Positions 1 to 64,000 of a stretch of DNA of 64,000 bases are shown here, piece after piece. Location of the stretch: the NCBI RefSeq assembly GCF_900103485.1, contig NZ_FNHW01000001.1, positions 2,563,057 to 2,627,056 on the forward strand, in the 5' to 3' direction. The position numbers and the translations under genes were made by a program. The notes under the pieces were generated by a model. It was given only the letters and a program-made list of their open reading frames with translations. It had not been told where the DNA came from and did not search any database. Every line of letters starts with the position of its first letter. Position 1 is the first letter of the stretch. The DNA is from Fictibacillus solisalsi. Its GTDB lineage: Bacteria; Bacillota; Bacilli; Bacillales; Fictibacillaceae.

Positions 1-488
1 AGAATTTCTCCTCGTTTTGCTTTATTGGTCTGTACTCTCACCTTATCCCCCTTTTCCATTCCCGGGAAGATCAGTGAGTAGTCCCAATTAATGTACCAAT
101 TCTTCTTGTCGTTCTTTTCCTGTTCCTTCATTTTTATCTTGTGCTTATAGTTTACAGGGCCAGCTACTGTATCCATTTTCACGTTGTATGTATACGTAAT
201 GTTTCCATTTTTATCAGGTTCCGGCTCTTCTTTTGGAATCACTGGCTTGATCGAAATCTTTTGGGCGTTGACTCCTCCGTAAATCGCAGAATATTTTTTT
301 ACAAAGTCATCCTTTTTGATGGCTTTCTTACTGCTGTCAGACAGCATATCGTACATCTTATCGAAGTTCATAGACTGCCAGTTTTTCATATAGTCTTTAA
401 TTCTGGGCTCGGGATTTGGAGTGTCGGAACACCCGGCAATCACCATGAGCAGCAACGCGATCAACATTATACCTAATCTCTGTTTCAC
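1..488 (-). CDS. penicillin-binding protein with MecA-type N-terminal domain (partial, 3' end beyond window)
   Basis: This is the N-terminal 162 residues of a class B penicillin-binding protein of the PBP3/PbpC type, a cell-wall transpeptidase anchored on the outer face of the membrane. A GTG start sits 9 nt behind a strong AGGAGGG site. A lipoprotein-type signal follows (hydrophobic stretch, then the lipobox-like AGCSD near residues 18-22). Next comes the NTF2-like MecA_N domain, with the family pattern of a short Asp/Met/Tyr-rich helix and alternating charged strands. The sequence ends at KAKRGEI, which is the usual junction to the dimerisation domain (RGxIYDRNG). The transpeptidase domain with its SxxK motif lies outside the window. 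The family call is firm; the exact paralogue is not. Confidence 0.85.
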   Translation of the reverse strand, partial: MKQRLGIMLIALLLMVIAGCSDTPNPEPRIKDYMKNWQSMNFDKMYDMLSDSSKKAIKKDDFVKKYSAIYGGVNAQKISIKPVIPKEEPEPDKNGNITYTYNVKMDTVAGPVNYKHKIKMKEQEKNDKKNWYINWDYSLIFPGMEKGDKVRVQTNKAKRGEI

Positions 489-705
489 TTCAACTTTCCC
501 TCCTGGCTTTTCACTCTCTTTTTCTATTTTAATCCATTTAAAAGGATAATCGTAGCGATAACTCTTTTTTTCTCATTTCATCTCCCACTATGCTACCACA
601 ATTTCGTTAAAACTCGCCGGTTTCTGTCGAATATGAGGTTAAAAACATGTCGTTTTCGGGAAACTTCAAAGTAATAAATTCCACACATAAAAGAGGTGCA
701 TTATC

Positions 706-849
706 ATGAACAGCGGTAATTGGTATGTGAAAAAACGTTCGGCTTACAAGACATGGAAGGAAAGGCTGGATAGGGAAATGACCTTTCAGCAATCCCTGAT
801 ATACGGAATCCCCACCATTGTTATGATTGGGTTTATTTTTCTAAAATAA
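706..849 (+). CDS. small hypothetical membrane protein (47 aa)
   Basis: A 47-residue ORF with ATG start behind an AGAGGTG ribosome site (8 nt spacing) and its own terminator directly after the stop. The N-terminal half is basic and aromatic (about 25 residues, many Lys/Arg/Trp). The C-terminal half is one hydrophobic segment (about residues 29-46) that could span the membrane. I do not recognise the family. The good ribosome site, the codon pattern and the terminator support a real gene. Confidence 0.6.
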   Translation: MNSGNWYVKKRSAYKTWKERLDREMTFQQSLIYGIPTIVMIGFIFLK

Positions 850-893
850 AGCAAGCCTTCATCTCCCTTTGCGGGATGAAGGCTTGCTTTTGG
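848..893. terminator. bidirectional intrinsic terminator
   Basis: A perfect inverted repeat of about 17 bp (GCAAGCCTTCATCTCCC and its complement) with a 5-nt loop, flanked by A-rich and T-rich tracts. It can end both the small plus-strand gene and the aldo/keto reductase operon that converges on it. Confidence 0.85.
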
Positions 894-899
894 ATTCCT

Positions 900-1796
900 T
901 TATACTTGGCCAACCCAATTTTCCTGAGATTGTTTTCTCCATTCGGTGCGGATGGCATCATATTCATCTTTCGGCAAGGCCCCTTTTGCAAGCAGCTGTG
1001 CGTTTTGGGTCCAGCGCTCCGGATTCTGGGTTCCAACAATTGCTGTATGAACACCAGGAGTGCTTAATGTAAAACGAAGAGCTTTCTCCACAGATGCCGT
1101 GAATTCATTGTCCAGAAAATCATATTGTAGATGTTGCAGCCGCTCCCAATACTCCTGAATATATTCATTGTCCGGCTTTTCCCCCGACTTCCAGGCCACA
1201 TTGGCGATCGGGCGCTTGGCAATCACACCCATTCCCCGCTGTTGCGCTTCTGGAAGCGTCAATTCTATGGCTTGCTGATCGGCTATGTTCAAGGAGGTTT
1301 CAAACACATCAAAGGCATTGGTTTGAATAGCGAACAAAGCGTCGTCACTATCCCCGCTGTAGCCGATATAACGGGTTTTACCCTGTTCCTTCGCCCGTTC
1401 AAGAACTTCGATAACGTCTCCCTGCTTCAATAAATCCTTTGAGCAGCTGTGCAAAAGAACAACGTCCAGCCGATCGGTGTTCAAGCGTTTCAGACTGCGG
1501 TCAATGCTCTCTGAAAGCATTTGGGGATCCCAGTCCGGCGCATCAAAACCTGACGCATGTCCACATTTGGTAATCAAGTAGAAGTCGTTCCTTCTGTGAG
1601 ACATCGTTTTTCCAATCAATTCCTCGCTGTTACCATAGCATTCTGCAGTATCAATAAAATTTAACCCTGCATCAAGCGCACTGCCCAGCAGCCGGTCCAC
1701 CGTTTCTGCAGTAGCGCCGGAATATCCAATTTCCGCCCCGCCAAACCCCAATACTGAAACTTCCATATCCGTTTTTCCAAAAGCTCTTCTTTCCAT
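900..1796 (-). CDS. aldo/keto reductase
   Basis: A 298-residue NADPH-dependent aldo/keto reductase, a TIM-barrel enzyme that reduces carbonyls in the cytoplasm. The catalytic tetrad is visible: Asp49 and Tyr54 in FIDTAECYG, Lys77 in ITKCGH, and His116 in LLHS. The C-terminal IVGTQNPE stretch is the usual cofactor-binding segment. The ATG start follows a good AGGAGG. It is the last gene of a four-gene minus-strand operon with mhqO, mhqD and a flavin reductase, 43 nt behind the previous stop, so a role in removing reactive carbonyl or quinone products is likely. The physiological substrate cannot be read from sequence. Confidence 0.88.
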   Translation of the reverse strand: MERRAFGKTDMEVSVLGFGGAEIGYSGATAETVDRLLGSALDAGLNFIDTAECYGNSEELIGKTMSHRRNDFYLITKCGHASGFDAPDWDPQMLSESIDRSLKRLNTDRLDVVLLHSCSKDLLKQGDVIEVLERAKEQGKTRYIGYSGDSDDALFAIQTNAFDVFETSLNIADQQAIELTLPEAQQRGMGVIAKRPIANVAWKSGEKPDNEYIQEYWERLQHLQYDFLDNEFTASVEKALRFTLSTPGVHTAIVGTQNPERWTQNAQLLAKGALPKDEYDAIRTEWRKQSQENWVGQV

Positions 1797-1839
1797 TAAA
1801 GATCCCTCCTGAAAAAATATACGGCATACGATTCAGCTG

Positions 1840-2451
1840 CTATTTCGGCCGATCCAATGTAAATATATCACCAAGCCTGGAGTAATTATTGCCTGCCAGA
1901 CGGCTCACTGGTTTTAAACCAACAGCATCAATCCGTCCCTTTTCGTAGAGCTCCTCTTTAATATGGTAGTGGACGACACGCCCGATCAACAGGTCACAAG
2001 CGGGATTTTCACTGGTTCCGCCAAGGGGGATGGATTGGTCCAGCACACATTCAAGACGGATGTTTGCTTCCTGAAGCCCTGGAACTCCGACAGACGTACT
2101 TTCTACCGGGGTGAGGGAAGCGAGCTCCACCTCGCTTTCGTCTGGTGGAAGGCTGGCAGCCGTTATGTTGATGGCCTCCACATAGCTTTCATCGGAAATG
2201 TGAACCACGAACTCCCCTGCCTCCATAGCGTTCCTGGCGGTATCCTTTTGATTGCCGTTTGAGCGCTGAACAGATACAGAGATGAGCGGCGGTGATGAAC
2301 AGACAACATTGAAATAGCTGAAAGGTGCCGCATTCAATATACCCTCTTTTGATAAGGAAGTAACAAAAGCAACAGGTCTCGGAATGACGCTTCCCGTCAG
2401 AAATTTATAGTTCTCCCGATCAGATAGGTGTGATGGATCGATGGATTTCAT
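1840..2451 (-). CDS. flavin reductase-like (DIM6/NTAB) protein
   Basis: A 203-residue protein of the flavin reductase-like family (split beta-barrel, FMN-binding). The family signature is seen at residues 25-32 (RPVAFVTS) and about 40-48 (NAAPFSYFN), followed by the beta-strand with SVSVQR. Members reduce FMN for partner oxygenases or bind FMN themselves. It lies 27 nt after mhqD and 43 nt before the aldo/keto reductase, in the same operon, which points to a redox role in aromatic detoxification. The ATG has an AAGGAG site. Which partner uses the flavin is not known from the sequence. Confidence 0.85.
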   Translation of the reverse strand: MKSIDPSHLSDRENYKFLTGSVIPRPVAFVTSLSKEGILNAAPFSYFNVVCSSPPLISVSVQRSNGNQKDTARNAMEAGEFVVHISDESYVEAINITAASLPPDESEVELASLTPVESTSVGVPGLQEANIRLECVLDQSIPLGGTSENPACDLLIGRVVHYHIKEELYEKGRIDAVGLKPVSRLAGNNYSRLGDIFTLDRPK

Positions 2452-2478
2452 GAAGGTTCTCCTTCCCCTGGGTTAAAT

Positions 2479-3087
2479 TTACAAGTAGTATGTTTGAAAC
2501 CAGCCCGCAGCTCGCTCTGCTTCTGGCTGTGTAAGCTGATGGCCATAATTTTCCCAATGCGTTTCCACTTTGGCTCCTGCCTCTATCAGAAGGTGTTCCA
2601 GCTCTTCAGTTTCCTGCGGCGGGCAGATCGGATCGTTCTTGCCAGCTCCGATAAATACGCGAACTCCCTTTAAGTCCGGAAGCTGAATTCCTCTTAGCGG
2701 GACCATTGGATGATGGAGAACAGCACCGCGCAAACTTGTTTTATAATGAAACAATAAGCTGCCGGCAATATTGGCACCGTTGGAGTAACCGACTGCAACC
2801 ACGTTATTTCGGTTAAATTCATATTTGCCTGCGACTTCATCCAAAAAATCGTGCAATTCTTTTGTGCGGAACTTTAAATCTTCTTCATCGAAAACGCCTT
2901 CCGCCAATCGTCTAAAAAAGCGGGGCATGCCATTTTCCAATACATTTCCTCTTACACTTAAAATAGATGACTCCGGAGAAAGGAGGGAACCAAGAGGAAC
3001 AAGGTCCTCCTCGTTTCCTCCGGTTCCATGCAGCAAAAGCAAAACGGGTGCATCTTCGTTGGTTCCTTTTTTAAAAATATGCTTCAT
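2479..3087 (-). CDS. mhqD: carboxylesterase/hydrolase MhqD
   Basis: A 202-residue alpha/beta hydrolase that matches B. subtilis MhqD closely in length and motifs. The oxyanion HGTGG is at residues 20-24, the nucleophile elbow GYSNG puts Ser102 at its centre, Asp152 is in AGKNDP, and His183 is in the YGHQL segment. The family is induced by hydroquinones and methylhydroquinone and is thought to act on ring-cleavage products. The start overlaps the mhqO stop by one base (TAATG), so the two genes are translationally coupled. An AAAGGAGG site lies inside the end of mhqO. Confidence 0.92.
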   Translation of the reverse strand: MKHIFKKGTNEDAPVLLLLHGTGGNEEDLVPLGSLLSPESSILSVRGNVLENGMPRFFRRLAEGVFDEEDLKFRTKELHDFLDEVAGKYEFNRNNVVAVGYSNGANIAGSLLFHYKTSLRGAVLHHPMVPLRGIQLPDLKGVRVFIGAGKNDPICPPQETEELEHLLIEAGAKVETHWENYGHQLTQPEAERAAGWFQTYYL

Positions 3088-4037
3088 TATGCTTGGTCCT
3101 CCTTTAAAACACGGGCTTCAGCTGGCAGCAAGACCGCTTCAATTTTTTCACGCTCAGGCTCAAGCCACGGCGGGAGAAGAAGATTTTTTCCCATAACATC
3201 TTTTGGCTCATCACGTGCAAATCCGGGAGGATCAGTCGCAATTTCAAAAAGAATACCGCCGGATTCCCTGAAATACACCGCATTAAAATATTGTCGGTCA
3301 ATAATCGGAGTAACTTCATAACCGTTATTTCCCACATGGTTTCTCCATTGCTCGTGGTCTTCGTAATCGGAAGCACGCCAGGCAATGTGATGGACCGTAC
3401 CTGTACCCATCATACCTCTTGGTTGTGCAGTTGTTTTCACATCAATGATATTTCCCAAATCAGAAGAGGTTCTAAAACGGACATACTCTCCTTCTTCTCC
3501 TACTTTTTCCATCCCCATTACATCTGACAGCAGGTTCATCGTTTTGTGAGGAGCACCTGATAATAACACAGCGCCTCCAAATCCTTTGATCGCCACATCG
3601 GCTGAAACACCGCCAAATGACCATTCACTGTTCTTTCCTTCGCTGCGGCTCACCAATTCAAGATGAAGACCATGCGGATCGTCAAACGTAAGGTATTTTT
3701 CACCAAAGCGTTCCGTTTTTTCAAAAGATATGTTGAAGGTGGTCAAACGAGTTTCCCAAAAATCAAGTGAGTTCTCCGGCACGACGAAAGAGGTTACTCC
3801 CACTTGTCCTGCTCCCGTTCTTCCGCTATAAGCTCCAGGCCAGGGGAAGAATGTCATGATGGTTCCTGGTGATCCCTCTTCATTTCCAAAATAAAGATGG
3901 TATGTGCCTGGGTCATCAAAGTTAACCGTTTTCTTAACGAGCCGTAAACCAAGCACACCTGCATAAAAATCTACGTTCTCTTGTGGATTGCCTACAATGG
4001 CCGTAATATGATGAATCCCGCTAGTTCTTTTTTCCAT
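3087..4037 (-). CDS. mhqO: hydroquinone-specific ring-cleaving dioxygenase MhqO
   Basis: A 316-residue protein with two vicinal-oxygen-chelate (glyoxalase-fold) domains: HHITA near residues 9-13 opens the first, HHIAW near 213-217 opens the second, and LFEIATDPPGF carries the C-terminal glutamate ligand. It belongs to the MhqO/MhqA family of Fe(II) extradiol dioxygenases. An upstream in-frame ATG exists six codons earlier, but the chosen ATG has the GGGAGAG ribosome site. It is the first gene of the operon and lies directly behind a promoter overlaid by a palindrome, so repression lifted by quinones or thiol stress is likely. Confidence 0.9.
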   Translation of the reverse strand: MEKRTSGIHHITAIVGNPQENVDFYAGVLGLRLVKKTVNFDDPGTYHLYFGNEEGSPGTIMTFFPWPGAYSGRTGAGQVGVTSFVVPENSLDFWETRLTTFNISFEKTERFGEKYLTFDDPHGLHLELVSRSEGKNSEWSFGGVSADVAIKGFGGAVLLSGAPHKTMNLLSDVMGMEKVGEEGEYVRFRTSSDLGNIIDVKTTAQPRGMMGTGTVHHIAWRASDYEDHEQWRNHVGNNGYEVTPIIDRQYFNAVYFRESGGILFEIATDPPGFARDEPKDVMGKNLLLPPWLEPEREKIEAVLLPAEARVLKEDQA

Positions 4038-4062
4038 CGTTCTCTCTCCCTTCATCGGTTTA

Positions 4063-4109
4063 ACTTACTTTATGTAAGTATTGTAACAAATGTAACTTAC
4101 TAAAGTCAA
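4063..4109 (-). promoter_or_regulatory. mhqO operon promoter with palindromic operator
   Basis: On the minus strand a -35 TTGACT (4104-4109) and -10 TACAAT (4080-4085) are 18 bp apart. A 17-bp inverted repeat, ACTTAC-n5-GTAAGT (4063-4079), covers the start-site region. A second short palindrome, ACTT-n4-AAGT (4095-4106), lies over the -35 and spacer. The repeat resembles sites of the DUF24/MarR redox repressors (YodB/CatR type) more than the MhqR box, but that is judged by eye. Confidence 0.65.
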
Positions 4110-4330
4110 GCGTCACTCTGCCCATACAAAATTGCAAAAACCAGTTACACTTAAATGATAGCTTCTTCACACCGAAATTAGAGATAAAAATGAAATTTAT
4201 TCCAATTAACCACCTAAAAACCGAACATTAAATATAAAAATTTATAAAAAGTTCGTAAAATGTATTGTTTTTATTTTTGGATTTTGCTATAGTTACTAAG
4301 GTTGAGACAAACGTGTCTGGAGGTTTTTTG

Positions 4331-5797
4331 ATGAATACTACCTATGATGTGATCGTGGTTGGCGCAGGACCCGCCGGGATATTTGCTTGCTATGAACTGA
4401 CCCGCAAAATGCCGCATGCCAACATTTTATTGGTTGATAAAGGACATGATATATATTCTAGAAATTGCCCAATCTTGCAGAAAAAAATACAAAAATGCCC
4501 ACCTGCTGCCGGCAGAAAAGAATTTGCCGGATGTCTCCCCGCCTGTTCCATTACGAACGGCTTTGGAGGTGCAGGGGCTTATTCCGATGGAAAATTTAAC
4601 ATTACAAGCGAATTTGGCGGCTGGATGACAGATTACCTGCCGGAAGAAACGGTTGTTGATCTTATTAAATATGTAGACAGTATTAATCTTGAACACGGGG
4701 CGACAGATACCATTACCGACCCATTGACAGCAGAAGTTAAAGATATCGAACGGCGAGCATATGCTGCCGGGCTGAAATTACTTCGTGCACAGGTGCGCCA
4801 CTTGGGAACAGAACAAAACTTGGAGATCCTGACCAGCATCTATGAATATTTAAAAGAAAAGATCAGTATGCGCTATAAAGCGGAAGTGCTGGATCTTGTT
4901 ACAGAGAAAGTGGATGGCACCCACAAGGCTGTTGGTGTGGAATTAAAGGACGGCACCATATTGAATGCAGATAAAATTGTGATTGTCCCCGGCCGTGACG
5001 GTTCATCCTGGCTGACTAAGATTTTGAAAAAACGCCGTTTGAAAATGGCTGCCAATCAGGTCGATATCGGCGTTCGTGTGGAAACTTCCAATGTGGTGAT
5101 GGAAGAAATCAACACGCATTTATATGAAGGAAAATTTGTTTTCAATACATCGGTCGGAACACGGGTCCGTACATTCTGCAGCAATCCTTCCGGTCACGTG
5201 GTCGTCGAAAACCATTCCGGAATCATGCTTGCCAATGGACATGCATACAAAGACCCTGCCCTTGGGAGCCCAAATACGAACTTTGCCCTTCTCGTCTCCC
5301 ATAAGTTTGATGATCCGTTCGATGAGCCGACTGAATATGCCCACGAAGTATCAAAGCTGGCCAACCAGCTATCGTCCGGCGGGCTTGTTGTTCAAAAATA
5401 CGGAGATATCAAGAAAGGACGCCGCTCTACGGAAAAACGTTTGAAAGAGGGATTCCTTAATCCGACACTAAAAGAAGCCGTACCCGGCGATCTCGGGCTT
5501 GTTCTTCCATACAATACGATGAAAAGCTTGATCGAAATGACCGAAGCGCTGAACGAAGTAACACCTGGTATAGCCTCAGAACACACTCTTTTTTACGGAG
5601 TGGAAGCCAAGTTTTATTCTGCGCGTCCAAAACTTAATGAAAAATTCGAATCTGAAATTTCCGGTCTGTATGTAGGCGGAGACGGAGCTGGCATTACCCG
5701 CGGTCTTGCTCAGGCCAGTGCCTGTGGCGTCTGGATTGCACGGGATATCGCTGAAAAGCTGGAAACCAAAGAAAAAAATCTTGCGATTGTTGGATAA
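4331..5797 (+). CDS. FAD-dependent dehydrogenase-like protein (COG2509 type)
   Basis: A 488-residue flavoprotein. The N-terminal Rossmann GAGPAG is at residues 11-16. Cys residues lie in the NCPI segment and the FAGC segment of the first 90 residues, and the end carries the second FAD contact (YVGGDGAG, then ITRGLAQA). This arrangement fits the uncharacterised NAD(P)/FAD-dependent oxidoreductases of COG2509. The ATG at 4331 has a strong GGAGG, while upstream in-frame codons have none, so I prefer the shorter start. It is single-gene, with its own terminator. Substrate unknown. Confidence 0.82.
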   Translation: MNTTYDVIVVGAGPAGIFACYELTRKMPHANILLVDKGHDIYSRNCPILQKKIQKCPPAAGRKEFAGCLPACSITNGFGGAGAYSDGKFNITSEFGGWMTDYLPEETVVDLIKYVDSINLEHGATDTITDPLTAEVKDIERRAYAAGLKLLRAQVRHLGTEQNLEILTSIYEYLKEKISMRYKAEVLDLVTEKVDGTHKAVGVELKDGTILNADKIVIVPGRDGSSWLTKILKKRRLKMAANQVDIGVRVETSNVVMEEINTHLYEGKFVFNTSVGTRVRTFCSNPSGHVVVENHSGIMLANGHAYKDPALGSPNTNFALLVSHKFDDPFDEPTEYAHEVSKLANQLSSGGLVVQKYGDIKKGRRSTEKRLKEGFLNPTLKEAVPGDLGLVLPYNTMKSLIEMTEALNEVTPGIASEHTLFYGVEAKFYSARPKLNEKFESEISGLYVGGDGAGITRGLAQASACGVWIARDIAEKLETKEKNLAIVG

Positions 5798-5810
5798 TGA
5801 CCAATTAATG

Positions 5811-5846
5811 GACTCATGGATTTTCATGGGTCTTTTTTGTTTTTGT
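5811..5846 (+). terminator. intrinsic terminator of the FAD protein gene
   Basis: The stem GACTCATG/CATGGGTC (one mismatch) is followed by a T-rich run (TCTTTTTTGTTTTTG). Confidence 0.65.
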
Positions 5847-5902
5847 TAAAAACACAATGATGCGATAAACTGGAGGTACCACAAATAAAGGAGCTGTTTC
5901 TT

Positions 5903-6577
5903 ATGTGCGGCAGATATTCGTTATATGCCGATATGGATTTTATTCAGGAAGAGTTTGATGTGATCATTCCAGGCACGTTGCCTAAACGTTTCAACATTGC
6001 ACCTTCTCAGGATGTTCTTGTGGTTACCGCAGACGGCGGGGATCGAAAAGCTCACTTGTACCGTTGGGGATTGATCCCATTTTGGGCAAAAGACCCTAAA
6101 ATCGGTTATAAAATGATCAATGCACGAGCAGAAACAGTCGATGAAAAATCATCCTTCAGAGGGCCGCTAAAAACAAAGCGCTGCCTCGTGATTGCAGACG
6201 GATTTTATGAGTGGAAGCGCGAAGACAAGTTAAAGCAGCCGTTTCATATCCGGTTAAAAAGCGGCAAGCCTTTTGCCTTTGCCGGACTTTGGGATCAGTG
6301 GAATCACAAGGGGGAAATCATCACCTCCTGCACCCATATTACGACCATGCCAAATAAGCTTATGGAAGACATTCATGACCGCATGCCGGTTATTCTCAAC
6401 CGAGAAGCACAGGACAGCTGGCTGGATCCCTCGATTCAGGACACCGAGTATTTAAAATCGCTTCTTGTTCCCTATGAGAGCGAACAAATGGAAGCTTTTG
6501 AAGTCTCACCTGTTGTCAATTCACCCAGAAATGATGTAGCAGACTGCATTGTTCCCTTATCCAATATTTCTACTTGA
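5903..6577 (+). CDS. SOS response-associated peptidase family (SRAP/YedK-HMCES) protein
   Basis: A 224-residue SRAP protein. The family makes a covalent, protective crosslink to abasic sites in single-stranded DNA through its second residue. Here MCGRYS gives the required Cys2. Other family positions are visible: NARAET (Asn and Glu, about residues 73-78), DGFYEWKR (about 100-107), and the HDRMPVIL segment with the active His. The length is normal. The gene stands alone just ahead of the trpS leader, and no LexA box was evident by eye. Confidence 0.9.
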   Translation: MCGRYSLYADMDFIQEEFDVIIPGTLPKRFNIAPSQDVLVVTADGGDRKAHLYRWGLIPFWAKDPKIGYKMINARAETVDEKSSFRGPLKTKRCLVIADGFYEWKREDKLKQPFHIRLKSGKPFAFAGLWDQWNHKGEIITSCTHITTMPNKLMEDIHDRMPVILNREAQDSWLDPSIQDTEYLKSLLVPYESEQMEAFEVSPVVNSPRNDVADCIVPLSNIST

Positions 6578-6609
6578 TTTTTCCAGTTCCATACTATAAC
6601 ATGAGAACC

Positions 6610-6888
6610 ATCATATTCAGCGTTGAAGAAGAAGAGTAAATATCAAGTTACACGTCAGAGAGCTGACGGGCGGTGCGAGTCAGTGTGGAAATGATATTGA
6701 ATGGGCTTCTGAGCTTTCAAACCAAAACCTGTTGGGAGTAGGCTTTGACGGAAGGGTCTCGCCGTTATAAGGAGACAAGTATTCGGCTTTTGGATACTAT
6801 TTAAGCGGACTGCTTTTGGAGCGGTTCAATTAAGGTGGCACCACGGGGTAACTCGTCCTTTTTATAGGGACGGGTTACCTTTTTTTAT
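6610..6888 (+). promoter_or_regulatory. T-box leader (tryptophan specifier) of trpS
   Basis: A classic T-box leader. Stem I contains the CAGAGAGCTGACG / CGAGTCAG region and a specifier loop in which GAATGG presents the Trp codon TGG (6702-6704). The T-box sequence itself, AGGTGGCACCACGG, is at 6833-6846. It is followed by the terminator stem GGTAACTCGTCC/GGGACGGGTTACC and a T7 run (6847-6887). Uncharged tRNA-Trp should stabilise the antiterminator and allow trpS transcription. Confidence 0.93.
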
Positions 6889-6905
6889 TGACAGGAGGAG
6901 AAGAG

Positions 6906-7907
6906 ATGGAAAAAAAAGTAGTCCTGACAGGTATTAAATCAACCGGCCGGCCGCATGTCGGCAATTACATCGGTGCGATAAAACCGGCGCTGCAGCTGGC
7001 TGCCAGTAATGAATACTCGCCTTATTATTTTATCGCTGATTATCACTCACTGACTACCGTGCAAAATAGAGAACAGTTTAAGGAATATGTGTATGGGATT
7101 GCAGCGAGCTGGCTTGCTTTGGGTCTGGATCCTGAGCAATCAACGTTTTACAGACAGGCGGATGTACCTGAAATTATGGAGTTGTCCTGGATTCTGTCCT
7201 GTCTGACACCGAAAGGCTTGATGAACCGAGCCCATGCTTACAAAAGCGCTGTAGAACAAAACCTGCAGAACAGCCTTGATCAGGATGCCGGCATCAATAT
7301 CGGCGTATACTCTTATCCCATTTTAATGGCATCCGATATATTATTGTTCCAGTCAGATATCGTCCCTGTTGGAAAGGATCAGATTCAGCATGTGGAGATT
7401 GCAAGGGACATCGCTACCCACTTCAATCATGTTTTCGGAGAAACCTTCCCGCTTCCCCAATACTTGGTGGATACATCAACAGCGGTGGTTCCTGGTCTTG
7501 ACGGCAGGAAAATGAGCAAAAGCTATAATAATACGATCCCTCTCTTTTGTGGGGAAAAGGAATTGGAAAAATTGACCAAGAGGATTGTCACAGATTCCAC
7601 TCCCCCACAGGAACCAAAAGACCCGGATCATTCCTCTCTCTTCTTGCTCTATCAAGAATTCGCCTCCGAAGACGAGGTGAAGCAAATGCGGAATAACTAT
7701 CACTCTGGAATTGGCTGGGGAGAAGTGAAAAGGGAGCTTTTCCAGGTCATGAACAGGTATTTGGAGCAGCCCAGACAGCGCTACAAAGAACTGATGAGCA
7801 ACCCTCGGGAAATTGATAAAATCCTTCATTATGGAGCAGAAAAAGCGAGACACGAGGCAAATCATTTTCTTAAAAAAATCAAAGAAAAAATTGGTTATTC
7901 AGGCTAA
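6906..7907 (+). CDS. trpS: tryptophanyl-tRNA synthetase
   Basis: A 333-residue class I aminoacyl-tRNA synthetase that charges tRNA-Trp. Signature motifs are HVGN (residues 17-20, the HIGH motif) and KMSKS (about 202-206). The ATG at 6906 has an AGGAGGAG site 5 nt upstream; an upstream TTG lies inside that site and is rejected. The sequence differs from the main B. subtilis-type TrpRS: it has GIKSTGRPH instead of GIQPSG, a different substrate-pocket region (SYPILMASDILLF, VGKDQIQHVE) and an insertion before KMSKS. It therefore looks like the second TrpRS subtype, which may be an auxiliary enzyme. Its T-box leader supports starvation-induced expression. Confidence 0.92.
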   Translation: MEKKVVLTGIKSTGRPHVGNYIGAIKPALQLAASNEYSPYYFIADYHSLTTVQNREQFKEYVYGIAASWLALGLDPEQSTFYRQADVPEIMELSWILSCLTPKGLMNRAHAYKSAVEQNLQNSLDQDAGINIGVYSYPILMASDILLFQSDIVPVGKDQIQHVEIARDIATHFNHVFGETFPLPQYLVDTSTAVVPGLDGRKMSKSYNNTIPLFCGEKELEKLTKRIVTDSTPPQEPKDPDHSSLFLLYQEFASEDEVKQMRNNYHSGIGWGEVKRELFQVMNRYLEQPRQRYKELMSNPREIDKILHYGAEKARHEANHFLKKIKEKIGYSG

Positions 7908-7910
7908 AAA

Positions 7911-7950
7911 ATCAGGAAACACTGAGAGTAGCAGTGTTTCCTGGTTTTTT
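7911..7950. terminator. bidirectional terminator between trpS and the dedA gene
   Basis: A 12-bp perfect stem (CAGGAAACACTG and complement, loop AGAGTAG) with an A6 run before it and a T6 run after it. It overlaps the end of the converging DedA gene. Confidence 0.85.
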
Positions 7951-8569
7951 ACCATTTTGAAATGTCATATCTTTCCGATTTTCTTCCCCTTGTTTTGAAT
8001 GAATAGTAGGTTATGCCTGCCACTATAATCAAAAGGGCCAATCCGCCAAAGCTTGCTTTATGTACGAATGACGTAACGAGATACCATTTAGAGCCTACAA
8101 TCCTTCCAATCATAAGAAATAGTAAACTCCAGATAAATGCCCCTATGTAGGCATACAATGCAAAGACCCGGTAGGAAAGCGAAGACATTCCGGCAAAATA
8201 AGCGGTCAGATGCCGGATCCCAGGGATAAAGTAGCCGAAAGTAATCAACGGCTTTCCGAAACGCTGAAAATAGGTCTGAGATATTTGTATTCGCTGTTTA
8301 GTTAAATGAAGCTTCGGTCCATATTTTAGAAGCAGAGGCAGACCGAAACTTCTGCCCAGCCAATAATTAATCGTTATGCCTGTTGCCGACCCCAAAAAGG
8401 CAGCGAGTAGCGTAAGGGCAAAAGAAACTTCACCGGTGTACACAATATATCCGGCAAAGGTCAGTAAAAACTCATCGGGTATGGGAAGCCCGACAACTCC
8501 CAGGGCAAGAAGAAAAAACAATGCAAAGTATCCGTAATGATGAAACAGGTTTTGCAAAATGATTTCCAT
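7949..8569 (-). CDS. DedA family membrane protein (first copy)
   Basis: A 206-residue DedA/VTT-domain protein. It has the family landmarks GLPIPDE near the first membrane segment, the paired glycine-rich segment GSATGITINYWLGR, and FGYFIPGIRH with the conserved Arg. About five hydrophobic segments are visible, and the C-terminus is basic. Some DedA proteins flip phospholipids or undecaprenyl phosphate and support membrane potential. A second copy lies at 10451-11047, and the two flank a SpoVB-like flippase. Confidence 0.88.
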   Translation of the reverse strand: MEIILQNLFHHYGYFALFFLLALGVVGLPIPDEFLLTFAGYIVYTGEVSFALTLLAAFLGSATGITINYWLGRSFGLPLLLKYGPKLHLTKQRIQISQTYFQRFGKPLITFGYFIPGIRHLTAYFAGMSSLSYRVFALYAYIGAFIWSLLFLMIGRIVGSKWYLVTSFVHKASFGGLALLIIVAGITYYSFKTRGRKSERYDISKW

Positions 8570-8753
8570 ACAACACCAACTAGTTTAGGATATAACTTTA
8601 TTTTACCGAAAATATACAATTTTGTATCGTTTTTTTACAATATTTTAATTTTTTCTGTTGAACTTGTCTGGAAATTCGACAATTAAGGTCCTTCTTTTTT
8701 TCATCCCCTATCATATAAATGGTAAAGAAATGAATAGGACAAAGGGTGAAGTC

Positions 8754-10286
8754 ATGGGCACATTTTTAAAAGGAACACTTATCTTATCATTGGCAATGCT
8801 TTATACCAAGGTTGTTGAATTTGTTGTCAGCATTCTTCTTGCACAGTCACTCGGCAGTGAGGGCATGGGTTTTTACATGATGGCGCTCCCTGTCATTGGA
8901 TTGCTGATCACAATTGCTGCCCTTGAATTTCCTACCGCTCTTTCCAAGGTACTCGCCGAAGAAGAAGTTCACCAGAATGAAAGGGCCAGACTGCAAATTG
9001 TAAAAGTATCGTTTTTCGTCATTATGGGACTTAGTCTGCTTCTTGTGGCGGTCAGTGCGGCCATTACCTTGCTTTTGCTAAGGTGGAAAAACATCGATAT
9101 CCGGCTGGGGTATCCGCTGCTTGCGCTGATTCCGATTGTTCCTGTGATTGGGACCAGTTCTATTCTAAAGGGATATTTTAGCGGCCTTCAGAAAATGAAA
9201 CCCATTGCTATTGCTCAACTATTAGAAAAGACGGCCCATTTAAGTTTTATTTTTTATGTGCTTCATTACGTGAAGGACCTGCCCCTGGAGTACCGGGTAG
9301 TTGCTGCCGTGCTTGGCCTGGGGGCCGGAGAGCTCGTTTCCCTGTTCTTCTTTTCTGCTTCATTTTTGCTCGGGGAGCGCACAACGGGAGAGGCAGCAAC
9401 CGAAACAACAGCTCCTGTATCCAAAAGAAGTATATTAAAAAAATTATTCCAGGTCAGTCTCCCTACCACCGGTGTGCGAATCCTGAATGCACTGACAGCA
9501 GCAGTAAACCCCATACTGATCACCCAAAGTTTACTCTTTGCCGGCATTGCCGCATCCGTTGCGACCAAACAATACGGGATGCTCACAGCCTTTGCCATGA
9601 CCATTGGATATTTCCCCGGTTTTATCGGGTATTCACTGTATGTATCACTGGTGCCTTCCATCTCCGAAGCACGTTCCAAACAGGATGATCATGCCTTGCA
9701 TCAACGGATTCATCAGGCATTCCATATTACCCTTCTTTATGGAATCCCGTGTTCCATTGTGATGTATTTTTTTGCAGATGAACTGACCGTCCTTTTTTAT
9801 CATTCACCACAAGCCGGCCAGTTTCTTATGCTGTTATCACCGTTTATTCTGTTTCATTATCTGCTTTCACCGCTGCAGGCTATTTTGTTTGGGCTGGGAC
9901 GCGCCAGGGATGTATTTTCACAAACGATCTGGGTCAACATCCTGTCCATCCTGCTGATTGTTTCGCTTGCATCCCAATCCTCATTCGGAATCCACGGCGT
10001 TATCATTGCGGTCAATTTCAGCGGCGTGCTACTTTCCTTTTTGCATTATCACACCATTGTTGAAGAGGTACATTTCAAGCCAAAGCTGATGGATTATGCG
10101 ATCTTTCTGGCTTCAGGAGCGTTCATCATCGTCATATGCGAATTGATGCACAGAACCCATTATGAGGACCATATATCAATTATCATTGTACTGGCTGTCG
10201 TATTTGCTGTTTATTATGGCACTTTATTCTTTCTGCGACTGTTTCAATCCGGCCTATCCCGGCTTTGGGTCAAGCCCGAGAAATAA
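8754..10286 (+). CDS. SpoVB/YkvU-like oligosaccharide flippase family protein
   Basis: A 510-residue polytopic membrane protein of the MOP/polysaccharide flippase superfamily. The N-terminus (FLKGTLILSLAMLYTK) and the LGSEGMGFYMMALP segment are typical of the SpoVB/YkvU group, which move lipid-linked intermediates and serve spore cortex formation. About 12-14 hydrophobic segments are present and the length matches SpoVB (about 518). The ATG at 8754 has an AAAGGGTG site; the longer upstream reading has none. A terminator follows at 10310. The paralogue cannot be settled by eye. Confidence 0.82.
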   Translation: MGTFLKGTLILSLAMLYTKVVEFVVSILLAQSLGSEGMGFYMMALPVIGLLITIAALEFPTALSKVLAEEEVHQNERARLQIVKVSFFVIMGLSLLLVAVSAAITLLLLRWKNIDIRLGYPLLALIPIVPVIGTSSILKGYFSGLQKMKPIAIAQLLEKTAHLSFIFYVLHYVKDLPLEYRVVAAVLGLGAGELVSLFFFSASFLLGERTTGEAATETTAPVSKRSILKKLFQVSLPTTGVRILNALTAAVNPILITQSLLFAGIAASVATKQYGMLTAFAMTIGYFPGFIGYSLYVSLVPSISEARSKQDDHALHQRIHQAFHITLLYGIPCSIVMYFFADELTVLFYHSPQAGQFLMLLSPFILFHYLLSPLQAILFGLGRARDVFSQTIWVNILSILLIVSLASQSSFGIHGVIIAVNFSGVLLSFLHYHTIVEEVHFKPKLMDYAIFLASGAFIIVICELMHRTHYEDHISIIIVLAVVFAVYYGTLFFLRLFQSGLSRLWVKPEK

Positions 10287-10309
10287 GCATAGGACACTCT
10301 GTCTGGAAT

Positions 10310-10353
10310 GAGTTGCACCTTCAATCGTTACAATTGAAGGTGCAGCTCTTTTA
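10310..10353 (+). terminator. intrinsic terminator of the SpoVB-like gene
   Basis: The stem GAG(T)TGCACCTTCAAT/ATTGAAGGTGCAGCTC with a short TAAC-type loop is followed by TTTTAT. Confidence 0.75.
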
Positions 10354-10389
10354 TACGCACTCATAAACCTCAAAGGGTCTGTTAAGAAA

Positions 10390-10428
10390 AATGAAAAGCA
10401 TGAGCCCGGTAGATTGCCAAACTCATGC
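10390..10428 (-). terminator. terminator of the second dedA gene
   Basis: On the minus strand the stem GCATGAG/CTCATGC (17-nt loop) is followed by TTTTCATTTTTC. Confidence 0.6.
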
Positions 10429-10450
10429 CAAATCCGTTGATTCTCTTTTG

Positions 10451-11047
10451 TTATGTCCTTTTAACCATTGCTTTGTATAAAACCCAGGCAAGCAATGATG
10501 CCGCCACTGCTGCAAGCAAGACATATTTCCCAAGGTGATGAAAGTACTGCTCGACGATTCTCCAGTCAGGGCCAAGCATTTTGCCGACCACAATGAAGGT
10601 GAAGCTCCAAATGATACCGCCCGAATAAGCGTAAACAGCAAATTTCTTGAATCTCATGGCGGAAAAGCCAGCCATATACGCAGAAACATGCCGGATTCCT
10701 GGGACAAAATAGCCGAACAGAATCATTACACTTCCATACTTTTGAAAATAAGACTGTGTTTTTTTTATTTTCTCTTCCGGAATCCCGATCTTCGGGCCGA
10801 ATTTTTCCAGGAATGGCAAGCCGAGCTTATAGCCTAACAAGTAACTTAGCGAAATACCTGACATGGCGCCAAAAAAAGCAGAAAGCAGGGCCAAAGTGAA
10901 ATGAATGTCTCCCTTGAAAACAAGGTAGCCGGAAAACGTTAACAACACTTCATCAGGAACAGGCAAGCCGATTAAGCCAAGGGCCAACGCCAAAAAAATA
11001 CCGGCATATTCATAGTGTTCAATCCACGGTAAAACACTGTTGCTCAT
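10451..11047 (-). CDS. DedA family membrane protein (second copy)
   Basis: A 198-residue DedA/VTT-domain protein, clearly paralogous to the one at 7949-8569. Shared blocks are GLIGLPVPDEVLLTFSGY, GAMSGISLSYLLG and FGYFVPGIRH. I place the start at the ATG preceded by AGGTG at 6 nt, although three other in-frame starts lie within 9 nt upstream. The gene follows proC on the same strand by only about 25 nt and may be co-transcribed with it. A terminator follows. Confidence 0.87.
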   Translation of the reverse strand: MSNSVLPWIEHYEYAGIFLALALGLIGLPVPDEVLLTFSGYLVFKGDIHFTLALLSAFFGAMSGISLSYLLGYKLGLPFLEKFGPKIGIPEEKIKKTQSYFQKYGSVMILFGYFVPGIRHVSAYMAGFSAMRFKKFAVYAYSGGIIWSFTFIVVGKMLGPDWRIVEQYFHHLGKYVLLAAVAASLLAWVLYKAMVKRT

Positions 11048-11072
11048 CAACATCACCTATTTTACTGTATCT

Positions 11073-11894
11073 TTATTTCTCTTCGTTTTCCTGTTTACCA
11101 CCCAGTTCGGCGGCCTTCTCATTGGTCGCTTTTACCGCGTTTTCGATCAGCATTCCAAAGCCAGCCTGATTTAGGACATCCAGACCCGCAGCTGTCGCAC
11201 CGCCTGGAGTGGTCACAGCGTTTCTCAGATCAATAGGGGACACTCCGCTCTGAAGCATCACCGCTGAACCGTAAATCATTTGAGAGACAAGCTTTCTCGC
11301 CTGAGCTTCCAAGATGCCATAGCCTGCAGCAGCATTGATAAGGGCAGAAGCAAACTCATAAAGAAACGCTGGAGCGCTTCCTGTTACAGCCGTTAGCTTG
11401 TGAATTTGTTCTTCCGAACAATACTCTGACTTCCCAATGCTGTTTAAAAGCAGTTCCAAAAGCTTGACCTGATTTTCATTTAAAGTGTCGGCATACGTAT
11501 ATAACGAGATGGATTCACCGGTTTCGGCTGCCGTATTTGGCATCACCCATGCCACTGGTGTTCCTGGCGGAAGCGGGTTTTCCAGTTTTTTAAGTCCAAT
11601 GCCTGCCGCAACAGATATCACAAGCTGACCTTCAATCATTGTTGATAGCTGCTCCAGCACGGCTTCGTGTGCTTCAGGAGGCATCGCCAGGACAATGACA
11701 GAGCTTTCTTTCACATGATGCAGCCAATCCGTTGTTGTTTCTACCCCATACATGGAAAACAGATGCTGCAGTCTCTCTTTATTTCCTTGATTGGCAGCAA
11801 TGATCGAAAGGTTTTGGCCCTTCGCTGATTGTAATCCTTTAATCATTGACTCTGCCATACGGCCAGCGCCAATAAATAAAAATGTGCTATTCAT
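11073..11894 (-). CDS. proC: pyrroline-5-carboxylate reductase
   Basis: A 273-residue enzyme of the ProC family. It reduces pyrroline-5-carboxylate to proline with NAD(P)H, the last step of proline synthesis. The N-terminal Rossmann motif GAGRMAES is at residues 9-16, AMPPEAH marks the cofactor region, and the C-terminal dimerisation domain carries the family signature TPGGATAAGLDVL. The ATG has a GGGAGA site. B. subtilis has several paralogues (ProG, ProH, ProI), so the exact equivalent is open. Confidence 0.9.
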   Translation of the reverse strand: MNSTFLFIGAGRMAESMIKGLQSAKGQNLSIIAANQGNKERLQHLFSMYGVETTTDWLHHVKESSVIVLAMPPEAHEAVLEQLSTMIEGQLVISVAAGIGLKKLENPLPPGTPVAWVMPNTAAETGESISLYTYADTLNENQVKLLELLLNSIGKSEYCSEEQIHKLTAVTGSAPAFLYEFASALINAAAGYGILEAQARKLVSQMIYGSAVMLQSGVSPIDLRNAVTTPGGATAAGLDVLNQAGFGMLIENAVKATNEKAAELGGKQENEEK

Positions 11895-11920
11895 TCAAAT
11901 CTCCCTTTTTGCGGTTTAAA

Positions 11921-11955
11921 AAATAAAAGGCGTCCTAAAAGACACCTTTTCCCTC
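11921..11955 (-). terminator. terminator of the M42 peptidase gene
   Basis: On the minus strand AAAAGGTGTC/GACGCCTTTT (one mismatch, 5-nt loop) is followed by ATTTTTTAAA. Confidence 0.65.
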
Positions 11956-11973
11956 TATTGTAGCTTATTTTTT

Positions 11974-13038
11974 CTAAAAATCTATCAAGGACTTCATTTT
12001 GTTTTCGTCCATTTCTTTTACAAAAGCAACCAGCAGCTTTACGGTGTTTTCAAGGTCACTTTTTGAGACCATGGAAACATGGCTGTGAATATACCGGGAA
12101 GCAACACCAATGACAATGGATGGAACGCCTTTTTTAAACAGATGGAACCTGCCTGCGTCTGTCCCGCCACCAAGCATAACATCCACCTGGTAAGGGATGT
12201 TATTTTTCTCCGCAATGTCCATCACCAGATTCCGAAGCGGTACATGCGGCACCATGGACGAGTCAAGGAACGTTATAAGCGGACCCGCTCCAAGCTTCGC
12301 CTTATTGGAATTGTCTCCTGGTCCATCCTGGGCGATTCCTACATCCATGGCGATGGCAAGATCAGGCTCAACTGCATAAGGAGCCGTGGCTGCCCCTCTG
12401 AGCCCCACTTCTTCCTGAACGGTGGCCCCGCAATAAATGCTGTTCGGATGTTCGCTGTCTTTCAGCTGCTTCAACACTTCAAGTGCTAAATAGCAGCCTG
12501 CCCTGTTATCCAGTGCTTTTGCAAGAATGGTATCATTATCCGGCATGATCTCGAAGGGGCATATTGGCATAATCGGATCACCCACCCGGATTCCCCATTC
12601 TTTAACTTGATCTGCACTGTTCGCTCCAATATCGATAAACATTTCGCGCATGGGAACGACTTTTTTTCGTTCTTCAGCCGTAAGGATATGCGGCGGCTTG
12701 GAGCCAACTACTCCGGTAAAGGTTTTCTTTTCCGTAAGAATGTGCACGCGCTGGGACAGAATGACCTGATCCCACCACCCGCCAAGCGGCACAAATCTCA
12801 GATATCCATCCTTTGTCACTTCACTGATCATAAAGGCAACTTCATCCATGTGGCCGGCCAGCATAATTTTTGGTCCCGTTGACGAGCCCCTCTTTTGGCC
12901 AAAAATGCTTCCCATATGATCATATACAAGCGGGGCGCCTGTCTTATCAATCTCGCGCTTCATAATGCTGCGGATCGGGTGTTCAAACCCTGGCGCCCCG
13001 TTTGTTTCTGTTAACTCTTTTAAAAGATCCATTACCAT
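11974..13038 (-). CDS. M42 family glutamyl/aminopeptidase-like metalloprotein
   Basis: A 354-residue M42 peptidase: a two-metal, tetrahedral-assembly aminopeptidase of the cytoplasm, also found in gene databases as a cellulase-like protein (YsdC/FrvX). Metal and catalytic positions are visible in order: His in AGHMDEVAF, Asp in KALDNRAG, the Glu pair in VQEEVGLRGA, Asp in AMDVGI, and His in SRYIHSHVSM. Several starts are close together (GTG 13041, ATG 13038, ATG 13032) around one AGGAG site, so the N-terminus is uncertain by a few residues. It is monocistronic with a terminator. Confidence 0.88.
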   Translation of the reverse strand: MVMDLLKELTETNGAPGFEHPIRSIMKREIDKTGAPLVYDHMGSIFGQKRGSSTGPKIMLAGHMDEVAFMISEVTKDGYLRFVPLGGWWDQVILSQRVHILTEKKTFTGVVGSKPPHILTAEERKKVVPMREMFIDIGANSADQVKEWGIRVGDPIMPICPFEIMPDNDTILAKALDNRAGCYLALEVLKQLKDSEHPNSIYCGATVQEEVGLRGAATAPYAVEPDLAIAMDVGIAQDGPGDNSNKAKLGAGPLITFLDSSMVPHVPLRNLVMDIAEKNNIPYQVDVMLGGGTDAGRFHLFKKGVPSIVIGVASRYIHSHVSMVSKSDLENTVKLLVAFVKEMDENKMKSLIDF

Positions 13039-13240
13039 CACACTCCTATAGTCTATATGATGGTGAAAGTTCCCTTTTTTTATTACACAAAATCCTGAGT
13101 ATTAGCATCCTAAACGGAAGAAATACTTAAATCGTAAAGAAAAGGAGGGTATTGATAACCCCCATGAACGAAAAACCGCAAAAAATATGTCTCTTTCTCT
13201 ATTCATTCATATTGCCAAAGAAGAGGTCTCTTCACTCATT

Positions 13241-14023
13241 TTATTTGGTTCTATTTTTTAACCAGCTGCCAAATTCGGTTGCGACTAGGCGTTCACCTGT
13301 TAATCCTTCAGATTGCTCGGAAGCAAGATAAACGATAGGTTTTGCCATGATATCCGCCTTCAGAAGCTGAGAGTTTCCTTCAAGTTCCCTTCTCACTTCA
13401 TCAGGTATCATTCCGGTTACGGTGGCCCCGCCAGGGAGAAGCATATTTACCGTCACACCAAATTCACGCAGGTCTTCAGCCATGATAAAAGATAGGGACT
13501 CGGTTGCGGCACGAGAAGGGCCGTATGGGACAAATCCTTTTCGTTTCATGGTTTCATAATTCATCGATATATTGATGATTTTTCCCCTTCCCTGCTCGAC
13601 CATCAGAGGAGCGAATCCCCGGGAGGTTAGGAAATAGCCGGTCACATTTGTATCGATTAAATTTCGAAACCCTTCGGAAGAGACCTGATAGAAAGGCTGT
13701 GGTTCTGTAAGGAATTTTGGGTTGACAGTCCTCATGCCTATCCCGGCATTGTTCACTAGGACATCGATCTTACCCCATTCCCTTTTTACCCAGTTCACTG
13801 CATCTTGTACCGATTCCTCTGACCTGACATCCAATGGACATTCAAAAACATTCGAATATCCCTTATCTTGAAGGTTTTTTACAGCTTCCGTCATTTTTGC
13901 TCCTGGACGGGATGCCACTGCAACCGTTGCTCCTTCATCAAGAAGTGCTTCTACCATGGCATATCCTAAACCGCTTGATCCTCCTGTAACAACGGCATGT
14001 ACGCCAGTTAATTCTTTTGCCAT
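13241..14023 (-). CDS. short-chain dehydrogenase/reductase with Arg in place of catalytic Lys
   Basis: A 260-residue classical SDR. The cofactor motif TGGSSGLG is at residues 13-20, NNAG is at 91-94, Ser153 is in NISMNYET, and Tyr167 is in YGPSR. The usual YxxxK has Arg at position 171. The remaining fold landmarks are intact (PGGATVTGM, YLASEQSEGLTGE). The Lys normally lowers the Tyr pKa and orients the cofactor, so activity may be altered. Substrate unknown. The ATG has a GAGGTGG site. No co-transcribed neighbour is apparent. Confidence 0.85.
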   Translation of the reverse strand: MAKELTGVHAVVTGGSSGLGYAMVEALLDEGATVAVASRPGAKMTEAVKNLQDKGYSNVFECPLDVRSEESVQDAVNWVKREWGKIDVLVNNAGIGMRTVNPKFLTEPQPFYQVSSEGFRNLIDTNVTGYFLTSRGFAPLMVEQGRGKIINISMNYETMKRKGFVPYGPSRAATESLSFIMAEDLREFGVTVNMLLPGGATVTGMIPDEVRRELEGNSQLLKADIMAKPIVYLASEQSEGLTGERLVATEFGSWLKNRTK

Positions 14024-14321
14024 TTTTCCACCTCATTTGGTTAAAATTCAAATCTTCGAAAGGATTATGATTGTATGTACAGTTAATATATATCAGTTCC
14101 CCTGCAATTAAAAAATTATAGATGCATCGGAAGCGCGACTAAGTTTTTCCAAACTCATTCTTATGGCCAAGCCAAATAATCCATTATTTTAAAAACCCAG
14201 AATGGTTAAAAATCAGGAAAATCCTGACCACTAATTTAACCCTTTTTCATAGAAATAAATTCCTTCCAAATTCCAGGATATAACTTTATTATATCTCAAA
14301 TTCTCAAATTCCTCTGAAAAT
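14024..14321. other. non-coding stretch upstream of the SDR gene
   Basis: About 300 A/T-rich bases with no supportable gene. They hold the presumed promoter region of the SDR gene and a nested inverted repeat (GGTTAAA/TTTAACC at 14204-14241 with inner TCAGGA/TCCTGA) of unknown role. Confidence 0.5.
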
Positions 14322-14366
14322 AAAAAAGCTGACCCTGTAAGTGTGCATAAGAATCTCCGGGACAGC
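14322..14366 (-). terminator. orphan minus-strand terminator
   Basis: On the minus strand, GCTG-T-CCC ... GGG-T-CAGC pairs over 8 positions with one mismatch and is followed directly by TTTTTTA. No protein gene ends here, and trpE already has its own terminator 250 nt upstream. This suggests a separate minus-strand transcript. Confidence 0.65.
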
Positions 14367-14600
14367 CTGACTTATTGATGAATCGATTGGATGATTTTGC
14401 TTCAACAGTCGTTGATGGGATGCGGCAGAAGGGTTTTACCCGTCACTTCAGGTACCTTCTAAAGCATTCTTTGATTTTTTTGCATCACGTCTGTATGATG
14501 TCCAAGACAGAGGAATTCCAAGGCTTTTCCGGCCTCCCTCACACTAAGGTTACGCTTACAAAACCAGGCTACTCTCATTAGTCCTGGTCATAATGAGTGA
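14322..14600 (-). ncRNA. candidate structured non-coding RNA
   Basis: A gene-free stretch of about 270 nt between trpE and the SDR gene. Read on the minus strand it folds locally into several stems: ACCAGG/CCTGGT (14563-14588), GAGG+GGC/GCC+CCTC (14510-14540), CATCA/TGATG (14483-14500), AGAAGG/CCTTCT with an inner GGGT/ACCC (14427-14460), then the terminator at 14322-14366. Short ORFs on both strands (68 aa plus, about 39 aa minus) lack ribosome sites. It could be an independent small RNA, or a dispersed repeat or remnant of a mobile element. I do not recognise a known RNA family, and I see no promoter that I would defend. Confidence 0.4.
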
Positions 14601-14616
14601 ATTGAATATCCAAAGT

Positions 14617-14643
14617 AAAAAAGAGCCGTCCGGCTCTTTTTTT
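14617..14643 (-). terminator. terminator of trpE
   Basis: The 9-bp stem AAAGAGCCG/CGGCTCTTT with a 2-nt centre overlaps the trpE stop and is followed by T residues on the minus strand. It makes trpE monocistronic. Confidence 0.8.
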
Positions 14644-16156
14644 AAGCATACAGTTCCATGGCTTCAGCCACTTGTATGGCCTTCAGCAGCGCTTTGGCTT
14701 TGTTGAACGTTTCATCATATTCATTCTCAGGAACAGAATCAGCGACGATGCCGGCTCCAGCTTGGATATAGGCTTTATCATTTTTAAAAAGAATGGTACG
14801 GATCGTTATGCACGAATCCATGTTGCCTGAAAACGAAAGGTAGCCGATGGCTCCGGCATAGGTTCCCCGAGCCTGTGTTTCCAGTTCTGCGATAATCTGC
14901 ATGGCCCTGATTTTTGGTGCTCCGGACAATGTTCCAGCAGGCAGGCACGAGATCAAGGCATCAAAGAAATCTTTGTCTTCACGAAGCAGTCCGCTAACAT
15001 CAGACACCATGTGCATGACATGAGAGTATCGTTCAATTTCCATAAAAGAAGAGACTTCCACACTTCCGTACTCCGACACCCTTCCTATATCATTCCTTCC
15101 CAAATCGACAAGCATCAGGTGCTCGGCAACTTCCTTTTCGTCAGCAAGCAATTCCTCAGCTAAAGCTTGATCTTCATCCATGTCTTTCCCACGGGGCCGT
15201 GTTCCCGCAATTGGACGGGTTCTCACCCGCTGCCCTTCCACTTTTACAAGCAATTCCGGGGACGAACCTACAATGGTTTCATCTGGAAGCTTGAGCAAAT
15301 ACATATAAGCCGATGGATTCACAATCCGCAGTACACGATAAACCGTCAGTGGATCGGCCTTGGTCTCACTCTCAAAACATTGGGACAGAACCACCTGAAA
15401 TATATCTCCGGCTGTAATATATTCTTTGGCCTGGTCTACCATCGAACAAAATTCTGATTTGCTCAAATTGGATTTTACTCCGCTGATATCCACTTCCTGC
15501 TGAGGAAGATAGCGAAATGACGGCACCGGCTGTTTTACGCTTTGCTCAAGGTGTTTCATGGTAGTCTCAATGGCTAAGCGTGCCTCTTCATAAAGTTCTT
15601 CAATTTGTTTTTCGGTATAATTTTGGGGTACGTGAAGGTTGCAAATAATATTGATTGACTGCCTCAAATGGTCAAAAACAACCAGTTCATCAACAAACAG
15701 GAATTTCATGTCATCGGTGTTGAGAATATCTTTGCTGTGAGGCGGGATTTTTTCAAAATACTGGAGAATATCATAACCAAAATAGCCAACAGCTCCACCT
15801 GTGAACTGAGGCAAATTTTTGTGCGCGGGACTTTTATATTGGTTGAGGAGAGATTTAAGGATTTCAATCGGATGGCCTGAATAGGTTTCATCCTGATCTT
15901 TTTTCTTTACATGAGTCTGCCCTTTTTTGCAGGAGACAACCATAAAGGGGTTCTTTCCAATATAGGAATAACGGGCCCATTGCTGTCCACCTTCTACACT
16001 TTCAAGCAAAAAAGAGTAATCTTCCTGATAATACGTTTGATACAGTTCAATCACTGTATGTACATCAGCAAATAATTCAATGCTTACAGGAATCAAATTG
16101 AAGGTTCCTGCCAATTGTTTCACTTCTTCCAACGATGGTTGAATCAATACGATCAT
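14642..16156 (-). CDS. trpE: anthranilate synthase component I
   Basis: A 504-residue TrpE: chorismate plus ammonia to anthranilate, the first committed step of tryptophan synthesis, working with a glutamine amidotransferase subunit (TrpG/PabA). The tryptophan feedback motif LLES is at about residues 50-53. PIAGTRPRG near 310-320 carries the Ala typical of TrpE rather than the Lys of PabB, and LPAGTLSGAPK and the C-terminal GAGIVADS motif are intact. The start is uncertain: this ATG lies directly against AAGAAGGG, a TTG nine bases later has better spacing, and a longer TTG reading lacks a site. No other trp gene follows; a terminator overlaps the stop. Its leader has a TRAP-type binding site. 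Confidence 0.93.
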   Translation of the reverse strand: MIVLIQPSLEEVKQLAGTFNLIPVSIELFADVHTVIELYQTYYQEDYSFLLESVEGGQQWARYSYIGKNPFMVVSCKKGQTHVKKKDQDETYSGHPIEILKSLLNQYKSPAHKNLPQFTGGAVGYFGYDILQYFEKIPPHSKDILNTDDMKFLFVDELVVFDHLRQSINIICNLHVPQNYTEKQIEELYEEARLAIETTMKHLEQSVKQPVPSFRYLPQQEVDISGVKSNLSKSEFCSMVDQAKEYITAGDIFQVVLSQCFESETKADPLTVYRVLRIVNPSAYMYLLKLPDETIVGSSPELLVKVEGQRVRTRPIAGTRPRGKDMDEDQALAEELLADEKEVAEHLMLVDLGRNDIGRVSEYGSVEVSSFMEIERYSHVMHMVSDVSGLLREDKDFFDALISCLPAGTLSGAPKIRAMQIIAELETQARGTYAGAIGYLSFSGNMDSCITIRTILFKNDKAYIQAGAGIVADSVPENEYDETFNKAKALLKAIQVAEAMELYA

Positions 16157-16313
16157 CCCTTCTTCATGAGAGACGAAGATTAGCAACCATAACCGCTAAT
16201 CTCAGCTCGGCTCTGCTCTTAATCTGTAATTGTTTTCTTAAAACTTCTCTACTCTTCTCAACTAATCTCGTGCGATTGTAAATCACTATATAATGCATTC
16301 GGAAAACTGTCAA
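16157..16313 (-). promoter_or_regulatory. trpE promoter and TRAP-type leader (ten NAG triplets)
   Basis: The promoter is TTGACA (16308-16313), 17 bp, TATAGT (16285-16290). The transcript then carries GAG/TAG triplets at an exact 5-nt period: block one at 16267, 16262, 16257, 16252, 16247 and block two at 16216, 16211, 16206, 16201, 16196 (lower coordinate of each triplet). A 28-nt gap between the blocks can form GTTTT-AAG-AAAAC. The last two triplets lie in an 8-bp stem AGATTAGC/GCTAATCT (16177-16202). Its 3' arm can alternatively extend into TCTTC/GAAGA, which covers the trpE ribosome site. There is no T-run, so translational control seems likelier than termination. Confidence 0.8.
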
Positions 16314-16388
16314 CCACTTTTCTGATTTAACACGGCACAATAAGGGAAACCTCTTTGAGATCCATCTATATATAGAAGAGGTGAGAAA

Positions 16389-17327
16389 ATGAAAGCTATC
16401 ATTATTAATGAATACGGCGGACGTGATCAGCTGGTAGAGAAGAACGTAAATAATCCCAAACCCGGTCCAAAAGATGTTCTCATTGAGGTTTATGCGACGT
16501 CAGTAAACCCGGTGGACTGGAAAATCCGCGAAGGTTATTTAAAGGACAATCTTCAATTAAAATTTCCTGTCATTCTCGGCTGGGATGCTGCTGGAGTAGT
16601 AAGAGAAACGGGCTCAGCCGTTACGAAATTTAAAACGGGGGACGAGGTATTTACAAGGCCCGCAACAGAGCGGGATGGAACGTACGCAGAACTGCTGGCG
16701 GCGGATGAAGATCTTGTTGCATTAAAACCGAAGAATTTGACGTTTAAGGAAGCTGCCTCTATCCCCCTTGTCGGTTTAACTGCATGGCAATGCCTGGTGG
16801 ATTTCGCACAAATTAAAGAGGGACAAAGAGTTTTGATTCACGCGGGAGGCGGAGGCGTTGGCAGCTTTGCGATTCAGCTGGCCAAGGCCAAAGGAGCTCA
16901 CGTTATTTCTACAGGAAGTGAGGACTCCGAAAGTATCATTAATGATTCCGGTGCAGATGAATTCATCAATTACAAAACAGAGGATTTCACTGAAGCAGTT
17001 CAACCGGTGGACATTGTTTTTGATACGATTGGAGGCGATGTACAAAAGAACAGCTATAAAGTGATCAAACCCGGAGGCGTACTTGTATCGATCGTAAGCC
17101 CTCCTGTTCAAAAAGATGCTACAAATCATTCAGTAAAAGCAGGCTTTGTCTTTCTTGATCCTGACGGTGAAGAACTTGCTGAAATCGGCAAACTGATCGA
17201 AGAAGGCAAGATCCGGCCATTTGTAGGAGAAAACTTCCAACTGACACAGGAAGGCGTCAGGGCAGCACATGAATTAAGCGAATCCCACCATGCGAAAGGA
17301 AAAATCATTATCACCGTTAAAGAATAA
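16389..17327 (+). CDS. zinc-independent quinone oxidoreductase / MDR-family alcohol dehydrogenase
   Basis: A 312-residue NADP-dependent enzyme of the medium-chain dehydrogenase family, quinone-oxidoreductase branch. It has the family opening (MKAIIINEYGG), GWDAAGVV for the GroES-like fold, and the cofactor motif HAGGGGVGSFAIQLAK near residues 139-154. The zinc ligands of true alcohol dehydrogenases are not present. The likely role is reduction of quinones or enals. The ATG has an AGAGGTG site, and the gene is single with a terminator. Confidence 0.88.
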   Translation: MKAIIINEYGGRDQLVEKNVNNPKPGPKDVLIEVYATSVNPVDWKIREGYLKDNLQLKFPVILGWDAAGVVRETGSAVTKFKTGDEVFTRPATERDGTYAELLAADEDLVALKPKNLTFKEAASIPLVGLTAWQCLVDFAQIKEGQRVLIHAGGGGVGSFAIQLAKAKGAHVISTGSEDSESIINDSGADEFINYKTEDFTEAVQPVDIVFDTIGGDVQKNSYKVIKPGGVLVSIVSPPVQKDATNHSVKAGFVFLDPDGEELAEIGKLIEEGKIRPFVGENFQLTQEGVRAAHELSESHHAKGKIIITVKE

Positions 17328-17340
17328 TAGTCTTATAAAA

Positions 17341-17380
17341 AAAGCCCGGATAGAGGATCACGACCTTCACCGGGTTTTTT
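17341..17380 (+). terminator. terminator of the quinone oxidoreductase gene
   Basis: The stem CCCGG/CCGGG, extended by inner GG/CC pairs, is followed by TTTTTT. Confidence 0.65.
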
Positions 17381-17468
17381 ACGTTAGATAATCTCACGCT
17401 TTTGTAGATAAAATGACAATTTCCATGGTAAAGTATCTCAACAACATCCCCGTTAGGAGGAGGATATT

Positions 17469-17642
17469 ATGATCCTTTCCCACCAATTAACACCAGACGA
17501 AAAAGAAAAAGTAAGACAACTGAAGAAAAAAATTAACAGTTCTATTAGTGCAGATGAAAGGAAAGATTATGAAACACAGCTGATCTCTTTGATGGAACGT
17601 ATTTTTATTCGTTATAAACTGCAAAGAAGAAATGAATTATAA
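17469..17642 (+). CDS. small hypothetical protein (57 aa)
   Basis: A 57-residue ORF with a strong TAGGAGGAGG site 6 nt before the ATG. The protein is highly charged, mostly helical in appearance (many Lys/Glu/Gln, e.g. DEKEKVRQLKKK), and has no membrane segment. I do not recognise it. It converges on the acetyltransferase gene, and the two coding regions overlap by 6 bp tail to tail, with no terminator between them. The ribosome site makes it a convincing gene. Confidence 0.65.
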   Translation: MILSHQLTPDEKEKVRQLKKKINSSISADERKDYETQLISLMERIFIRYKLQRRNEL

Positions 17643-18155
17643 ATTCAGCAGCCTGGCCAGGTCAAAACCGATAACTTCCTCCACCAACTCTTGATCTCCA
17701 ATCTGAATCTCTTCTTTTCCCAATAAAACTCCACCCCATCTTTCATAGGCAATTTTACATGGATTATCCTGAAGAACGCATACCATCATCGTATGATAAC
17801 CTGTATCCAAATGACTTTGCGCCAGCCGCCGGATCAGGCTGGTTCCAATCGAGCGCCGCTGATATTCCTGTAGAATATAAATGGCATAAAGCTCTCCATC
17901 GTACGGATACCGGCCGGAACGGTTAGGACCTCCTGAGCAGAACCCAATAATTTCCTGATTGATGGAAGCCACATATAAATAACTTTCCGGCAATGGTTTT
18001 TCTATTATTCCTTTCCACATTTCCTTTCTGTCCTCAACGGACATGTTCTTCAAATATACCTCATCTACGATTCCTTTGTATGTGGTCCGCCAGCTGTCTA
18101 CATGAACAAATGCGATGGCTTCTTCATCTCCGGGCAGGGCTTTGCGAATTTCCAA
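17637..18155 (-). CDS. GNAT family N-acetyltransferase
   Basis: A 172-residue GNAT acetyltransferase that would transfer acetyl from acetyl-CoA to an unknown amine. The acetyl-CoA loop is QEYQRRSIGTSLIRRL (the Q/RxxGxG/A motif with SIGT), preceded by the beta-strand LYAIYIL. I choose the TTG at 18155 because GGGAGGT lies 7 nt upstream; longer readings lack a site. Substrate unknown. Confidence 0.82.
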   Translation of the reverse strand: MEIRKALPGDEEAIAFVHVDSWRTTYKGIVDEVYLKNMSVEDRKEMWKGIIEKPLPESYLYVASINQEIIGFCSGGPNRSGRYPYDGELYAIYILQEYQRRSIGTSLIRRLAQSHLDTGYHTMMVCVLQDNPCKIAYERWGGVLLGKEEIQIGDQELVEEVIGFDLARLLNL

Positions 18156-18321
18156 GGTCCTTACCTCCCTTTTGCGATAATTAGCTCTCAAAATCATTAA
18201 CTTAGTAAACAATACCCAATACTGCAGCAAAAAACTGCAAATTTCATAAAAGTTGGTCGTTTACGTTTTGATTACAAGCTCTTTGCATTTTTATTTCCCC
18301 GGAAATTGACGTATTTTGAAG

Positions 18322-19101
18322 TTAGGGACGAACAGCAAACCAGATGGTCCATCGGTCACGTTCATTGATAGACTTTTCGTTTTTCAGTTTGTCTTCAATG
18401 AACGCTACCAAAGCATTCAGCTGCTCATCATTTAGCTCAAATAAAATGGAGCGTCCGGTACGGCTTTTCAGATCACTGGCCAATTCCTGAAACGTGGAAA
18501 ATGATTTTCTTGTTTCCCACAGCTTTATTTCGTTAAGACCGGTAAAGCCCGCTTCTGTTAATGCCGACTGAACACGTTCGCTCGAAAACCGTCTTTTTAT
18601 TTCCTGTTCGATAAGTAAAGGTTCTTTCTCAAAAAAGTAACCACGGATATGTTCACGCGATCCGGGCAACAGACAATCCTCAAGAGTTCTGTCTTGAACA
18701 ATGAAGATTCCGCCTGGTTTTAACAAACGGAAAGCTTCCTCAAAAGGTGACTCTAGATCGTTCAAGTGATGAATCACCGCCCGCTCGAGCACGATATCAG
18801 CTACCGAAGAAGGCAGGTGGGTACAGGAGGCTTCGCCCTGTTTAAAACTGATTCGGCTATTATAAGCCAAACAGTTTTCCTTTGCAGCAGTCAGCATGGA
18901 TTCAGAAAAATCAAGTGCTGTCACGTGACTGGCGCCCATCTCCAGCAAAGCTTTTGTATAAATCCCCCCACCGCAGCCGATATCCACGGCATTCCATTCC
19001 GAAGATACAATATATGGTTTAATGATGGTTATCCATTCATCGGATACCATTCTTGAAGCATAGGAAAACGTAACAGAAGGATCGTGAAAATCAATTCCCA
19101 T
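18322..19101 (-). CDS. class I SAM-dependent methyltransferase
   Basis: A 259-residue methyltransferase with the SAM-binding motif I VDIGCGGGIYTKAL (about residues 38-51), an acidic strand end (TALDFS), and the motif VLERAVIHHLND before LLKPGG. The fold is clear but the substrate is not. It lies 12 nt after another methyltransferase gene in the same direction, and the pair is probably one operon. The ATG has a strong AGGAGG. Confidence 0.85.
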   Translation of the reverse strand: MGIDFHDPSVTFSYASRMVSDEWITIIKPYIVSSEWNAVDIGCGGGIYTKALLEMGASHVTALDFSESMLTAAKENCLAYNSRISFKQGEASCTHLPSSVADIVLERAVIHHLNDLESPFEEAFRLLKPGGIFIVQDRTLEDCLLPGSREHIRGYFFEKEPLLIEQEIKRRFSSERVQSALTEAGFTGLNEIKLWETRKSFSTFQELASDLKSRTGRSILFELNDEQLNALVAFIEDKLKNEKSINERDRWTIWFAVRP

Positions 19102-19113
19102 TCTTCTTTCCTC

Positions 19114-19881
19114 CTATTTTCTTGTTTTCATAAAAACAGCGTCACCTGTGAAAGCCTGTACATGACCTTCTTTTTCCTTGATCATGAAGTACTCTTTTAC
19201 ACATTCAGAGGCTGATAACATGTCCTTCTCCAATTCTTCTTTGTCTTTTGAAGCCAGCTGCATCCGGCTGCACCAGCTGTCGAAAGTAAAATCCTTTTTA
19301 AAGGCGTGCATCTGTTCAAATGTAAATCCCGTTTCTTCAAGAAGCTGAAGCCACTCTGACTTTTTCCAGGCACGGTAATGGCTGGGATCTCTCTTTTTTT
19401 CAATACGATTATAAAATTGATCATATTCCGGGAGTTCCGGAGCCGTGTTATCGATTAGCAGGAATCTTCCTCCAGGTACTAACACCCGGAATGCTTCTGA
19501 CACAAAAGCTTTCACATCCGGAAAATGATGCGGGGCGATCCGGCAGGTGACCAGTTCAAACGATTCTTTTTCAAATGGGAGGTTTTCAGCATCTCCCTGT
19601 ACAAACGAAACATTGGACCGGCTCTGTTCACTTATAAACCGCTTAGCGGCTACAAGAATTTCACTCGTCAGATCAAGAGCGGTTACTTGCTTTACATATG
19701 GAGAAAATGCATTTGCCGTATGGCCGCCACCTGTGGCAATATCGAGCAGACGATCTTGTGCGGTGACATTTGAAAGCATCACCATGAGTTCAAGATCCTT
19801 TCCTTTTGCGTGGATCGGACTTGTAATGTAATTGTCCGCATTTTTGCCAAATTGCTCTTGAACCTTCGCTTTAATATCCAT
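19114..19881 (-). CDS. class I SAM-dependent methyltransferase (UbiE/YcgJ type)
   Basis: A 255-residue methyltransferase. Motif I is LLDIATGGGHTANAF (about residues 46-60), then TALDLTSEIL, DAENLPF and the post-motif RVLVPGGRFLLID. This is the UbiE/Coq5-like pattern also seen in uncharacterised Bacillus methyltransferases. The ATG at 19881 has GGGAGAGG, so I reject the longer reading. First gene of a two-gene operon with another methyltransferase. Confidence 0.85.
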   Translation of the reverse strand: MDIKAKVQEQFGKNADNYITSPIHAKGKDLELMVMLSNVTAQDRLLDIATGGGHTANAFSPYVKQVTALDLTSEILVAAKRFISEQSRSNVSFVQGDAENLPFEKESFELVTCRIAPHHFPDVKAFVSEAFRVLVPGGRFLLIDNTAPELPEYDQFYNRIEKKRDPSHYRAWKKSEWLQLLEETGFTFEQMHAFKKDFTFDSWCSRMQLASKDKEELEKDMLSASECVKEYFMIKEKEGHVQAFTGDAVFMKTRK

Positions 19882-20082
19882 GGAACCCTCTCCCTTCTTA
19901 TTTATCATATGCAACCCACTACTCTATGAAAATTACTAAAAAACTCGTTGTTTCCATAAGTAAAACTAATTAATTCCCGAATATTTGAAATAGTAAAGGA
20001 TTTAAAGGGATATTCTTTGTACTTTTTGGGAATTGCACGTATCCTTTTAAATGTAACCACCAAAAATTGGAGGGAAGCGACC

Positions 20083-21297
20083 ATGGATAATTCCATTCAA
20101 ACAGCATTTCGACAAGTATCAGAAATCTCAACGAAAGAAGAACGTTATGAACCGTTTGCCTGGTATGAAAAGATGCGAAAGGATAGTCCAGTGCGTTGGG
20201 ATGAAAAACGGGGAGCATGGGATGCTTTTGACTATCAAAGCGTAAAAAATGTACTGGAAAATAAAGATTTATTTTCTTCCAACCGCTCAAGAAGGCGGGA
20301 AGGAGAACAAGCCTCTCCCATTGAGCTTAGCTTGATCAGCATCGATCCTCCGAAGCATACCCAAATGCGTTCCCTCGTGAACAAGGCATTTACTCCAAGG
20401 GTTATGAAGGACTGGGGGCCCCGCATCGAGCGGATCGCAAACCAGCTGCTTGACGAAATGCAGGACCCTTCTGAAATTGATTTGGTCAAGCAGTACTCTT
20501 ATCCGCTGCCTGTAATGGTGATTGCTGAAATCTTGGGCGTACCGATTAAAGATCAGGCTAAATTTAAGGACTGGTCGGATTGGGTGGTTGCCGGACCAAC
20601 GGACAACAGCCCCGAGGCAATTAAGCGACTGGAGGAAAATCAGCAGAGAACGTATTACGAGCTTTATGTGTATTTTAAAGAAACCATTGCCATGAAAAGA
20701 AAGCAGCCTGGTGAAGACATCATATCTGTACTAATTGATGCAGAAATGCAGGGAACCATGCTCTCAGAAGATGAGATTATTGGTTTTTGTATTCTCCTTT
20801 TGGTTGCAGGAAATGAAACCACAACAAACTTAATCAGCAATGCTTATTATTGCTTTACTGAGTTCCCCGAGATTTATGAAGAGATTTTGAAAGATCCTGG
20901 AGGAGCCCTTCCGCTTACCATTGAAGAAGTGCTCAGGTATCGTTCCCCTGTGCAATCCATGAGCCGTGTTGCAAAAGAAGATACGGTCCTAAATGGCGCC
21001 CAAATTAAAGCAGGTAATATTGTTGTTGCCTGGATGGGGTCAGCAAACCGTGATGAACAGCAATTTGAGAATGCTCATCAATTCAATATACGAAGAAAAC
21101 CCAATCCTCATCTAGCGTTTGGAAAGGGTATTCACTTTTGCCTGGGAGCCCCCCTCGCACGGCTTGAGGCCGAGATTGCGATGGCAGAATGGATCAAACG
21201 CTATCCTCGTTTTGAAAGAAGCTCCGGCTTTTCCCTTGAGCCGATTGAGAGCACATTTGTTTACGGTCTTAAGGAATTAAAATTATCCATTTTATAA
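20083..21297 (+). CDS. cytochrome P450 (CYP109-like)
   Basis: A 404-residue soluble bacterial P450, a haem monooxygenase needing an external electron partner. The I-helix AGNETTT is at about 242-248, the ExxR motif (EEVLRYR) near 281-287, and the haem loop FGKGIHFCLGAPLARLE near 346-362 has the ligand Cys at about 353. The overall sequence resembles the CYP109 group of bacilli (B. subtilis YjiB), whose members act on fatty acids and terpenoids. The ATG at 20083 has GGAGGGAAG. No ferredoxin or reductase gene lies nearby. Confidence 0.9.
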   Translation: MDNSIQTAFRQVSEISTKEERYEPFAWYEKMRKDSPVRWDEKRGAWDAFDYQSVKNVLENKDLFSSNRSRRREGEQASPIELSLISIDPPKHTQMRSLVNKAFTPRVMKDWGPRIERIANQLLDEMQDPSEIDLVKQYSYPLPVMVIAEILGVPIKDQAKFKDWSDWVVAGPTDNSPEAIKRLEENQQRTYYELYVYFKETIAMKRKQPGEDIISVLIDAEMQGTMLSEDEIIGFCILLLVAGNETTTNLISNAYYCFTEFPEIYEEILKDPGGALPLTIEEVLRYRSPVQSMSRVAKEDTVLNGAQIKAGNIVVAWMGSANRDEQQFENAHQFNIRRKPNPHLAFGKGIHFCLGAPLARLEAEIAMAEWIKRYPRFERSSGFSLEPIESTFVYGLKELKLSIL

Positions 21298-21300
21298 TAG

Positions 21301-21344
21301 AAAAAAGCTGGAGGCCTCCAAATAGAGGCTTCCTGCTTTTTTTT
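21301..21344. terminator. terminator between the P450 and VOC genes
   Basis: An imperfect 12-bp stem (AGCTGGAGGCCTC / GAGGCTTCCTGCT) with A-rich and T-rich flanks; it serves the two converging genes. Confidence 0.75.
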
Positions 21345-21939
21345 AGCAGCCTGTGACGATAACCTTATTCGGGTCTTTGCTTCTGCCCTCCACGCCATTC
21401 ATCAACACTTCCTGAAGTTGAATCTGCTCTCCTTCTTCAAGAACAATTTCGTCCACATTTCGATGAAAGAGCCTTTCAAGATCTCTTTTAAAGGACTCAT
21501 TGGGACCTTTAATCATCATCCTGGTGATCGATATATTCTCATCATTCACCGTTTCTTTTCTTGTTTGGAGTTCAATCTTAAAACGGTACGGCGTAAAGAT
21601 AAACGTTCTGCGCGCTCCACTCTCTGTCTTCCAGCCCATAACGTCCGCGCGATTGCAAATGTGTTCAAGCTCTTCCTCGCTCACAAGATACCCGATATGG
21701 TCAAAGATCGGTTTCTTGCCCGCACCAAATGTAATATTCACCTTTCCTCTTCTCACTTCAATGATCCGAAAAAGGAGGGCATTCTCCCGAAAGTCTTCCC
21801 ATTCAAGCGGCGGATGATAGGGCGTGACCTCACCCTTTTCCATGGCATACCGCGCTGCAACAGTAAAACCCAGTTTTCGATAAAAATTTTCCGTTTCTTC
21901 TACTCGATCGGTCCAAAAATGATAATGGAATAATTTCAT
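21343..21939 (-). CDS. VOC (glyoxalase-fold) family protein
   Basis: A 198-residue protein that begins like a vicinal-oxygen-chelate domain (FHYHFWTDRVEETENFYRKLGF) and closes the first domain with FTPYRFKIELQTRK. A further 70 residues with no motif I know follow. It could be a metal-dependent dioxygenase, isomerase or resistance-type binding protein. The start at 21939 has a GGGAAGTG site; the longer reading is unsupported. Confidence 0.65.
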   Translation of the reverse strand: MKLFHYHFWTDRVEETENFYRKLGFTVAARYAMEKGEVTPYHPPLEWEDFRENALLFRIIEVRRGKVNITFGAGKKPIFDHIGYLVSEEELEHICNRADVMGWKTESGARRTFIFTPYRFKIELQTRKETVNDENISITRMMIKGPNESFKRDLERLFHRNVDEIVLEEGEQIQLQEVLMNGVEGRSKDPNKVIVTGC

Positions 21940-22039
21940 TGTTTCACTTCCCGTCTGCCTAATAGATCCTTTTGTGTCTGAAATGCGATGGACAAACATA
22001 TAGTGAGAGTATACAAGCTACTATACCTGGAGGCCAATT

Positions 22040-22672
22040 ATGCTGATTCTGTTTTTACTCGGACTGGCTCTTGCAGCTTCTCCCGGCCCTGATTTTCTGT
22101 TAATGACAAAGCATACGCTGAGCCATGGAACACGTATGGGCTATGCCACGTTTCTTGGAAATCGTACTAGCTTCATCCTCCATCTAACCCTGGCAGTTCT
22201 TGGATTGTCAGTCATCTTAAAGGAATCAGCTCTATTATACTTGTTAATCCGCATGGCCGGGGCTTCATATTTAATTTATTTAGGCCATCACAACTTGTTT
22301 AGGCGAATTTCACCTGCACATGAATCATCGAGCATTACAAATATTGCCCTTTCTCACCTTCTAGCCTATCAGCGCGGATTTTGGAGCAATCTTTTAAATC
22401 CAAAAGTCAGCCTCTTCTTTCTGAGCATTTTCCCTCAGTTCGTTACTGCCCAACAACTGGCCTCCGATCCGTTTGGCAGTGCCCTGGTTTTTCTTTCGGG
22501 CAATTCATGCTGGTACCTGGCCATTTTGCCGGTTGTCGGCATGCAGCACATTCGCCAGCAGGTAGCCCGCTTTCAATCCCTTTTGGATATCCTTTTTGGT
22601 GTGCTGTTTATCGGATACGGCGGAAAAATAGCTCTAGAAGACCTTCAGCTAGTCATTGGATACCTGCATTAA
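22040..22672 (+). CDS. LysE/RhtB family amino acid exporter
   Basis: A 210-residue membrane protein of the LysE family with about six hydrophobic segments. The family opening LALAASPGPDFLLM with the conserved PGP is present, as is LIRMAGASYLIYLG in the second repeat. These proteins export amino acids or related metabolites by proton exchange. The ATG has a CTGGAGG site. The substrate cannot be told. Confidence 0.85.
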   Translation: MLILFLLGLALAASPGPDFLLMTKHTLSHGTRMGYATFLGNRTSFILHLTLAVLGLSVILKESALLYLLIRMAGASYLIYLGHHNLFRRISPAHESSSITNIALSHLLAYQRGFWSNLLNPKVSLFFLSIFPQFVTAQQLASDPFGSALVFLSGNSCWYLAILPVVGMQHIRQQVARFQSLLDILFGVLFIGYGGKIALEDLQLVIGYLH

Positions 22673-22717
22673 AATAGGATAACCTGATTACCAGGCTACC
22701 CCTTCCTTACTTGCTTA

Positions 22718-24274
22718 CTATTCCACCGGCACTGGGTCTTCGCTGCGGTCTATGGATCCCGGCTCTTTGCTTTTTTTCGCCAGGTCGTATCTTAGTCCAT
22801 CAATGCTTTGCCGTACATTGCCCTTACCTGAAAAATTCTCAATCAGTTCCTTCATATCAATTCCGGATGAAGCCTTTAAAGTTTCCTGAAGGGAAGCCAT
22901 AAGGTTAGTGGCATAGCCGGTCACCTTATTCGCTCCTCCGTTCTCACCACTGCCGCCGGTATCCACTACTGTAATTTTATCGATGTTGGAAAGCGGGCTG
23001 GCAACTTCCTTCGCGTAAGCCGGAAGCATGGATACAATCATATCGAGAATGGCCGCTTGACCAAACATTTCAAAGGCTTCGGCAATCTTTTCTTTTGCCT
23101 CTGCTTCAGCCAGTCCCTTCAGCCGGATAACCTCGGCTTCGGTTTCCCCTTTTGCACGTTCTGCTTCTGCTTTAGAAAGCCCTTCGAGCCGCACTTTTTC
23201 GGCTTCTGCTGCTGCCATTGCCTCTACTCTGTACTTATGGGCATCTGCTTCAGCCACCTGTTTGCGTTTTTCGGCCTCTGCCGCTTGCTCTACAGAGTAA
23301 CGGTCTGCATCCGCTTTTTTCTTCACTTCAGAATCATATTGTTTTTCTCGCCTCGCAATCTCTTTTTCTTCCAATTCAATTTGCTTTTGGCGTTCAATAA
23401 TCTTGATCTGCATCTGCTGCTCCGTTACTTCCTGCTTGGCGCGTGCTTCTTCCAGATGGTAGGCTTGGTCCGCCTTCGCTTTGGCAATATCCTGCTCTCT
23501 TCGGTATTCAGCTATTTTCAGCTGATTGATTTTTTCAGCTTCCGCCACCTCTGTTGCTCGCTCCAGCTCTGACTTTTTCGCTTCTTTATCCGCTTCTGCC
23601 CGTTTGATTCGTGTTTCTTTCTCCGCATCTGCTGTTGCAATATCAGCATCACGTTTTACCTGGGCGATTCTCGGCTTACCGAGTGCTTCCAGGTAACCAT
23701 TTTTATCCCTTACATCCTTGATTGTAAAAGAAACTATGACAAGGCCCATTTTGGCCAGATCTTGTGAAGCAATCCGTTGTACTTCCTGAGAAAATTTATC
23801 ACGGTTTTTATAGATTTCTTCCACGGTCATGGAGCCGAGTATGGAACGCAGATGCCCTTCCAGAACTTCTCTTGCTTCAAGCTCGCGGTCTTGTTTGGTT
23901 TTTCCAAGAAACTGTTCTGCTGCTGTTGCGATTTCTCCTATGGAACTGCCAATCTTGATAATGGCGGTTCCATCAGCCGTAACAGGAACCCCCTGTTCGG
24001 TGTAAACTTCGGGAGTTTGCACTTCTAGTTTGCTGGAAAGAAGGCTCAGTGGTTCAGACTGCTGAAAAACCGGGAATACGAAAGTTCCTCCGCCCCTGAC
24101 AATCTTTATCTTGTTTCCTGATTCATCGATATTTACATTTTTGTTCCCGAGAAAGCTCCCCGTAACAATCAGTGCCTCATCCGGACCTGCCGTCTTATAC
24201 TTGGTAACAAAAACTGCAATTAACGCAATTACGATAAATACGGCAATACCTGCAACGATAAAAATAGGTGTCAT
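22718..24274 (-). CDS. floT: flotillin FloT (SPFH domain protein)
   Basis: A 518-residue flotillin matching B. subtilis YuaG/FloT. An N-terminal hydrophobic hairpin (residues 4-24) is followed by the SPFH domain to about residue 200. Then comes a long Ala/Glu/Lys coiled coil rich in AEAEK repeats (about 210-410) and an oligomerising C-terminal tail. It scaffolds fluid membrane microdomains. The gene lies 23 nt behind its partner yuaF, as in B. subtilis. Confidence 0.95.
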   Translation of the reverse strand: MTPIFIVAGIAVFIVIALIAVFVTKYKTAGPDEALIVTGSFLGNKNVNIDESGNKIKIVRGGGTFVFPVFQQSEPLSLLSSKLEVQTPEVYTEQGVPVTADGTAIIKIGSSIGEIATAAEQFLGKTKQDRELEAREVLEGHLRSILGSMTVEEIYKNRDKFSQEVQRIASQDLAKMGLVIVSFTIKDVRDKNGYLEALGKPRIAQVKRDADIATADAEKETRIKRAEADKEAKKSELERATEVAEAEKINQLKIAEYRREQDIAKAKADQAYHLEEARAKQEVTEQQMQIKIIERQKQIELEEKEIARREKQYDSEVKKKADADRYSVEQAAEAEKRKQVAEADAHKYRVEAMAAAEAEKVRLEGLSKAEAERAKGETEAEVIRLKGLAEAEAKEKIAEAFEMFGQAAILDMIVSMLPAYAKEVASPLSNIDKITVVDTGGSGENGGANKVTGYATNLMASLQETLKASSGIDMKELIENFSGKGNVRQSIDGLRYDLAKKSKEPGSIDRSEDPVPVE

Positions 24275-24297
24275 CTTGTTTCCCCCTGTTCATTTAT

Positions 24298-24834
24298 TTA
24301 CAGCATTGCGGCCTGTTCATATGGCAATACATGAACGACTCCGCTTTTTACATCCACAATAAGAATTTTTTCTCCTTGTCCGATTGGGTCATTATTCAAA
24401 CTGACCGCTGTTTTGGCGATATTACCGCTGATTCCTTCTATAAATACCTCACCAAATCCATTGGATGGGATAGAAGTTATGACCTTTCCAATCCTTCCGC
24501 GCAAATCCTCTTCCGAGTAGTTTAAAGACGCTTCTGCAGAGGCAAGAGGAATCAGAACAAAGATATTCAGCAGCGACACAAGAATAAAAGAGGCACCAGC
24601 TGCCAAACCCATAATTAACCAGCTGCTGAATGTTGTTACCATTTCCAGAATATATCCCCCCGCACTCAGCAAGGTGAAAAAGGAAAGCACAAGCGTCGGG
24701 TTCAGAATATGGGAAAATACATCAAATGCCCCGTGAATCAAATCACTTACCAGTACATATAAAAACGTAATACATCCAAAAATAATAAGTCCTGTCAGGT
24801 AGACTGTTTCCATTGGATATCCCATGATCTCCAT
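24298..24834 (-). CDS. yuaF: NfeD-like membrane protein YuaF
   Basis: A 178-residue membrane protein with three to four hydrophobic segments in the first 100 residues, followed by a soluble OB-fold NfeD domain (GRIGKVITSIP ... GEVFIEG). Family members pair with SPFH proteins; here floT follows directly. The ATG has AAAGGAGAG. In B. subtilis this operon answers to sigma-W under membrane stress, and a matching promoter-like pair is found upstream. Confidence 0.92.
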   Translation of the reverse strand: MEIMGYPMETVYLTGLIIFGCITFLYVLVSDLIHGAFDVFSHILNPTLVLSFFTLLSAGGYILEMVTTFSSWLIMGLAAGASFILVSLLNIFVLIPLASAEASLNYSEEDLRGRIGKVITSIPSNGFGEVFIEGISGNIAKTAVSLNNDPIGQGEKILIVDVKSGVVHVLPYEQAAML

Positions 24835-25248
24835 TCGGCGCTCTCCTTTTTCAAATAACTTAAACCTCTTTTTTATCCATTATATGGGATAATTATAGCA
24901 TACAACTGATCCAGTTTTGGAAAAACATGTTTCTTTTTCATAATCCTTCAAGCGCGCTTCGTATATATAAACGGAAATTGAAAGAAAAGGTTTCGCTTTT
25001 CCGTGAAAAATTTATCATATTTATATTTTGGTATATGTACTAACCGATGTTGCCTTTTAAAGATTGGTTGCCGTTCTTGGTTGCCCGCTTTCCGCGTGGC
25101 GGGTGGTGAGCTCAGCAGGTTTCCATCGCACGATGAAAAATATGGTGTTCATTTTCAAGGGGTTTCACACCTTTCACTACACTCAGCTCTTCTGCGAAAA
25201 TTTCATATAACATTTTTGAAAACAACCAATTTTTTAGCATAAATAAAA
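24835..25248. other. intergenic stretch between yuaF and sirC
   Basis: About 400 bases with no gene I can support. A 79-codon open frame (25003-25242) has a GTG start without a ribosome site and an atypical composition. The stretch includes the yuaF promoter region and a GC-rich inverted patch around CCCGCTTTCCGCG...GGCGGG (25086-25107) that could be a decayed dispersed repeat. Confidence 0.45.
24970..24995 (-). promoter_or_regulatory. possible sigma-W promoter for yuaF-floT
   Basis: On the minus strand CGAAAC (24990-24995), 16 bp, CGTT (24970-24973). This is close to the sigma-W consensus TGAAAC-N16-CGTA, with one change in each box. It lies about 135 nt before yuaF. Confidence 0.4.
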
Positions 25249-25302
25249 AAGCCACCTGGGAATTTGCACTGTGTGCAATTCCGAATCAGGTGACTTTTTG
25301 GT
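25249..25302 (-). terminator. terminator of the sulfate assimilation operon
   Basis: On the minus strand a long stem (AGTCACCTG..GGAATTGCA / TGCAAATTCC.AGGTGGCT, with a small bulge) ends in TTTTTTATTT. It overlaps the last codons of sirC. Confidence 0.85.
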
Positions 25303-25897
25303 CAAGTGTATTGATGAATGCCTGTTGTTTTTCAAAAGAGTGAATGTACTGTTCGTTCAGTATTTCATGAAGAAGTTTCTGCTTTTCTTCAGGGGAGGCC
25401 TTCCATTTTTTCAGCTTTTCCCGACAGTAAAAAAGGAATTCAGTATAAGCTGCGTAATCCTCTGGATAAGCGGCCAATAAATCATTCCTGATTCGTTTGG
25501 CAAGAATGGGACTTGCTCCCCCAGTAGAAACGGAGAGTACTAATCGGCCTCTTCTTGCTACCGCAGGAACGGTAAAACTGCCCAGTGAAGGCTGATCGAC
25601 GACATTAACCAGACGGAATGGGCCGGCATGCCGGGCCACCTCCTGGTTCACTTCACGATTATTGGTAGCCGCAAAAATGATGAAGGCATGCTCGTAGTCC
25701 ACAGGCTCGGCTTTTTTCCGTTTCCACATTACCTTATTGGCAGCATGAAGAGTTTTAATATCATCAATGACTTCGGGGCTGATGACCTTCACGAAAGCAC
25801 CGGTTTCCAATAGACCTTGGATTTTCCGAAAAGCTACCGTCCCACCCCCGACAACAACAGCTTGCTTTCCCTTCAGCTCAAGAACAATCGGATACAT
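25286..25897 (-). CDS. sirC: precorrin-2 dehydrogenase SirC
   Basis: A 203-residue NAD-dependent precorrin-2 dehydrogenase (YlnF type). It oxidises precorrin-2 to sirohydrochlorin for siroheme. The N-terminal Rossmann motif VVVGGGTVAFRKIQGLL is at residues 14-30, and the NNREVN and SVSTGGASP motifs of the family follow. It lacks the methyltransferase domain of CysG. The ATG at 25897 lies one base after the sirB stop, so the longer reading that runs into sirB is rejected. Last gene of the operon. Confidence 0.9.
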   Translation of the reverse strand: MYPIVLELKGKQAVVVGGGTVAFRKIQGLLETGAFVKVISPEVIDDIKTLHAANKVMWKRKKAEPVDYEHAFIIFAATNNREVNQEVARHAGPFRLVNVVDQPSLGSFTVPAVARRGRLVLSVSTGGASPILAKRIRNDLLAAYPEDYAAYTEFLFYCREKLKKWKASPEEKQKLLHEILNEQYIHSFEKQQAFINTLDQKVT

Positions 25898-25898
25898 C

Positions 25899-26645
25899 CT
25901 ACACAACCGTCCGCTGTCTTTGAGCTTCATCTACTCTCGAAAGCAGTACTTCTTGAAGAACCGGATGATAGCCAAGCGCCTCACACAGGATTAACTCCTG
26001 GCCAGTCTCCCTTGCCTGCTCGGCAATGGCCTTTTTCATTCCACTTAAAAGGATACCGGGAAACAGTAAATAAGGCACAATAATCACTTGTTCATATCCC
26101 CATCCGGCGAGTCTCAGCATTTCCTCAAAGCTGGGCTGGGCTGCTGTTAGAAAACAGGTTTCAATGGGAGGAATTTTATAGGTTTCCTCAAGATGAGCAG
26201 CAATGGCCTTCAAATCCCTTTTAACGTCAGGATCACTGCTCCCTCTGCCGACAAGCAGAATGAGTGACTTTTCCTTAAAAGCATTCGTGGATTCTGTAAT
26301 CCGCTCCCATAATAATGAAGAAATGGATTCATGAACACCAAAAGGCTTGCCATAAGAAAACTCGATTTGAGGAAAACGTTCTTGCTGGATCTTCAGCTCT
26401 CCGGGAATGTCTTCTTTTGCATGAGCCGCTGTCAATAAAAGGACAGGAATAGCACAAATGGAAGTGGCACCTTGCCGTACGCAAGATTCGACACCTTTGG
26501 CAATGTCCGGCTTGGACAGCTCTAAAAAACAAACTTCTTTAATAGGATAATCAATATGCCTCATACACTGCTCGGCAAATTCCCTTGCCTTTTCAGTACC
26601 AGCTTTTGTTCTGCTGCCATGGCAGATGAGGAGCAATGCTTTCAT
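25899..26645 (-). CDS. sirB: sirohydrochlorin ferrochelatase SirB
   Basis: A 248-residue class II chelatase (CbiX/SirB) that inserts Fe(II) into sirohydrochlorin to form siroheme, the cofactor of sulfite and nitrite reductase. The N-terminal ICHGSR carries the metal-binding His9, and LTAAHAKEDIP and YLLFPGILL are typical of the two half-domains. The start abuts the sumT stop (TAAATG). Confidence 0.92.
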   Translation of the reverse strand: MKALLLICHGSRTKAGTEKAREFAEQCMRHIDYPIKEVCFLELSKPDIAKGVESCVRQGATSICAIPVLLLTAAHAKEDIPGELKIQQERFPQIEFSYGKPFGVHESISSLLWERITESTNAFKEKSLILLVGRGSSDPDVKRDLKAIAAHLEETYKIPPIETCFLTAAQPSFEEMLRLAGWGYEQVIIVPYLLFPGILLSGMKKAIAEQARETGQELILCEALGYHPVLQEVLLSRVDEAQRQRTVV

Positions 26646-27434
26646 TTACAACGCCTCACTTATCATAATAGAAGAAGGTTCGTTTTTGGCCAGTGTCTTT
26701 TCAAACCAGCTGATTTTGTCACGGAGTCCCACGACTTCGCCAATAATAATCATACTGGGATTCTCTATACCTTCCTGCCTGGCCACTTTTTCAATGGTAG
26801 CAAGCGTGCCGGTGACCGTCCGCTGTTCCGCTGTTGAGCCCCATTGAATTAAAGCTGCAGGGGTATATTTGCTCTTACCATACTTTATCAGACTTTCGCA
26901 GATATAGGGAAGATTTTTGACTCCCATATAAATAGCGATCGTATCAATACCTTTGGCCAGGCTTTTCCACTTTTGCACTTCATCCTGTCCGTCTTTTCTG
27001 TGGCCGGTGACGATGGCAAAGCTCGCACTGAAATCCCGGTGCGTAACCGGAATCCCTGCATAAGCAGGGACAGCAATGCCAGATGTAATCCCTGGTACCA
27101 CCTCAAATTCGATCTGCTGCTTAACAAGGACCTCTGCTTCCTCCCCGCCTCTGCCAAACACAAACGGATCTCCACCTTTTAAACGGGTGACAACTTTTCC
27201 ACTTTTGGCATGCTTTACGAGAAAATGATTGATCGTTTCCTGCTGCATGGTATGAAAATCCGGCAGCTTCCCGCAATAGATCAAATCGGCATCCGGACGG
27301 GCATAATTCAGCAGCTCTTTGTTCACCAGCCTGTCATAAAGGATAATATCCGCTTCCCGGATACATCTGACACCTTTTACGGTGATAAGTTCCGCATCAC
27401 CCGGCCCTGCTCCTACCAAATACACTTTGCTCAT
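26646..27434 (-). CDS. sumT: uroporphyrinogen-III C-methyltransferase (SUMT)
   Basis: A 262-residue SAM-dependent enzyme (YlnD/CobA type). It methylates uroporphyrinogen III at C2 and C7 to precorrin-2. Landmarks are VYLVGAGPGD (residues 3-12), RLKGGDPFVFGRGGEE, VVPGITSGIAVPAYAGIPVTHR, and the late TVTGTL segment. The start at 27434 has an AGGTGATG site. Part of the sulfate operon, providing siroheme for sulfite reductase. Confidence 0.93.
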   Translation of the reverse strand: MSKVYLVGAGPGDAELITVKGVRCIREADIILYDRLVNKELLNYARPDADLIYCGKLPDFHTMQQETINHFLVKHAKSGKVVTRLKGGDPFVFGRGGEEAEVLVKQQIEFEVVPGITSGIAVPAYAGIPVTHRDFSASFAIVTGHRKDGQDEVQKWKSLAKGIDTIAIYMGVKNLPYICESLIKYGKSKYTPAALIQWGSTAEQRTVTGTLATIEKVARQEGIENPSMIIIGEVVGLRDKISWFEKTLAKNEPSSIMISEAL

Positions 27435-27468
27435 GTTCATCACCTGCCTCCCATTGAATATCTATAAG

Positions 27469-28068
27469 TTAAATCAGATTTTTGCTTTCGAGATACGCAA
27501 TAACTTGTGCCGTACATTCTTCAATGCTGTAGGCTTGTGTATCCACTACAAATTCCGGTGAAGCTGGTTCTTCATATGGGGAATCGATTCCGGTAAATTC
27601 CCGGATCTCGCCTTTTCTTGCCTTTTTGTATAATCCTTTTGGATCCCGGACCTCACATTCCTCAAGTGGGCATTTTACATAAATTTCATGAAACTCGCCT
27701 TCACCAAGGATCTGTCTTGCACTTTCCCTGTCTTCAATAAAAGGAGAGATAAAAGCCGTAAGAACGACCGTTCCGCTGTCAACGAATAATTTGGATACTT
27801 CTCCGATCCGACGGATGTTTTCTTTCCTGTCCTCATCTGAAAACCCAAGATCTTTATTTAACCCGTGGCGGATGTTGTCACCATCCAACACATAGTTTCT
27901 GACCTGGCGCTGATACAGCTCTTTTGCGAGTTCATTTGCCAGAGTGGATTTACCGGAACCGGACAATCCTGTCAGCCAGATGACAAAGCTCTGGTGGGCA
28001 TTTTGTTTTCTTCTGTCTTCTTTAGTTACAGCCGACTGGTGCCATGTAATGTTTTGTGCCTGACTCAT
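27469..28068 (-). CDS. cysC: adenylyl-sulfate kinase
   Basis: A 199-residue APS kinase that phosphorylates adenylyl sulfate to PAPS. The P-loop GLSGSGKS is at about residues 34-41. [16 protein letters not shown] with the substrate-binding Arg/Asn and [10 protein letters not shown] are all intact. It follows sat by 11 nt with a strong AGGAGGAG site. Confidence 0.95.
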
Positions 28069-28079
28069 TTTGCTCCTCC

Positions 28080-29228
28080 TTATGCCTTCGCTGTTTTTTT
28101 TTCTCTAAGTCCTTTAATCAGGACTTCAACAACTTCTTTGCGGCTGAATTCGGCTGGCGGAAGCTCTCCGTTTCTCAGCAATTCCCTTACTTTTGTTCCG
28201 GAAAGGATCACATGATATTCCTTGTCGTGAGGGCATGTTTTGGATGATGCCATTCCCTCGCACTTAGTACAGTAGAAGCTGTGTTCGAAAAACATCGGCG
28301 TAATGCCGAGCTCTTCGGATGTAAATCGGCTGAAGATTTTCTGAGCATCATACGTGCCATAATAGTTACCGACTCCGGCATGGTCCCTTCCGACAATAAA
28401 GTGCGTACAGCCGAAGTTTTTACGGACCATAGCGTGAAAAATAGCTTCACGAGGTCCGGCATATCTCATGGCTGCCGGAAATACGGCCAGGAACACACGA
28501 TCTCTCGGGTAGTAGTTTTTAAGCAAAATTTCATAGCTTTCCATACGAACATCCGCCGGAATATCATCTGATTTGGTTTCACCAACCAGCGGATTTAGGA
28601 AGAGGCCGTCCACTGTTTCAAGTGCTGTTTTTTGAATGTATTCATGGGCACGGTGAACTGGGTTCCTTGTTTGGAAGCCAACAATCGTTTTCCATCCGCG
28701 TTCCTCAAATTCTTTGCGGGTTTCCGCTGGATCAAGACGGTACTCATTGAATCGGTCCTTTTTCGGACGTTTTACAAGTTTAACCGGACCGCCAATATAA
28801 TAGGAAGGGCGTTCTAGGATTTTCTTTACTCCAGGGTGCTCAACATCGGTTGTTTGATAGACTTGCTGTGCTTCATGTTTAATATCCGGACGATAAACAT
28901 CCTGCACCTCGATGACACCGTAAGTTTCTCCGTCAAACGTAAGCTTTACTTCGTCTCCGGTTGTAAGGGTACGTGCTGTTTTTTCCTGCACTGGCAGTAC
29001 GATCGGAATACTCCAGACTGCACCATCTGCCAGGCGGAGATCGTTAACAACTGATAAATAATCTTTTTCTGTCAGAAATCCGGTAATCGGACTGTATGCT
29101 CCTATCCCAATCAGCTCAAGATCGCTCAATGAGGTGGCATCCAGTTCCACTTCTTTTTGAATATGGTTTGTTGGATAGTCTGGTTCATATCGATTAATGA
29201 GTTTTCCTCCATGCGGTAAGATAGCCAT
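28080..29228 (-). CDS. sat: sulfate adenylyltransferase
   Basis: A 382-residue ATP sulfurylase of the homo-oligomeric Sat type. It activates sulfate with ATP to adenylyl sulfate. Visible motifs are [11 protein letters not shown] (about 190-200, phosphate binding), [11 protein letters not shown], and SGTKVRELL near the C-terminus. The four cysteines of the [17 protein letters not shown] segment mark a possible zinc site seen in the bacterial form. The start at 29228 has AGGAGG; a longer reading runs into cysH. Second enzyme of the operon after cysH. Confidence 0.95.
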
Positions 29229-29253
29229 TAAATTGTTCCTCCTGTAGTTGAAA

Positions 29254-29964
29254 TTATTGGTGAAGACCACATTCTGTTTTTCCCTGACCGGACCAACGGC
29301 CAGATCTTGCATCTCCTGAAGCCCAATCGGCAGGAAGAGTACAAGGCTGGCACCCGATGCTTGGATACCCTTGGTCATGCAATGTATTGTAAGGCAGACT
29401 GTGCTTATGTGCGTATCTCCAGATATCTTTATACGTCCAATGGATGAGCGGACATATCTTAATGGATTTAAAGCGGTTGTCTTTATTCACGTATTGCGTA
29501 TTCCGCCTTGTTTCCGACTGTTCACGTCTGAGCCCTGAAAGCCATGCTGAGGCACCGCTCAGTGTTTCTTCAAGCGGAATGACCTTTCTGATCTGGCAGC
29601 ATAGGTTCGGATTTCTTTTCCATAGTTCATCTCCATGCTCCCCCGCCTGCTCGGCGACACTAAGTGCAGGTTGTTTCATTTCAATATTAAGTGACGGATA
29701 TTTTACTTTCGCCTTTTCGATAACTTCATAGGTTTCCTTAAAATGAAGGCCTGTATCAAGAAAAACAACACGTGCATCGGGCTTGACCTTTGAAATCAAA
29801 TCTACGAGCACGCTGCCTTCGATGCCAAAGCTGCAGGCATATACCAATTCATCTCCATAATAGTCGTAGGCCCATTGCAGGACTTCCATCGCACCTTTTG
29901 TTTCACTGTCTGATGGGAATGGAAAGTCATGTTCTTGCTCTTCCCACGTATCATACATAAGCAT
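29254..29964 (-). CDS. cysH: adenylyl-/phosphoadenylyl-sulfate reductase
   Basis: A 236-residue CysH of the iron-sulfur type. The cysteines CCQIRK (about residues 121-126) and GCQPC (about 203-207) should hold a [4Fe-4S] cluster, and the terminal ECGLH holds the catalytic Cys. This pattern belongs to assimilatory reductases that use APS (often PAPS as well). The product is sulfite for siroheme-dependent reduction. The ATG has AGGGGTGG at 6 nt. Unlike in B. subtilis, no cysP permease gene lies between cysH and sat. Confidence 0.94.
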
Positions 29965-30033
29965 AGTAAACCACCCCTTTTAGTAAGCATATGGTTCTCG
30001 ATACAAAATGTTTATCCTTTTGCACATCTTTAT

Positions 30034-30063
30034 AAAAAAAGGCTGATATATCCACAATCCGCC
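30034..30063 (-). terminator. possible internal terminator between yezD and cysH
   Basis: On the minus strand GGCGGAT/ATCAGCC pairs 6 of 7 positions with a 9-nt loop and is followed by T7. It would lower cysH expression relative to yezD, or be read through. Confidence 0.45.
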
Positions 30064-30087
30064 TCTAGTTTTCTAGTCAGCGAATGG

Positions 30088-30231
30088 TTATTTGAATCGA
30101 ACCTTTTCATTTTTTTCAATCTGGATCAGTTTCCCATCTTGAACAATCAATGTAATAGAACCATATCTTATACTGTTCAGCATTTCTTTCAACTGCTCAA
30201 AAATTTCATCATGGTTTGGACCGTTTACCAC
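30088..30231 (-). CDS. yezD: YezD family small protein (DUF2292)
   Basis: A 47-residue protein with the YezD/DUF2292 hallmark: a short helix, then RYGSITLIVQDGKLIQIEKNEK, matching B. subtilis YezD. Role unknown; the family is often found with sulfur or cysteine genes. The start is GTG, 7 nt after AAGGAGG, and an overlapping ATG reads into a stop. It is the first gene after the S-box and lies 123 nt before cysH, so SAM level should control it. Confidence 0.8.
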   Translation of the reverse strand: MVNGPNHDEIFEQLKEMLNSIRYGSITLIVQDGKLIQIEKNEKVRFK

Positions 30232-30274
30232 ATCAGAACCTCCTTATTCTCTGGTTTCTCGCTTTTTGAACAAT

Positions 30275-30426
30275 AAAAAAAACTTCCCATTTCGGAAAGG
30301 CTGACGAGGTAAACTTATTACCTTATCTTCCAAAATGTAATAAACATTCTGCTGGAGTTAGCACCTTGCAAAAATGCAGGTTGCCGGGTTTCATCGGGCC
30401 AGTTCCCTTCACCGCTCTGGATAAGT
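30275..30426 (-). promoter_or_regulatory. S-box (SAM-I riboswitch) leader of the sulfate operon
   Basis: The minus-strand RNA begins CTTATCCAGAGCGG, continues with the S-box core GAAGGGAACTGGCCCGATGA, CCCGGCAACC, then GGTGCTAACTCCAGCAG and GAAGATAAG. A terminator stem CTTTCC/GGGAAG and T8 follows (30275-30299). High SAM should promote termination. A possible -10 TATTAT lies at 30443-30448 with a poor -35. Confidence 0.95.
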
Positions 30427-30526
30427 TTTTTTATTTTTTTAAATAATACCACATATTTATTCCAAAGGAAACCCTATTATTCGTATCGGAATAAAAAATA
30501 TTTATTGAAAATTTGCTTAAATATTA

Positions 30527-30636
30527 TTGACAGAGTTCCCTGTTATTGAATATAGTAAATAATAATTTAATCACACTAAGCTGATCGGAAAAACCGAAGG
30601 CTCTTAACAAACAGTAGTTAGGAGTCTTTTTTTTTT
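30527..30636 (+). promoter_or_regulatory. promoter and leader terminator of the TSUP transporter gene
   Basis: TTGACA (30527-30532), 18 bp, TATAGT (30551-30556). The promoter carries ACAG-n6-CTGT and a direct repeat TTATTGA, which might bind a regulator. About 40 nt into the transcript a 10-bp stem (GGCTCTTAAC / GTTAGGAGTC, 30599-30626) and T10 form a strong terminator, 22 nt before the gene's start. A smaller CGG-AAAAA-CCG hairpin precedes it. The layout is that of an attenuator. I recognise no known riboswitch or T-box in it. Confidence 0.7.
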
Positions 30637-30657
30637 ACGTGACAGGAGGAGTAAACC

Positions 30658-31548
30658 ATGAAAAAATTGATTGTCTTGGCACTAATCGGCCTGGTGGCCC
30701 AACTTATTGACGGATCGCTCGGAATGGCCTACGGACTGACTTCAACTTCCCTGCTGCTTGCCTTCGGAATCGCACCCGCCGTTGCCTCGGCTTCCGTGCA
30801 TTTTGCTGAAGTCGTTACCACTGCAGCTTCTGGGGTTTCTCATATACGTTTTGGAAATGTGGATAAAAAGATTATCTACCGGCTCATTATCCCGGGATCT
30901 ATCGGTGCCTTCGCCGGCGCTTGCTTCTTGTCAAGCCTTCCCGGTGACATTGTAAAGCCTTATGTTTCCTTTTTCCTGCTATTTTTAGGGTTTTATATTC
31001 TTTACCGCTTTTTATTTAAAAAGAACAATAAAGTAACGGATCACGAAAAAGCTTTCAGCCGCAAGCAGCTGATTCCCCTGGGATTGGTTGCCGGATTCCT
31101 TGATGCGACAGGCGGGGGAGGATGGGGGCCGGTAGCCACTCCGGTCCTGCTGGCTAAAAACGGAACGTCTACAAGAAAAGTCATTGGCTCTGTTGATACA
31201 AGCGAATTTGCGGTTGCCTTGTCCGCAACAATCGGTTTTCTGATCTCTCTTGGTTGGCATCAGGTGAACTGGATGTGGGTCATTGCTCTTATGGCCGGCG
31301 GATTGATTGCTGCACCGATTGCAGCTTATCTTGTTAAAATTATTCCTTCTCATATTCTCGGTGTTGTCGTGGGCGGACTGATTATCTTTACAAATGCTCG
31401 CACTATCCTTCAAACGGTTGGGGTTTCGGGAATATCTTTACAGTCTGTGTATACGATCCTTGCAGTACTCTGGCTGGCTGGTATCGTGTACAGCATCCGT
31501 AAAAACAAAAAAACCAATAATCTTTCTCTTTCAAAAAGAACAGGTTGA
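30658..31548 (+). CDS. TSUP (TauE/SafE) family anion transporter
   Basis: A 296-residue membrane protein of the sulfite exporter TauE/SafE family. It has about eight hydrophobic segments in two repeats, with the family motifs GLTSTSLLLAFG near the first helix and GFLDATGGGGWGP at the start of the second half. The family moves sulfur-containing anions (sulfite, sulfate, sulfoacetate) in either direction. Its position back to back with the cysH operon, which here lacks cysP, suggests a sulfate or sulfite role. The ATG has AGGAGG; a leader terminator precedes it. Confidence 0.88.
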   Translation: MKKLIVLALIGLVAQLIDGSLGMAYGLTSTSLLLAFGIAPAVASASVHFAEVVTTAASGVSHIRFGNVDKKIIYRLIIPGSIGAFAGACFLSSLPGDIVKPYVSFFLLFLGFYILYRFLFKKNNKVTDHEKAFSRKQLIPLGLVAGFLDATGGGGWGPVATPVLLAKNGTSTRKVIGSVDTSEFAVALSATIGFLISLGWHQVNWMWVIALMAGGLIAAPIAAYLVKIIPSHILGVVVGGLIIFTNARTILQTVGVSGISLQSVYTILAVLWLAGIVYSIRKNKKTNNLSLSKRTG

Positions 31549-31555
31549 TTCATAC

Positions 31556-31595
31556 AAAAAAGCTTCGGCATGCTGAGCATGACCGAAGCTTTTTT
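31556..31595. terminator. bidirectional terminator
   Basis: AAAAAGCTTCGG / CCGAAGCTTTTTT with inner ATGCT/AGCAT pairing, between the converging TSUP and copper genes. Confidence 0.85.
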
Positions 31596-31599
31596 GTGA

Positions 31600-32433
31600 T
31601 TATCTTTTTACATTAACGATAAAAGGATAGGTGATCACTTTCCCTTTTAGTTTAAATTCTGCCCACAGTTTATATAAACCCGGCTCTTCAAATTTAGTTT
31701 CAAAAACAGTCTCTGTGTCTGATACCGGGTGGACGTGTACGTATTTTTCACCTGTATGATTAAGAATCACCACATGGCCCCGTGCCCCAAGATAAGGTTC
31801 AGGGTGGCCGTTTTTCACTTTAAAGGACAGCGTCACCGGCTCCCCTGCTTTAAACGAAGAAGGGGACATGGATAACTGATATCCGCTTACCGTTTTTGTA
31901 AATTTCGAATCCGGTGTCAATTCCGGACTCTTCGTTTTACCATTACCAACCTGAAGATTAACCGGCGCTACCGCATACGCTTTTGTTTTTGGCTTAATGT
32001 CTACAAAAGAACGATAAGATCCCGGAGCCAGCTTATGTTGAACCTTAAACAAACCGCTTCCCGCCTTTTGGGGATGAAAGTGGTAATACTGTTTTAGATC
32101 CCGGCTGACCACGATGAAATGCATTAGTTTTTCGTGATTAACCTCCAGCTGGTTCACAGGATTTTCCTTTATGTCCTTCAGTTCAATCGTCACCTCTCCG
32201 CCATGATAATCCACATCCGCCTTTACTTCACTCTGATTATGTTCGGATTTACTGCCATGATCGCTGTGCGCTTCTTGCTCCACGGTTTTATTCATGGCCT
32301 GCATGTCATTATGCTGTGTCTCCGCGCCATTTTCCGGCATACGTGCAGCAACATTATATACACCGTAAGCGGCCATGATCAAAATCAGAATCCCTGCAGC
32401 TGACAGTACCCATTTTCTGATGATCGTAGGCAT
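31600..32433 (-). CDS. exported His/Met-rich protein of the copper locus (YtkA/FixH-like domains)
   Basis: A 277-residue protein with a single N-terminal membrane anchor (about residues 8-27). A His/Met/Gln-rich linker follows (HSDHGSKSEHNQ at about 57-68). Two beta-sandwich-like repeats each end in a His cluster: HFIVVS...HFHP and GHVVIL...HVHP. A C-terminal strand (YKLWAEFKLKGKV) resembles YtkA/FixH domains. It probably binds copper outside the membrane. It follows copA by 16 nt with AAGGAGG, so the two are co-transcribed. The domain names are judged by eye. Confidence 0.72.
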   Translation of the reverse strand: MPTIIRKWVLSAAGILILIMAAYGVYNVAARMPENGAETQHNDMQAMNKTVEQEAHSDHGSKSEHNQSEVKADVDYHGGEVTIELKDIKENPVNQLEVNHEKLMHFIVVSRDLKQYYHFHPQKAGSGLFKVQHKLAPGSYRSFVDIKPKTKAYAVAPVNLQVGNGKTKSPELTPDSKFTKTVSGYQLSMSPSSFKAGEPVTLSFKVKNGHPEPYLGARGHVVILNHTGEKYVHVHPVSDTETVFETKFEEPGLYKLWAEFKLKGKVITYPFIVNVKR

Positions 32434-32449
32434 CACCCAGTCTCCTCCT

Positions 32450-34867
32450 TTATAATTTGATCTTTTGCAATCTTAAGGCGTTTAGCACAACGGATACCGA
32501 ACTGAAGGCCATAGCCGCACCTGCCAGCCAGGGTGCCAAAAATCCGGAAGCAGCAAAAGGGATTCCAATTGCATTGTAGGCAAATGCCCAAAACAGATTT
32601 TGTTTAATGTTGCGAATGGTCTTTCGGCTCATAAATATGGCGTCGGCAATGCTGTTAAGATCGCCCCGGATTAGTGTAATATCCGCAGCTTCCATGGCTA
32701 CATCCGCACCCGTACCAATGGCCATTCCAATATCCGCCAAAGCCAGAGCCGGTGCATCATTTATTCCGTCACCGACCATCGCTATTTTTTTCCCTTTTTC
32801 CTGCAGCTTTTTCACTTCTTCCGCTTTTCCTTCCGGCAGTACTCCGGCGATTACATGCTCGATTCCAACCTGGCGGGCGATGGCATTTGCGGTGCGCTCA
32901 TTGTCACCGGTGATCATCCAGACGTCAATATTCAGCTCCTTCAAACGCTCAATCGCTTCCTTCGATGTTTCTTTTACCGTATCAGCAACAGCCAACATGC
33001 CTGTGAAGCTCCCATTTACACCAATAAGCATAACCGTTTTTCCCTGTTCCTCTAATTTCTCCATTTTTCCAAAGGCATTATCAGGGGTAATCCCGTATTC
33101 TTTCATCAGCTTGCGGTTGCCGATAAGAACAGTCTGGTCTCGAATATCAACCTTAATTCCATGCCCGGGCAACGCTTCAAATTCTCGTGAAGGAAGGGCA
33201 ATTAATTTTTTCTCTTTCATGGCTTCAACAATCGCTTGTGCGAGTGGATGCTCTGAATTTCTTTCAGCACTTCCCGCCAGTAACAGAAGGTCTTCCTTTT
33301 TCATTCCGTTTGCTGGCAGGATATCCGTAACAACCGGGCGTCCGTAAGTCACCGTGCCGGTTTTATCCAGTATGACCGTATCAATGCGATGGGTATTTTC
33401 CAGATGCTCTCCGCCTTTAAAAAGGATGCCGTACTCGGCTGCCCTTCCAGATCCTGCCATAACGGACGTAGGCGTTGCCAGCCCAAGCGCACACGGACAC
33501 GCAATAACAAGAACCGCAATCAGTTTTTCAAGTGATTCCGAAAAATCACCAGGGGAAACCCCAAGAAACCAAATCAAGAAGGTCAGGATGGACAATCCAA
33601 CGACAATAGGCACAAATAATCCAGAGATGCGGTCAGCCATCCGCTGAATCGGCGCCTTTGACCCTTGCGCTTCCTCTACTACTTTAATGATCTGGGATAA
33701 TGCCGTATCTTTTCCAACCTTTGTCGCCTTCATCTTTAAGAACCCATTGCGGTTGATCGTTGCCCCGATCAGAAGGTCACCGGCTTCCTTATCCACAGGT
33801 ACACTTTCTCCAGTCAGCATAGACTCATCAACTGCAGAACGGCCTTCCACCACTTCTCCGTCCACCGGCACCTTTTCTCCCGGCTTAATGTAAACGATAT
33901 CTCCAGGAATTACTTCTTCCAATGGCACTTCAACTTCACTGCCATCCCGCTCCACGAGTGCGGTTTTCGCTTGAAGACCCATCAGTTTTTTAATTGCATC
34001 AGAAGATCTTCCCTTCGCCCTTGCTTCAAACCACTTCCCAAGAATAATCAATGTAAGCAATACAGCGGAGGTTTCAAAATACAGTTCAGGCATATGAAGT
34101 CCTCTGACAGCCGAACGGATACTGAGGTAAAGGCTGTAAAAATAAGCGGCTGACGTTCCAAGTGCGACAAGAACATCCATATTGGCGCTCTTATTTTTCA
34201 ACGCTTTGTAGGCCCCAATGTAAAATTGTCTGCCGATGACAAACTGAACCGGGGTGGCTAAAGCAAACTGCACCCAGGGATTCATGAACATTTCAGGTAC
34301 ATAAAGAAAGGATGTAAAAGAAAAATGACTGGCCATCGCCCATAACAGCGGCATGGAAAGAATCAATGAAAAAAGAAATTTACCCAGTTGATTTTGAATT
34401 TCCTTTTCCCTCAGCTCGGCCGTTTTTTCGCCTTCGCCTTGCTTGAGATGGGCACCATACCCGAGGTCTTCTACTTTTTTAATCATATCCGCAGTAGAAA
34501 TCTGCGAAGGCAAATAGCTCACCTTTGCCGTTTCAAGAGGAAGATTGACAGCAGCTTCAATGACACCCTCCAGCTTGTTCAGCCCTTTTTCTATTCGTGC
34601 AGAACAGGCGGCACAGGTCATTCCTGTAATTTCTAAGTTTGCTTTTTCTCCGGCAACCCCGTACCCGAGATCCTGTATCTTTTGCTGAAATTGTTTGGAT
34701 GACACTTTTTGGGGATCATACACGACCTTTGACTTTTCCAAGGCCAGATTAACGTTGGCATCTTCAACCCCATCCAATTTTTTCAGTCCTTTTTCTATAC
34801 GTAATGCACAGGCGGCACAGGTCATTCCGGAGATTGGCAGAGTAGTTTCTTTGAGTTTCGGTTCCAT
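32450..34867 (-). CDS. copA: copper-exporting P1B-type ATPase
   Basis: An 805-residue CopA that pumps Cu(I) out of the cell. Two N-terminal heavy-metal domains each carry GMTCAAC (about residues 14-20 and 82-88). The membrane CPC is near 457 (IACPCALGLATP), the phosphorylation motif DKTGT near 500, the SEHPLAQ motif near 540 and GDGIND near 697. Length and order match B. subtilis CopA (802). It has its own CsoR-like operator, and a terminator separates it from copZ. Confidence 0.97.
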   Translation of the reverse strand: MEPKLKETTLPISGMTCAACALRIEKGLKKLDGVEDANVNLALEKSKVVYDPQKVSSKQFQQKIQDLGYGVAGEKANLEITGMTCAACSARIEKGLNKLEGVIEAAVNLPLETAKVSYLPSQISTADMIKKVEDLGYGAHLKQGEGEKTAELREKEIQNQLGKFLFSLILSMPLLWAMASHFSFTSFLYVPEMFMNPWVQFALATPVQFVIGRQFYIGAYKALKNKSANMDVLVALGTSAAYFYSLYLSIRSAVRGLHMPELYFETSAVLLTLIILGKWFEARAKGRSSDAIKKLMGLQAKTALVERDGSEVEVPLEEVIPGDIVYIKPGEKVPVDGEVVEGRSAVDESMLTGESVPVDKEAGDLLIGATINRNGFLKMKATKVGKDTALSQIIKVVEEAQGSKAPIQRMADRISGLFVPIVVGLSILTFLIWFLGVSPGDFSESLEKLIAVLVIACPCALGLATPTSVMAGSGRAAEYGILFKGGEHLENTHRIDTVILDKTGTVTYGRPVVTDILPANGMKKEDLLLLAGSAERNSEHPLAQAIVEAMKEKKLIALPSREFEALPGHGIKVDIRDQTVLIGNRKLMKEYGITPDNAFGKMEKLEEQGKTVMLIGVNGSFTGMLAVADTVKETSKEAIERLKELNIDVWMITGDNERTANAIARQVGIEHVIAGVLPEGKAEEVKKLQEKGKKIAMVGDGINDAPALALADIGMAIGTGADVAMEAADITLIRGDLNSIADAIFMSRKTIRNIKQNLFWAFAYNAIGIPFAASGFLAPWLAGAAMAFSSVSVVLNALRLQKIKL

Positions 34868-34882
34868 GAAAAGTCACCTCTT

Positions 34883-34901
34883 TATACCCTTATAGGGTAT
34901 A
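34883..34901 (-). promoter_or_regulatory. CsoR-type operator of copA
   Basis: A perfect 19-bp palindrome, TATACCC-TTATA-GGGTATA, 16 bp before copA. It fits the G/C-tract, A/T-flanked sites of CsoR repressors, whose gene lies 300 bp away. Confidence 0.75.
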
Positions 34902-34911
34902 TTTTTATCCA

Positions 34912-34941
34912 AAAAGAGAACGTGCATCCGCACGTTTCTCA
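34912..34941 (-). terminator. terminator after copZ
   Basis: On the minus strand GAGAAACGTGC/GCACGTTCTC (4-nt loop) followed by TTTTTGG. It separates csoR-copZ from copA. Confidence 0.8.
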
Positions 34942-34949
34942 TTATACCT

Positions 34950-35156
34950 TCAGGCTACATCATACCCTTGGTCATCGATGGTATCCTTTATTTTATCAAG
35001 TCCAACTTTATTGGCATCATATTCAACTTCTACTGTTCCTTCTTCAAGCTTTACTTGAACTTGTTCTACGCCCGGCAGTTTGCCGACACTTCCTTCTACA
35101 GCATTTACACAGTGGGCACAAGACATTCCTTTAACATTCAATGTTACTTTTTCCAT
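34950..35156 (-). CDS. copZ: copper chaperone CopZ
   Basis: A 68-residue single heavy-metal domain with the metal loop GMSCAHC (residues 10-16), as in B. subtilis CopZ (69 residues). It carries Cu(I) to CopA. It lies 24 nt after csoR with a strong AAGGAGGAG, so csoR-copZ form one unit. Confidence 0.95.
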   Translation of the reverse strand: MEKVTLNVKGMSCAHCVNAVEGSVGKLPGVEQVQVKLEEGTVEVEYDANKVGLDKIKDTIDDQGYDVA

Positions 35157-35180
35157 GGCAGTCTCCTCCTTAACTATTGG

Positions 35181-35495
35181 TTATTTCATTAATTTCTTTA
35201 CAGTAACCAAGAGCTCATCAATAACTTCGAGCTCTCCTTCTTGAATGCGCTCTACTACACAACTTCTCATGTGGCCTTCAAGAAGAAGTTTTCCGACGCT
35301 GTTGAGGGCAGATTGAATGGCAGAAAGCTGAGTAAGAACGTCATCGCAATACGTATCCCGTTCAATCATACCTTTTACTCCCCGGATTTGTCCTTCAATA
35401 CGGTTAAGCCTGGTCAGCAGATTGCTTTTCATTTTATCCGAATGATGGCTTTTTCTTTCGGTAGAACAGTGTACATCTTGCTCTTCAATCTCCAT
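35181..35495 (-). CDS. csoR: copper-sensing repressor CsoR
   Basis: A 104-residue four-helix CsoR/RcnR-family repressor. The Cu(I) ligands are Cys in YCDDVL, then His and Cys in GHMRSC, the full C-H-C set. LLTRLNRIEGQIRGV is the DNA-contact helix. It releases DNA when copper binds. I choose the ATG with AAGGAG at 9 nt; another ATG three codons earlier touches the site. Confidence 0.95.
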   Translation of the reverse strand: MEIEEQDVHCSTERKSHHSDKMKSNLLTRLNRIEGQIRGVKGMIERDTYCDDVLTQLSAIQSALNSVGKLLLEGHMRSCVVERIQEGELEVIDELLVTVKKLMK

Positions 35496-35523
35496 CGCAA
35501 TCATCTCCTTATCTTTAATTTAC

Positions 35524-35541
35524 TATACCCCCCTACCCTAT
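35524..35541 (-). promoter_or_regulatory. possible CsoR site at the csoR promoter
   Basis: On the minus strand ATAGGGTAGGGGGGTATAG overlaps a -10 TATAGT. One half (GGGGGTAT) fits a CsoR half-site; the other does not mirror it well. Confidence 0.35.
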
Positions 35542-35606
35542 GTAAAGAGCAAAAATTACTTTTTTTTTTACTTTACCCATTTTTATAAAAAAGGAACGGG
35601 TGACTG

Positions 35607-35828
35607 TTAACTGCACGATTTCCCAAAGGATCTCCAGGTGGCCAATTTCTTGGCCGCATGAAACAATTCCTTTTTCAGCCGTCTGATTTCCAGTTCAGAA
35701 TTATTTTTTACGGTTTGGAGTTCATTCCATTCGTCCTCACTGATAACTAAAAGACCATTCTTGTGGAGCAGGTTAAGCGAAGGTTCACCCAGAATTTGTC
35801 CCGCTCTTTCTTCAGAACTGTTTCTCAT
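35607..35828 (-). CDS. small hypothetical protein (73 aa)
   Basis: A 73-residue ORF starting ATG with a weak GCAGG site. The middle is a charged, helix-prone segment (SELEIRRLKKELFHAAKKL), and the end is WRSFGKSCS. No membrane segment. I do not recognise it. Coding is plausible from the codon pattern, but neither promoter nor terminator is clear. Confidence 0.5.
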   Translation of the reverse strand: MRNSSEERAGQILGEPSLNLLHKNGLLVISEDEWNELQTVKNNSELEIRRLKKELFHAAKKLATWRSFGKSCS

Positions 35829-35952
35829 CCTGCACACCCCGTTTCATAATAATTGATTATCCAACTTATTCTGCGCTAAATGACCATTCTCCTTTCATCA
35901 CCAAAAACAATATTTGCCAATCCAGGCGAGTACATCATCCATCACAAAAACA

Positions 35953-35992
35953 GGAGAAAAAAGAGAGGCTGGATAAATCCACCCCTCTCACC
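35953..35992 (-). terminator. terminator of the acyl-CoA dehydrogenase gene
   Basis: On the minus strand GAGAGG(GG)..GAT/ATC..CCTCTC followed by TTTTTTCTCC. Confidence 0.75.
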
Positions 35993-36000
35993 GTTTATAG

Positions 36001-37155
36001 TTAATCTGATAGGGCCTGCCTTGCAAACAGGGCGATGACTGCATCATCCATTGGAGGATTATGCAATCCTGCCCGGACATCCCTATAATATCGCTGCAGC
36101 GGATTATCCTTGAACAAGCTGTGTGCACCGACAATTCTCATGGCCTGGTCCACCACTTCATTGGCACTGTTGGTAGCCACATATTTCACTGCAGCAAGAG
36201 AGCTGCCGAGGTTTTTTCTGTTTCCTGGTTCAGCTTCCCAGCGTTCAATCACACCATACATGAGCTGGCGGGCTTTAAAAAGCTCCACATCCATTAATCC
36301 GATCTTTCGCTGCACTTCAGGAACTTCTTTGATCGGACCCTTCAGACTGTTTGGCTCATACGTTTTCGCAAATTCGACAGCGAAATCCCTGGCTGCTCTT
36401 GCAATGCCAAGATAGCACGCAGGAATGTGGAGAAGCCAGCCTTTTGGCAGCTGCTGGTTGCCCTCCTGATCTGCGGTTTCTACAAGATGCTCAGACTCAA
36501 CCGTTACATTATTCAGGACAAGGTCATCACTTCGTGTGCCGCGCATCCCTAATGTATCCCACCTTTCTTCAATGGAAACTCCAGGCTGCTTATGAGAGAC
36601 AAGGAATGAAGAAACCTGATCTGAATCTTTGACCGAAGCAGAGATGATCGAGTAATCCAGGGCCGGGGCCATGGATGTAAAGGATTTTCGGCCATTTAAA
36701 ATCCACTGGTCTCCCTTTTTTTCTGCTGTTGTTAGAGGTTTTCCTCCTCTGGTCGGACTTCCTGTAGCAGGCTCTGTCGATGCACGGTTTACGAGACTTT
36801 GTGAATGTACAATGCTTTTGCAAAGCTTCTCAAAGGTTTGCTCTTTCCATGACTGGCGGTCATCCAGATCCATAACCACGCCAAGATGCCAGCCGACAGA
36901 CAGGGCTGTTGATCCGTCTCCACGGGCAATTTCTTCTTGAAATAAAATGTAATCATACAGGCTTATTTCCTGTCCTTCATACTTTTTCGGTACAGTCAGT
37001 GACAAGTAGCCGGCATCTCCCAAGTTTTTAAAATTTTCAAATGGAAATGTACCTTCCTGATCATGTAAAGGTGCCCGCTCTGCAAACCGTAAGCGGAGTT
37101 CTTTTAGCTTTTCCATCCATCGGGCCTGAAAGTCAGTTTTAACAAAATCAATCAT
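36001..37155 (-). CDS. acyl-CoA dehydrogenase family flavoprotein (YdbM/DszC-like)
   Basis: A 384-residue flavoprotein of the acyl-CoA dehydrogenase fold. It has RASTEPATGSPTRGG (FAD-binding loop), GRKSFTSMAPALDY and the C-terminal RYYRDVRAGLHNPP. The catalytic Glu of true acyl-CoA dehydrogenases is not obvious, and the C-terminal pattern is closer to DszC/SfnC flavin monooxygenases. B. subtilis YdbM is similar, and I recall it as sulfur-regulated. A role in organosulfur oxidation is possible but inferred. Monocistronic. Confidence 0.78.
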   Translation of the reverse strand: MIDFVKTDFQARWMEKLKELRLRFAERAPLHDQEGTFPFENFKNLGDAGYLSLTVPKKYEGQEISLYDYILFQEEIARGDGSTALSVGWHLGVVMDLDDRQSWKEQTFEKLCKSIVHSQSLVNRASTEPATGSPTRGGKPLTTAEKKGDQWILNGRKSFTSMAPALDYSIISASVKDSDQVSSFLVSHKQPGVSIEERWDTLGMRGTRSDDLVLNNVTVESEHLVETADQEGNQQLPKGWLLHIPACYLGIARAARDFAVEFAKTYEPNSLKGPIKEVPEVQRKIGLMDVELFKARQLMYGVIERWEAEPGNRKNLGSSLAAVKYVATNSANEVVDQAMRIVGAHSLFKDNPLQRYYRDVRAGLHNPPMDDAVIALFARQALSD

Positions 37156-37275
37156 TCTCTCACCATCTATTCTTATAGTAATTTCCGCTTTTATCCGTCA
37201 ATGCGTTAGTATATTTACCCTACTTCCTTTATGTATACTAATCAACTTTTATGCTTGTGCCTTTCAGTGAAACAG

Positions 37276-37312
37276 GGCAAAAAACCCCTTCTGAACAGAA
37301 GAGGTTCATTAT
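37276..37312 (-). terminator. terminator of the ArsB/NhaD-like gene
   Basis: On the minus strand AACCTCTTCTG/AGAAGGGGTT with a 4-nt loop followed by TTTTTTG. Confidence 0.75.
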
Positions 37313-38593
37313 TTACATAAGGTAGCGCAAATAAACATAAATACTGGAAATGATAATGGATACAATCATAAGCGGGAAGCCAATGATTAAGTATTTTACA
37401 AAGGAAATATGGTATCCTTCCTTTCCTGCAAGACCGGCCACGACCAGGTTCGCACTTGCCCCGATTAGTGTGCCGTTTCCGCCAAGGCATGCGCCAAGTG
37501 CCAAGCTCCACCATAACGGATCAAGATTAGTAATTCCAATGTTCCCCATCTCTTTGATCATGGGAATCATCGTGGCTACAAATGGAATGTTGTCCACAAA
37601 GGCTGAAGCAATCGCACTCATCCACAAAATCAAAAAGGTTGTTGCCTTAAGATCACCGCCGGTCCACTCCATCGCCTGTTTGGCCACACTCGCAATAATG
37701 CCGGTTTCAACAAGGCCGGCGACAATGACAAACAATCCGATAAAAAAGAAAAGGGTTGTCCATTCCACTTTTTCCAATGCGTACTCCAGATGTTTTTCCC
37801 CTGCCATAAGCAGCAGCAAAAAGGCGCCGAAAAGAGCAATGGTTGCTGTTTCGACATGAATAAACTGATGAAGAAAAAAGCCTGCAATCGTTAGCCCCAG
37901 TGCAAAAAGGCATTTGCGAAGCAGTCTATGATCCACAATTTCCCTCTTCTCATCAAGTTTCATTAAATTGGCCACTAGTTCCGGCTTTGTTTTTAAGTCT
38001 TTACGGTAAAAGAACGCCATGATCGCCAGAGTGACCACCAGTATAATGGCACAGATCAAAGAAAGATTTTTAATAAAGGCTAAAAAAGTAAGCTCCTTGA
38101 CCGCGCTTCCAATCATAATATTGGGAGGATCGCCGATCATCGTGGCGGTTCCCCCAATGTTGGAGGCAAAGATTTCGGTCATTAAAAAAGGAATCGGGTT
38201 CAGGTTCAACCTTCTTGTCACGCTGAAGGTAACAGGAACAACGAGCAGAACTGTTGTTACATTATCCAAAAAGGCGGATCCGACTGCCGTAATCAAACCA
38301 AGAGTAATCAAGGTTTTAATCGGATCTCCTTTTACCTTTTTCGCCGCCCAGATTGCGATGAATTTAAAAAGGCCGGTTTCGGCGGTTATGGTCACCATTA
38401 CCATCATCCCGACAAGAAGCCCAATTGTATTAAAATCAATATGGTGAATGGCCACTTCCTGGTCAATGACCCCGAGAGCAACCATGAGGGCACCACCAAG
38501 GATGGAAACGATGGTACGGTGTACTTTTTCAGAAATGATTAAGCCATATGTAATTAAAAAGATGCTTAGTGCAATAATTGCCTGCTGTCCCAT
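37313..38593 (-). CDS. SLC13/ArsB-NhaD family ion transporter
   Basis: A 426-residue membrane protein with 10-12 hydrophobic segments in two inverted halves. Each half has a hairpin with an Asn-rich loop: SAFLDNVTTVLLVVP and SAFVDNIPFVATM, then GGTATMIGDPPN and GGNGTLIGASAN. This is the ArsB/NhaD/P-protein pattern of the ion transporter superfamily. It may exchange sodium for protons or move an anion; the substrate is not visible. The ATG has AAAGGAG. Confidence 0.83.
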   Translation of the reverse strand: MGQQAIIALSIFLITYGLIISEKVHRTIVSILGGALMVALGVIDQEVAIHHIDFNTIGLLVGMMVMVTITAETGLFKFIAIWAAKKVKGDPIKTLITLGLITAVGSAFLDNVTTVLLVVPVTFSVTRRLNLNPIPFLMTEIFASNIGGTATMIGDPPNIMIGSAVKELTFLAFIKNLSLICAIILVVTLAIMAFFYRKDLKTKPELVANLMKLDEKREIVDHRLLRKCLFALGLTIAGFFLHQFIHVETATIALFGAFLLLLMAGEKHLEYALEKVEWTTLFFFIGLFVIVAGLVETGIIASVAKQAMEWTGGDLKATTFLILWMSAIASAFVDNIPFVATMIPMIKEMGNIGITNLDPLWWSLALGACLGGNGTLIGASANLVVAGLAGKEGYHISFVKYLIIGFPLMIVSIIISSIYVYLRYLM

Positions 38594-38776
38594 GATATCT
38601 ACTTCTCCTTTTGCTATTTTGAAGAAGACCGGTGCACAAACTGTCCCCGGCCATAGACCTTAATTAAAATAATACTCTACATTTTCGTGAGGGGAAATGA
38701 ATTTTTTACATGTATTGAAGCAGCCTTCGATGAAAATGTATATTTTTCCAATTCATTTTAAATTCGGGGGTTCTTT

Positions 38777-38803
38777 GTTTTAAAAACCGTAAACAATGGA
38801 ATA
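38777..38803 (+). promoter_or_regulatory. possible sigma-B promoter
   Basis: GTTTTA (38777-38782), 15 bp, GGAATA (38798-38803), 33 bp before the TrkA-C protein gene. One change from the -10 consensus GGGTAT pattern makes it only a candidate. Confidence 0.3.
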
Positions 38804-38835
38804 AATGAAGAGACACGATTAATGGAGGCTGTAAT

Positions 38836-39573
38836 ATGGGCTATTTTTTTATTCTTCTTTATCTGATTATCGTTGGACTCGTCATTGAAATTGCATCAAC
38901 CCTACTGGTGTTTACAGGATTGAAAAAAAGCATCTCCCGGTATCAGGTCATCTCTATGCTGACCGGTACAGGATTTACCACTGACGAGTCAAAGCTGATT
39001 ATTGACCATCCCCTCAGGAGAAAGATCAGTGCCTTTCTTATCCTTTTTGGCGCCTTTTCCCTTGCAGTGATCATCTCTTCCATCAGCAACATTTTATCCA
39101 ATGATTTTAAAACGACGGAACTCATGGTTATTTCTTCAAGTTTGCTTGCCTTGCTGTTTATCTTAAAGATCCCCAAAGTCTCACGCTTCTTTTCCCATAA
39201 AGCAGAAGAGGAAACAAAAGACAGCTATCCACTATCTGAACTGCCTATAAAAGATGTACTTTATTTTGATCAAGATGATTTTATTACGACTCTTGAGGTA
39301 AGGGATGACTTTCACTATGTGGGTAAAAAAGTTCATACCTTAATTAAGCGGGGAGAAGATGTTCACATCATCCTCTTGATTCGAGGAGATATGCCGGTTC
39401 GAGAAAATTTGTACGATCAGGAGATTCAGGAAGGTGACCGGTTAATCGTATATGGAAATGAACCCTTAATACGCAGTAAATTCTTCGATGAAGACGAGGA
39501 ACCAAAAGATAAAGAAGAAAGCCGCCGTGATCAGCGACCGCAGGAACCGAAAGATCCCGAAGCTAAACTGTAG
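38836..39573 (+). CDS. membrane protein with TrkA C-terminal (RCK_C) domain
   Basis: A 245-residue protein. Three hydrophobic segments lie in the first 115 residues, separated by SRYQVISMLTGTGFTTDESK, a selectivity-loop-like phrase. A soluble RCK_C domain spans about residues 150-220 (FITTLEVRDDFHYVGKKVHTL ... GDRLIVYGNE). The tail is very acidic and charged. RCK_C domains gate potassium transport and bind nucleotides or cations. The protein might regulate cation flux or be a mini-transporter; the partner is unknown. Good AATGGAGG site. Confidence 0.7.
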   Translation: MGYFFILLYLIIVGLVIEIASTLLVFTGLKKSISRYQVISMLTGTGFTTDESKLIIDHPLRRKISAFLILFGAFSLAVIISSISNILSNDFKTTELMVISSSLLALLFILKIPKVSRFFSHKAEEETKDSYPLSELPIKDVLYFDQDDFITTLEVRDDFHYVGKKVHTLIKRGEDVHIILLIRGDMPVRENLYDQEIQEGDRLIVYGNEPLIRSKFFDEDEEPKDKEESRRDQRPQEPKDPEAKL

Positions 39574-39677
39574 AGATTTTGTATAACAATTGTAATATTT
39601 TTATTCAAAAAAACAGGATTGACTTTTTATCGGAGCGGGTACTACTCTACTATCTTACATTTAGGAGGAATGCAAAA

Positions 39678-39983
39678 ATGGCTGACACAAATGTAAACAA
39701 TGTGGACCAGAAAGTAGCACAAATGGACTCCGAAAAGAAAGAACAGATTTTACAGGATTTTGAGCAATTTAAAGGATATCTTTCCGACAAAGTAAGCAAA
39801 GGTCAAAAACTGGGATTAGACGAAGAGCAATTAGCAAAAGCCGCTGAAAAAGTTGCTGGTTATCTTGCTGCACATGAGGAGCCCAAGAACTCCGAGGAAA
39901 AGCTGCTTCAGGAGCTTTGGAAAGTCGGCGACAAAGAGCAACAGCATGCCCTCGCCCACATGCTCATCCGTTTAGTAGGATAA
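39678..39983 (+). CDS. DUF3243 protein (YmfJ-like)
   Basis: A 101-residue protein matching the DUF3243 family (B. subtilis YmfJ): GYLSDKVSKGQKLGLDEEQLAKAAEKV and the conserved end LLQELWKVGDKEQQHALAHMLIRLV. Soluble, helical, function unknown. The ATG at 39678 follows TTAGGAGG; a longer upstream reading is spurious. Single gene with terminator. Confidence 0.85.
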   Translation: MADTNVNNVDQKVAQMDSEKKEQILQDFEQFKGYLSDKVSKGQKLGLDEEQLAKAAEKVAGYLAAHEEPKNSEEKLLQELWKVGDKEQQHALAHMLIRLVG

Positions 39984-39989
39984 TAGCGA

Positions 39990-40032
39990 TGATTAAACGC
40001 ACCTGATATTGGTTCTGGTGCGTTTTTTTATT
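39990..40032 (+). terminator. terminator of the DUF3243 gene
   Basis: AACGCACC / GGTGCGTT (12-nt loop) followed by T7. Confidence 0.8.
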
Positions 40033-40072
40033 GCGCTCTTGTCCTCTTATAAAATTTGAAAATCACTTTTAT

Positions 40073-40097
40073 GTTTTAGAAAACTCACACCGGGTAC
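40073..40097 (+). promoter_or_regulatory. sigma-B promoter of the KGG stress protein gene
   Basis: GTTTTA (40073-40078), 13 bp, GGGTAC (40092-40097). This fits the general-stress consensus GTTTAA-N12..15-GGGTAT closely, 50 bp before the start. Confidence 0.65.
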
Positions 40098-40146
40098 ACA
40101 TAACTACGGCCAAAGTAAAATGAATTCTATAAAGGAGTGATTTCAA

Positions 40147-40347
40147 ATGGCCAAGAACAATGATCATAACATGTCCAGAGAAGAAGCCGGTAAGAAAGGC
40201 GGAGAAGCTACTTCCCGCTCTCACGACAAAGAGTTTTATCAGGAAATCGGCCAAAAGGGCGGACAGGCAACATCCAAGGCCCATAATCGTGATTTCTATA
40301 AAGATATCGGCAAAAAAGGCGGGCGAACATCCCGCAATACTCAATAG
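40147..40347 (+). CDS. general stress protein with KGG repeats (GsiB/YciG type)
   Basis: A 66-residue hydrophilic protein with three tandem repeats of about 20 residues, each with the KGG motif (GKKGGEATSRSHDKEFYQEI, QKGGQATSKAH, KKGGRTSRN). This is the Con-10/GsiB/YciG stress-protein motif linked to desiccation and general stress. The ATG has AAGGAG at 9 nt. A sigma-B-like promoter and a strong terminator make it a tidy single-gene stress unit. Confidence 0.88.
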   Translation: MAKNNDHNMSREEAGKKGGEATSRSHDKEFYQEIGQKGGQATSKAHNRDFYKDIGKKGGRTSRNTQ

Positions 40348-40386
40348 AGAAAAAAGCAGCTTCGATTCCGAAGCTGCTTTTTCGAG
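40346..40386. terminator. bidirectional terminator
   Basis: AAAAGCAGCTTCG/CGAAGCTGCTTTTT with a 4-nt loop, shared with the converging lipase-like gene. Confidence 0.88.
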
Positions 40387-40387
40387 T

Positions 40388-41161
40388 TCAGTTTAATTTT
40401 AAGCGCTTATACACTTGATTCCCAATAAGGCTATATCCCTTTTTGTTCGGATGCAGCTCATCTGAAAAATAGACCTGTTTGTTTTTACCAGTAAACACAT
40501 CCTCAACCGGAACAAATGTGGTGTTTTTTTGGCGGGAAGTTGCCTTCACTGCCATGCGGTTCCACTTGTGAATCAGCTTGCTTTCCTGCAACTTGTCTGT
40601 TCGATTCGGAAATGGATTATAAATGCCAACCATATAAATGTGGGCTTTCGGGTTTTCTTTTCGTATTTTTTTGAAAGAAACCGTTAGATTATGCTCATAG
40701 TTCAGCAGTGCTTTTCGAATGATTTGCTCTGCTTCTTTTGGTTTCGACTTTGATAACATCAAACTGTTAAGATAATCATTCATCCCAATGTTTAAGAAAA
40801 TCATATCGGCTTTGTTTATGGATGATTTAAGCTGTTTAGACCGCATCCTTTCCAGCAACTGCGTACTGGTGTCATCTGGAACACCGTAATCTTCAACCGT
40901 AACTTCTTTCTTCAATTGTCCTTCCAATCGCTTTTCCACATTTCCCATATACCCGCTGTTGGCAGAATTCCCAACTCCATAAGATAAGGAATCTCCTAGG
41001 GCAATCATTGTAAAATCATGCCCTTCATTCTTCATCTTCGAATCTTTGTAATGGGAAAAAGAAGCAAAAGCAGAAAGAATATTAAGCTGTTTGATCGAAA
41101 ATAGAATACCTCCTGCAAGCAAAAGGAAACAGGCTGCGATAACTATAACTTGCTTTTTCAT
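40388..41161 (-). CDS. membrane-anchored SGNH/GDSL hydrolase
   Basis: A 257-residue SGNH hydrolase behind an N-terminal anchor (residues 5-24). Blocks: GDSLSYGVG (Ser nucleophile, about 56-64), Gly-rich block II near 90, NIGMNDY (Asn oxyanion, about 122), and SDELHPNKKGY near the end with the Asp and His of the triad. It resembles Bacillus lipase-like YpmR. It acts outside the cell on an ester, perhaps an envelope acetyl group (inferred). The ATG has GGAGGAG. yunB lies 106 nt upstream in the same direction. Confidence 0.85.
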   Translation of the reverse strand: MKKQVIVIAACFLLLAGGILFSIKQLNILSAFASFSHYKDSKMKNEGHDFTMIALGDSLSYGVGNSANSGYMGNVEKRLEGQLKKEVTVEDYGVPDDTSTQLLERMRSKQLKSSINKADMIFLNIGMNDYLNSLMLSKSKPKEAEQIIRKALLNYEHNLTVSFKKIRKENPKAHIYMVGIYNPFPNRTDKLQESKLIHKWNRMAVKATSRQKNTTFVPVEDVFTGKNKQVYFSDELHPNKKGYSLIGNQVYKRLKLN

Positions 41162-41266
41162 GTTGAACTCCTCCGTCTGGTAGCTTATGAATTTCCCTGT
41201 TGTGTAAAAAAGAATATTTCCCGGATTCGTTCAGAAATAAACAAGAACTGCAGTAGGTTTCCTGTC

Positions 41267-42001
41267 CTATTCATTTTTTTTAGGTACAACCGCTGGAGGG
41301 GGCAGACTTTTGTTTTCGCCTCCATAGTAATCGGGAACACTGCCAGGAATAAAAATATCCCCAAGCTTTATTTTAGTTTCCAGAGGCTCTTTATGCGTGG
41401 CAAAAGGAATGACGACCTGGATATTCATTTTGATATGAACAAATATCTCTAAATATACGTTATTGATTCCCGCATCGGTTACCTTTGTTTTGACCTCCGG
41501 CTCTACCTCTCCCAACAAAGACATGGAAACGGGAACTTTGGGGCCAATATCTGAAAAAAACGCATTTCCTGTCAGGGCTCCGAGCGGAATATAGTAATCA
41601 ACCGACTGGAAGTTTTCCTGGCCCGGCATGTGCTTTGTTTTTTTATTTCCAAGCTTTTTTTGAATATCCTTCGTAATGCTGGTAATGAGAGAGTTATAAG
41701 TGTCAGGATTAAAGCTGTAAGTCGGGCTGCCTCCCTGACTTGCCTGACGAACAATAACAAGACTGTTAAGGTCTATACGTTTCATGCTCTCTGCAAGCGA
41801 ATCATTTACCGTTTCTGTAGCAATTCCCTTCATTTCACTCTCAGCAATATTCATTAATAGCGGATCTACAGCTTTATTTGCAAACCATAAACTGAACAGG
41901 ACGATCACTGCGAAGATTAAGAAGGAATATTTTACTACTGTCTTAAAAGGCAGTGGCCCATGAAAAGGTCGTCGTCTCACCCTAAACCGTTTTTTGAACA
42001 T
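41267..42001 (-). CDS. yunB: sporulation protein YunB
   Basis: A 244-residue protein with an N-terminal basic stretch and one membrane segment (about residues 28-48). The conserved YunB core follows: PLLMNIAESEMKGIATE, GALTG, and VPVSMSLLGEVEPEVKTKV, ending GINNVYLEIFVHIKMNIQVVIPF. In B. subtilis yunB belongs to the mother-cell sigma-E regulon and is needed for efficient sporulation. Two adjacent ATGs follow an AAGGAGG site; I use the second for spacing. The tail is Pro/Glu/Lys-rich. Confidence 0.9.
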   Translation of the reverse strand: MFKKRFRVRRRPFHGPLPFKTVVKYSFLIFAVIVLFSLWFANKAVDPLLMNIAESEMKGIATETVNDSLAESMKRIDLNSLVIVRQASQGGSPTYSFNPDTYNSLITSITKDIQKKLGNKKTKHMPGQENFQSVDYYIPLGALTGNAFFSDIGPKVPVSMSLLGEVEPEVKTKVTDAGINNVYLEIFVHIKMNIQVVIPFATHKEPLETKIKLGDIFIPGSVPDYYGGENKSLPPPAVVPKKNE

Positions 42002-42189
42002 CATACCCCTCCTTCCACTAATACTTATGCTTGTTTTGGAAGGATTACATCCATAAGACAACCTTTTCTTTGGAAGATAGAGAGGGGAAAAATAAATCAA
42101 AATTTTTTTACAATGGTTGATCCCGTTGTAATACCCTTGAAACATTAATATGTTAGGATAGAACCAAGCCAAATTACTGGGGGTTTTTT

Positions 42190-42393
42190 ATGTCCCGCTA
42201 TCTCGTGGACCATAATATGCTGGTCATTCACCAAACGGCTTATATTTGTCAATCCTGCCAGCATCATTTAATTTTAATCGACCATCGAGATTTTACAAAC
42301 AGCGAAGAAAAAGTGGAGGCTCTTGTGAACGATGAGGAATACACCTATTGTCCTAATTGTACTCAAAAGTTAATTCCGCCACCGTTTCATTAA
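42190..42393 (+). CDS. small zinc-ribbon-like protein (67 aa)
   Basis: A 67-residue ORF with two CxxC pairs (CQSC about residues 20-23, CPNC about 57-60) that could hold one zinc ion. The middle is acidic. Start ATG, with GGGGG as ribosome site at 6-7 nt; a terminator follows. I do not recognise the family. It could be a nucleic-acid binding or assembly protein, but nothing fixes the role. Confidence 0.65.
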   Translation: MSRYLVDHNMLVIHQTAYICQSCQHHLILIDHRDFTNSEEKVEALVNDEEYTYCPNCTQKLIPPPFH

Positions 42394-42427
42394 TAACTTA
42401 ACCAATAAATGAAAAAAGTTTTTCTCA

Positions 42428-42466
42428 TATAAAAAAATCGCAGCCATGGCTGCGATTTTTTTATAT
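42428..42466. terminator. bidirectional terminator
   Basis: AAAAATCGCAGCC/ GGCTGCGATTTTTTT, nearly perfect palindrome, shared by the zinc-ribbon and V4R-STAS genes. Confidence 0.88.
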
Positions 42467-43483
42467 GATCCGTTTTCCTTTTTCACCTAGAGCATAATGG
42501 ATCCCGTGTTTTAAGTTGGCAAAGTATTTGATTTCAGCGGTCTGATAGTTTGAATGCGTCATTTTCATGCTGTGTCCCGGTGTGATCCCTACCATGATCG
42601 TTTTAATTCCGAGCAGGTTGGTCGCTGCGATCAGCTGATGAAAAAGAGAAACGGTCAGTTCGCTGATGTCTTCATCTAACCCTGTTACATCCAAAATTAA
42701 AAAGTCAGGATCGTATTTCGGTAGTTCATGAATCGTTTTTTCCAGCAGTTCTTTTGACCGATCTTCATTGTACTTACCCAGCAAAGGTATGACTACAATA
42801 TGATCCAACACAGGGATAATGGGTGAAGAAATTTCCTTTATGAGATCGGAGAGCTCCCTGGTCCGCTCTTGTACTATGGTCTCAAGCTTATGAATTTCCA
42901 CCTGTTCCTTGCGGCGGGCCAGCTCATGAATATTTTCATTAACCGTAATGGAGGAAGGGAAAAATTCAAATTCACAATACCCTTCACCTTCCACTTGGCT
43001 CGATGTTACACGGTACCAAATGTTTTCACCGAATAAACCGCTAAGCACCCCCGCCCAGTGGCCGGGAATAAATGTTCCATGCTCCTTTTTGTTCTGCAGT
43101 TTATTTATACGGTATTCCCAGCTGTTGGTCATCCGTAATACAGCCTTCTTTTCATTTTGGCAGAAACGGACAACGTCGAGCGTTCCCCATCCTGCTGACG
43201 AATAGATACCCGGAAGCATTTGAATGACTTCCCCGGGACTTGCCTCTTCATTATAAAAAAACTCTCCAACGATTAATCCCATACGGAAACCCGTCGTTTC
43301 AAGAACAACACTGGCTGACTCATCGCCGGACACTTCTTCTATCGTATCGAGAAATGTTTTAAAAGCAGAGTTGATCCAAAAGAGGATAGCATCTTCTCCT
43401 TCAAACAAAAAACTTCCTTTTCCGGTCTCCCAACCAAAATGGGCTCTGCCAACATTAATCTGCTTACTTTCCAAGTTATTCAT
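42461..43483 (-). CDS. V4R-STAS domain protein (stressosome-like sensor)
   Basis: A 340-residue protein. The N-terminal half looks like a V4R/XylR sensor domain (GFRMGLIVGEFFYNEE, GHWAGVLSGLFGENIWYRV, ending EGEGYCEFEFFPS). A short coiled segment with many Glu/Arg follows (about 190-215), then a STAS domain like RsbR (SPIIPVLDHIVVIPLLGKY, LILDVTGL). V4R domains bind small hydrophobic ligands. The usual phospho-Thr motif DTMVA of RsbR proteins is replaced by a segment reading DEDISELTV, and GIRPEIAQT by GITPGHSMK. The ATG at 43483 has AAAGGATG. A ligand-responsive stressosome member is a reasonable guess. Confidence 0.78.
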   Translation of the reverse strand: MNNLESKQINVGRAHFGWETGKGSFLFEGEDAILFWINSAFKTFLDTIEEVSGDESASVVLETTGFRMGLIVGEFFYNEEASPGEVIQMLPGIYSSAGWGTLDVVRFCQNEKKAVLRMTNSWEYRINKLQNKKEHGTFIPGHWAGVLSGLFGENIWYRVTSSQVEGEGYCEFEFFPSSITVNENIHELARRKEQVEIHKLETIVQERTRELSDLIKEISSPIIPVLDHIVVIPLLGKYNEDRSKELLEKTIHELPKYDPDFLILDVTGLDEDISELTVSLFHQLIAATNLLGIKTIMVGITPGHSMKMTHSNYQTAEIKYFANLKHGIHYALGEKGKRII

Positions 43484-43608
43484 TGCAGCCATCCTTTCGG
43501 CACATCCAGCAACCATCCTTTATGGCCTGTAAAATAGCAAATGTTGCAACTTGCCACAATTTATTTTACTAAAGTTATTAAAAAAAATCATCTAATTACG
43601 CGTGCTTT

Positions 43609-43646
43609 CCATAAAAAAGCACTATGTGCAATGACATAGTGCTTTT
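43609..43646 (-). terminator. terminator of the FTR1 gene
   Basis: AAAGCACTATGT/ACATAGTGCTTT with a 6-nt loop and a T6 run on the minus strand. Confidence 0.85.
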
Positions 43647-43648
43647 CG

Positions 43649-44359
43649 TTACATCGATTTTCCAACTTGTTTCCTCTGGAAAATCCGCTGGATATCTTGT
43701 TTTAAGAAAATATAGAAAGAAGGAATTATAAAAATAATCAGGCCGGTAATTTCGACAGCTTCTCCGCCAATCAGCTTTTCAAGGCCTTCCGCAAACATCT
43801 CTCCCCCCAATACGATTAATATGACGCCTAATGCTTTAAACACAAACTGGAGATTGAGCTTAAGTGTTGTTTTAAACAACAGATAAGCGACAAGTACAGC
43901 ACCTGCTATACCAAGAATACTCCCTCCTGCCACGGCTGAAGCATGCTGGCTGATCTGTGTCATGTTAAAAACAGCCAGTTCCATTCCTTCCCGGAAAACA
44001 GATAAGAACGAAAGAATTAAAATACCGGCACCCGTAGATCGATTGGCGACTTGAGACTGTATTGACTGGGAAATGTTACTGCTTTTATGAAGCCACAGGA
44101 TAAAGAAAGCGATCAATCCCGCAGCAACCAGCATCATAACACCTTCGAAGACTTCCTCTGCCATTCCTTCCATTTCTTTTGCTTCATTAAAAGTAATGAA
44201 TCCTCCGACCAGACTGAAAAGTAACCCAACTGATGCTCCTATGTATACCATTTTCTTCATATGGGGTTTTTCCATTTTTACAATCTGTGTCAGGATGATG
44301 CCAATAACCAATGCTGCTTCAAGTCCTTCTCGAAAAGAAAGCCAAAAGTTTGCAAACAT
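43649..44359 (-). CDS. FTR1/EfeU family iron permease
   Basis: A 236-residue membrane protein with six to seven hydrophobic segments and the two iron-transport motifs REGLE (residues 10-14) and REGME (about 124-128). The family imports ferric iron, usually with EfeO and EfeB; neither is beside it here. The ATG has AAAGGAGG. Two Fur boxes upstream show iron control. It lies alone between the stressosome-like genes and the nucleoside transporter. Confidence 0.9.
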   Translation of the reverse strand: MFANFWLSFREGLEAALVIGIILTQIVKMEKPHMKKMVYIGASVGLLFSLVGGFITFNEAKEMEGMAEEVFEGVMMLVAAGLIAFFILWLHKSSNISQSIQSQVANRSTGAGILILSFLSVFREGMELAVFNMTQISQHASAVAGGSILGIAGAVLVAYLLFKTTLKLNLQFVFKALGVILIVLGGEMFAEGLEKLIGGEAVEITGLIIFIIPSFYIFLKQDIQRIFQRKQVGKSM

Positions 44360-44380
44360 TTTAAATCCTCCTTTTATTAA

Positions 44381-44417
44381 TGATAACGATAATCAATATC
44401 AATGATAATTATTTTCA
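44381..44417 (-). promoter_or_regulatory. two Fur boxes
   Basis: TGATAACGATAATCA (44381-44395) matches the 7-1-7 Fur consensus TGATAAT-N-ATTATCA with two changes. TGATAATTATTTTCA (44403-44417) matches with one change. Both lie 20-60 bp before the FTR1 gene. Confidence 0.85.
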
Positions 44418-44460
44418 ATTACAACTATAAAAGGCTGAAAAGCTTTTGTCAACAAAGTTT

Positions 44461-44497
44461 CAAAAAAAAAAGATGAACTCTGCAGTTCACCTCTTTT
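44461..44497 (-). terminator. terminator of nupC
   Basis: On the minus strand AAGAGGTGAACT/AGTTCATCTT with a GCAG loop and T9. Confidence 0.82.
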
Positions 44498-44507
44498 CCA
44501 TCTTATT

Positions 44508-45683
44508 TTACAACATGAGGCCGACCACAGCTGCCGATAAAAGGCTGACAAGGGTTGCCCCGTACAGTAATTTAAGCCCAAACTTTGCTACTTCATTCCC
44601 TTTTTGCTCATGCAGGCCTTTCACAGCCCCTGTAATAATCCCAATGGAAGAAAAGTTCGCAAATGAAACCAGAAATACCGACACAATACCCAACGTTCGT
44701 TCAGAAAGCCCATTTATTTTTGACAAGTCCAGCATAGCCACAAACTCGTTGGATACAAGCTTTGTCGCCATAATCGTGCCAGCCGTAACAATTTCTGAAG
44801 ATGGTACACCAACAATAAAGGCAAACGGCGCAAATACGTAGCCGAGCAACTTTTGAAACGTAATGCCAAACGCCAGATTGAATACATCGTTGATGGCACT
44901 GATGAGGGCAACAAACCCGATCAGCATTGCACCGACGATAATGGCCACTTTAAATCCATCCATAATGTACTCACCAAGCATTTCAAAAAACGTCTGTTTT
45001 TCTTCCTGAATTTCAATAATATCTTCGTCCGCTTTTACTTCATATGGATTGATGATGTTTACAATAATAAAGCCGCCAAGCAGATTCAGCATGAGTGCGG
45101 TCACCACATATTTGGGATCGATCAGAGTCATATACGCTCCCAGAATGGATGCAGAAACCGTTGACATTGCTGATGTACAAAGTGTATACAGACGGTGTTG
45201 CGGCATATATCCGAGAAGCTTTTTCACTGAAATAAAGACCTCTGATTGTCCGAAAACAGCAGATGCTACGGCGTTATAGGATTCAAGACGCCCCAATCCG
45301 TTTATCTTGCTCAGGAGCCATCCAATCCACTTGATAATAACGGGAAGAATTCGTAAATGCTGGGCAATCCCGATCAATACCGATATAAACACAATCGGAA
45401 GCAGCACATTAAAGAAGAACGGCATGGCTCCTTTATTGGCGATACCACCAAAGACAAAATTAACACCATCGGCTGCATAACCGAGAAGTTTTTCAAACAA
45501 ATTGGCGATGCCCCGTATAAGAACCAGACCTATCCCCGTATTTAATAAAAGGTATGTCAGCACAATTTGCAGGACCAGCATGATCAAAATGGGCTTGTAC
45601 TTAATCTGTCGGCGATTATTGCTGACAAGATAGGCGAGTACGAAAACCACTGCCAGACCTAAAAGAAAGATCGCATACTTCAT
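44508..45683 (-). CDS. nupC: concentrative nucleoside transporter NupC
   Basis: A 391-residue CNT-family nucleoside importer using a cation gradient. The family motifs are visible: GQSEVFISVKKLLGYM (the GQSE motif), the STVSASILGAYM segment, GVPSSEIVTAGTIMATK, and the C-terminal VSFANFSSIGIITGAVKGL. The ATG at 45683 follows AAGGAGG; a longer GTG/ATG reading is unlikely. Similar to Bacillus NupC/YutK-type proteins. Monocistronic with a terminator. Confidence 0.92.
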   Translation of the reverse strand: MKYAIFLLGLAVVFVLAYLVSNNRRQIKYKPILIMLVLQIVLTYLLLNTGIGLVLIRGIANLFEKLLGYAADGVNFVFGGIANKGAMPFFFNVLLPIVFISVLIGIAQHLRILPVIIKWIGWLLSKINGLGRLESYNAVASAVFGQSEVFISVKKLLGYMPQHRLYTLCTSAMSTVSASILGAYMTLIDPKYVVTALMLNLLGGFIIVNIINPYEVKADEDIIEIQEEKQTFFEMLGEYIMDGFKVAIIVGAMLIGFVALISAINDVFNLAFGITFQKLLGYVFAPFAFIVGVPSSEIVTAGTIMATKLVSNEFVAMLDLSKINGLSERTLGIVSVFLVSFANFSSIGIITGAVKGLHEQKGNEVAKFGLKLLYGATLVSLLSAAVVGLML

Positions 45684-45776
45684 AATGTAACCTCCTTCAA
45701 CGTCCTTATTGAGCACATAAACTTATACTACCCCCATTTTGCCATGCTTTATCCTTATATAGGATTGAGTACCAAA

Positions 45777-45812
45777 ATAAAAACCACCTTATATAAAGGT
45801 GGTTTTGTAAGA
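45777..45812 (-). terminator. terminator of the RsbR-like gene
   Basis: AAAACCACCTTT/AAAGGTGGTTTT with a short AT loop. On the minus strand it is followed by TATTTTGGTA, so the T-run is weak but the stem is strong. Confidence 0.7.
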
Positions 45813-45819
45813 AAAATCT

Positions 45820-46653
45820 TTATGAAAGGTGATGTTCGTTTACAATGACAGGAAGCGCCTGGCTCAAATGAGCGTAGGTTGAAATGTTGGAAAAATCAAT
45901 TCCGAGCTGTACTGCCGTCTGGGCAATTTCAGGACGAATCCCGGTGACCGTCGTTTGAATGCCAAGCAGCGCAAGCGCCCTTACGACCTGAAACAGCTCA
46001 TTGGCCACCATTGTATCCATGATGGGCACACCGGAAAGGTCGATAATCAAATGTTCCAGCTTTAACTCTGTGGATTTATCCAGGCTGCTCTCTTTGATCA
46101 TTTGAGCCCGATAGGTGTCAATTTCCCCGACTAGCGGCAAAACACCGATCTTCGAGTACACGGGAATGATCGGAGCACTCAATTCCATGATCATCTGCTG
46201 CTGGGAATGAAGCCGGGCATCACTGACCTGTTGAAAATAGATCGTGAAAAGCTCAATCACATGATCAAAGCTTCTGTTCACTTTTCTGCTCCATTCTCCA
46301 AGCATTTCCAAAGAAATGGAATCTTCGTTTTCATGGACGAACTTCATAATCCATTCCCAGAAGACCACTCTGTAATTTTTAAAGTTCTCGAGCGTTTCAT
46401 GGAGAGGAATATCCAGATTTGCCCGTTTTACAGCTACTTGTTCCGACCATGCAGAAAAGTTAACTTCGTCACTCAAAAAAATACCTGAAATAATCTGGTT
46501 AAATGTTCGATTTTGCTCTAGTCTCTCATTCCTTGTATCTTCTGCTGAAGCATTATACGCTGTAAACTTTTGCTCTTGCAGCTTCACCCATTCATTGCTT
46601 AATGTATCGTTGTTCCGCAGGATAAATTCCTGTAAATCATGTTCGATTGCCAA
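45820..46653 (-). CDS. RsbR family stressosome protein
   Basis: A 277-residue RsbR paralogue. A non-haem-globin-like helical N-terminal sensor (about 1-140) leads through a linker helix (HSQQQMIMELSAPIIPV) to the STAS domain. There, VPIMDTMVANELF and GIRPEIAQTAVQLGI hold the two conserved Thr that RsbT phosphorylates in RsbR. The stressosome activates sigma-B upon stress. The start is a TTG six bases after GAGGAGGG; no ATG is suitable. The rsbS and rsbT genes are not in the window. Confidence 0.9.
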   Translation of the reverse strand: MAIEHDLQEFILRNNDTLSNEWVKLQEQKFTAYNASAEDTRNERLEQNRTFNQIISGIFLSDEVNFSAWSEQVAVKRANLDIPLHETLENFKNYRVVFWEWIMKFVHENEDSISLEMLGEWSRKVNRSFDHVIELFTIYFQQVSDARLHSQQQMIMELSAPIIPVYSKIGVLPLVGEIDTYRAQMIKESSLDKSTELKLEHLIIDLSGVPIMDTMVANELFQVVRALALLGIQTTVTGIRPEIAQTAVQLGIDFSNISTYAHLSQALPVIVNEHHLS

Positions 46654-46782
46654 TATGTACCCTCCTCTGTTTCCGAGTATCCATACCTATTCTAACATTT
46701 TTTCAGGTTTACTGGGACCATCCTCTGGATGTGATGAGGCAGCAAAAAAATCCAGACAATGAATGTACACTGTCTGGAAGCA

Positions 46783-47499
46783 TTAATGATTTCTTCTGGC
46801 AAAGTCAACAAAACGAAATTTATCGGGGCGGTGCCTGGATTCTGTATATTGCAGCAGACTGGCATCATCCAGATATACATGGTTTTTTACCACGACAATA
46901 TTATGAAAACCTTCGAGAGACAATAGGGCACGGTCTTCTTCTGTCGGCTGTTCCACCACAATTTCTTTTTTGGCAAAGCTGATGTTTAACCCCAAATCAT
47001 TCTCGATATATTCATAAACCGAGTTTTCGCAAATTTCATAGGTTAACTCTGTTACATATCGCTGGTTAAAGAAATCCTTGTCGAGGATAATTTTCTCCCC
47101 GTTCATTTCCCTTACTCTTGTAACTTTCCAGACACTGTCTTCTTTCTTTACCTTGAGCTGCTGCTGCAGAAAGCGGTCCGGTGACACCACATTCACCTCA
47201 TGGACCTTCGTTTTCCATGACTTTCCGGATTTCAAGGCAAGCTCTTTAAAGCTGACAAGTCCGGATACTGGAAAATCAAATTTTGCTAAATCGAGTACAA
47301 TGGAACCTTTTCCCCGGATTTTTTGAATAAAACCCCGTTGAGCCAAAAGAGTTAATGCCTTTCGAATGGTTTCACGGGAGGTTTCATATCGTTCGGCAAG
47401 CTCGTTCTCTGAAGGCAGCTGAACACCGGGAGCCCATTCTCCTCTTTCAATCTGTTGTGAAATTTCCTGATAGATCATCAGGTATTTATTTGTTTTCAT
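46783..47499 (-). CDS. treR: trehalose operon repressor TreR
   Basis: A 238-residue GntR-family repressor, the same length as B. subtilis TreR. The winged-helix N-terminus (LPSENELAERYETSRETIRKAL) is followed by a UTRA effector domain that binds trehalose-6-phosphate. It ends ...HRPDKFRFVDFARR, typical of TreR. It is the third gene of treP-treA-treR, so the repressor is autoregulated. Two matching operators lie before treP. Confidence 0.93.
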   Translation of the reverse strand: MKTNKYLMIYQEISQQIERGEWAPGVQLPSENELAERYETSRETIRKALTLLAQRGFIQKIRGKGSIVLDLAKFDFPVSGLVSFKELALKSGKSWKTKVHEVNVVSPDRFLQQQLKVKKEDSVWKVTRVREMNGEKIILDKDFFNQRYVTELTYEICENSVYEYIENDLGLNISFAKKEIVVEQPTEEDRALLSLEGFHNIVVVKNHVYLDDASLLQYTESRHRPDKFRFVDFARRNH

Positions 47500-47524
47500 G
47501 TTTACCACCAAGAATATTTTATCA

Positions 47525-49189
47525 CTACTTTTTTATATGATAAACAATGGATTCGTAGGGTTTTAGTACGGTTTTTGCAAGGGTTGGTGAATCCTCATAG
47601 TTGGATAACAGCACGGTTGCTTTATGACGGGCAAACTCCATTTCCTCGGGAAGAACCCATTCCGTGTCCGTTCCATAAAAGTTATTTACCACCAACAAGC
47701 TTTCATTTTCTGTATTCCTTGTATAAGCGAAAATGGCCGGGTGTTCTTCATCGATCCATTGATAGTCTCCATCGGTCAAAATATTCATCGTTTTTCTCAA
47801 GGAAATTAATTTTTGATAGTGGCTGAATACTGAATTTTTATCCTGTACTGCGTTCTCAGCATTGATGTGCTTATAATTTTGCGCCACATTGATCCAAGGG
47901 GTGCCTGTTGTAAATCCGGCATTTTCCGTGGAATTCCATTGAACGGGAGTTCTGGAATTGTCCCTGGATTTTTGGTTCAAAATGGCCAAAACTTCTTCCT
48001 CATTCATCCCTGCCTGGGTTAATTCTTTATAGATGTTTAAACTTTCAACATCGCGGTATTCATGAATATGCCCAAAACCGGGATTCGTCATTCCGAACTC
48101 TTCCCCTTGATAAATATATGGAGTGCCCTGCATGCAATGAATGACGGTAGCCAGCATTTTTGCTGATTGTTCCCTGAACTTTCCATCATTTCCGTAGCGG
48201 GAAACAATTCTCGGCTGGTCATGGTTGCACCAGAACAAGGCGTTCCAGCCTCCCCCTTCATGCATCCTGATTTGCCACTCGGATAAGATACGTTTTAGTG
48301 CCACAAAGTCAAAATCAGCGACTGCCCATTTTTCGCCTTCTGGATAATCCACTTTTAGATGATGAAAATTAAAGGTCATACTGAGCTCTTTGTTTTCAGG
48401 ATTGGAATACTGAATGCAGTGATCGATGGAAGTAGATGACATCTCTCCCACTGTCAAACTCTCATGCTTGGAAAAGACTTCCCTGTTCATTTCCTGCAAG
48501 AATTCGTGAACCCTTGGTCCGTCTGTATAAAACCTACGGCCGTCCCCGGGCTTTACTGTACCGTCGTCATCAGGGAAGTCCTGATTTTTGGAGATCAGAT
48601 TAATCACATCCAGCCTGAAGCCATCCACACCTTTATCAAACCAGTAGTTCATCATCTCATAAACTTTTTCACGGACCTTTTCATTTTCCCAGTTTAAATC
48701 CGCTTGTGTTACGTCAAAAAGATGAAGATAATGCTGATTGGTTTCTTCATCATATTTCCATGCGGAGCCGCCAAATTTTGATTTCCAGTTGTTTGGCTTA
48801 TCCTTCCAAATGTAAAAATCCCTGAATACGTTGTCTTTGGATGAGCGTGCTTGCTTAAACCAGCCATGCTCGGTTGATGTATGGTTAACTACGATGTCCA
48901 TGATGATTTTAACGTCCCGGTGGTGCGCTTCCGCCAGCAGTCTCTCGAAATCCTCCAATGAACCATATTCTTCATGAATTTTGTAGTAATCACTAATGTC
49001 ATAGCCATTATCTTTTTGTGGTGATTCATAGATCGGGGTAAGCCAAATTACATCGACCCCTAGAAGCTTTAAGTAATCAAGCTTTTCAATAATTCCGTTT
49101 AAGTCGCCTGTTCCGCTGCCGGTCGTATCCTTAAAGCTTTTTGGATAAATCTGATAAACCACCGACTTTTTCCACCATGGTTGTTCCAC
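47525..49189 (-). CDS. treA: trehalose-6-phosphate hydrolase
   Basis: A 554-residue GH13 enzyme that splits trehalose-6-phosphate to glucose and glucose-6-phosphate. The alpha-amylase regions are visible: DIVVNHTS (region I), GFRLDVIN with the nucleophile Asp (II), VGEMS with the acid Glu (III), and WCNHDQPRIVSRYG (IV). A GTG start follows AAGGCGGTGG. It sits between treP and treR, with a stem-loop in the gap behind treP. Confidence 0.96.
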   Translation of the reverse strand: MEQPWWKKSVVYQIYPKSFKDTTGSGTGDLNGIIEKLDYLKLLGVDVIWLTPIYESPQKDNGYDISDYYKIHEEYGSLEDFERLLAEAHHRDVKIIMDIVVNHTSTEHGWFKQARSSKDNVFRDFYIWKDKPNNWKSKFGGSAWKYDEETNQHYLHLFDVTQADLNWENEKVREKVYEMMNYWFDKGVDGFRLDVINLISKNQDFPDDDGTVKPGDGRRFYTDGPRVHEFLQEMNREVFSKHESLTVGEMSSTSIDHCIQYSNPENKELSMTFNFHHLKVDYPEGEKWAVADFDFVALKRILSEWQIRMHEGGGWNALFWCNHDQPRIVSRYGNDGKFREQSAKMLATVIHCMQGTPYIYQGEEFGMTNPGFGHIHEYRDVESLNIYKELTQAGMNEEEVLAILNQKSRDNSRTPVQWNSTENAGFTTGTPWINVAQNYKHINAENAVQDKNSVFSHYQKLISLRKTMNILTDGDYQWIDEEHPAIFAYTRNTENESLLVVNNFYGTDTEWVLPEEMEFARHKATVLLSNYEDSPTLAKTVLKPYESIVYHIKK

Positions 49190-49225
49190 ATTGCCACCGC
49201 CTTACGTGATTTAAAACAATGTCAA

Positions 49226-49250
49226 GCCGGCTCAGATTATCAGAGCCAGC
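49226..49250 (-). repeat. stem-loop between treP and treA
   Basis: GCTGGCTC/GAGCCGGC with a 9-nt loop and no strong T-run on the minus strand. It may stabilise treP mRNA or lower read-through into treA. Confidence 0.45.
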
Positions 49251-49261
49251 TCACATGTCAT

Positions 49262-50671
49262 TTATTTTACTTTCTTTATCCTTCCGAACACGTATGTTAA
49301 TACGAACGGAACCACAATGGCAATTGCCATGCCGATAAAAAATGGTCCCCATTTATCAGGAAAGATCGATAAAAATCCGGGTATACCGCCTACCCCGATG
49401 GAAGAGGCTTGTACTTTATTTACTGTAATCAGGATGCCCGCTATGGCTGAACCAATAATGGCACAGATAAACGGGAACCTGAAGCGCAGGTTTACACCAA
49501 AAAGCGCAGGCTCGGTTATTCCAAGGAAAGCTGAAATCGCTGAAGTAAAGGATAAGCCTTTCACTTTTTCATCCTTTGAAAGGAACATCATCGCAAGGGC
49601 TGAAGATCCTTGCGCAATATTGGAAAGAGCAAGCATCGGCCATAAAAAGGTTCCGCCTTTGCTTCCAATAAGCTGAAGGTCAACCGCCAGGAAGGTATGA
49701 TGCATACCTGTTACGACAAGCAAAGCGTAGATACCGCCGTAAATCAAGCCCCCTAAAGCTGCATATTGATCGAAAATACCAACAAGTCCATCTGTTAGCC
49801 AGTTTGCAATTCCAAAAGTAATCGGACCGATCACAATAAAAGAAAGGAATCCTGTAACGAGCAAAGCGACAGGTGCAACCACGAGCAATTGAAAAGCATC
49901 AGGAATCTTTTTTCTTAAAAACATCTCAATTTTTGCTAATACATAGGATGCTAGCAATACAGGCAGAACTTGTCCCTGGTATCCGATCTTTTGAATTTCA
50001 AGCCCGAACAAATTCCAGTGCGGCACTTTTCCTGCTTCAAGCGCTTTCCCATAATCCCAAGCATTCAGAAGACTTGGATGGACGAGCATCAACCCGAGCA
50101 CGATTCCAAGCAAAGGGTTACCGCCAAACTTTTTGACAGCCGACCAGCCAATAAGTGCAGGCAAGAACGCAAACGCCGTATTGGCGATGACATTGATCAT
50201 ATCAGCGAAATCTTTCCAAGCTGTATTCACATCAACAAATGATTTTCCATCATAAAAAATGCCGGGGCCTGTAAGAATATTATTAATACCCATTAAAAGA
50301 CCAGCCGTTACAATGGCAGGCAGGATCGGGATAAAAATATCTGCCAACGTTTTAACAGCTCTTTGAAGAGGGTTTAATTTCTTTTCTGCCGCATTTTTGA
50401 TGTCTTCTTTTGTTGCTGTACCGATGCCGGTAACCTCAACCAGCTCTTGGTAGACCTTGTCAACGGTCCCCTGGCCAATTACCACCTGAAATTGACCATT
50501 AGTAGAGAAAGAACCTTTGACCGCATCAATGTTCTCCAGCTTTTCTTTACTAACCTTTGCTTCATCATTAAGCGCAAAGCGAAGCCGGGTTACACAATGA
50601 GTCGCTGCTGCGATATTTTCTTTTCCACCTACAGCTTCTGCGATCTGTTCCGCTGTTTGTCTGATATCCAT
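49262..50671 (-). CDS. treP: PTS trehalose-specific EIIBC component
   Basis: A 469-residue phosphotransferase permease that imports trehalose as trehalose-6-phosphate; B. subtilis TreP has 470. The N-terminal IIB domain has the phospho-Cys in THCVTRLRF (Cys26). The IIC domain follows with about ten hydrophobic segments and the GITEPALFGVNLRF motif of the glucose superfamily. There is no IIA domain, so it needs a IIA elsewhere. The start at 50671 has AAGGGGGAAG. First gene of the operon. Confidence 0.95.
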   Translation of the reverse strand: MDIRQTAEQIAEAVGGKENIAAATHCVTRLRFALNDEAKVSKEKLENIDAVKGSFSTNGQFQVVIGQGTVDKVYQELVEVTGIGTATKEDIKNAAEKKLNPLQRAVKTLADIFIPILPAIVTAGLLMGINNILTGPGIFYDGKSFVDVNTAWKDFADMINVIANTAFAFLPALIGWSAVKKFGGNPLLGIVLGLMLVHPSLLNAWDYGKALEAGKVPHWNLFGLEIQKIGYQGQVLPVLLASYVLAKIEMFLRKKIPDAFQLLVVAPVALLVTGFLSFIVIGPITFGIANWLTDGLVGIFDQYAALGGLIYGGIYALLVVTGMHHTFLAVDLQLIGSKGGTFLWPMLALSNIAQGSSALAMMFLSKDEKVKGLSFTSAISAFLGITEPALFGVNLRFRFPFICAIIGSAIAGILITVNKVQASSIGVGGIPGFLSIFPDKWGPFFIGMAIAIVVPFVLTYVFGRIKKVK

Positions 50672-50786
50672 ACTGACTTCCCCCTTGTTACCGTTTACAT
50701 CATCTTCTTCAAAAAAAGCTCTGTACAATCATTAAGTTGCCCATAGCCCATTATCTTTAAAGTGTGTGTTCAACGGTTTTTAAGTA

Positions 50787-50869
50787 TTAAATCGCTTTCA
50801 AACAAAAGCGAAACTTGTATATACATGCATTACGCATCTCATTGTAACTTGTATATACATGTAGGTCAA
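50787..50869 (-). promoter_or_regulatory. tre promoter, two TreR operators and a cre site
   Basis: On the minus strand TTGACC (50864-50869), 17 bp, TACAAT (50841-50846) form the promoter. TGTATATACA palindromes lie in the spacer (50850-50859) and downstream (50816-50825), 34 bp apart centre to centre, each within ACTTGTATATACATG. A cre-like TTGAAAGCGATTTAA (50787-50801, one mismatch) follows for CcpA. The gap from 50872 to 51055 shows no gene; a -10-like TATACT near 50957 could serve the two tiny plus-strand ORFs. Confidence 0.85.
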
Positions 50870-51055
50870 CACTTTTTATCTGGATTCCTTTTTTAGAACG
50901 GAAAACGATAGTTGTGTGATTTTTTTCAAAAGTCAACTAAAACGACTTGCTCGCGTTATACTAAGAGTGTGATAAGCAATGATCGGCAGCATGGTAAAGA
51001 TCTGATGAATCCAATAACCATTGACCTTAATTCTAATAAAAAGGAATGAGATGGA

Positions 51056-51175
51056 ATGACTAAAAAATTAAAGGAGCTAATTGAAAAACTTCAAAAGCAG
51101 GGAGTAAATATTGACTTCTGTTCCCGAACGGCACTGCTTGCCATTCAAAACGATTTTGGAAGTGCAAAAAAATGA
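51056..51175 (+). CDS. tiny hypothetical protein (39 aa), first of a coupled pair
   Basis: A 39-codon ORF with an AAAGGAATGAG site. The product is a charged helix (TKKLKELIEKLQKQG) followed by DFCSRTALLAIQNDFG. Its stop overlaps the next start as ATGA, a sign of translational coupling. I do not recognise it. With a terminator after the pair and a -10 like box before it, it is a plausible gene. Confidence 0.5.
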   Translation: MTKKLKELIEKLQKQGVNIDFCSRTALLAIQNDFGSAKK

Positions 51176-51303
51176 AGGTATGGATTGGGGAATCATTCGA
51201 AAAAAACATTGACGGTGAAAAAATGATGATTATCGATATTTACCCTGATACCGAAAAACCAGCAGATAAAATATATCAAAAACTCATATATAAATGGGTA
51301 TGA
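51172..51303 (+). CDS. tiny hypothetical protein (43 aa), second of a coupled pair
   Basis: A 43-codon ORF overlapping the previous one by four bases. The product starts MKVWIGESFEK and has MMIIDIYPDTEKPADKIYQKL, a small alpha/beta-like composition. It lacks its own good ribosome site, so translation probably depends on the upstream ORF. A strong terminator follows 6 nt after the stop. No family recognised; the two could act together. Confidence 0.48.
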   Translation: MKVWIGESFEKNIDGEKMMIIDIYPDTEKPADKIYQKLIYKWV

Positions 51304-51307
51304 CCCT

Positions 51308-51342
51308 TTCTCCCCCGCAGGATTTCCTGCGGGGGTTTTTAC
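51308..51342 (+). terminator. terminator of the tiny ORF pair
   Basis: CCCCCGCAGG/CCTGCGGGGG with a 4-nt loop and T5. Confidence 0.9.
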
Positions 51343-51400
51343 TTTCTTGCATTTTCAGAGTTGCATGTTATACTTATAGTTGTCATAACAAGTATTTTGT
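51336..51400 (+). promoter_or_regulatory. promoter and possible operator of the MarR-MFS pair
   Basis: A TTGCAT, 16 bp, TATACT promoter (about 51345-51373). Directly after it lie nested inverted repeats: ATACTT...AAGTAT and TTGTCATAACAA. They are a natural binding site for the MarR regulator it drives. Confidence 0.5.
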
Positions 51401-51420
51401 TAAGAAAGGAAAATTCAAAG

Positions 51421-51870
51421 ATGGATTCTCCAAATCAGCACGTTTCAATTGGCTTTTTAATGAATCAGACAAGCCGGAAGATCATTCACCTGCTTATGCA
51501 CCGATTTCGGGAATATGACGTAACACCGGAGCAATGGTCTGTCCTTTATCAGCTGCATAAAGAAGGGGGCATCAATCAAAAAGAGCTCGCACGACGGACG
51601 GCCAAGGACCAGCCGACCACAGCACGTATTCTGGATTTGCTTATAAAGAAAGCCTTAATCCAAAAGCAAATGAGCGAGAATGACCGCCGTGCCTTTATTG
51701 TTTCCCTGTCCGACAAAGGAAGAGAGATCACGGAACAGATCGCCCCTATTGAAGAAAGTACCATGAGTGAAGTGGTTGCCGGATTGGAACCAAAGCACGT
51801 TGAACAAATAAAACAATGGCTGCACCAAATGAATGAAAATATTGATGCCGCCATGAATCGTAAGGAGTAA
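51421..51870 (+). CDS. MarR family transcriptional regulator
   Basis: A 149-residue winged-helix MarR protein. Helix-turn-helix: INQKELARRTAKDQPTTARILDLLIKKALI. Wing: SENDRRAFIVSLSDKG. A long C-terminal helix serves dimerisation. It probably represses its own operon with the MFS exporter 6 nt downstream and responds to a small toxic ligand. The ATG at 51421 has AAAGGA. Confidence 0.88.
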   Translation: MDSPNQHVSIGFLMNQTSRKIIHLLMHRFREYDVTPEQWSVLYQLHKEGGINQKELARRTAKDQPTTARILDLLIKKALIQKQMSENDRRAFIVSLSDKGREITEQIAPIEESTMSEVVAGLEPKHVEQIKQWLHQMNENIDAAMNRKE

Positions 51871-51876
51871 TGTTTA

Positions 51877-53082
51877 TTGAATACCCATCAAGAAAAACTG
51901 TGGAGCAAAGAGTTTATTCTGATTACCCTATGTAACCTGCTTTTATTTCTTAACCTGCAAATGCTTCTTCCCTCGTTCCCTGTATATACAAAAGATGCGT
52001 TTAATGCCAGTGATTTCACAGTCAGTCTAGTAACGAGTCTTTTTGCTTTATCGGCCATCGCTACACGTTTCTTTGCGGCCGGGATCCTGCGAAAAGGAAA
52101 AGTGTCCGTCATTCTGTACACAGGCACGGCAATTGCTGTATTGGCAACAGCCGGTTACTACTGGTGCGGTTCGATTGCCCTTCTCCTCGTCATGCGAGTA
52201 CTATTTGGCATTGGTTTCGGATTGGCAAGCACTACACTGCCAACCATGGCCGCACATGTCATCCCGCCGCGCCGGATGGGTGAAGGTATCGGATATTTCG
52301 GTCTCTCCACCAGCCTGGCCATGTCCATCGGGCCAATCATTGGCCTTTCATTGCTTGGAAGCTTCGGCTTCGGTACATTGACTACTGCAGGTACCATCGT
52401 ACTTATCCTTATTTTCCCGCTTGCATTTGCCAATCGGTCAGTGGACTTGTCCCAAGACGGATCCGCCTCCTCTACTTTTTCATCAAAAAAGAATACCGGT
52501 GCTGCATTAAAAAAGATTGCTATACCAGGATTGTTGAATTTGCTGCTTTCCGTTACCTATGGGGGATTATTGAGCTTTCTTGCCCTCTATGGACAAGAAG
52601 CTCACCTTTCCCACATCGGCAGCTTCTTTTTATTTAATGCATTGGCTATTTTTCTTGTACGTCCTTTTTCCGGAAGGATTTTTGACAGCAAAGGCCACTT
52701 TGGCATCATGATTGCAGGGGCAATTTTTACAATGGGCGGTCTGGTTACCCTTTCCCTCGCGACGTCCACTTTATATATTATTTTAGCTGCCCTTCTTTAT
52801 GGACTGGGCTATGGAATGATTCAGCCGTCCATTCAGGCATGGATGATCAAAGAAGTTCCTGTCGAGCAGCGCGGTCTTGCAAACAGCATGTTCTTTAATT
52901 CACTGGATTTTGGTGTTGCTGCTGGCTCCATGCTGCTTGGTGTGATAGCTATGCATGCCGATTATTCAGGGATGTACCGCATTTCTGCCCTGTTTATGGG
53001 GTTGTTCCTTGTTCTTTATTTGGTTGTTTCCATCTGGCAGAAAAAGAAACGAATCTCCCAATCAGAACAAAGAACGGCATAA
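51877..53082 (+). CDS. MFS transporter, likely drug/metabolite efflux
   Basis: A 401-residue major facilitator protein with 12 hydrophobic segments. The cytoplasmic loop after the second segment (FAAGILRKGKVSVILYTG) matches the MFS A-motif in outline, and GYGMIQPSIQAWMIKEVP is typical of drug efflux members. The start is TTG with AAGGAG at 9 nt. Co-transcribed with the MarR gene, which suggests inducible export of an inhibitor. Substrate unknown. Confidence 0.87.
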   Translation: MNTHQEKLWSKEFILITLCNLLLFLNLQMLLPSFPVYTKDAFNASDFTVSLVTSLFALSAIATRFFAAGILRKGKVSVILYTGTAIAVLATAGYYWCGSIALLLVMRVLFGIGFGLASTTLPTMAAHVIPPRRMGEGIGYFGLSTSLAMSIGPIIGLSLLGSFGFGTLTTAGTIVLILIFPLAFANRSVDLSQDGSASSTFSSKKNTGAALKKIAIPGLLNLLLSVTYGGLLSFLALYGQEAHLSHIGSFFLFNALAIFLVRPFSGRIFDSKGHFGIMIAGAIFTMGGLVTLSLATSTLYIILAALLYGLGYGMIQPSIQAWMIKEVPVEQRGLANSMFFNSLDFGVAAGSMLLGVIAMHADYSGMYRISALFMGLFLVLYLVVSIWQKKKRISQSEQRTA

Positions 53083-53098
53083 TCGGAATTGACCCAAT

Positions 53099-53147
53099 CA
53101 AAAAAGCTTGAAGAATCATCGATTGATGGCTCTTCAAGCTTTTTTTT
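53099..53147. terminator. bidirectional terminator
   Basis: AAAGCTTGAAGA/TCTTCAAGCTTTTTTTT enclosing a smaller CATC/GATG stem; shared with the converging AbrB-family gene. Confidence 0.88.
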
Positions 53148-54226
53148 CAGGCTGTTTTCGCCAGCTTTTTCCACCTTTTCACACCCCATTGTGCAAATGG
53201 CAATACAGCAAACATGATAAAAAAGATACGAAACAGCTGATAACTGGTTACCATGGAAAGATCTGCATGAACGGTTGATGCTGTTACGCCCATTTCAGCA
53301 ATTCCACCCGGCGCTGCGCTTAAAAATGCAGTCGTAAAATTCATTGGTGTCCATTTTGTGAGAAGAAATGCAATGATCAGTGAAAATAAAACAAGAAGCA
53401 GGCTGTTGCCAATCGTGTAGAACCCAAGTTTTCTTATCTTGCCCTCCATTTGAGGATTAAACTGACGCCCGATATGGATCCCTAAAATAACCTGAGCAAT
53501 AATTATGAGATAAGACGGGATATGCGGTGCATCAAGACCGGTTAACATCGTGAGAGCGACCGCAATCAACGGACCGGTCAGAAAACCGGCAGGAAGTTTA
53601 ACTTTTCTTCCCACCCATGCGCCTGTAAGTGCAATCGCAACGAATAAGGCATAGTGGGTCCAGCTTCCTGTATCAGCACTGTTGACATGTGGAGATACAG
53701 AAGGACGGACGTCACCTCCTATGCCATGAATCGTCAAAAAGGGAACAAAAAATATGACGGAAACCGATCGGATCGTCTGCATGAGCACAACGGTGGTGGT
53801 ATCAACTTCCTTTGTTTCCTCACTCATCACAACCACTTGAGACATTCCGCCAGGTACACTTCCGAATATGCTGCTTGCCAGATCAATTTTGATATGTTTC
53901 ACCGTGAAATAAGCCAGTACCAGGCAAAACAGCACTGTGATGACCGTGGATGCTGCCATAAATGGAAATTGCAAACCCATCTCTTTGATTGTTCCTGACG
54001 TAAATGACGTACCAAGCATCGCTCCCAAAAAGATGATGGCTGTATGCCTGAAGCCCACCGGCCACTTCAATCGAAGCTTCAGGAATTTCCTTACAAGCAC
54101 GACTGCGGTGAGTGACCCCAACAGCCAGGGCAGCGGGCTATGTATCAACAAAAACAAAAGAGCACCGGCACTCCCAATCATAGCGGTACGTAAAATTTCA
54201 GCTATATCATTGCTGTTTTGTTTCAT
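53147..54226 (-). CDS. AbrB family membrane protein (COG3180)
   Basis: A 359-residue membrane protein with about ten hydrophobic segments in two similar halves, each with a Gly/Pro loop: GSVPGGMSQVVVMSEET and SAAPGGIAEMGVTASTV. This is the AbrB-duplication family, once called putative ammonia monooxygenase, and thought to be a transporter. It follows the response regulator gene by 38 nt and probably belongs to the TCT operon, so a link to carboxylate transport is possible. The start at 54226 has GAAGGATG. Confidence 0.8.
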   Translation of the reverse strand: MKQNSNDIAEILRTAMIGSAGALLFLLIHSPLPWLLGSLTAVVLVRKFLKLRLKWPVGFRHTAIIFLGAMLGTSFTSGTIKEMGLQFPFMAASTVITVLFCLVLAYFTVKHIKIDLASSIFGSVPGGMSQVVVMSEETKEVDTTTVVLMQTIRSVSVIFFVPFLTIHGIGGDVRPSVSPHVNSADTGSWTHYALFVAIALTGAWVGRKVKLPAGFLTGPLIAVALTMLTGLDAPHIPSYLIIIAQVILGIHIGRQFNPQMEGKIRKLGFYTIGNSLLLVLFSLIIAFLLTKWTPMNFTTAFLSAAPGGIAEMGVTASTVHADLSMVTSYQLFRIFFIMFAVLPFAQWGVKRWKKLAKTA

Positions 54227-54264
54227 AGGTATAACATCCTTCTTTCTTCGCACCAAGGGACCAG

Positions 54265-54972
54265 TCAGTGGTTTACATATCGGTAGATCCGTTCAGGCCG
54301 TCCGACAGATCCGTAGGCGAGATCAGCATCAATTTCGAATGTGGAAACCAGATATTCAAGATACCGTCTCGCCGTTGTACGGCTTGCTCCTATATCTTTT
54401 CCCACTTCTTCAGCAGTCAGGCCTTTTTTATGTTGTTGAATAACAAGCAATACCTTTTTTAAGGTCAGTTGATCAATGCCTTTGGGTAAATGGCATTCCT
54501 GTTTTGCTTTTGGCTCTTTTCCGAGCAGCCGGTCAATTCCCTCCTGGTCCACCCATTCGTTGGTGCAGGTTAGTTTGTTAATGGTTTCCTTGTATTGCTT
54601 ATATTTTAACAGAGTTTCTTTAAAACGATCGAACATTACTGGTTTTACGATATAGTCAAAAATTCCTCTTTTCATGGCTTGTTTGAGCACATGAATCTCT
54701 TTTGCCGCCGTGACCATAATAACGTCGCTTTCGGGTACTTCTTCCCTGATCCATTTCAGCAGCTCTATTCCGGTCATATCAGGGAAATAATTATCCAGAA
54801 GAATCAAATCCGGCTGGAGGCAAGTAATCTGTTCATGTGCTTCTTCCCTCGTTGTGGCAATCGCCACAACAGAAAATCCGGACACCTTCTCAACAAACCT
54901 TCGATTAATTTCAGCAATTCGAATATCATCTTCCACAATTAATAAATGCAGTGGAAACTGAGATTTAGCCAT
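54265..54972 (-). CDS. CitT/DctR-type response regulator
   Basis: A 235-residue regulator. The receiver domain (about 8-125) has the acidic pair EDD, the phospho-Asp in LILLDNYFPD, Thr in VTAAKE and Lys in VKPVMFDRF. A C-terminal helix-turn-helix follows (GLTAEEVGKDIGASRTTARRYLEYL) of the CitB family. It overlaps the kinase gene by 8 bp. It most likely controls the tct genes just upstream in response to a tricarboxylate or related acid. The ATG at 54972 has GGGGGGAG. Confidence 0.9.
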   Translation of the reverse strand: MAKSQFPLHLLIVEDDIRIAEINRRFVEKVSGFSVVAIATTREEAHEQITCLQPDLILLDNYFPDMTGIELLKWIREEVPESDVIMVTAAKEIHVLKQAMKRGIFDYIVKPVMFDRFKETLLKYKQYKETINKLTCTNEWVDQEGIDRLLGKEPKAKQECHLPKGIDQLTLKKVLLVIQQHKKGLTAEEVGKDIGASRTTARRYLEYLVSTFEIDADLAYGSVGRPERIYRYVNH

Positions 54973-56566
54973 GCTTCTCCCCCCAGATGCTTTGTTGTTT
55001 TGGCATACTGATAATAAAAACCTTTTGCCCGCCATCCATTGGCTTATAGACAAGTGTTCCACCTAGTACATTCAATGCCCTTTTAACCAGATCAAGTCCA
55101 TACCCTCTGCCTGTATTACCTTTGGTTGAAAATCCTCGTTCAAACATTCTCTGCTCCACGTCTTCTGAAATACAGGGACCATTGTCCTCGATCTCTATAA
55201 GGCATTGACGGCCGGCATCCGACAGATAGACGGCAACCCGCCTTTCACCGGGTTCATTTTCAAGGACGGAATCCATCGCATTATCTAAGACGTTGCCAAG
55301 TATGGTAATCAGTTGTTCAGCAATTAAATCCGGGATGTCGATAAAGCGGCTGTCACGGTCTACCTGAAAATCGATTTTCAGTTCACTGGCCCGGTTAAAT
55401 TTGCCAATGAGCAGACCGGCGATGACAGGGTGAGGAATATTCTTCATCATAAAGCGGATGAGGTTCTGATGGTGGTCCGATTCCTTTACGATCAGTTCCA
55501 AAGCTTCTTCATACGACTGAAGCTGTATCAGACCCGAAATCAGATAAAGTTTATTTGAGTATTCGTGCGTTTGGGCGCGCAGAGAATCGGCATAGCTTTT
55601 CACCTGGGAAAGTTCCTGAGTCAGGCGGTAGAGATCTGATTTAATTCTGAAAGAAGAAACCGCACCAATAACCCTTCCCCGGTTATTAAAGATCGGGATC
55701 CTGTTTGCCACGACAATATGGTCTTGAATGATAAATTCCTGGTCATATTGTGGTTCTCCCTTTTCAATGACTTCAAGAAGCTTTGATTCAGGAAGGACCT
55801 CAAGAATAGGCAGTCCATAAATTTCCCCTGTATTATTTGCCTTGAGGAGGCTTATGGCAGCAGAATTAACCAGTGTTATTCTCCCGTGTTCATTAACCGC
55901 AATGATTCCTTCCTTAATGGCTGCCAGTATGGTTTCTTTTTCTTGGTACAGCTGGCCAATTTGGCCCGGTTCAAGACCATGAATCTCTTGTTTCACCCTT
56001 CTTGCAATAAGGATCGATCCGATTACGCCTAAAATAAGACAAAGAGTTCCCATTAAGAAAATCTTCACTTTATAAGGCTGCGAGATTTCTTCGATTCCTT
56101 TGAGCAAAAAACCGACAGAAACAATGCCGATCACCTTGCCTTGATCATCGATAACCGGTGCTTTCCCCCGAATCGACGGTCCCAGTGACCCGGTTGCTTC
56201 AGAAATGTGCTCCCTGCCGGTTAATGCCTGTTCATTATCCCCTCCGACCATCTTTTTGCCTATTCTGTCAGGAAGGGGATGAGAATAACGAATGCCTTCT
56301 CTGTTTCCAACTGTAATAAATTGGGCACCCGTTTTTTTTCTGATTTGTTCCACGTATGGCTGAATGGTTTCAGAAGGGTTTTCGCGCTGGAAACCTTCAA
56401 TCACTGTACGGCTGACCGCAACCGATTCAGCAACATTCAGCGCTCTTTGCCCCATTTGTTCTTTTAAGGTGGCCGAGAACATGGCCTGATAAAGAAATGA
56501 CAAGATAATAATTACACATACAAGGAGAAAGACAATAAACAGCATTAATTTTGTCTGAAGCTTCAT
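54965..56566 (-). CDS. CitS/DcuS-type sensor histidine kinase
   Basis: A 533-residue membrane kinase. Two membrane segments (about 8-30 and 172-192) enclose an extracellular Cache/PAS sensor with YSHPLPDRIG, the carboxylate-sensor phrase of the CitA/DcuS group. A cytoplasmic PAS domain follows (about 215-310). The Spo0B-like phospho-acceptor is in RAQTHEYSNKL. The ATPase domain has DNAMDSV, EDNGPCI and GRGYGLDLVKRAL. It senses a di- or tricarboxylate and pairs with the overlapping regulator gene. Confidence 0.92.
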   Translation of the reverse strand: MKLQTKLMLFIVFLLVCVIIILSFLYQAMFSATLKEQMGQRALNVAESVAVSRTVIEGFQRENPSETIQPYVEQIRKKTGAQFITVGNREGIRYSHPLPDRIGKKMVGGDNEQALTGREHISEATGSLGPSIRGKAPVIDDQGKVIGIVSVGFLLKGIEEISQPYKVKIFLMGTLCLILGVIGSILIARRVKQEIHGLEPGQIGQLYQEKETILAAIKEGIIAVNEHGRITLVNSAAISLLKANNTGEIYGLPILEVLPESKLLEVIEKGEPQYDQEFIIQDHIVVANRIPIFNNRGRVIGAVSSFRIKSDLYRLTQELSQVKSYADSLRAQTHEYSNKLYLISGLIQLQSYEEALELIVKESDHHQNLIRFMMKNIPHPVIAGLLIGKFNRASELKIDFQVDRDSRFIDIPDLIAEQLITILGNVLDNAMDSVLENEPGERRVAVYLSDAGRQCLIEIEDNGPCISEDVEQRMFERGFSTKGNTGRGYGLDLVKRALNVLGGTLVYKPMDGGQKVFIISMPKQQSIWGEKHG

Positions 56567-56641
56567 TGGACACCCCTGTGCTCTCCCTTTATCTTCTTCC
56601 TAACGCAAAGAAAAGACCAGCTGCAAACAGCAGCAAGTCTC

Positions 56642-58168
56642 CTACGCTTCTTCATTAATAATAACCTCCTTGCCCCGTAATTTCATCAGTACCGGAATCA
56701 AGATCCACAAGATTGCAATTACGAGAAAAACGAGGGATACCGGTTTCTGGACAAACACCAAAAAATCACCATTCGATGAGGTCAACGCCCTTCTCATGTT
56801 ATTTTCGATCATTGGCCCGAGCACCAGGCCAAGCACGAGCGGTGCAAGCGGAAAGTCATTGGAAGCGAGAAAATATCCTACAAGCCCGCAAGTAATCAAA
56901 AGAAAGAGATCAAACGTATTAACCTGCACGGCATAAACGCCGAAAACCGATATGGCAATAATCATAGGTAGCAAATATTTGGAAGGTGTATCGATAATCT
57001 TTGCAAATATTTTTACTAATGGCATATTTAAGATCAGAAGCATGAGGTTTCCGATAAACATACTCGCAATCAATCCCCATGCTACATCGGGATGATCCTG
57101 AAAAAGAAGAGGGCCAGGCTGGATGTTATACATAATGAGTGCTCCCATTAGAATCGCTGTTGTTCCTGATCCCGGAATTCCCAAGGTTAAAAGAGGGATC
57201 ATCGCCCCGCCTGAAGCTGCATTGTTAGCTGATTCCGGAGCTGCAACGCCTGCTATTGTACCTTTCCCAAACTTTTCGGGCGTTTTGCTTATCTTCTTCT
57301 CCATAATATACGAAAAGAAAGAGGCCAGCGTTGCACCTGCTCCAGGAAGCACACCCACAAAGAAACCAAGGAGAGACCCTCGGACAATCGGCCCTGAACT
57401 TTCTTTGAAATCCTGCCTGGTGGGTAAAATCCTCCCCACCTTCGCAATTTTTCCATCACTATTTTCTTTATGAAGTATGGTTCTAAAAACTTCCCCCAAG
57501 GCGAACAATCCAACGGCAACCGTAAGGAATTCCAAACCTCCATAAAGAGAAGAGATTCCATACGTAAAACGTGAAACACCTGATACAACGTCCATTCCAA
57601 TTGTGGAAAGCATTAATCCGAATACCGTCATGATCCATGCCTTTGTCATGGAATTGCCAGCCAGTCCGCTGACCGCAGCCAACCCGAGCAGCATCAATGA
57701 AAAATATTCTGCCGGTCCAAATTTAAGAGCTACATCGGACAGCGGGGCAGCCAATAGAGCAAGGGCAATTAATGCGACAATCCCTGCAAAGAAAGAACCG
57801 ATCGCAGCAATCGCAAGTGCAGGGCCTGCTCTGCCTTGCCTTGCCATCTGATACCCGTCAAGCGTTGTAACCACAGATGAAGATTCACCGGGTGTATTTA
57901 AAAGAATCGAAGTTGTCGATCCTCCGTACATAGCTCCATAATAGACACCTGCGAGTAAAATGATAGAGCTGGTGGCAGCAGAGGCAGGATCCATACCTCC
58001 TGTCATTGAGGCGGTAACGGGGATAAGTAAAGCCACGCCGCTCATGGGTCCGATTCCCGGCAGAACACCTACTGCCGTTCCGATCAACACCCCGATGAAT
58101 GCGAATAAAAGATTATGAGGTAAAATAGCCGTTTGAAATCCTTCTGAAAGAAACTGGATGGTGTTCAT
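56642..58168 (-). CDS. tctA: tripartite tricarboxylate transporter, large permease TctA
   Basis: A 508-residue membrane protein with about 11-12 hydrophobic segments. TctA motifs: GVLPGIGPMSGVALLIP near the start, GGSTTSILLNTPGESSSVVTTLDGYQMARQGRAG, and PESANNAASGGAMIPLLTLGIPGSGTTAILMGAL. It forms the import channel with TctB, fed by the binding protein TctC. It is 28 nt behind tctB and 75 nt before the sensor kinase. Confidence 0.96.
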   Translation of the reverse strand: MNTIQFLSEGFQTAILPHNLLFAFIGVLIGTAVGVLPGIGPMSGVALLIPVTASMTGGMDPASAATSSIILLAGVYYGAMYGGSTTSILLNTPGESSSVVTTLDGYQMARQGRAGPALAIAAIGSFFAGIVALIALALLAAPLSDVALKFGPAEYFSLMLLGLAAVSGLAGNSMTKAWIMTVFGLMLSTIGMDVVSGVSRFTYGISSLYGGLEFLTVAVGLFALGEVFRTILHKENSDGKIAKVGRILPTRQDFKESSGPIVRGSLLGFFVGVLPGAGATLASFFSYIMEKKISKTPEKFGKGTIAGVAAPESANNAASGGAMIPLLTLGIPGSGTTAILMGALIMYNIQPGPLLFQDHPDVAWGLIASMFIGNLMLLILNMPLVKIFAKIIDTPSKYLLPMIIAISVFGVYAVQVNTFDLFLLITCGLVGYFLASNDFPLAPLVLGLVLGPMIENNMRRALTSSNGDFLVFVQKPVSLVFLVIAILWILIPVLMKLRGKEVIINEEA

Positions 58169-58196
58169 AACTGTCCCCCTTTTTCACAATACATTT

Positions 58197-58652
58197 TCAT
58201 CCCAGCCAAACCGGCCAACCAGGCAGTGTTCCCTTAAGAATGACAGCAAAAAGGACATACACACCTGCTGAAAACAATAAGGATACCAAAATCGATTTTA
58301 GGATGCCGCGTCTCTCAAGTGTCTGAAACCCAACCAGCAAAAATAAAAATGTGCTGATTACATAACCGACGGGCTCCATCAAAAACACATAAAGAACCGC
58401 AGCTGCTACTATGATTCCAAAACTCTTATAGTCCAGCTTTCCTTTTTCCTTAGTGGAATTTTCGTATTTCAGCGTTTCAAAAAACAATTTAATGCTTAGC
58501 AGTCCGAGAATAAGACCGAGCAGAAAAGGAAATACATCCGGTCCTACTTTGCTGCCATAAGCGGTATGTGTAATCCGCTGGCTTTCTATCATGAATGCCG
58601 CGCCAATCACAAAAAAGAGGAGACTGGCATAGCGGTCAAATGATTTACTCAT
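58197..58652 (-). CDS. tctB: tripartite tricarboxylate transporter, small permease TctB
   Basis: A 151-residue membrane protein with four hydrophobic segments, the size and shape of TctB. The position between tctC and tctA supports the call more than motifs do, because TctB is poorly conserved. The ATG has GGGGGATAA. Confidence 0.9.
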   Translation of the reverse strand: MSKSFDRYASLLFFVIGAAFMIESQRITHTAYGSKVGPDVFPFLLGLILGLLSIKLFFETLKYENSTKEKGKLDYKSFGIIVAAAVLYVFLMEPVGYVISTFLFLLVGFQTLERRGILKSILVSLLFSAGVYVLFAVILKGTLPGWPVWLG

Positions 58653-58683
58653 GATTTATCCCCCATTCATTTGGATACAGAAA

Positions 58684-58706
58684 GGAGAAGAGCCCACCCC
58701 TTCTCC
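58684..58706 (-). repeat. stem-loop between tctC and tctB
   Basis: GGAGAAG / CTTCTCC with an 8-9-nt loop and no T-run. Such stems behind binding-protein genes often protect the mRNA so that the binding protein is made in excess. Confidence 0.45.
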
Positions 58707-58713
58707 AAGAGCA

Positions 58714-59730
58714 CTACTTCTTTTCCATTCCAAGTGATTTCAGCATATCTGTAATTTGGGTTTCCTGTTCCTTCAGAAAGCTTGCAAACACCTTTGAATC
58801 TTTATAATCCGCTTCCCAACGATTTCGTTCAAGCTCAGCTTTCCATTCTTTGCTCCCAGATAGTTTTTTCAGCTTTTGCTCCCAATACTTCTTGGCATCA
58901 GGTGTCATTTCTTTTGGGCCAAAGATTCCCCTCCAAATGACAAACTCAGCATCGATACCCTGTTCTTTTAATGTTGGTACATCTTTAAAATCACCTGCAA
59001 GACGTTCGGGAGATTCTACAGCAAGGAGCTTAATTTTTCCTGATTTTAAATATTCCCCTAAGGATGATACATCCGTGGCAATGACGTCACAATTCCCCCC
59101 CAGCAAGGAAGCTACTGCTTCTCCTCCCCCATCATACGCGACATATTTTATAGCTTTTGGATCAATTCCTGCCTTATAAGCCGGAAGAATGGCTACAAGG
59201 TGGTCCATTGACCCTGGAGCAGAGCCCCCAGCGACAGTTAATGATTTTGGATCTTTTTTAAGCTGGTCCAGCACTTCTTTTAAAGAATTGAATTTGGAGT
59301 CTGCCTTTACTGCTACGGCTCCATAATCCTTTGTAAGCTGTGCCAGAGGCGTTGTGTCTTTAAATCCAAACGGACTGTTTCCTTCACTTTTAAGATTATT
59401 TACCAGGATCGGCGGAGAATTTACAAATAGCTTGAAATCATTCTTTTTATCCTTTGTGGCATATTGAGCCATGAATACTGTTCCGCCACCGCCTGGTTTA
59501 TTTTCAACCGTCATCGTCTGGTCAACGATCTTGGTCTCTCCCAGTACTTTCACCAGGGATCTTGCGGTTAAATCCCAACCTCCACCAGCGCCAGACGGTG
59601 CGACCACCGTAATGGCTTTTTCCGGATAATTCGATTTGTCAGTCCCATTTGCCCCGCTGCTGCATGCCACTAAGCCTAATGAAAGAGCACTTGCCAAAAG
59701 TGCTTTTGACCATAGATATTTTCCTTTCAT
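58714..59730 (-). CDS. tctC: tripartite tricarboxylate transporter substrate-binding lipoprotein TctC
   Basis: A 338-residue lipoprotein. A signal peptide with lipobox LVAC (Cys at about residue 23) is followed by the TctC/Bug-type binding fold: ITVVAPSGAGGGWDLTAR, VENKPGGGGTVFM, VAGGSAPGSMDHL and KYVAYDGGGEAVASLLGG. It captures a carboxylate outside the cell for TctAB. The start at 59730 is chosen for spacing; an ATG three codons earlier touches the GGGGG site. First gene of the operon. Confidence 0.95.
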   Translation of the reverse strand: MKGKYLWSKALLASALSLGLVACSSGANGTDKSNYPEKAITVVAPSGAGGGWDLTARSLVKVLGETKIVDQTMTVENKPGGGGTVFMAQYATKDKKNDFKLFVNSPPILVNNLKSEGNSPFGFKDTTPLAQLTKDYGAVAVKADSKFNSLKEVLDQLKKDPKSLTVAGGSAPGSMDHLVAILPAYKAGIDPKAIKYVAYDGGGEAVASLLGGNCDVIATDVSSLGEYLKSGKIKLLAVESPERLAGDFKDVPTLKEQGIDAEFVIWRGIFGPKEMTPDAKKYWEQKLKKLSGSKEWKAELERNRWEADYKDSKVFASFLKEQETQITDMLKSLGMEKK

Positions 59731-59751
59731 CCCTAACATCCCCCTTAGAAT

Positions 59752-59779
59752 ATGATAGCGCTTTCAAATATCATAACAA
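59752..59779 (-). promoter_or_regulatory. tctC promoter overlaid by a perfect cre site
   Basis: On the minus strand TTGTTA (59774-59779), 16 bp, TATCAT (59752-59757). The cre TTGAAAGCGCTATCA (59753-59767) fits the full CcpA consensus and covers the -10 region, so glucose repression is expected. Confidence 0.75.
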
Positions 59780-59903
59780 TAGTTTTCGGAATTTATAGTT
59801 TTTATGCATAAAAGGCATTTTGTTCATAAAGTTCACAACGTGCAAAAAATGGAGGTTATTTCATTTTACGTTCAGGGAAGGATGTAGAAGAGGTGAAATT
59901 TGA

Positions 59904-61340
59904 ATGACAACGGTATTGAATAAAGAAGATCCCCCTTTGGATTCCTCCTATTTTCATTTTATCTTTCCTTTTTCAATGAAAGAGGATTGTGCGGGGGAAG
60001 CCATCAATTACTTAAAACATAAAGGGTATGAATTCTTTTCCTTAACAAGCAAGACACAGGAAAAGGCCTACTACGGTGGAAACAATAAAATTTCTCATAA
60101 AGAATTGGAGCATTACTTCCTGCCATTTACTTCAGACGTGCTTTTTCCCCAAAAAGAACACCGGTTAACCTTTCGAAGGTATTCAAAAGCAACAGGGGTA
60201 ACCGCTGAACTCCATTCCGATCTCATCAAAGTGCCTTTTACGATTAATTCCATCGATGTGTTTCTCCTGCCGTTTGAGCTGGGGTTCATTACCTTGAGGA
60301 TCAGCATGAAGGATGTTTCCTATTCAGAAGCGATTGAATTTGCAGCACGTTTCAGAGTGCTTGAAAACCGTACAAGAGATGACCGTGAGGCTGTGGTAGA
60401 GTTTGAAAATAAAAGTTACCAGCAGGTAGAAACATTTCTTTTTAACGTTCTTCTCCCCGACTTTACCCGTTACCTGGATGTTGGTCAGGTAAATGGATCT
60501 CATTTCGAATCATTACCTTTTTTTATTGATGAAAGAATGTATGTACAGGTACTGTTTCAATTTGAAAAAGGAGCCAAATTGCATGAGAGCGACCTGTTCA
60601 GAGGATCCCAGCTTGATGGTTTAAATGATGAGGGGCAACCTGAGATCAGTTCCAGCAATAAAGACTTTATCCACAATTATTGCATAGAAAATGGTTATCA
60701 CCGGTGGGCCCCGGACACCTATTATCTGATCGATGAACACGTCTTCAGTTGCATGACCAACGCCACAGGGGTGGAAAGGGAGAACAAGCGGGATCAGATG
60801 TACGGAGAGTTTTATTACGGATTATTGCTGAATCTGTTTCATAAAATTGTGCTTCTTCGTTTATCCAACCGCTATTCCCAGGTGCACCTTGAAAAGGATA
60901 ATGAAGAAACGGAAAAGCTCATTGGAGAAATTACTCTCTTTTCGGCACGATTCTTCTTTTTGGAGCTTGCTGCGCAAAGCCAGGGTAGGAATATATTTAT
61001 TAAGCTGAAAGAAGTCCTGCAAAATCAAGAGCTTTATGATGATGTAAAACAAACTTTGTCCACCCTCTATCAATATCAGGACCAAAAATCAGCTAAAAGA
61101 AATAACTATCTTATTTCCATTTTAACCATTTATACAGTGATTACCGGAATCTATGGTATGAATATGGTGATTGAGGAGTTAAAGAGGCCCATCAAATGGA
61201 GCAAAATATCTTCTTTTGGTTTTTTTGAGTATCTCGCGTTGTTTGTCACGATTACCGGCATTGCCGCAAGTCTATTGCTTGGTATTTCCTTTTTGAAAAA
61301 ATGGATTCGGGAAATGCGCAACCGTAATAGCATGGAATAA
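59904..61340 (+). CDS. divergent CorA-like membrane protein with GMN motif
   Basis: A 478-residue protein I cannot assign to a named family. The long N-terminal part (about 395 residues) is soluble and mixed alpha/beta, becoming helical and charged from about 330. The C-terminus has two hydrophobic segments (about 400-418 and 437-460), and the first ends in YGMNM at about 417-421. In CorA/MIT channels the GMN signature sits exactly at the end of the first of two C-terminal membrane segments, and a basic tail (KKWIREMRNR) follows the second, as here. A metal channel or a channel-like regulator is inferred. The ATG has AGAGGTG. Confidence 0.65.
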   Translation: MTTVLNKEDPPLDSSYFHFIFPFSMKEDCAGEAINYLKHKGYEFFSLTSKTQEKAYYGGNNKISHKELEHYFLPFTSDVLFPQKEHRLTFRRYSKATGVTAELHSDLIKVPFTINSIDVFLLPFELGFITLRISMKDVSYSEAIEFAARFRVLENRTRDDREAVVEFENKSYQQVETFLFNVLLPDFTRYLDVGQVNGSHFESLPFFIDERMYVQVLFQFEKGAKLHESDLFRGSQLDGLNDEGQPEISSSNKDFIHNYCIENGYHRWAPDTYYLIDEHVFSCMTNATGVERENKRDQMYGEFYYGLLLNLFHKIVLLRLSNRYSQVHLEKDNEETEKLIGEITLFSARFFFLELAAQSQGRNIFIKLKEVLQNQELYDDVKQTLSTLYQYQDQKSAKRNNYLISILTIYTVITGIYGMNMVIEELKRPIKWSKISSFGFFEYLALFVTITGIAASLLLGISFLKKWIREMRNRNSME

Positions 61341-61433
61341 AAGCCTCTAAAGATCGCCGAATCAAGATTTTTGGATAAGCTAAAATTATTTCAAAAATTA
61401 GAGCAGGGGTCTAGTCCACCTTTTGCAGTCCCT

Positions 61434-61442
61434 CATATGATA
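61434..61442 (+). promoter_or_regulatory. sigma-E/sigma-K-like -10 box
   Basis: CATATGATA fits the mother-cell -10 pattern CATAnnnTA. No convincing -35 at standard spacing is seen. It lies 49 bp before a coat-like gene. Confidence 0.45.
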
Positions 61443-61490
61443 TCTTAACCGGAATGAATTTCTGGAAATTAATTCAAGGGGGATGCTCTG

Positions 61491-61856
61491 ATGGGCTACG
61501 AACCAAAACACGAAAAGCACTTTAAGCATGAAAGCAGCTCTTGCAGCTCTAGCAAGTTCTATCGTGTGGAAAAGGCGCACATTCCGCCAACCTACTCCAA
61601 AAACGTTAACTACTCTGTTAACTACCAAAAACAATCTGCTGACTACAGCCAATTGTTAGACGGTGGAAAAGGTGGCGGCAAGCAATCATATGATGGAGGC
61701 CACCACGGCGACAAAAAGAAAAAGCATAAAAAATGTCAATGTGAATCTTCCTCTTCCTCTTCCTCTTCTTCCTGCTGCTTCAAAAAGAAGAAAAAGAAGA
61801 GATGCTGCAGACGCAGAAGACACTGCTGCTGCAATAACTGGGGATGGATTTTCTAA
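61491..61856 (+). CDS. Cys/Ser/Lys-rich, probable spore-associated protein
   Basis: A 121-residue low-complexity protein. It starts His/Lys/Ser-rich, has a Tyr/Asn/Ser centre (NYSVNYQKQSADYS), a GGKGGG turn, then KKKKHKK, a run of nine Ser, two Lys/Cys/Arg clusters and CCCNNWGWIF at the end. Ten Cys in all, mostly in pairs or triplets near the C-terminus. Such composition is typical of crosslinked spore-coat or exosporium proteins (compare CotG-like proteins). A sporulation-type -10 box and an AAGGGGG site support expression in the mother cell. Not matched to a known coat protein. Confidence 0.6.
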   Translation: MGYEPKHEKHFKHESSSCSSSKFYRVEKAHIPPTYSKNVNYSVNYQKQSADYSQLLDGGKGGGKQSYDGGHHGDKKKKHKKCQCESSSSSSSSSCCFKKKKKKRCCRRRRHCCCNNWGWIF

Positions 61857-61874
61857 TCCTTGGGCAGTAAAAGA

Positions 61875-61906
61875 AGGACTCTTTAGGTCCTTCTTTTTTG
61901 TGTTCA
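61875..61906. terminator. bidirectional terminator
   Basis: AAGAAGGAC/GTCCTTCTT with a 7-nt loop and T6; the converging gerC gene ends here too. Confidence 0.85.
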
Positions 61907-63043
61907 GTTAATAATCCCATGCTGAACAATGGTTACTTTAATTTCGGGTTCAATGGAAATGTTTCGATAATCTTTTTCCCAATTCATTTTTTTCCAATCT
62001 CCGTAATGAAACGAACGGATTCGTTTGCCGATTCCCAGCTCATCACAATTAGCCTTTTGTGTTTTTGCCAGTGTTTTTTTAGCGAGTGCGTTCATCTCCC
62101 GGGTCAGTGTCTTGTTTAACTGATTTGCTTTCCTTGCGCTGTCAAGATGATCCACGGGTAGCTCGTTCACGTTGACATCCATTTTCAATGCGAGATTTAC
62201 CCTTACTTTCTGGTCCGGGGTGATGTGTATTTTCATTTTCCGATCGATATCATTGACAAGAACCGTAATATAATTTCGTTCCTTCATGTCCTTATTGTCA
62301 TTAATCTTAAAGGTAAACCTGGGATAATCCTGTTTCACTCCATTCAAAAGAAGCAGCATCGTCGATTCTTTTCCGGTTAAGGTTCCGGTCATCTTTCTTT
62401 TATGAAACATGGCTGTGCCGATCACTTCCGCACGCTGCTGCTGTTCATTAATCCTCAGGTACGGAAGCAGATAATCGTTTCCTTCATCAAACATCAACGT
62501 ACAAATCGACTGCACCGTTTCAATTTCAAATAAACCAATGGCACTGGTGCTCCGCAGAAGTTCAGGATAATAGATATCCAGAAGAGTAGAATCCTTGGGC
62601 TGAATTTCAAGACTTTTTTTTGCCTTGCCTTTCACAACCGCCACCATTGCATTTACCGAACCTCTGGGATCCCGGTAGATGACATCGAGACTTGAATAGA
62701 TATCTTTTTGGGCCAGTTTTTCACCGAACAAAAAGACCCTGTTTCTGGAGGCATCAAATATCTGGGAAACCTTTTTATCCAGATTGAAACGGGCATCCCT
62801 TGTTGTTACCCCAGTGGATGAAACGACTACACTTTTCACCATTGACATCGCGTTGGAGCCTTTGTTTACGACCGGATAAACCACCGTATCAATGATTTTC
62901 CCATCTGGATCCACATCCAGTCCCGCAGCCAGAATTAGCCTGGATTCTTTGATCAGGCGCTGATCCCAGCAACCGGTAAGCAACACGATGACTATTAGCG
63001 TACCAAGGAGCAACCCTTTCTTTTTTGTCAACAATGTTTTCAT
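61904..63043 (-). CDS. Ger(x)C family spore germination lipoprotein
   Basis: A 379-residue GerC-type subunit of a germinant receptor in the inner spore membrane. Signal peptide with lipobox LTGC (Cys at about 25) then the family hallmark WDQRLIKE. The ELLRSTSAIGLFEIE and late KKMNWEKDYRNI segments are usual for the family. It overlaps the gerB-type gene by four bases (ATGA). A gerA-type subunit, if present, would lie outside the window. Confidence 0.93.
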   Translation of the reverse strand: MKTLLTKKKGLLLGTLIVIVLLTGCWDQRLIKESRLILAAGLDVDPDGKIIDTVVYPVVNKGSNAMSMVKSVVVSSTGVTTRDARFNLDKKVSQIFDASRNRVFLFGEKLAQKDIYSSLDVIYRDPRGSVNAMVAVVKGKAKKSLEIQPKDSTLLDIYYPELLRSTSAIGLFEIETVQSICTLMFDEGNDYLLPYLRINEQQQRAEVIGTAMFHKRKMTGTLTGKESTMLLLLNGVKQDYPRFTFKINDNKDMKERNYITVLVNDIDRKMKIHITPDQKVRVNLALKMDVNVNELPVDHLDSARKANQLNKTLTREMNALAKKTLAKTQKANCDELGIGKRIRSFHYGDWKKMNWEKDYRNISIEPEIKVTIVQHGIIN

Positions 63044-64000
63044 GATTGCTGTTTCTCCTTTCGATGAGTAAGTAATGAGAGCAACAAAAGCAAAACAGGC
63101 AACCCCAGGACAAAGATATAGCTCAAATGGGTGACAAACGTCGAAAACTGCCCCACTTTGTAAACGCCCTCCGGCATCAGTGAAATAAGGACAGACACAA
63201 TGGCCACATAGAAAACATAAGGTGAATGGTCTTTATTTTTTGGGAAAAACGACATCAGCCCCCGTGAAGCAGCGAACAAATAGGCCATGTAAGAGGTGCC
63301 AACAGACACGATCCACACGGATAAAAACAACAAATCAATTCGCTCCAATACTTTGAATGAAAACGATTTGATCATGTATAACAGCGGCTCCGGAACGAGG
63401 CTGAATTCCTTTATGCCAAAAAACAAAATACAAATCAACGTTAAAAAGGAATAAAATATGGTAACCACGACATTGGAAATACTGGCTGATTTCAACTTTT
63501 TGATAGCTGTGGACTGGACATAGGGAGCCATGATCAAATACATCTCAAAACCGATCATTGAAAAAAGCGCTTTTTCGGTTCCTTTTAAAACAGGCATGAC
63601 CCCTTTTTCTCCAATGGGAAAAATATTTAAGTAATCTACTTCCCAAAATGAATAAACGACAAGCAGCACAAAAACGATAAGCAAAAGGGAGACAAAAACA
63701 TAAAATCTCGCTAAAAACTTTACCGGTCCTCTTACGGCATAAATCCCTATCCCTGACATGAGAACGATCAGCAACCAGCGGGGGGTTAACGGGAGGATCC
63801 ATAAATTGATGATTTCGGCGAACAAAGAAAGGATGCTGGATCCTACGAGAGTAAAATAAATGATATATAAGCCTTTGATGCCCCCGCCGATGAAGCTACC
63901 GGTTGTGTTATCCAAAACCTCATATAGCGTCATGGACGGAAACCGTTTCATCAGAATCCAAAACAAAATAAGCAGGACTTGTATGATGCACCCGCTAATT
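63040..64000 (-). CDS. GerB family spore germination permease (partial, N-terminus beyond window)
   Basis: The C-terminal 319 residues of a GerAB/GerBB/GerKB-type permease of the amino-acid transporter superfamily. The reading frame is open to the window edge, with typical KRFPSMTLYEVLDN (compare KRFPxxxLxE), and seven to eight hydrophobic segments remain. The frame continues past the first in-window ATG, so the gene starts beyond 64000. It forms the germinant-binding B subunit and is translationally coupled to gerC. Confidence 0.92.
   Translation of the reverse strand, partial: ISGCIIQVLLILFWILMKRFPSMTLYEVLDNTTGSFIGGGIKGLYIIYFTLVGSSILSLFAEIINLWILPLTPRWLLIVLMSGIGIYAVRGPVKFLARFYVFVSLLLIVFVLLVVYSFWEVDYLNIFPIGEKGVMPVLKGTEKALFSMIGFEMYLIMAPYVQSTAIKKLKSASISNVVVTIFYSFLTLICILFFGIKEFSLVPEPLLYMIKSFSFKVLERIDLLFLSVWIVSVGTSYMAYLFAASRGLMSFFPKNKDHSPYVFYVAIVSVLISLMPEGVYKVGQFSTFVTHLSYIFVLGLPVLLLLLSLLTHRKEKQQS

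Follow-up and report, generated by a model that had tools for sequence, protein, structure and literature searches.

A candidate TRAP-binding leader of two five-triplet blocks before the lone trpE gene of Fictibacillus solisalsi

Known TRAP sites and the layout of the trpE leader

TRAP (MtrB) sites, as the cited portion of PMC5378976 describes them, comprise 9–11 KAG triplets with spacers of 2–3 nt, sometimes longer. Bacillus subtilis provides the closest parallels, given here as in the extracts of the papers named. At trpE, a TRAP-promoted hairpin sequesters the Shine-Dalgarno (SD) sequence and so controls translation (PMC11255114, PMC12288461). At trpG, trpP and ycbK, control by TRAP is also translational, with triplets situated inside the translation initiation region (PMC11255114).

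The leader described here precedes trpE in the soil bacterium Fictibacillus solisalsi and lies in a window of 64,000 nucleotides, the whole stretch of DNA that was analysed. Compared with what those extracts say of the B. subtilis trp leader, it is alike in having a KAG array upstream of trpE and, further downstream, a hairpin that hides the SD, and TRAP binding is predicted to favour the hidden state. It differs in its lone trpE gene, in the lack of any terminator that could be found, in the division of the array into 5+5 by 11–29 nt, and in the proposed competing pairing, which joins the array and CUCU. With the trpG, trpP and ycbK sites it would share translational control by TRAP; unlike in those sites, 32 nt separate the end of its last triplet from the SD. 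The features of the locus are as follows.

16285..16313, minus strand: promoter, TTGACA-17 nt-TATAGT, matching 11/12 of the consensus
16247..16269, minus strand: TRAP-site block 1, five KAG triplets with period 5, GAG-at-TAG-tt-GAG-aa-GAG-ta-GAG (sequence and genus comparison)
16219..16246, minus strand: A-rich 28-nt gap with no stable fold (sequence, and folding of seven genus leaders)
16196..16218, minus strand: TRAP-site block 2, five KAG triplets with period 5, GAG-ca-GAG-cc-GAG-ct-GAG-at-TAG (sequence and genus comparison)
16177..16202, minus strand: hairpin H1, AGATTAGC/GCTAATCT, sharing sequence with the final two triplets of block 2 (possible pairing, alignment)
16153..16176, minus strand: hairpin H2, UCGUCUCU/AGGGAUGA, containing part of the ribosome site (possible pairing, alignment)
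16157..16163, minus strand: SD, AGAAGGG (sequence; GAAGGG invariant in the genus alignment)
14642..16147, minus strand: trpE, anthranilate synthase component I, TTG start at 16145-16147 (TIGR00564, 589.7 bits, cutoff 517.7; start by alignment)
14616..14644, minus strand: terminator-like hairpin and T-run, overlapping the trpE stop (by eye; missed by the terminator scan)

As the original prediction held, ten GAG/TAG triplets form two exact period-5 blocks of five, 28 nt apart, and these are the sole five-KAG runs of period 5 on either strand of the 64-kb window. They sit downstream of a strong promoter and upstream of a monocistronic trpE, so regarded because a divergent gene (16389-17327, plus strand) adjoins it upstream. 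The second promoter hexamer, at 17-nt spacing, is TATAGT in six of the seven genus leaders and TATATT in the other (G003). Its ten triplets, set apart by 2 nt in eight cases and by 28 nt in one, place the array within the description of TRAP sites in the cited portion of PMC5378976, and binding of TRAP to the trpE leader is very likely. Because the same source already allows occasional longer spacers, the split counts as a variant of a familiar site rather than a new kind.

The start of trpE is placed at the TTG because the aligned codon is ATG in four relatives (G003–G006) and TTG in two (G001 and G002). An ATG directly adjoining the SD is in another frame in G003, where, judged by eye, it soon meets a stop; its letters are kept there as the 3' arm of H2. 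The protein is 97% to TrpE of F. enclensis. An Rfam scan of the trpE region (15500-16800) returned no described RNA family up to E = 1, neither a T-box nor another known leader RNA; two further loci, L092 (the trpD leader, below) and L108, gave no Rfam match at gathering scores.

The leader was also predicted to lack a terminator T-run, and it does. There is no run of four or more T within 200 nt from block 2 onward in the window sequence, and a terminator scan of 14400-16450 on the minus strand reported no terminator-like site, with a sensitivity limited enough that it also missed the hairpin and T-run after the trpE stop. A terminator between array and gene, the mark of a trp attenuator, was not found in this leader.

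Genomic setting and conservation in the genus

The genome encodes TRAP, as the prediction required: the mtrB gene lies at C4:1653997-1654200, near 1.654 Mb (PF02081, 135.4 bits; NF009724, 139.7 bits, cutoff 117), close to hepT, ndk, a cheR-like gene and trpDCFBA-hisC. It is present in all 34 of the family genomes searched, this one included. The rest of the trp operon is, as foreseen, elsewhere: trpE is 0.93 Mb from trpC, which is part of trpDCFBA. In every one of the 24 family genomes that carry this trpE (seven in the genus, and 17 of the 18 in its sister genus, g2), trpE and trpC are on separate contigs or at least 0.8 Mb apart. The distant operon seems to have a TRAP-type attenuator of its own: its trpD leader (L092, upstream of 9897, minus strand) carries a dense KAG array, with period-5 runs at 10083-10124, after which a hairpin and T-run were read by eye. 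Nine genomes from two other genera of the family (G025–G033) are without this trpE. They have instead a TrpE-like match within an open frame of 728–768 aa, probably a fused anthranilate synthase, and in six of the nine it lies within 5 kb of trpC.

All seven same-genus genomes retain the trpE leader. Block 2 is an exact five-run in each of them, and some of its spacer letters are invariant too. Block 1 is exact in five; in G003 and G006 its spacing is irregular, with about five triplets present, the count depending on the choice among overlapping triplets. The phase of the triplets is thus kept within blocks, and not between them, for the gap measures 28, 29, 27, 16, 11, 16 and 11 nt in the seven leaders. 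Nor does the gap contain the bridge once envisaged. The GTTTT/AAAAC hairpin of the window folds at −0.5 kcal/mol, which 92 of 300 shuffles equal; elsewhere in the genus, one gap folds at −0.3 kcal/mol and five have no fold. A conserved bridging hairpin is ruled out.

Of the hairpins downstream, H2 has all eight pairs invariant in the five distinct rows that the seven genomes provide. In H1, every counted cell is paired, and one pair has a one-sided change; the row for G003, whose H1 arms fold with a 3-nt loop, is gapped and was set aside for seven of the eight pairs. The 9-nt linker UUCGUCUCU is invariant in all seven genomes while loops and gap vary. Across the genus alignment neither stem has a compensatory double change, and invariance alone cannot prove pairing. 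The 3' arm of H1 had also been predicted to pair over the ribosome site, as TCTTC/GAAGA. In that register the closing pair is lost in four of the five distinct rows, and it is ruled out. With the partner slid by three, as TCTTC/GAAGG, all 23 counted cells pair, and the idea survives in this form: UCUUC/GAAGG is a possible alternative route to hiding the SD, equally conserved.

Folding of the leader and the level of control

We propose that TRAP probably represses translation of trpE through this leader, by a variant of the B. subtilis mechanism. When tryptophan is plentiful, Trp-loaded TRAP would bind the ten GAG/UAG triplets, a single ring taking up both blocks with the gap looped out. When TRAP is not bound, the array in the nascent RNA would pair with the linker segment UCGUCUCUC and keep it off the ribosome site. 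Bound TRAP would prevent this pairing; UCGUCUCU would then be free to pair with AGGGAUGA, and this stem, together with the freed 3' arm of H1, would bury the SD and start region during transcription.

Several features of the folded leaders bear on this scheme. Downstream of the array, the SD-sequestering hairpin H2 can form its eight pairs in all seven leaders, a count of possible pairing by sequence alone. An invariant H2 that covers the ribosome site in every genome, together with the missing terminator, supports the earlier proposal that hiding of the ribosome site is the likely level of control. For nascent RNA that ends before the SD, its assumed 5' end being set by the promoter, folding joins CUCU to the array region, either the blocks or the gap, at a probability of 0.80–0.88 in all seven leaders, values that have no shuffle control. 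Its partner is mostly block 1 or the gap in six leaders, and block 2 in G003.

Folding the leader with and without the array, the check proposed at the outset, gave results that point both ways. With the array blocked, opening the SD-to-start region costs more in all seven leaders, 9.4–13.2 instead of 2.9–8.2 kcal/mol, at the +15 setting; under the +45 setting the window's own leader shows a smaller difference, 7.3 versus 7.9. At equilibrium, on the other hand, the SD is hidden independently of TRAP in six of the seven. In these six full leaders, CUCU pairs with the SD region at 0.93–1.00 whether the array is blocked or not, so a switch at equilibrium is not predicted; in G003 blocking raises this pairing from 0.46 to 0.63. 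Shuffled linkers, moreover, do as well as the real ones in switch energy in 58, 31, 79, 97 and 17 of 200 trials for the five leaders so treated (L086 and L090, near-copies, were omitted). An equilibrium RNA switch is thus unsupported. A co-transcriptional switch would agree with the folding results, which are no proof of one, and we are less sure of the RNA switch than of TRAP binding.

How much the triplets themselves signify can be judged from their frequency. Matches to the five-run KAG pattern number 31 in the seven genomes of the genus, against five for the reversed pattern. These 31 fall at six sites: trpE block 1 (five genomes), trpE block 2 (seven), trpG (seven), trpP (six), a methyltransferase-like gene (four matches in three genomes) and a DAHP-synthase gene (two). 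The trpE leaders and nine other loci were read for this assignment; the rest were assigned by their place and matched letters. Shorter runs mean little, because four-runs in the own genome are no commoner than the reversed control (13 versus 18). Runs of at least three KAG triplets occur within 500 nt upstream in 76 of the 80 trpE loci fetched, a threshold whose chance rate is uncalibrated. That the array is only a purine-rich tract with no TRAP function would sit well with the unremarkable four-runs. Such a tract would account poorly for the enrichment of five-runs, for a triplet phase that relatives keep within the blocks, and for the identity of the downstream gene, trpE, in a genome with mtrB; it has almost no chance of being the right explanation.

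Granted that TRAP binds, it might act in other ways. Bound TRAP might hinder the ribosome directly, with no RNA switch, H2 merely setting a low basal level. The pairing of CUCU with the SD region in both folded states of six leaders agrees with this, as does the position of the array: over the genus leaders the last triplet ends 24–32 nt before the SD and 42–48 nt before the start codon. Direct blocking is, besides, what trpG, trpP and ycbK of B. subtilis are described as using in the cited part of PMC11255114. We think it unlikely here. The KAG runs of trpG and trpP in this genome overlap the SD region itself, whereas those of the trpE leader do not, and the invariance of the 9-nt linker would be needless. 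Each block might instead bind a TRAP ring of its own, or just one block be used. The blocks are certainly separable, given the free length of the gap, and block 2 is the more strictly kept. Yet known sites have 9–11 triplets in the portions of PMC5378976 and PMC4347634 cited, so five alone should bind weakly, and block 1 retains about five triplets even in both genomes where it is irregular; separate use of the blocks is a distinctly unlikely reading. Finally, TRAP might cause transcription to terminate in the leader without a classical terminator, since B. subtilis TRAP is reported, in the abstract of PMC3913778, to bring about termination in vivo even when the attenuator has been mutated or deleted. 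The trpE leader showed neither a T-run nor a hairpin at the right place, and terminator-like hairpins with T-runs are present, by eye, in the trpE leaders of the sister genus and in the trpD leader of this genome. We hold termination of this kind to be improbable.

TRAP ring size, sister genera and other candidate targets

If, as we prefer, translation is repressed by one TRAP ring on both blocks, the split invites comparison with the size of that ring. According to the cited part of PMC3184956, Lys15, Asp71 and Thr72 are associated with the 12-subunit form of B. halodurans TRAP (3ZZL), and 11-mer TRAPs have Leu or Val at position 15. TRAP of all seven genus genomes has Lys15, Asp71 and Thr72 (alignment to 3ZZL, by eye) and is predicted to be a 12-mer. 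The B. halodurans leader is said in the same source to have 19 NAG triplets, compared with ten here. Ten triplets on 12 sites would leave two free, which would fit two arcs of five; ten on 11 would also work. The residues alone do not predict the split, because the g2 TRAPs that were examined share all three and the g2 trpE arrays are near-contiguous.

A bolder and rather doubtful suggestion is that the 5+5 design is matched to a 12-subunit TRAP. Each arc would cover five subunits and the free gap would span an unoccupied one. The blocks would differ in their jobs, block 1 mainly holding the anti-SD segment in the nascent RNA and block 2 also forming H1. The outcome would be a kinetic tryptophan switch that needs no terminator and acts on translation only, for a trpE remote from the trp operon. 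In structural terms, the relation between the number of subunits in a TRAP ring and the RNA site it binds is still an open question. A 5+5 site found in nature, with a gap of free length and in a genus whose TRAP has the residues of a 12-mer, could readily be used to test whether the ring depends on a continuous RNA belt.

The trpE leaders of the sister genus are the nearest relatives for comparison. They too have a lone trpE, a KAG array and a related protein (57–59% identity). Read by eye, the 17 g2 leaders differ in having near-contiguous arrays (a few spacers of 5–11 nt) and a GC hairpin with T-run before trpE, that is, an attenuator. Judged in this way, a single family has a lone trpE leader that is attenuator-like in g2 and terminator-free in the window's genus; the two genera make a natural pair in which to compare transcriptional and translational control by the same protein. 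In a TrpE tree of 47 rows (seven genus, 17 g2, 17 Paenibacillaceae loci and six pabB), the genus and g2 each form one group, and their order relative to Paenibacillaceae is unsettled.

Long gaps within arrays also occur farther afield. Gaps of 22–26 nt between runs of at least three triplets are found at six Paenibacillus trpE loci (L034, L046, L050, L055, L060 and L075). At L055, the 26-nt gap folds at −7.7 kcal/mol, as low as only three of 300 shuffles, and is closer to the bridging hairpin first imagined for Fictibacillus; at L046 the gap (22 nt as taken) is unremarkable, with 83 of 300 shuffles as low. A leader model searched against 397 genomes of the order under stricter filters gave three matches, two of them in the genus (this genome and G003). 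The third (E 0.007) was dropped, its downstream frame not looking, by eye, like TrpE. A plasmid search gave two trpE matches only, neither of them informative. Titles and the starts of abstracts, a coverage that most subscription papers fall outside and that makes for weak evidence of absence, mention neither TRAP sites of Fictibacillus nor any site divided 5+5. Related leaders may be listed in a comparison of Gram-positive trp regulation that dates from 2007.

Two of the six five-run sites point to genes other than the familiar trp targets. The first is a 234-aa methyltransferase-like gene (L107:2236-2958; its run is at C4:1951435-1951457), in which a TRAP-like run extends over the ribosome site and TTG start: TAG, GAG, GAG, TAG, GAG, and then, in phase, AAG, GAG, GAG. 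The run is present in G001 and G006 as well, and in G006 the frame ends after 99 aa. The protein belongs to no Pfam family and has no solved relative up to E = 0.1; its name comes from weak NCBIfam matches, far below cutoff, and from the sequence by eye. It is a possible new target of TRAP. The other is a second DAHP-synthase gene (L161 and L142 near 1500; L201–L205), found in five of the seven genus genomes and absent from this one and from G003. Four copies are alike (G001, G002, G004 and G006), and that of G005 differs. The start region has five KAG triplets, with more after a gap, in G001 and G002, and a weaker pattern in G004 and G006; the gene may place the pathway's first enzyme under TRAP control.
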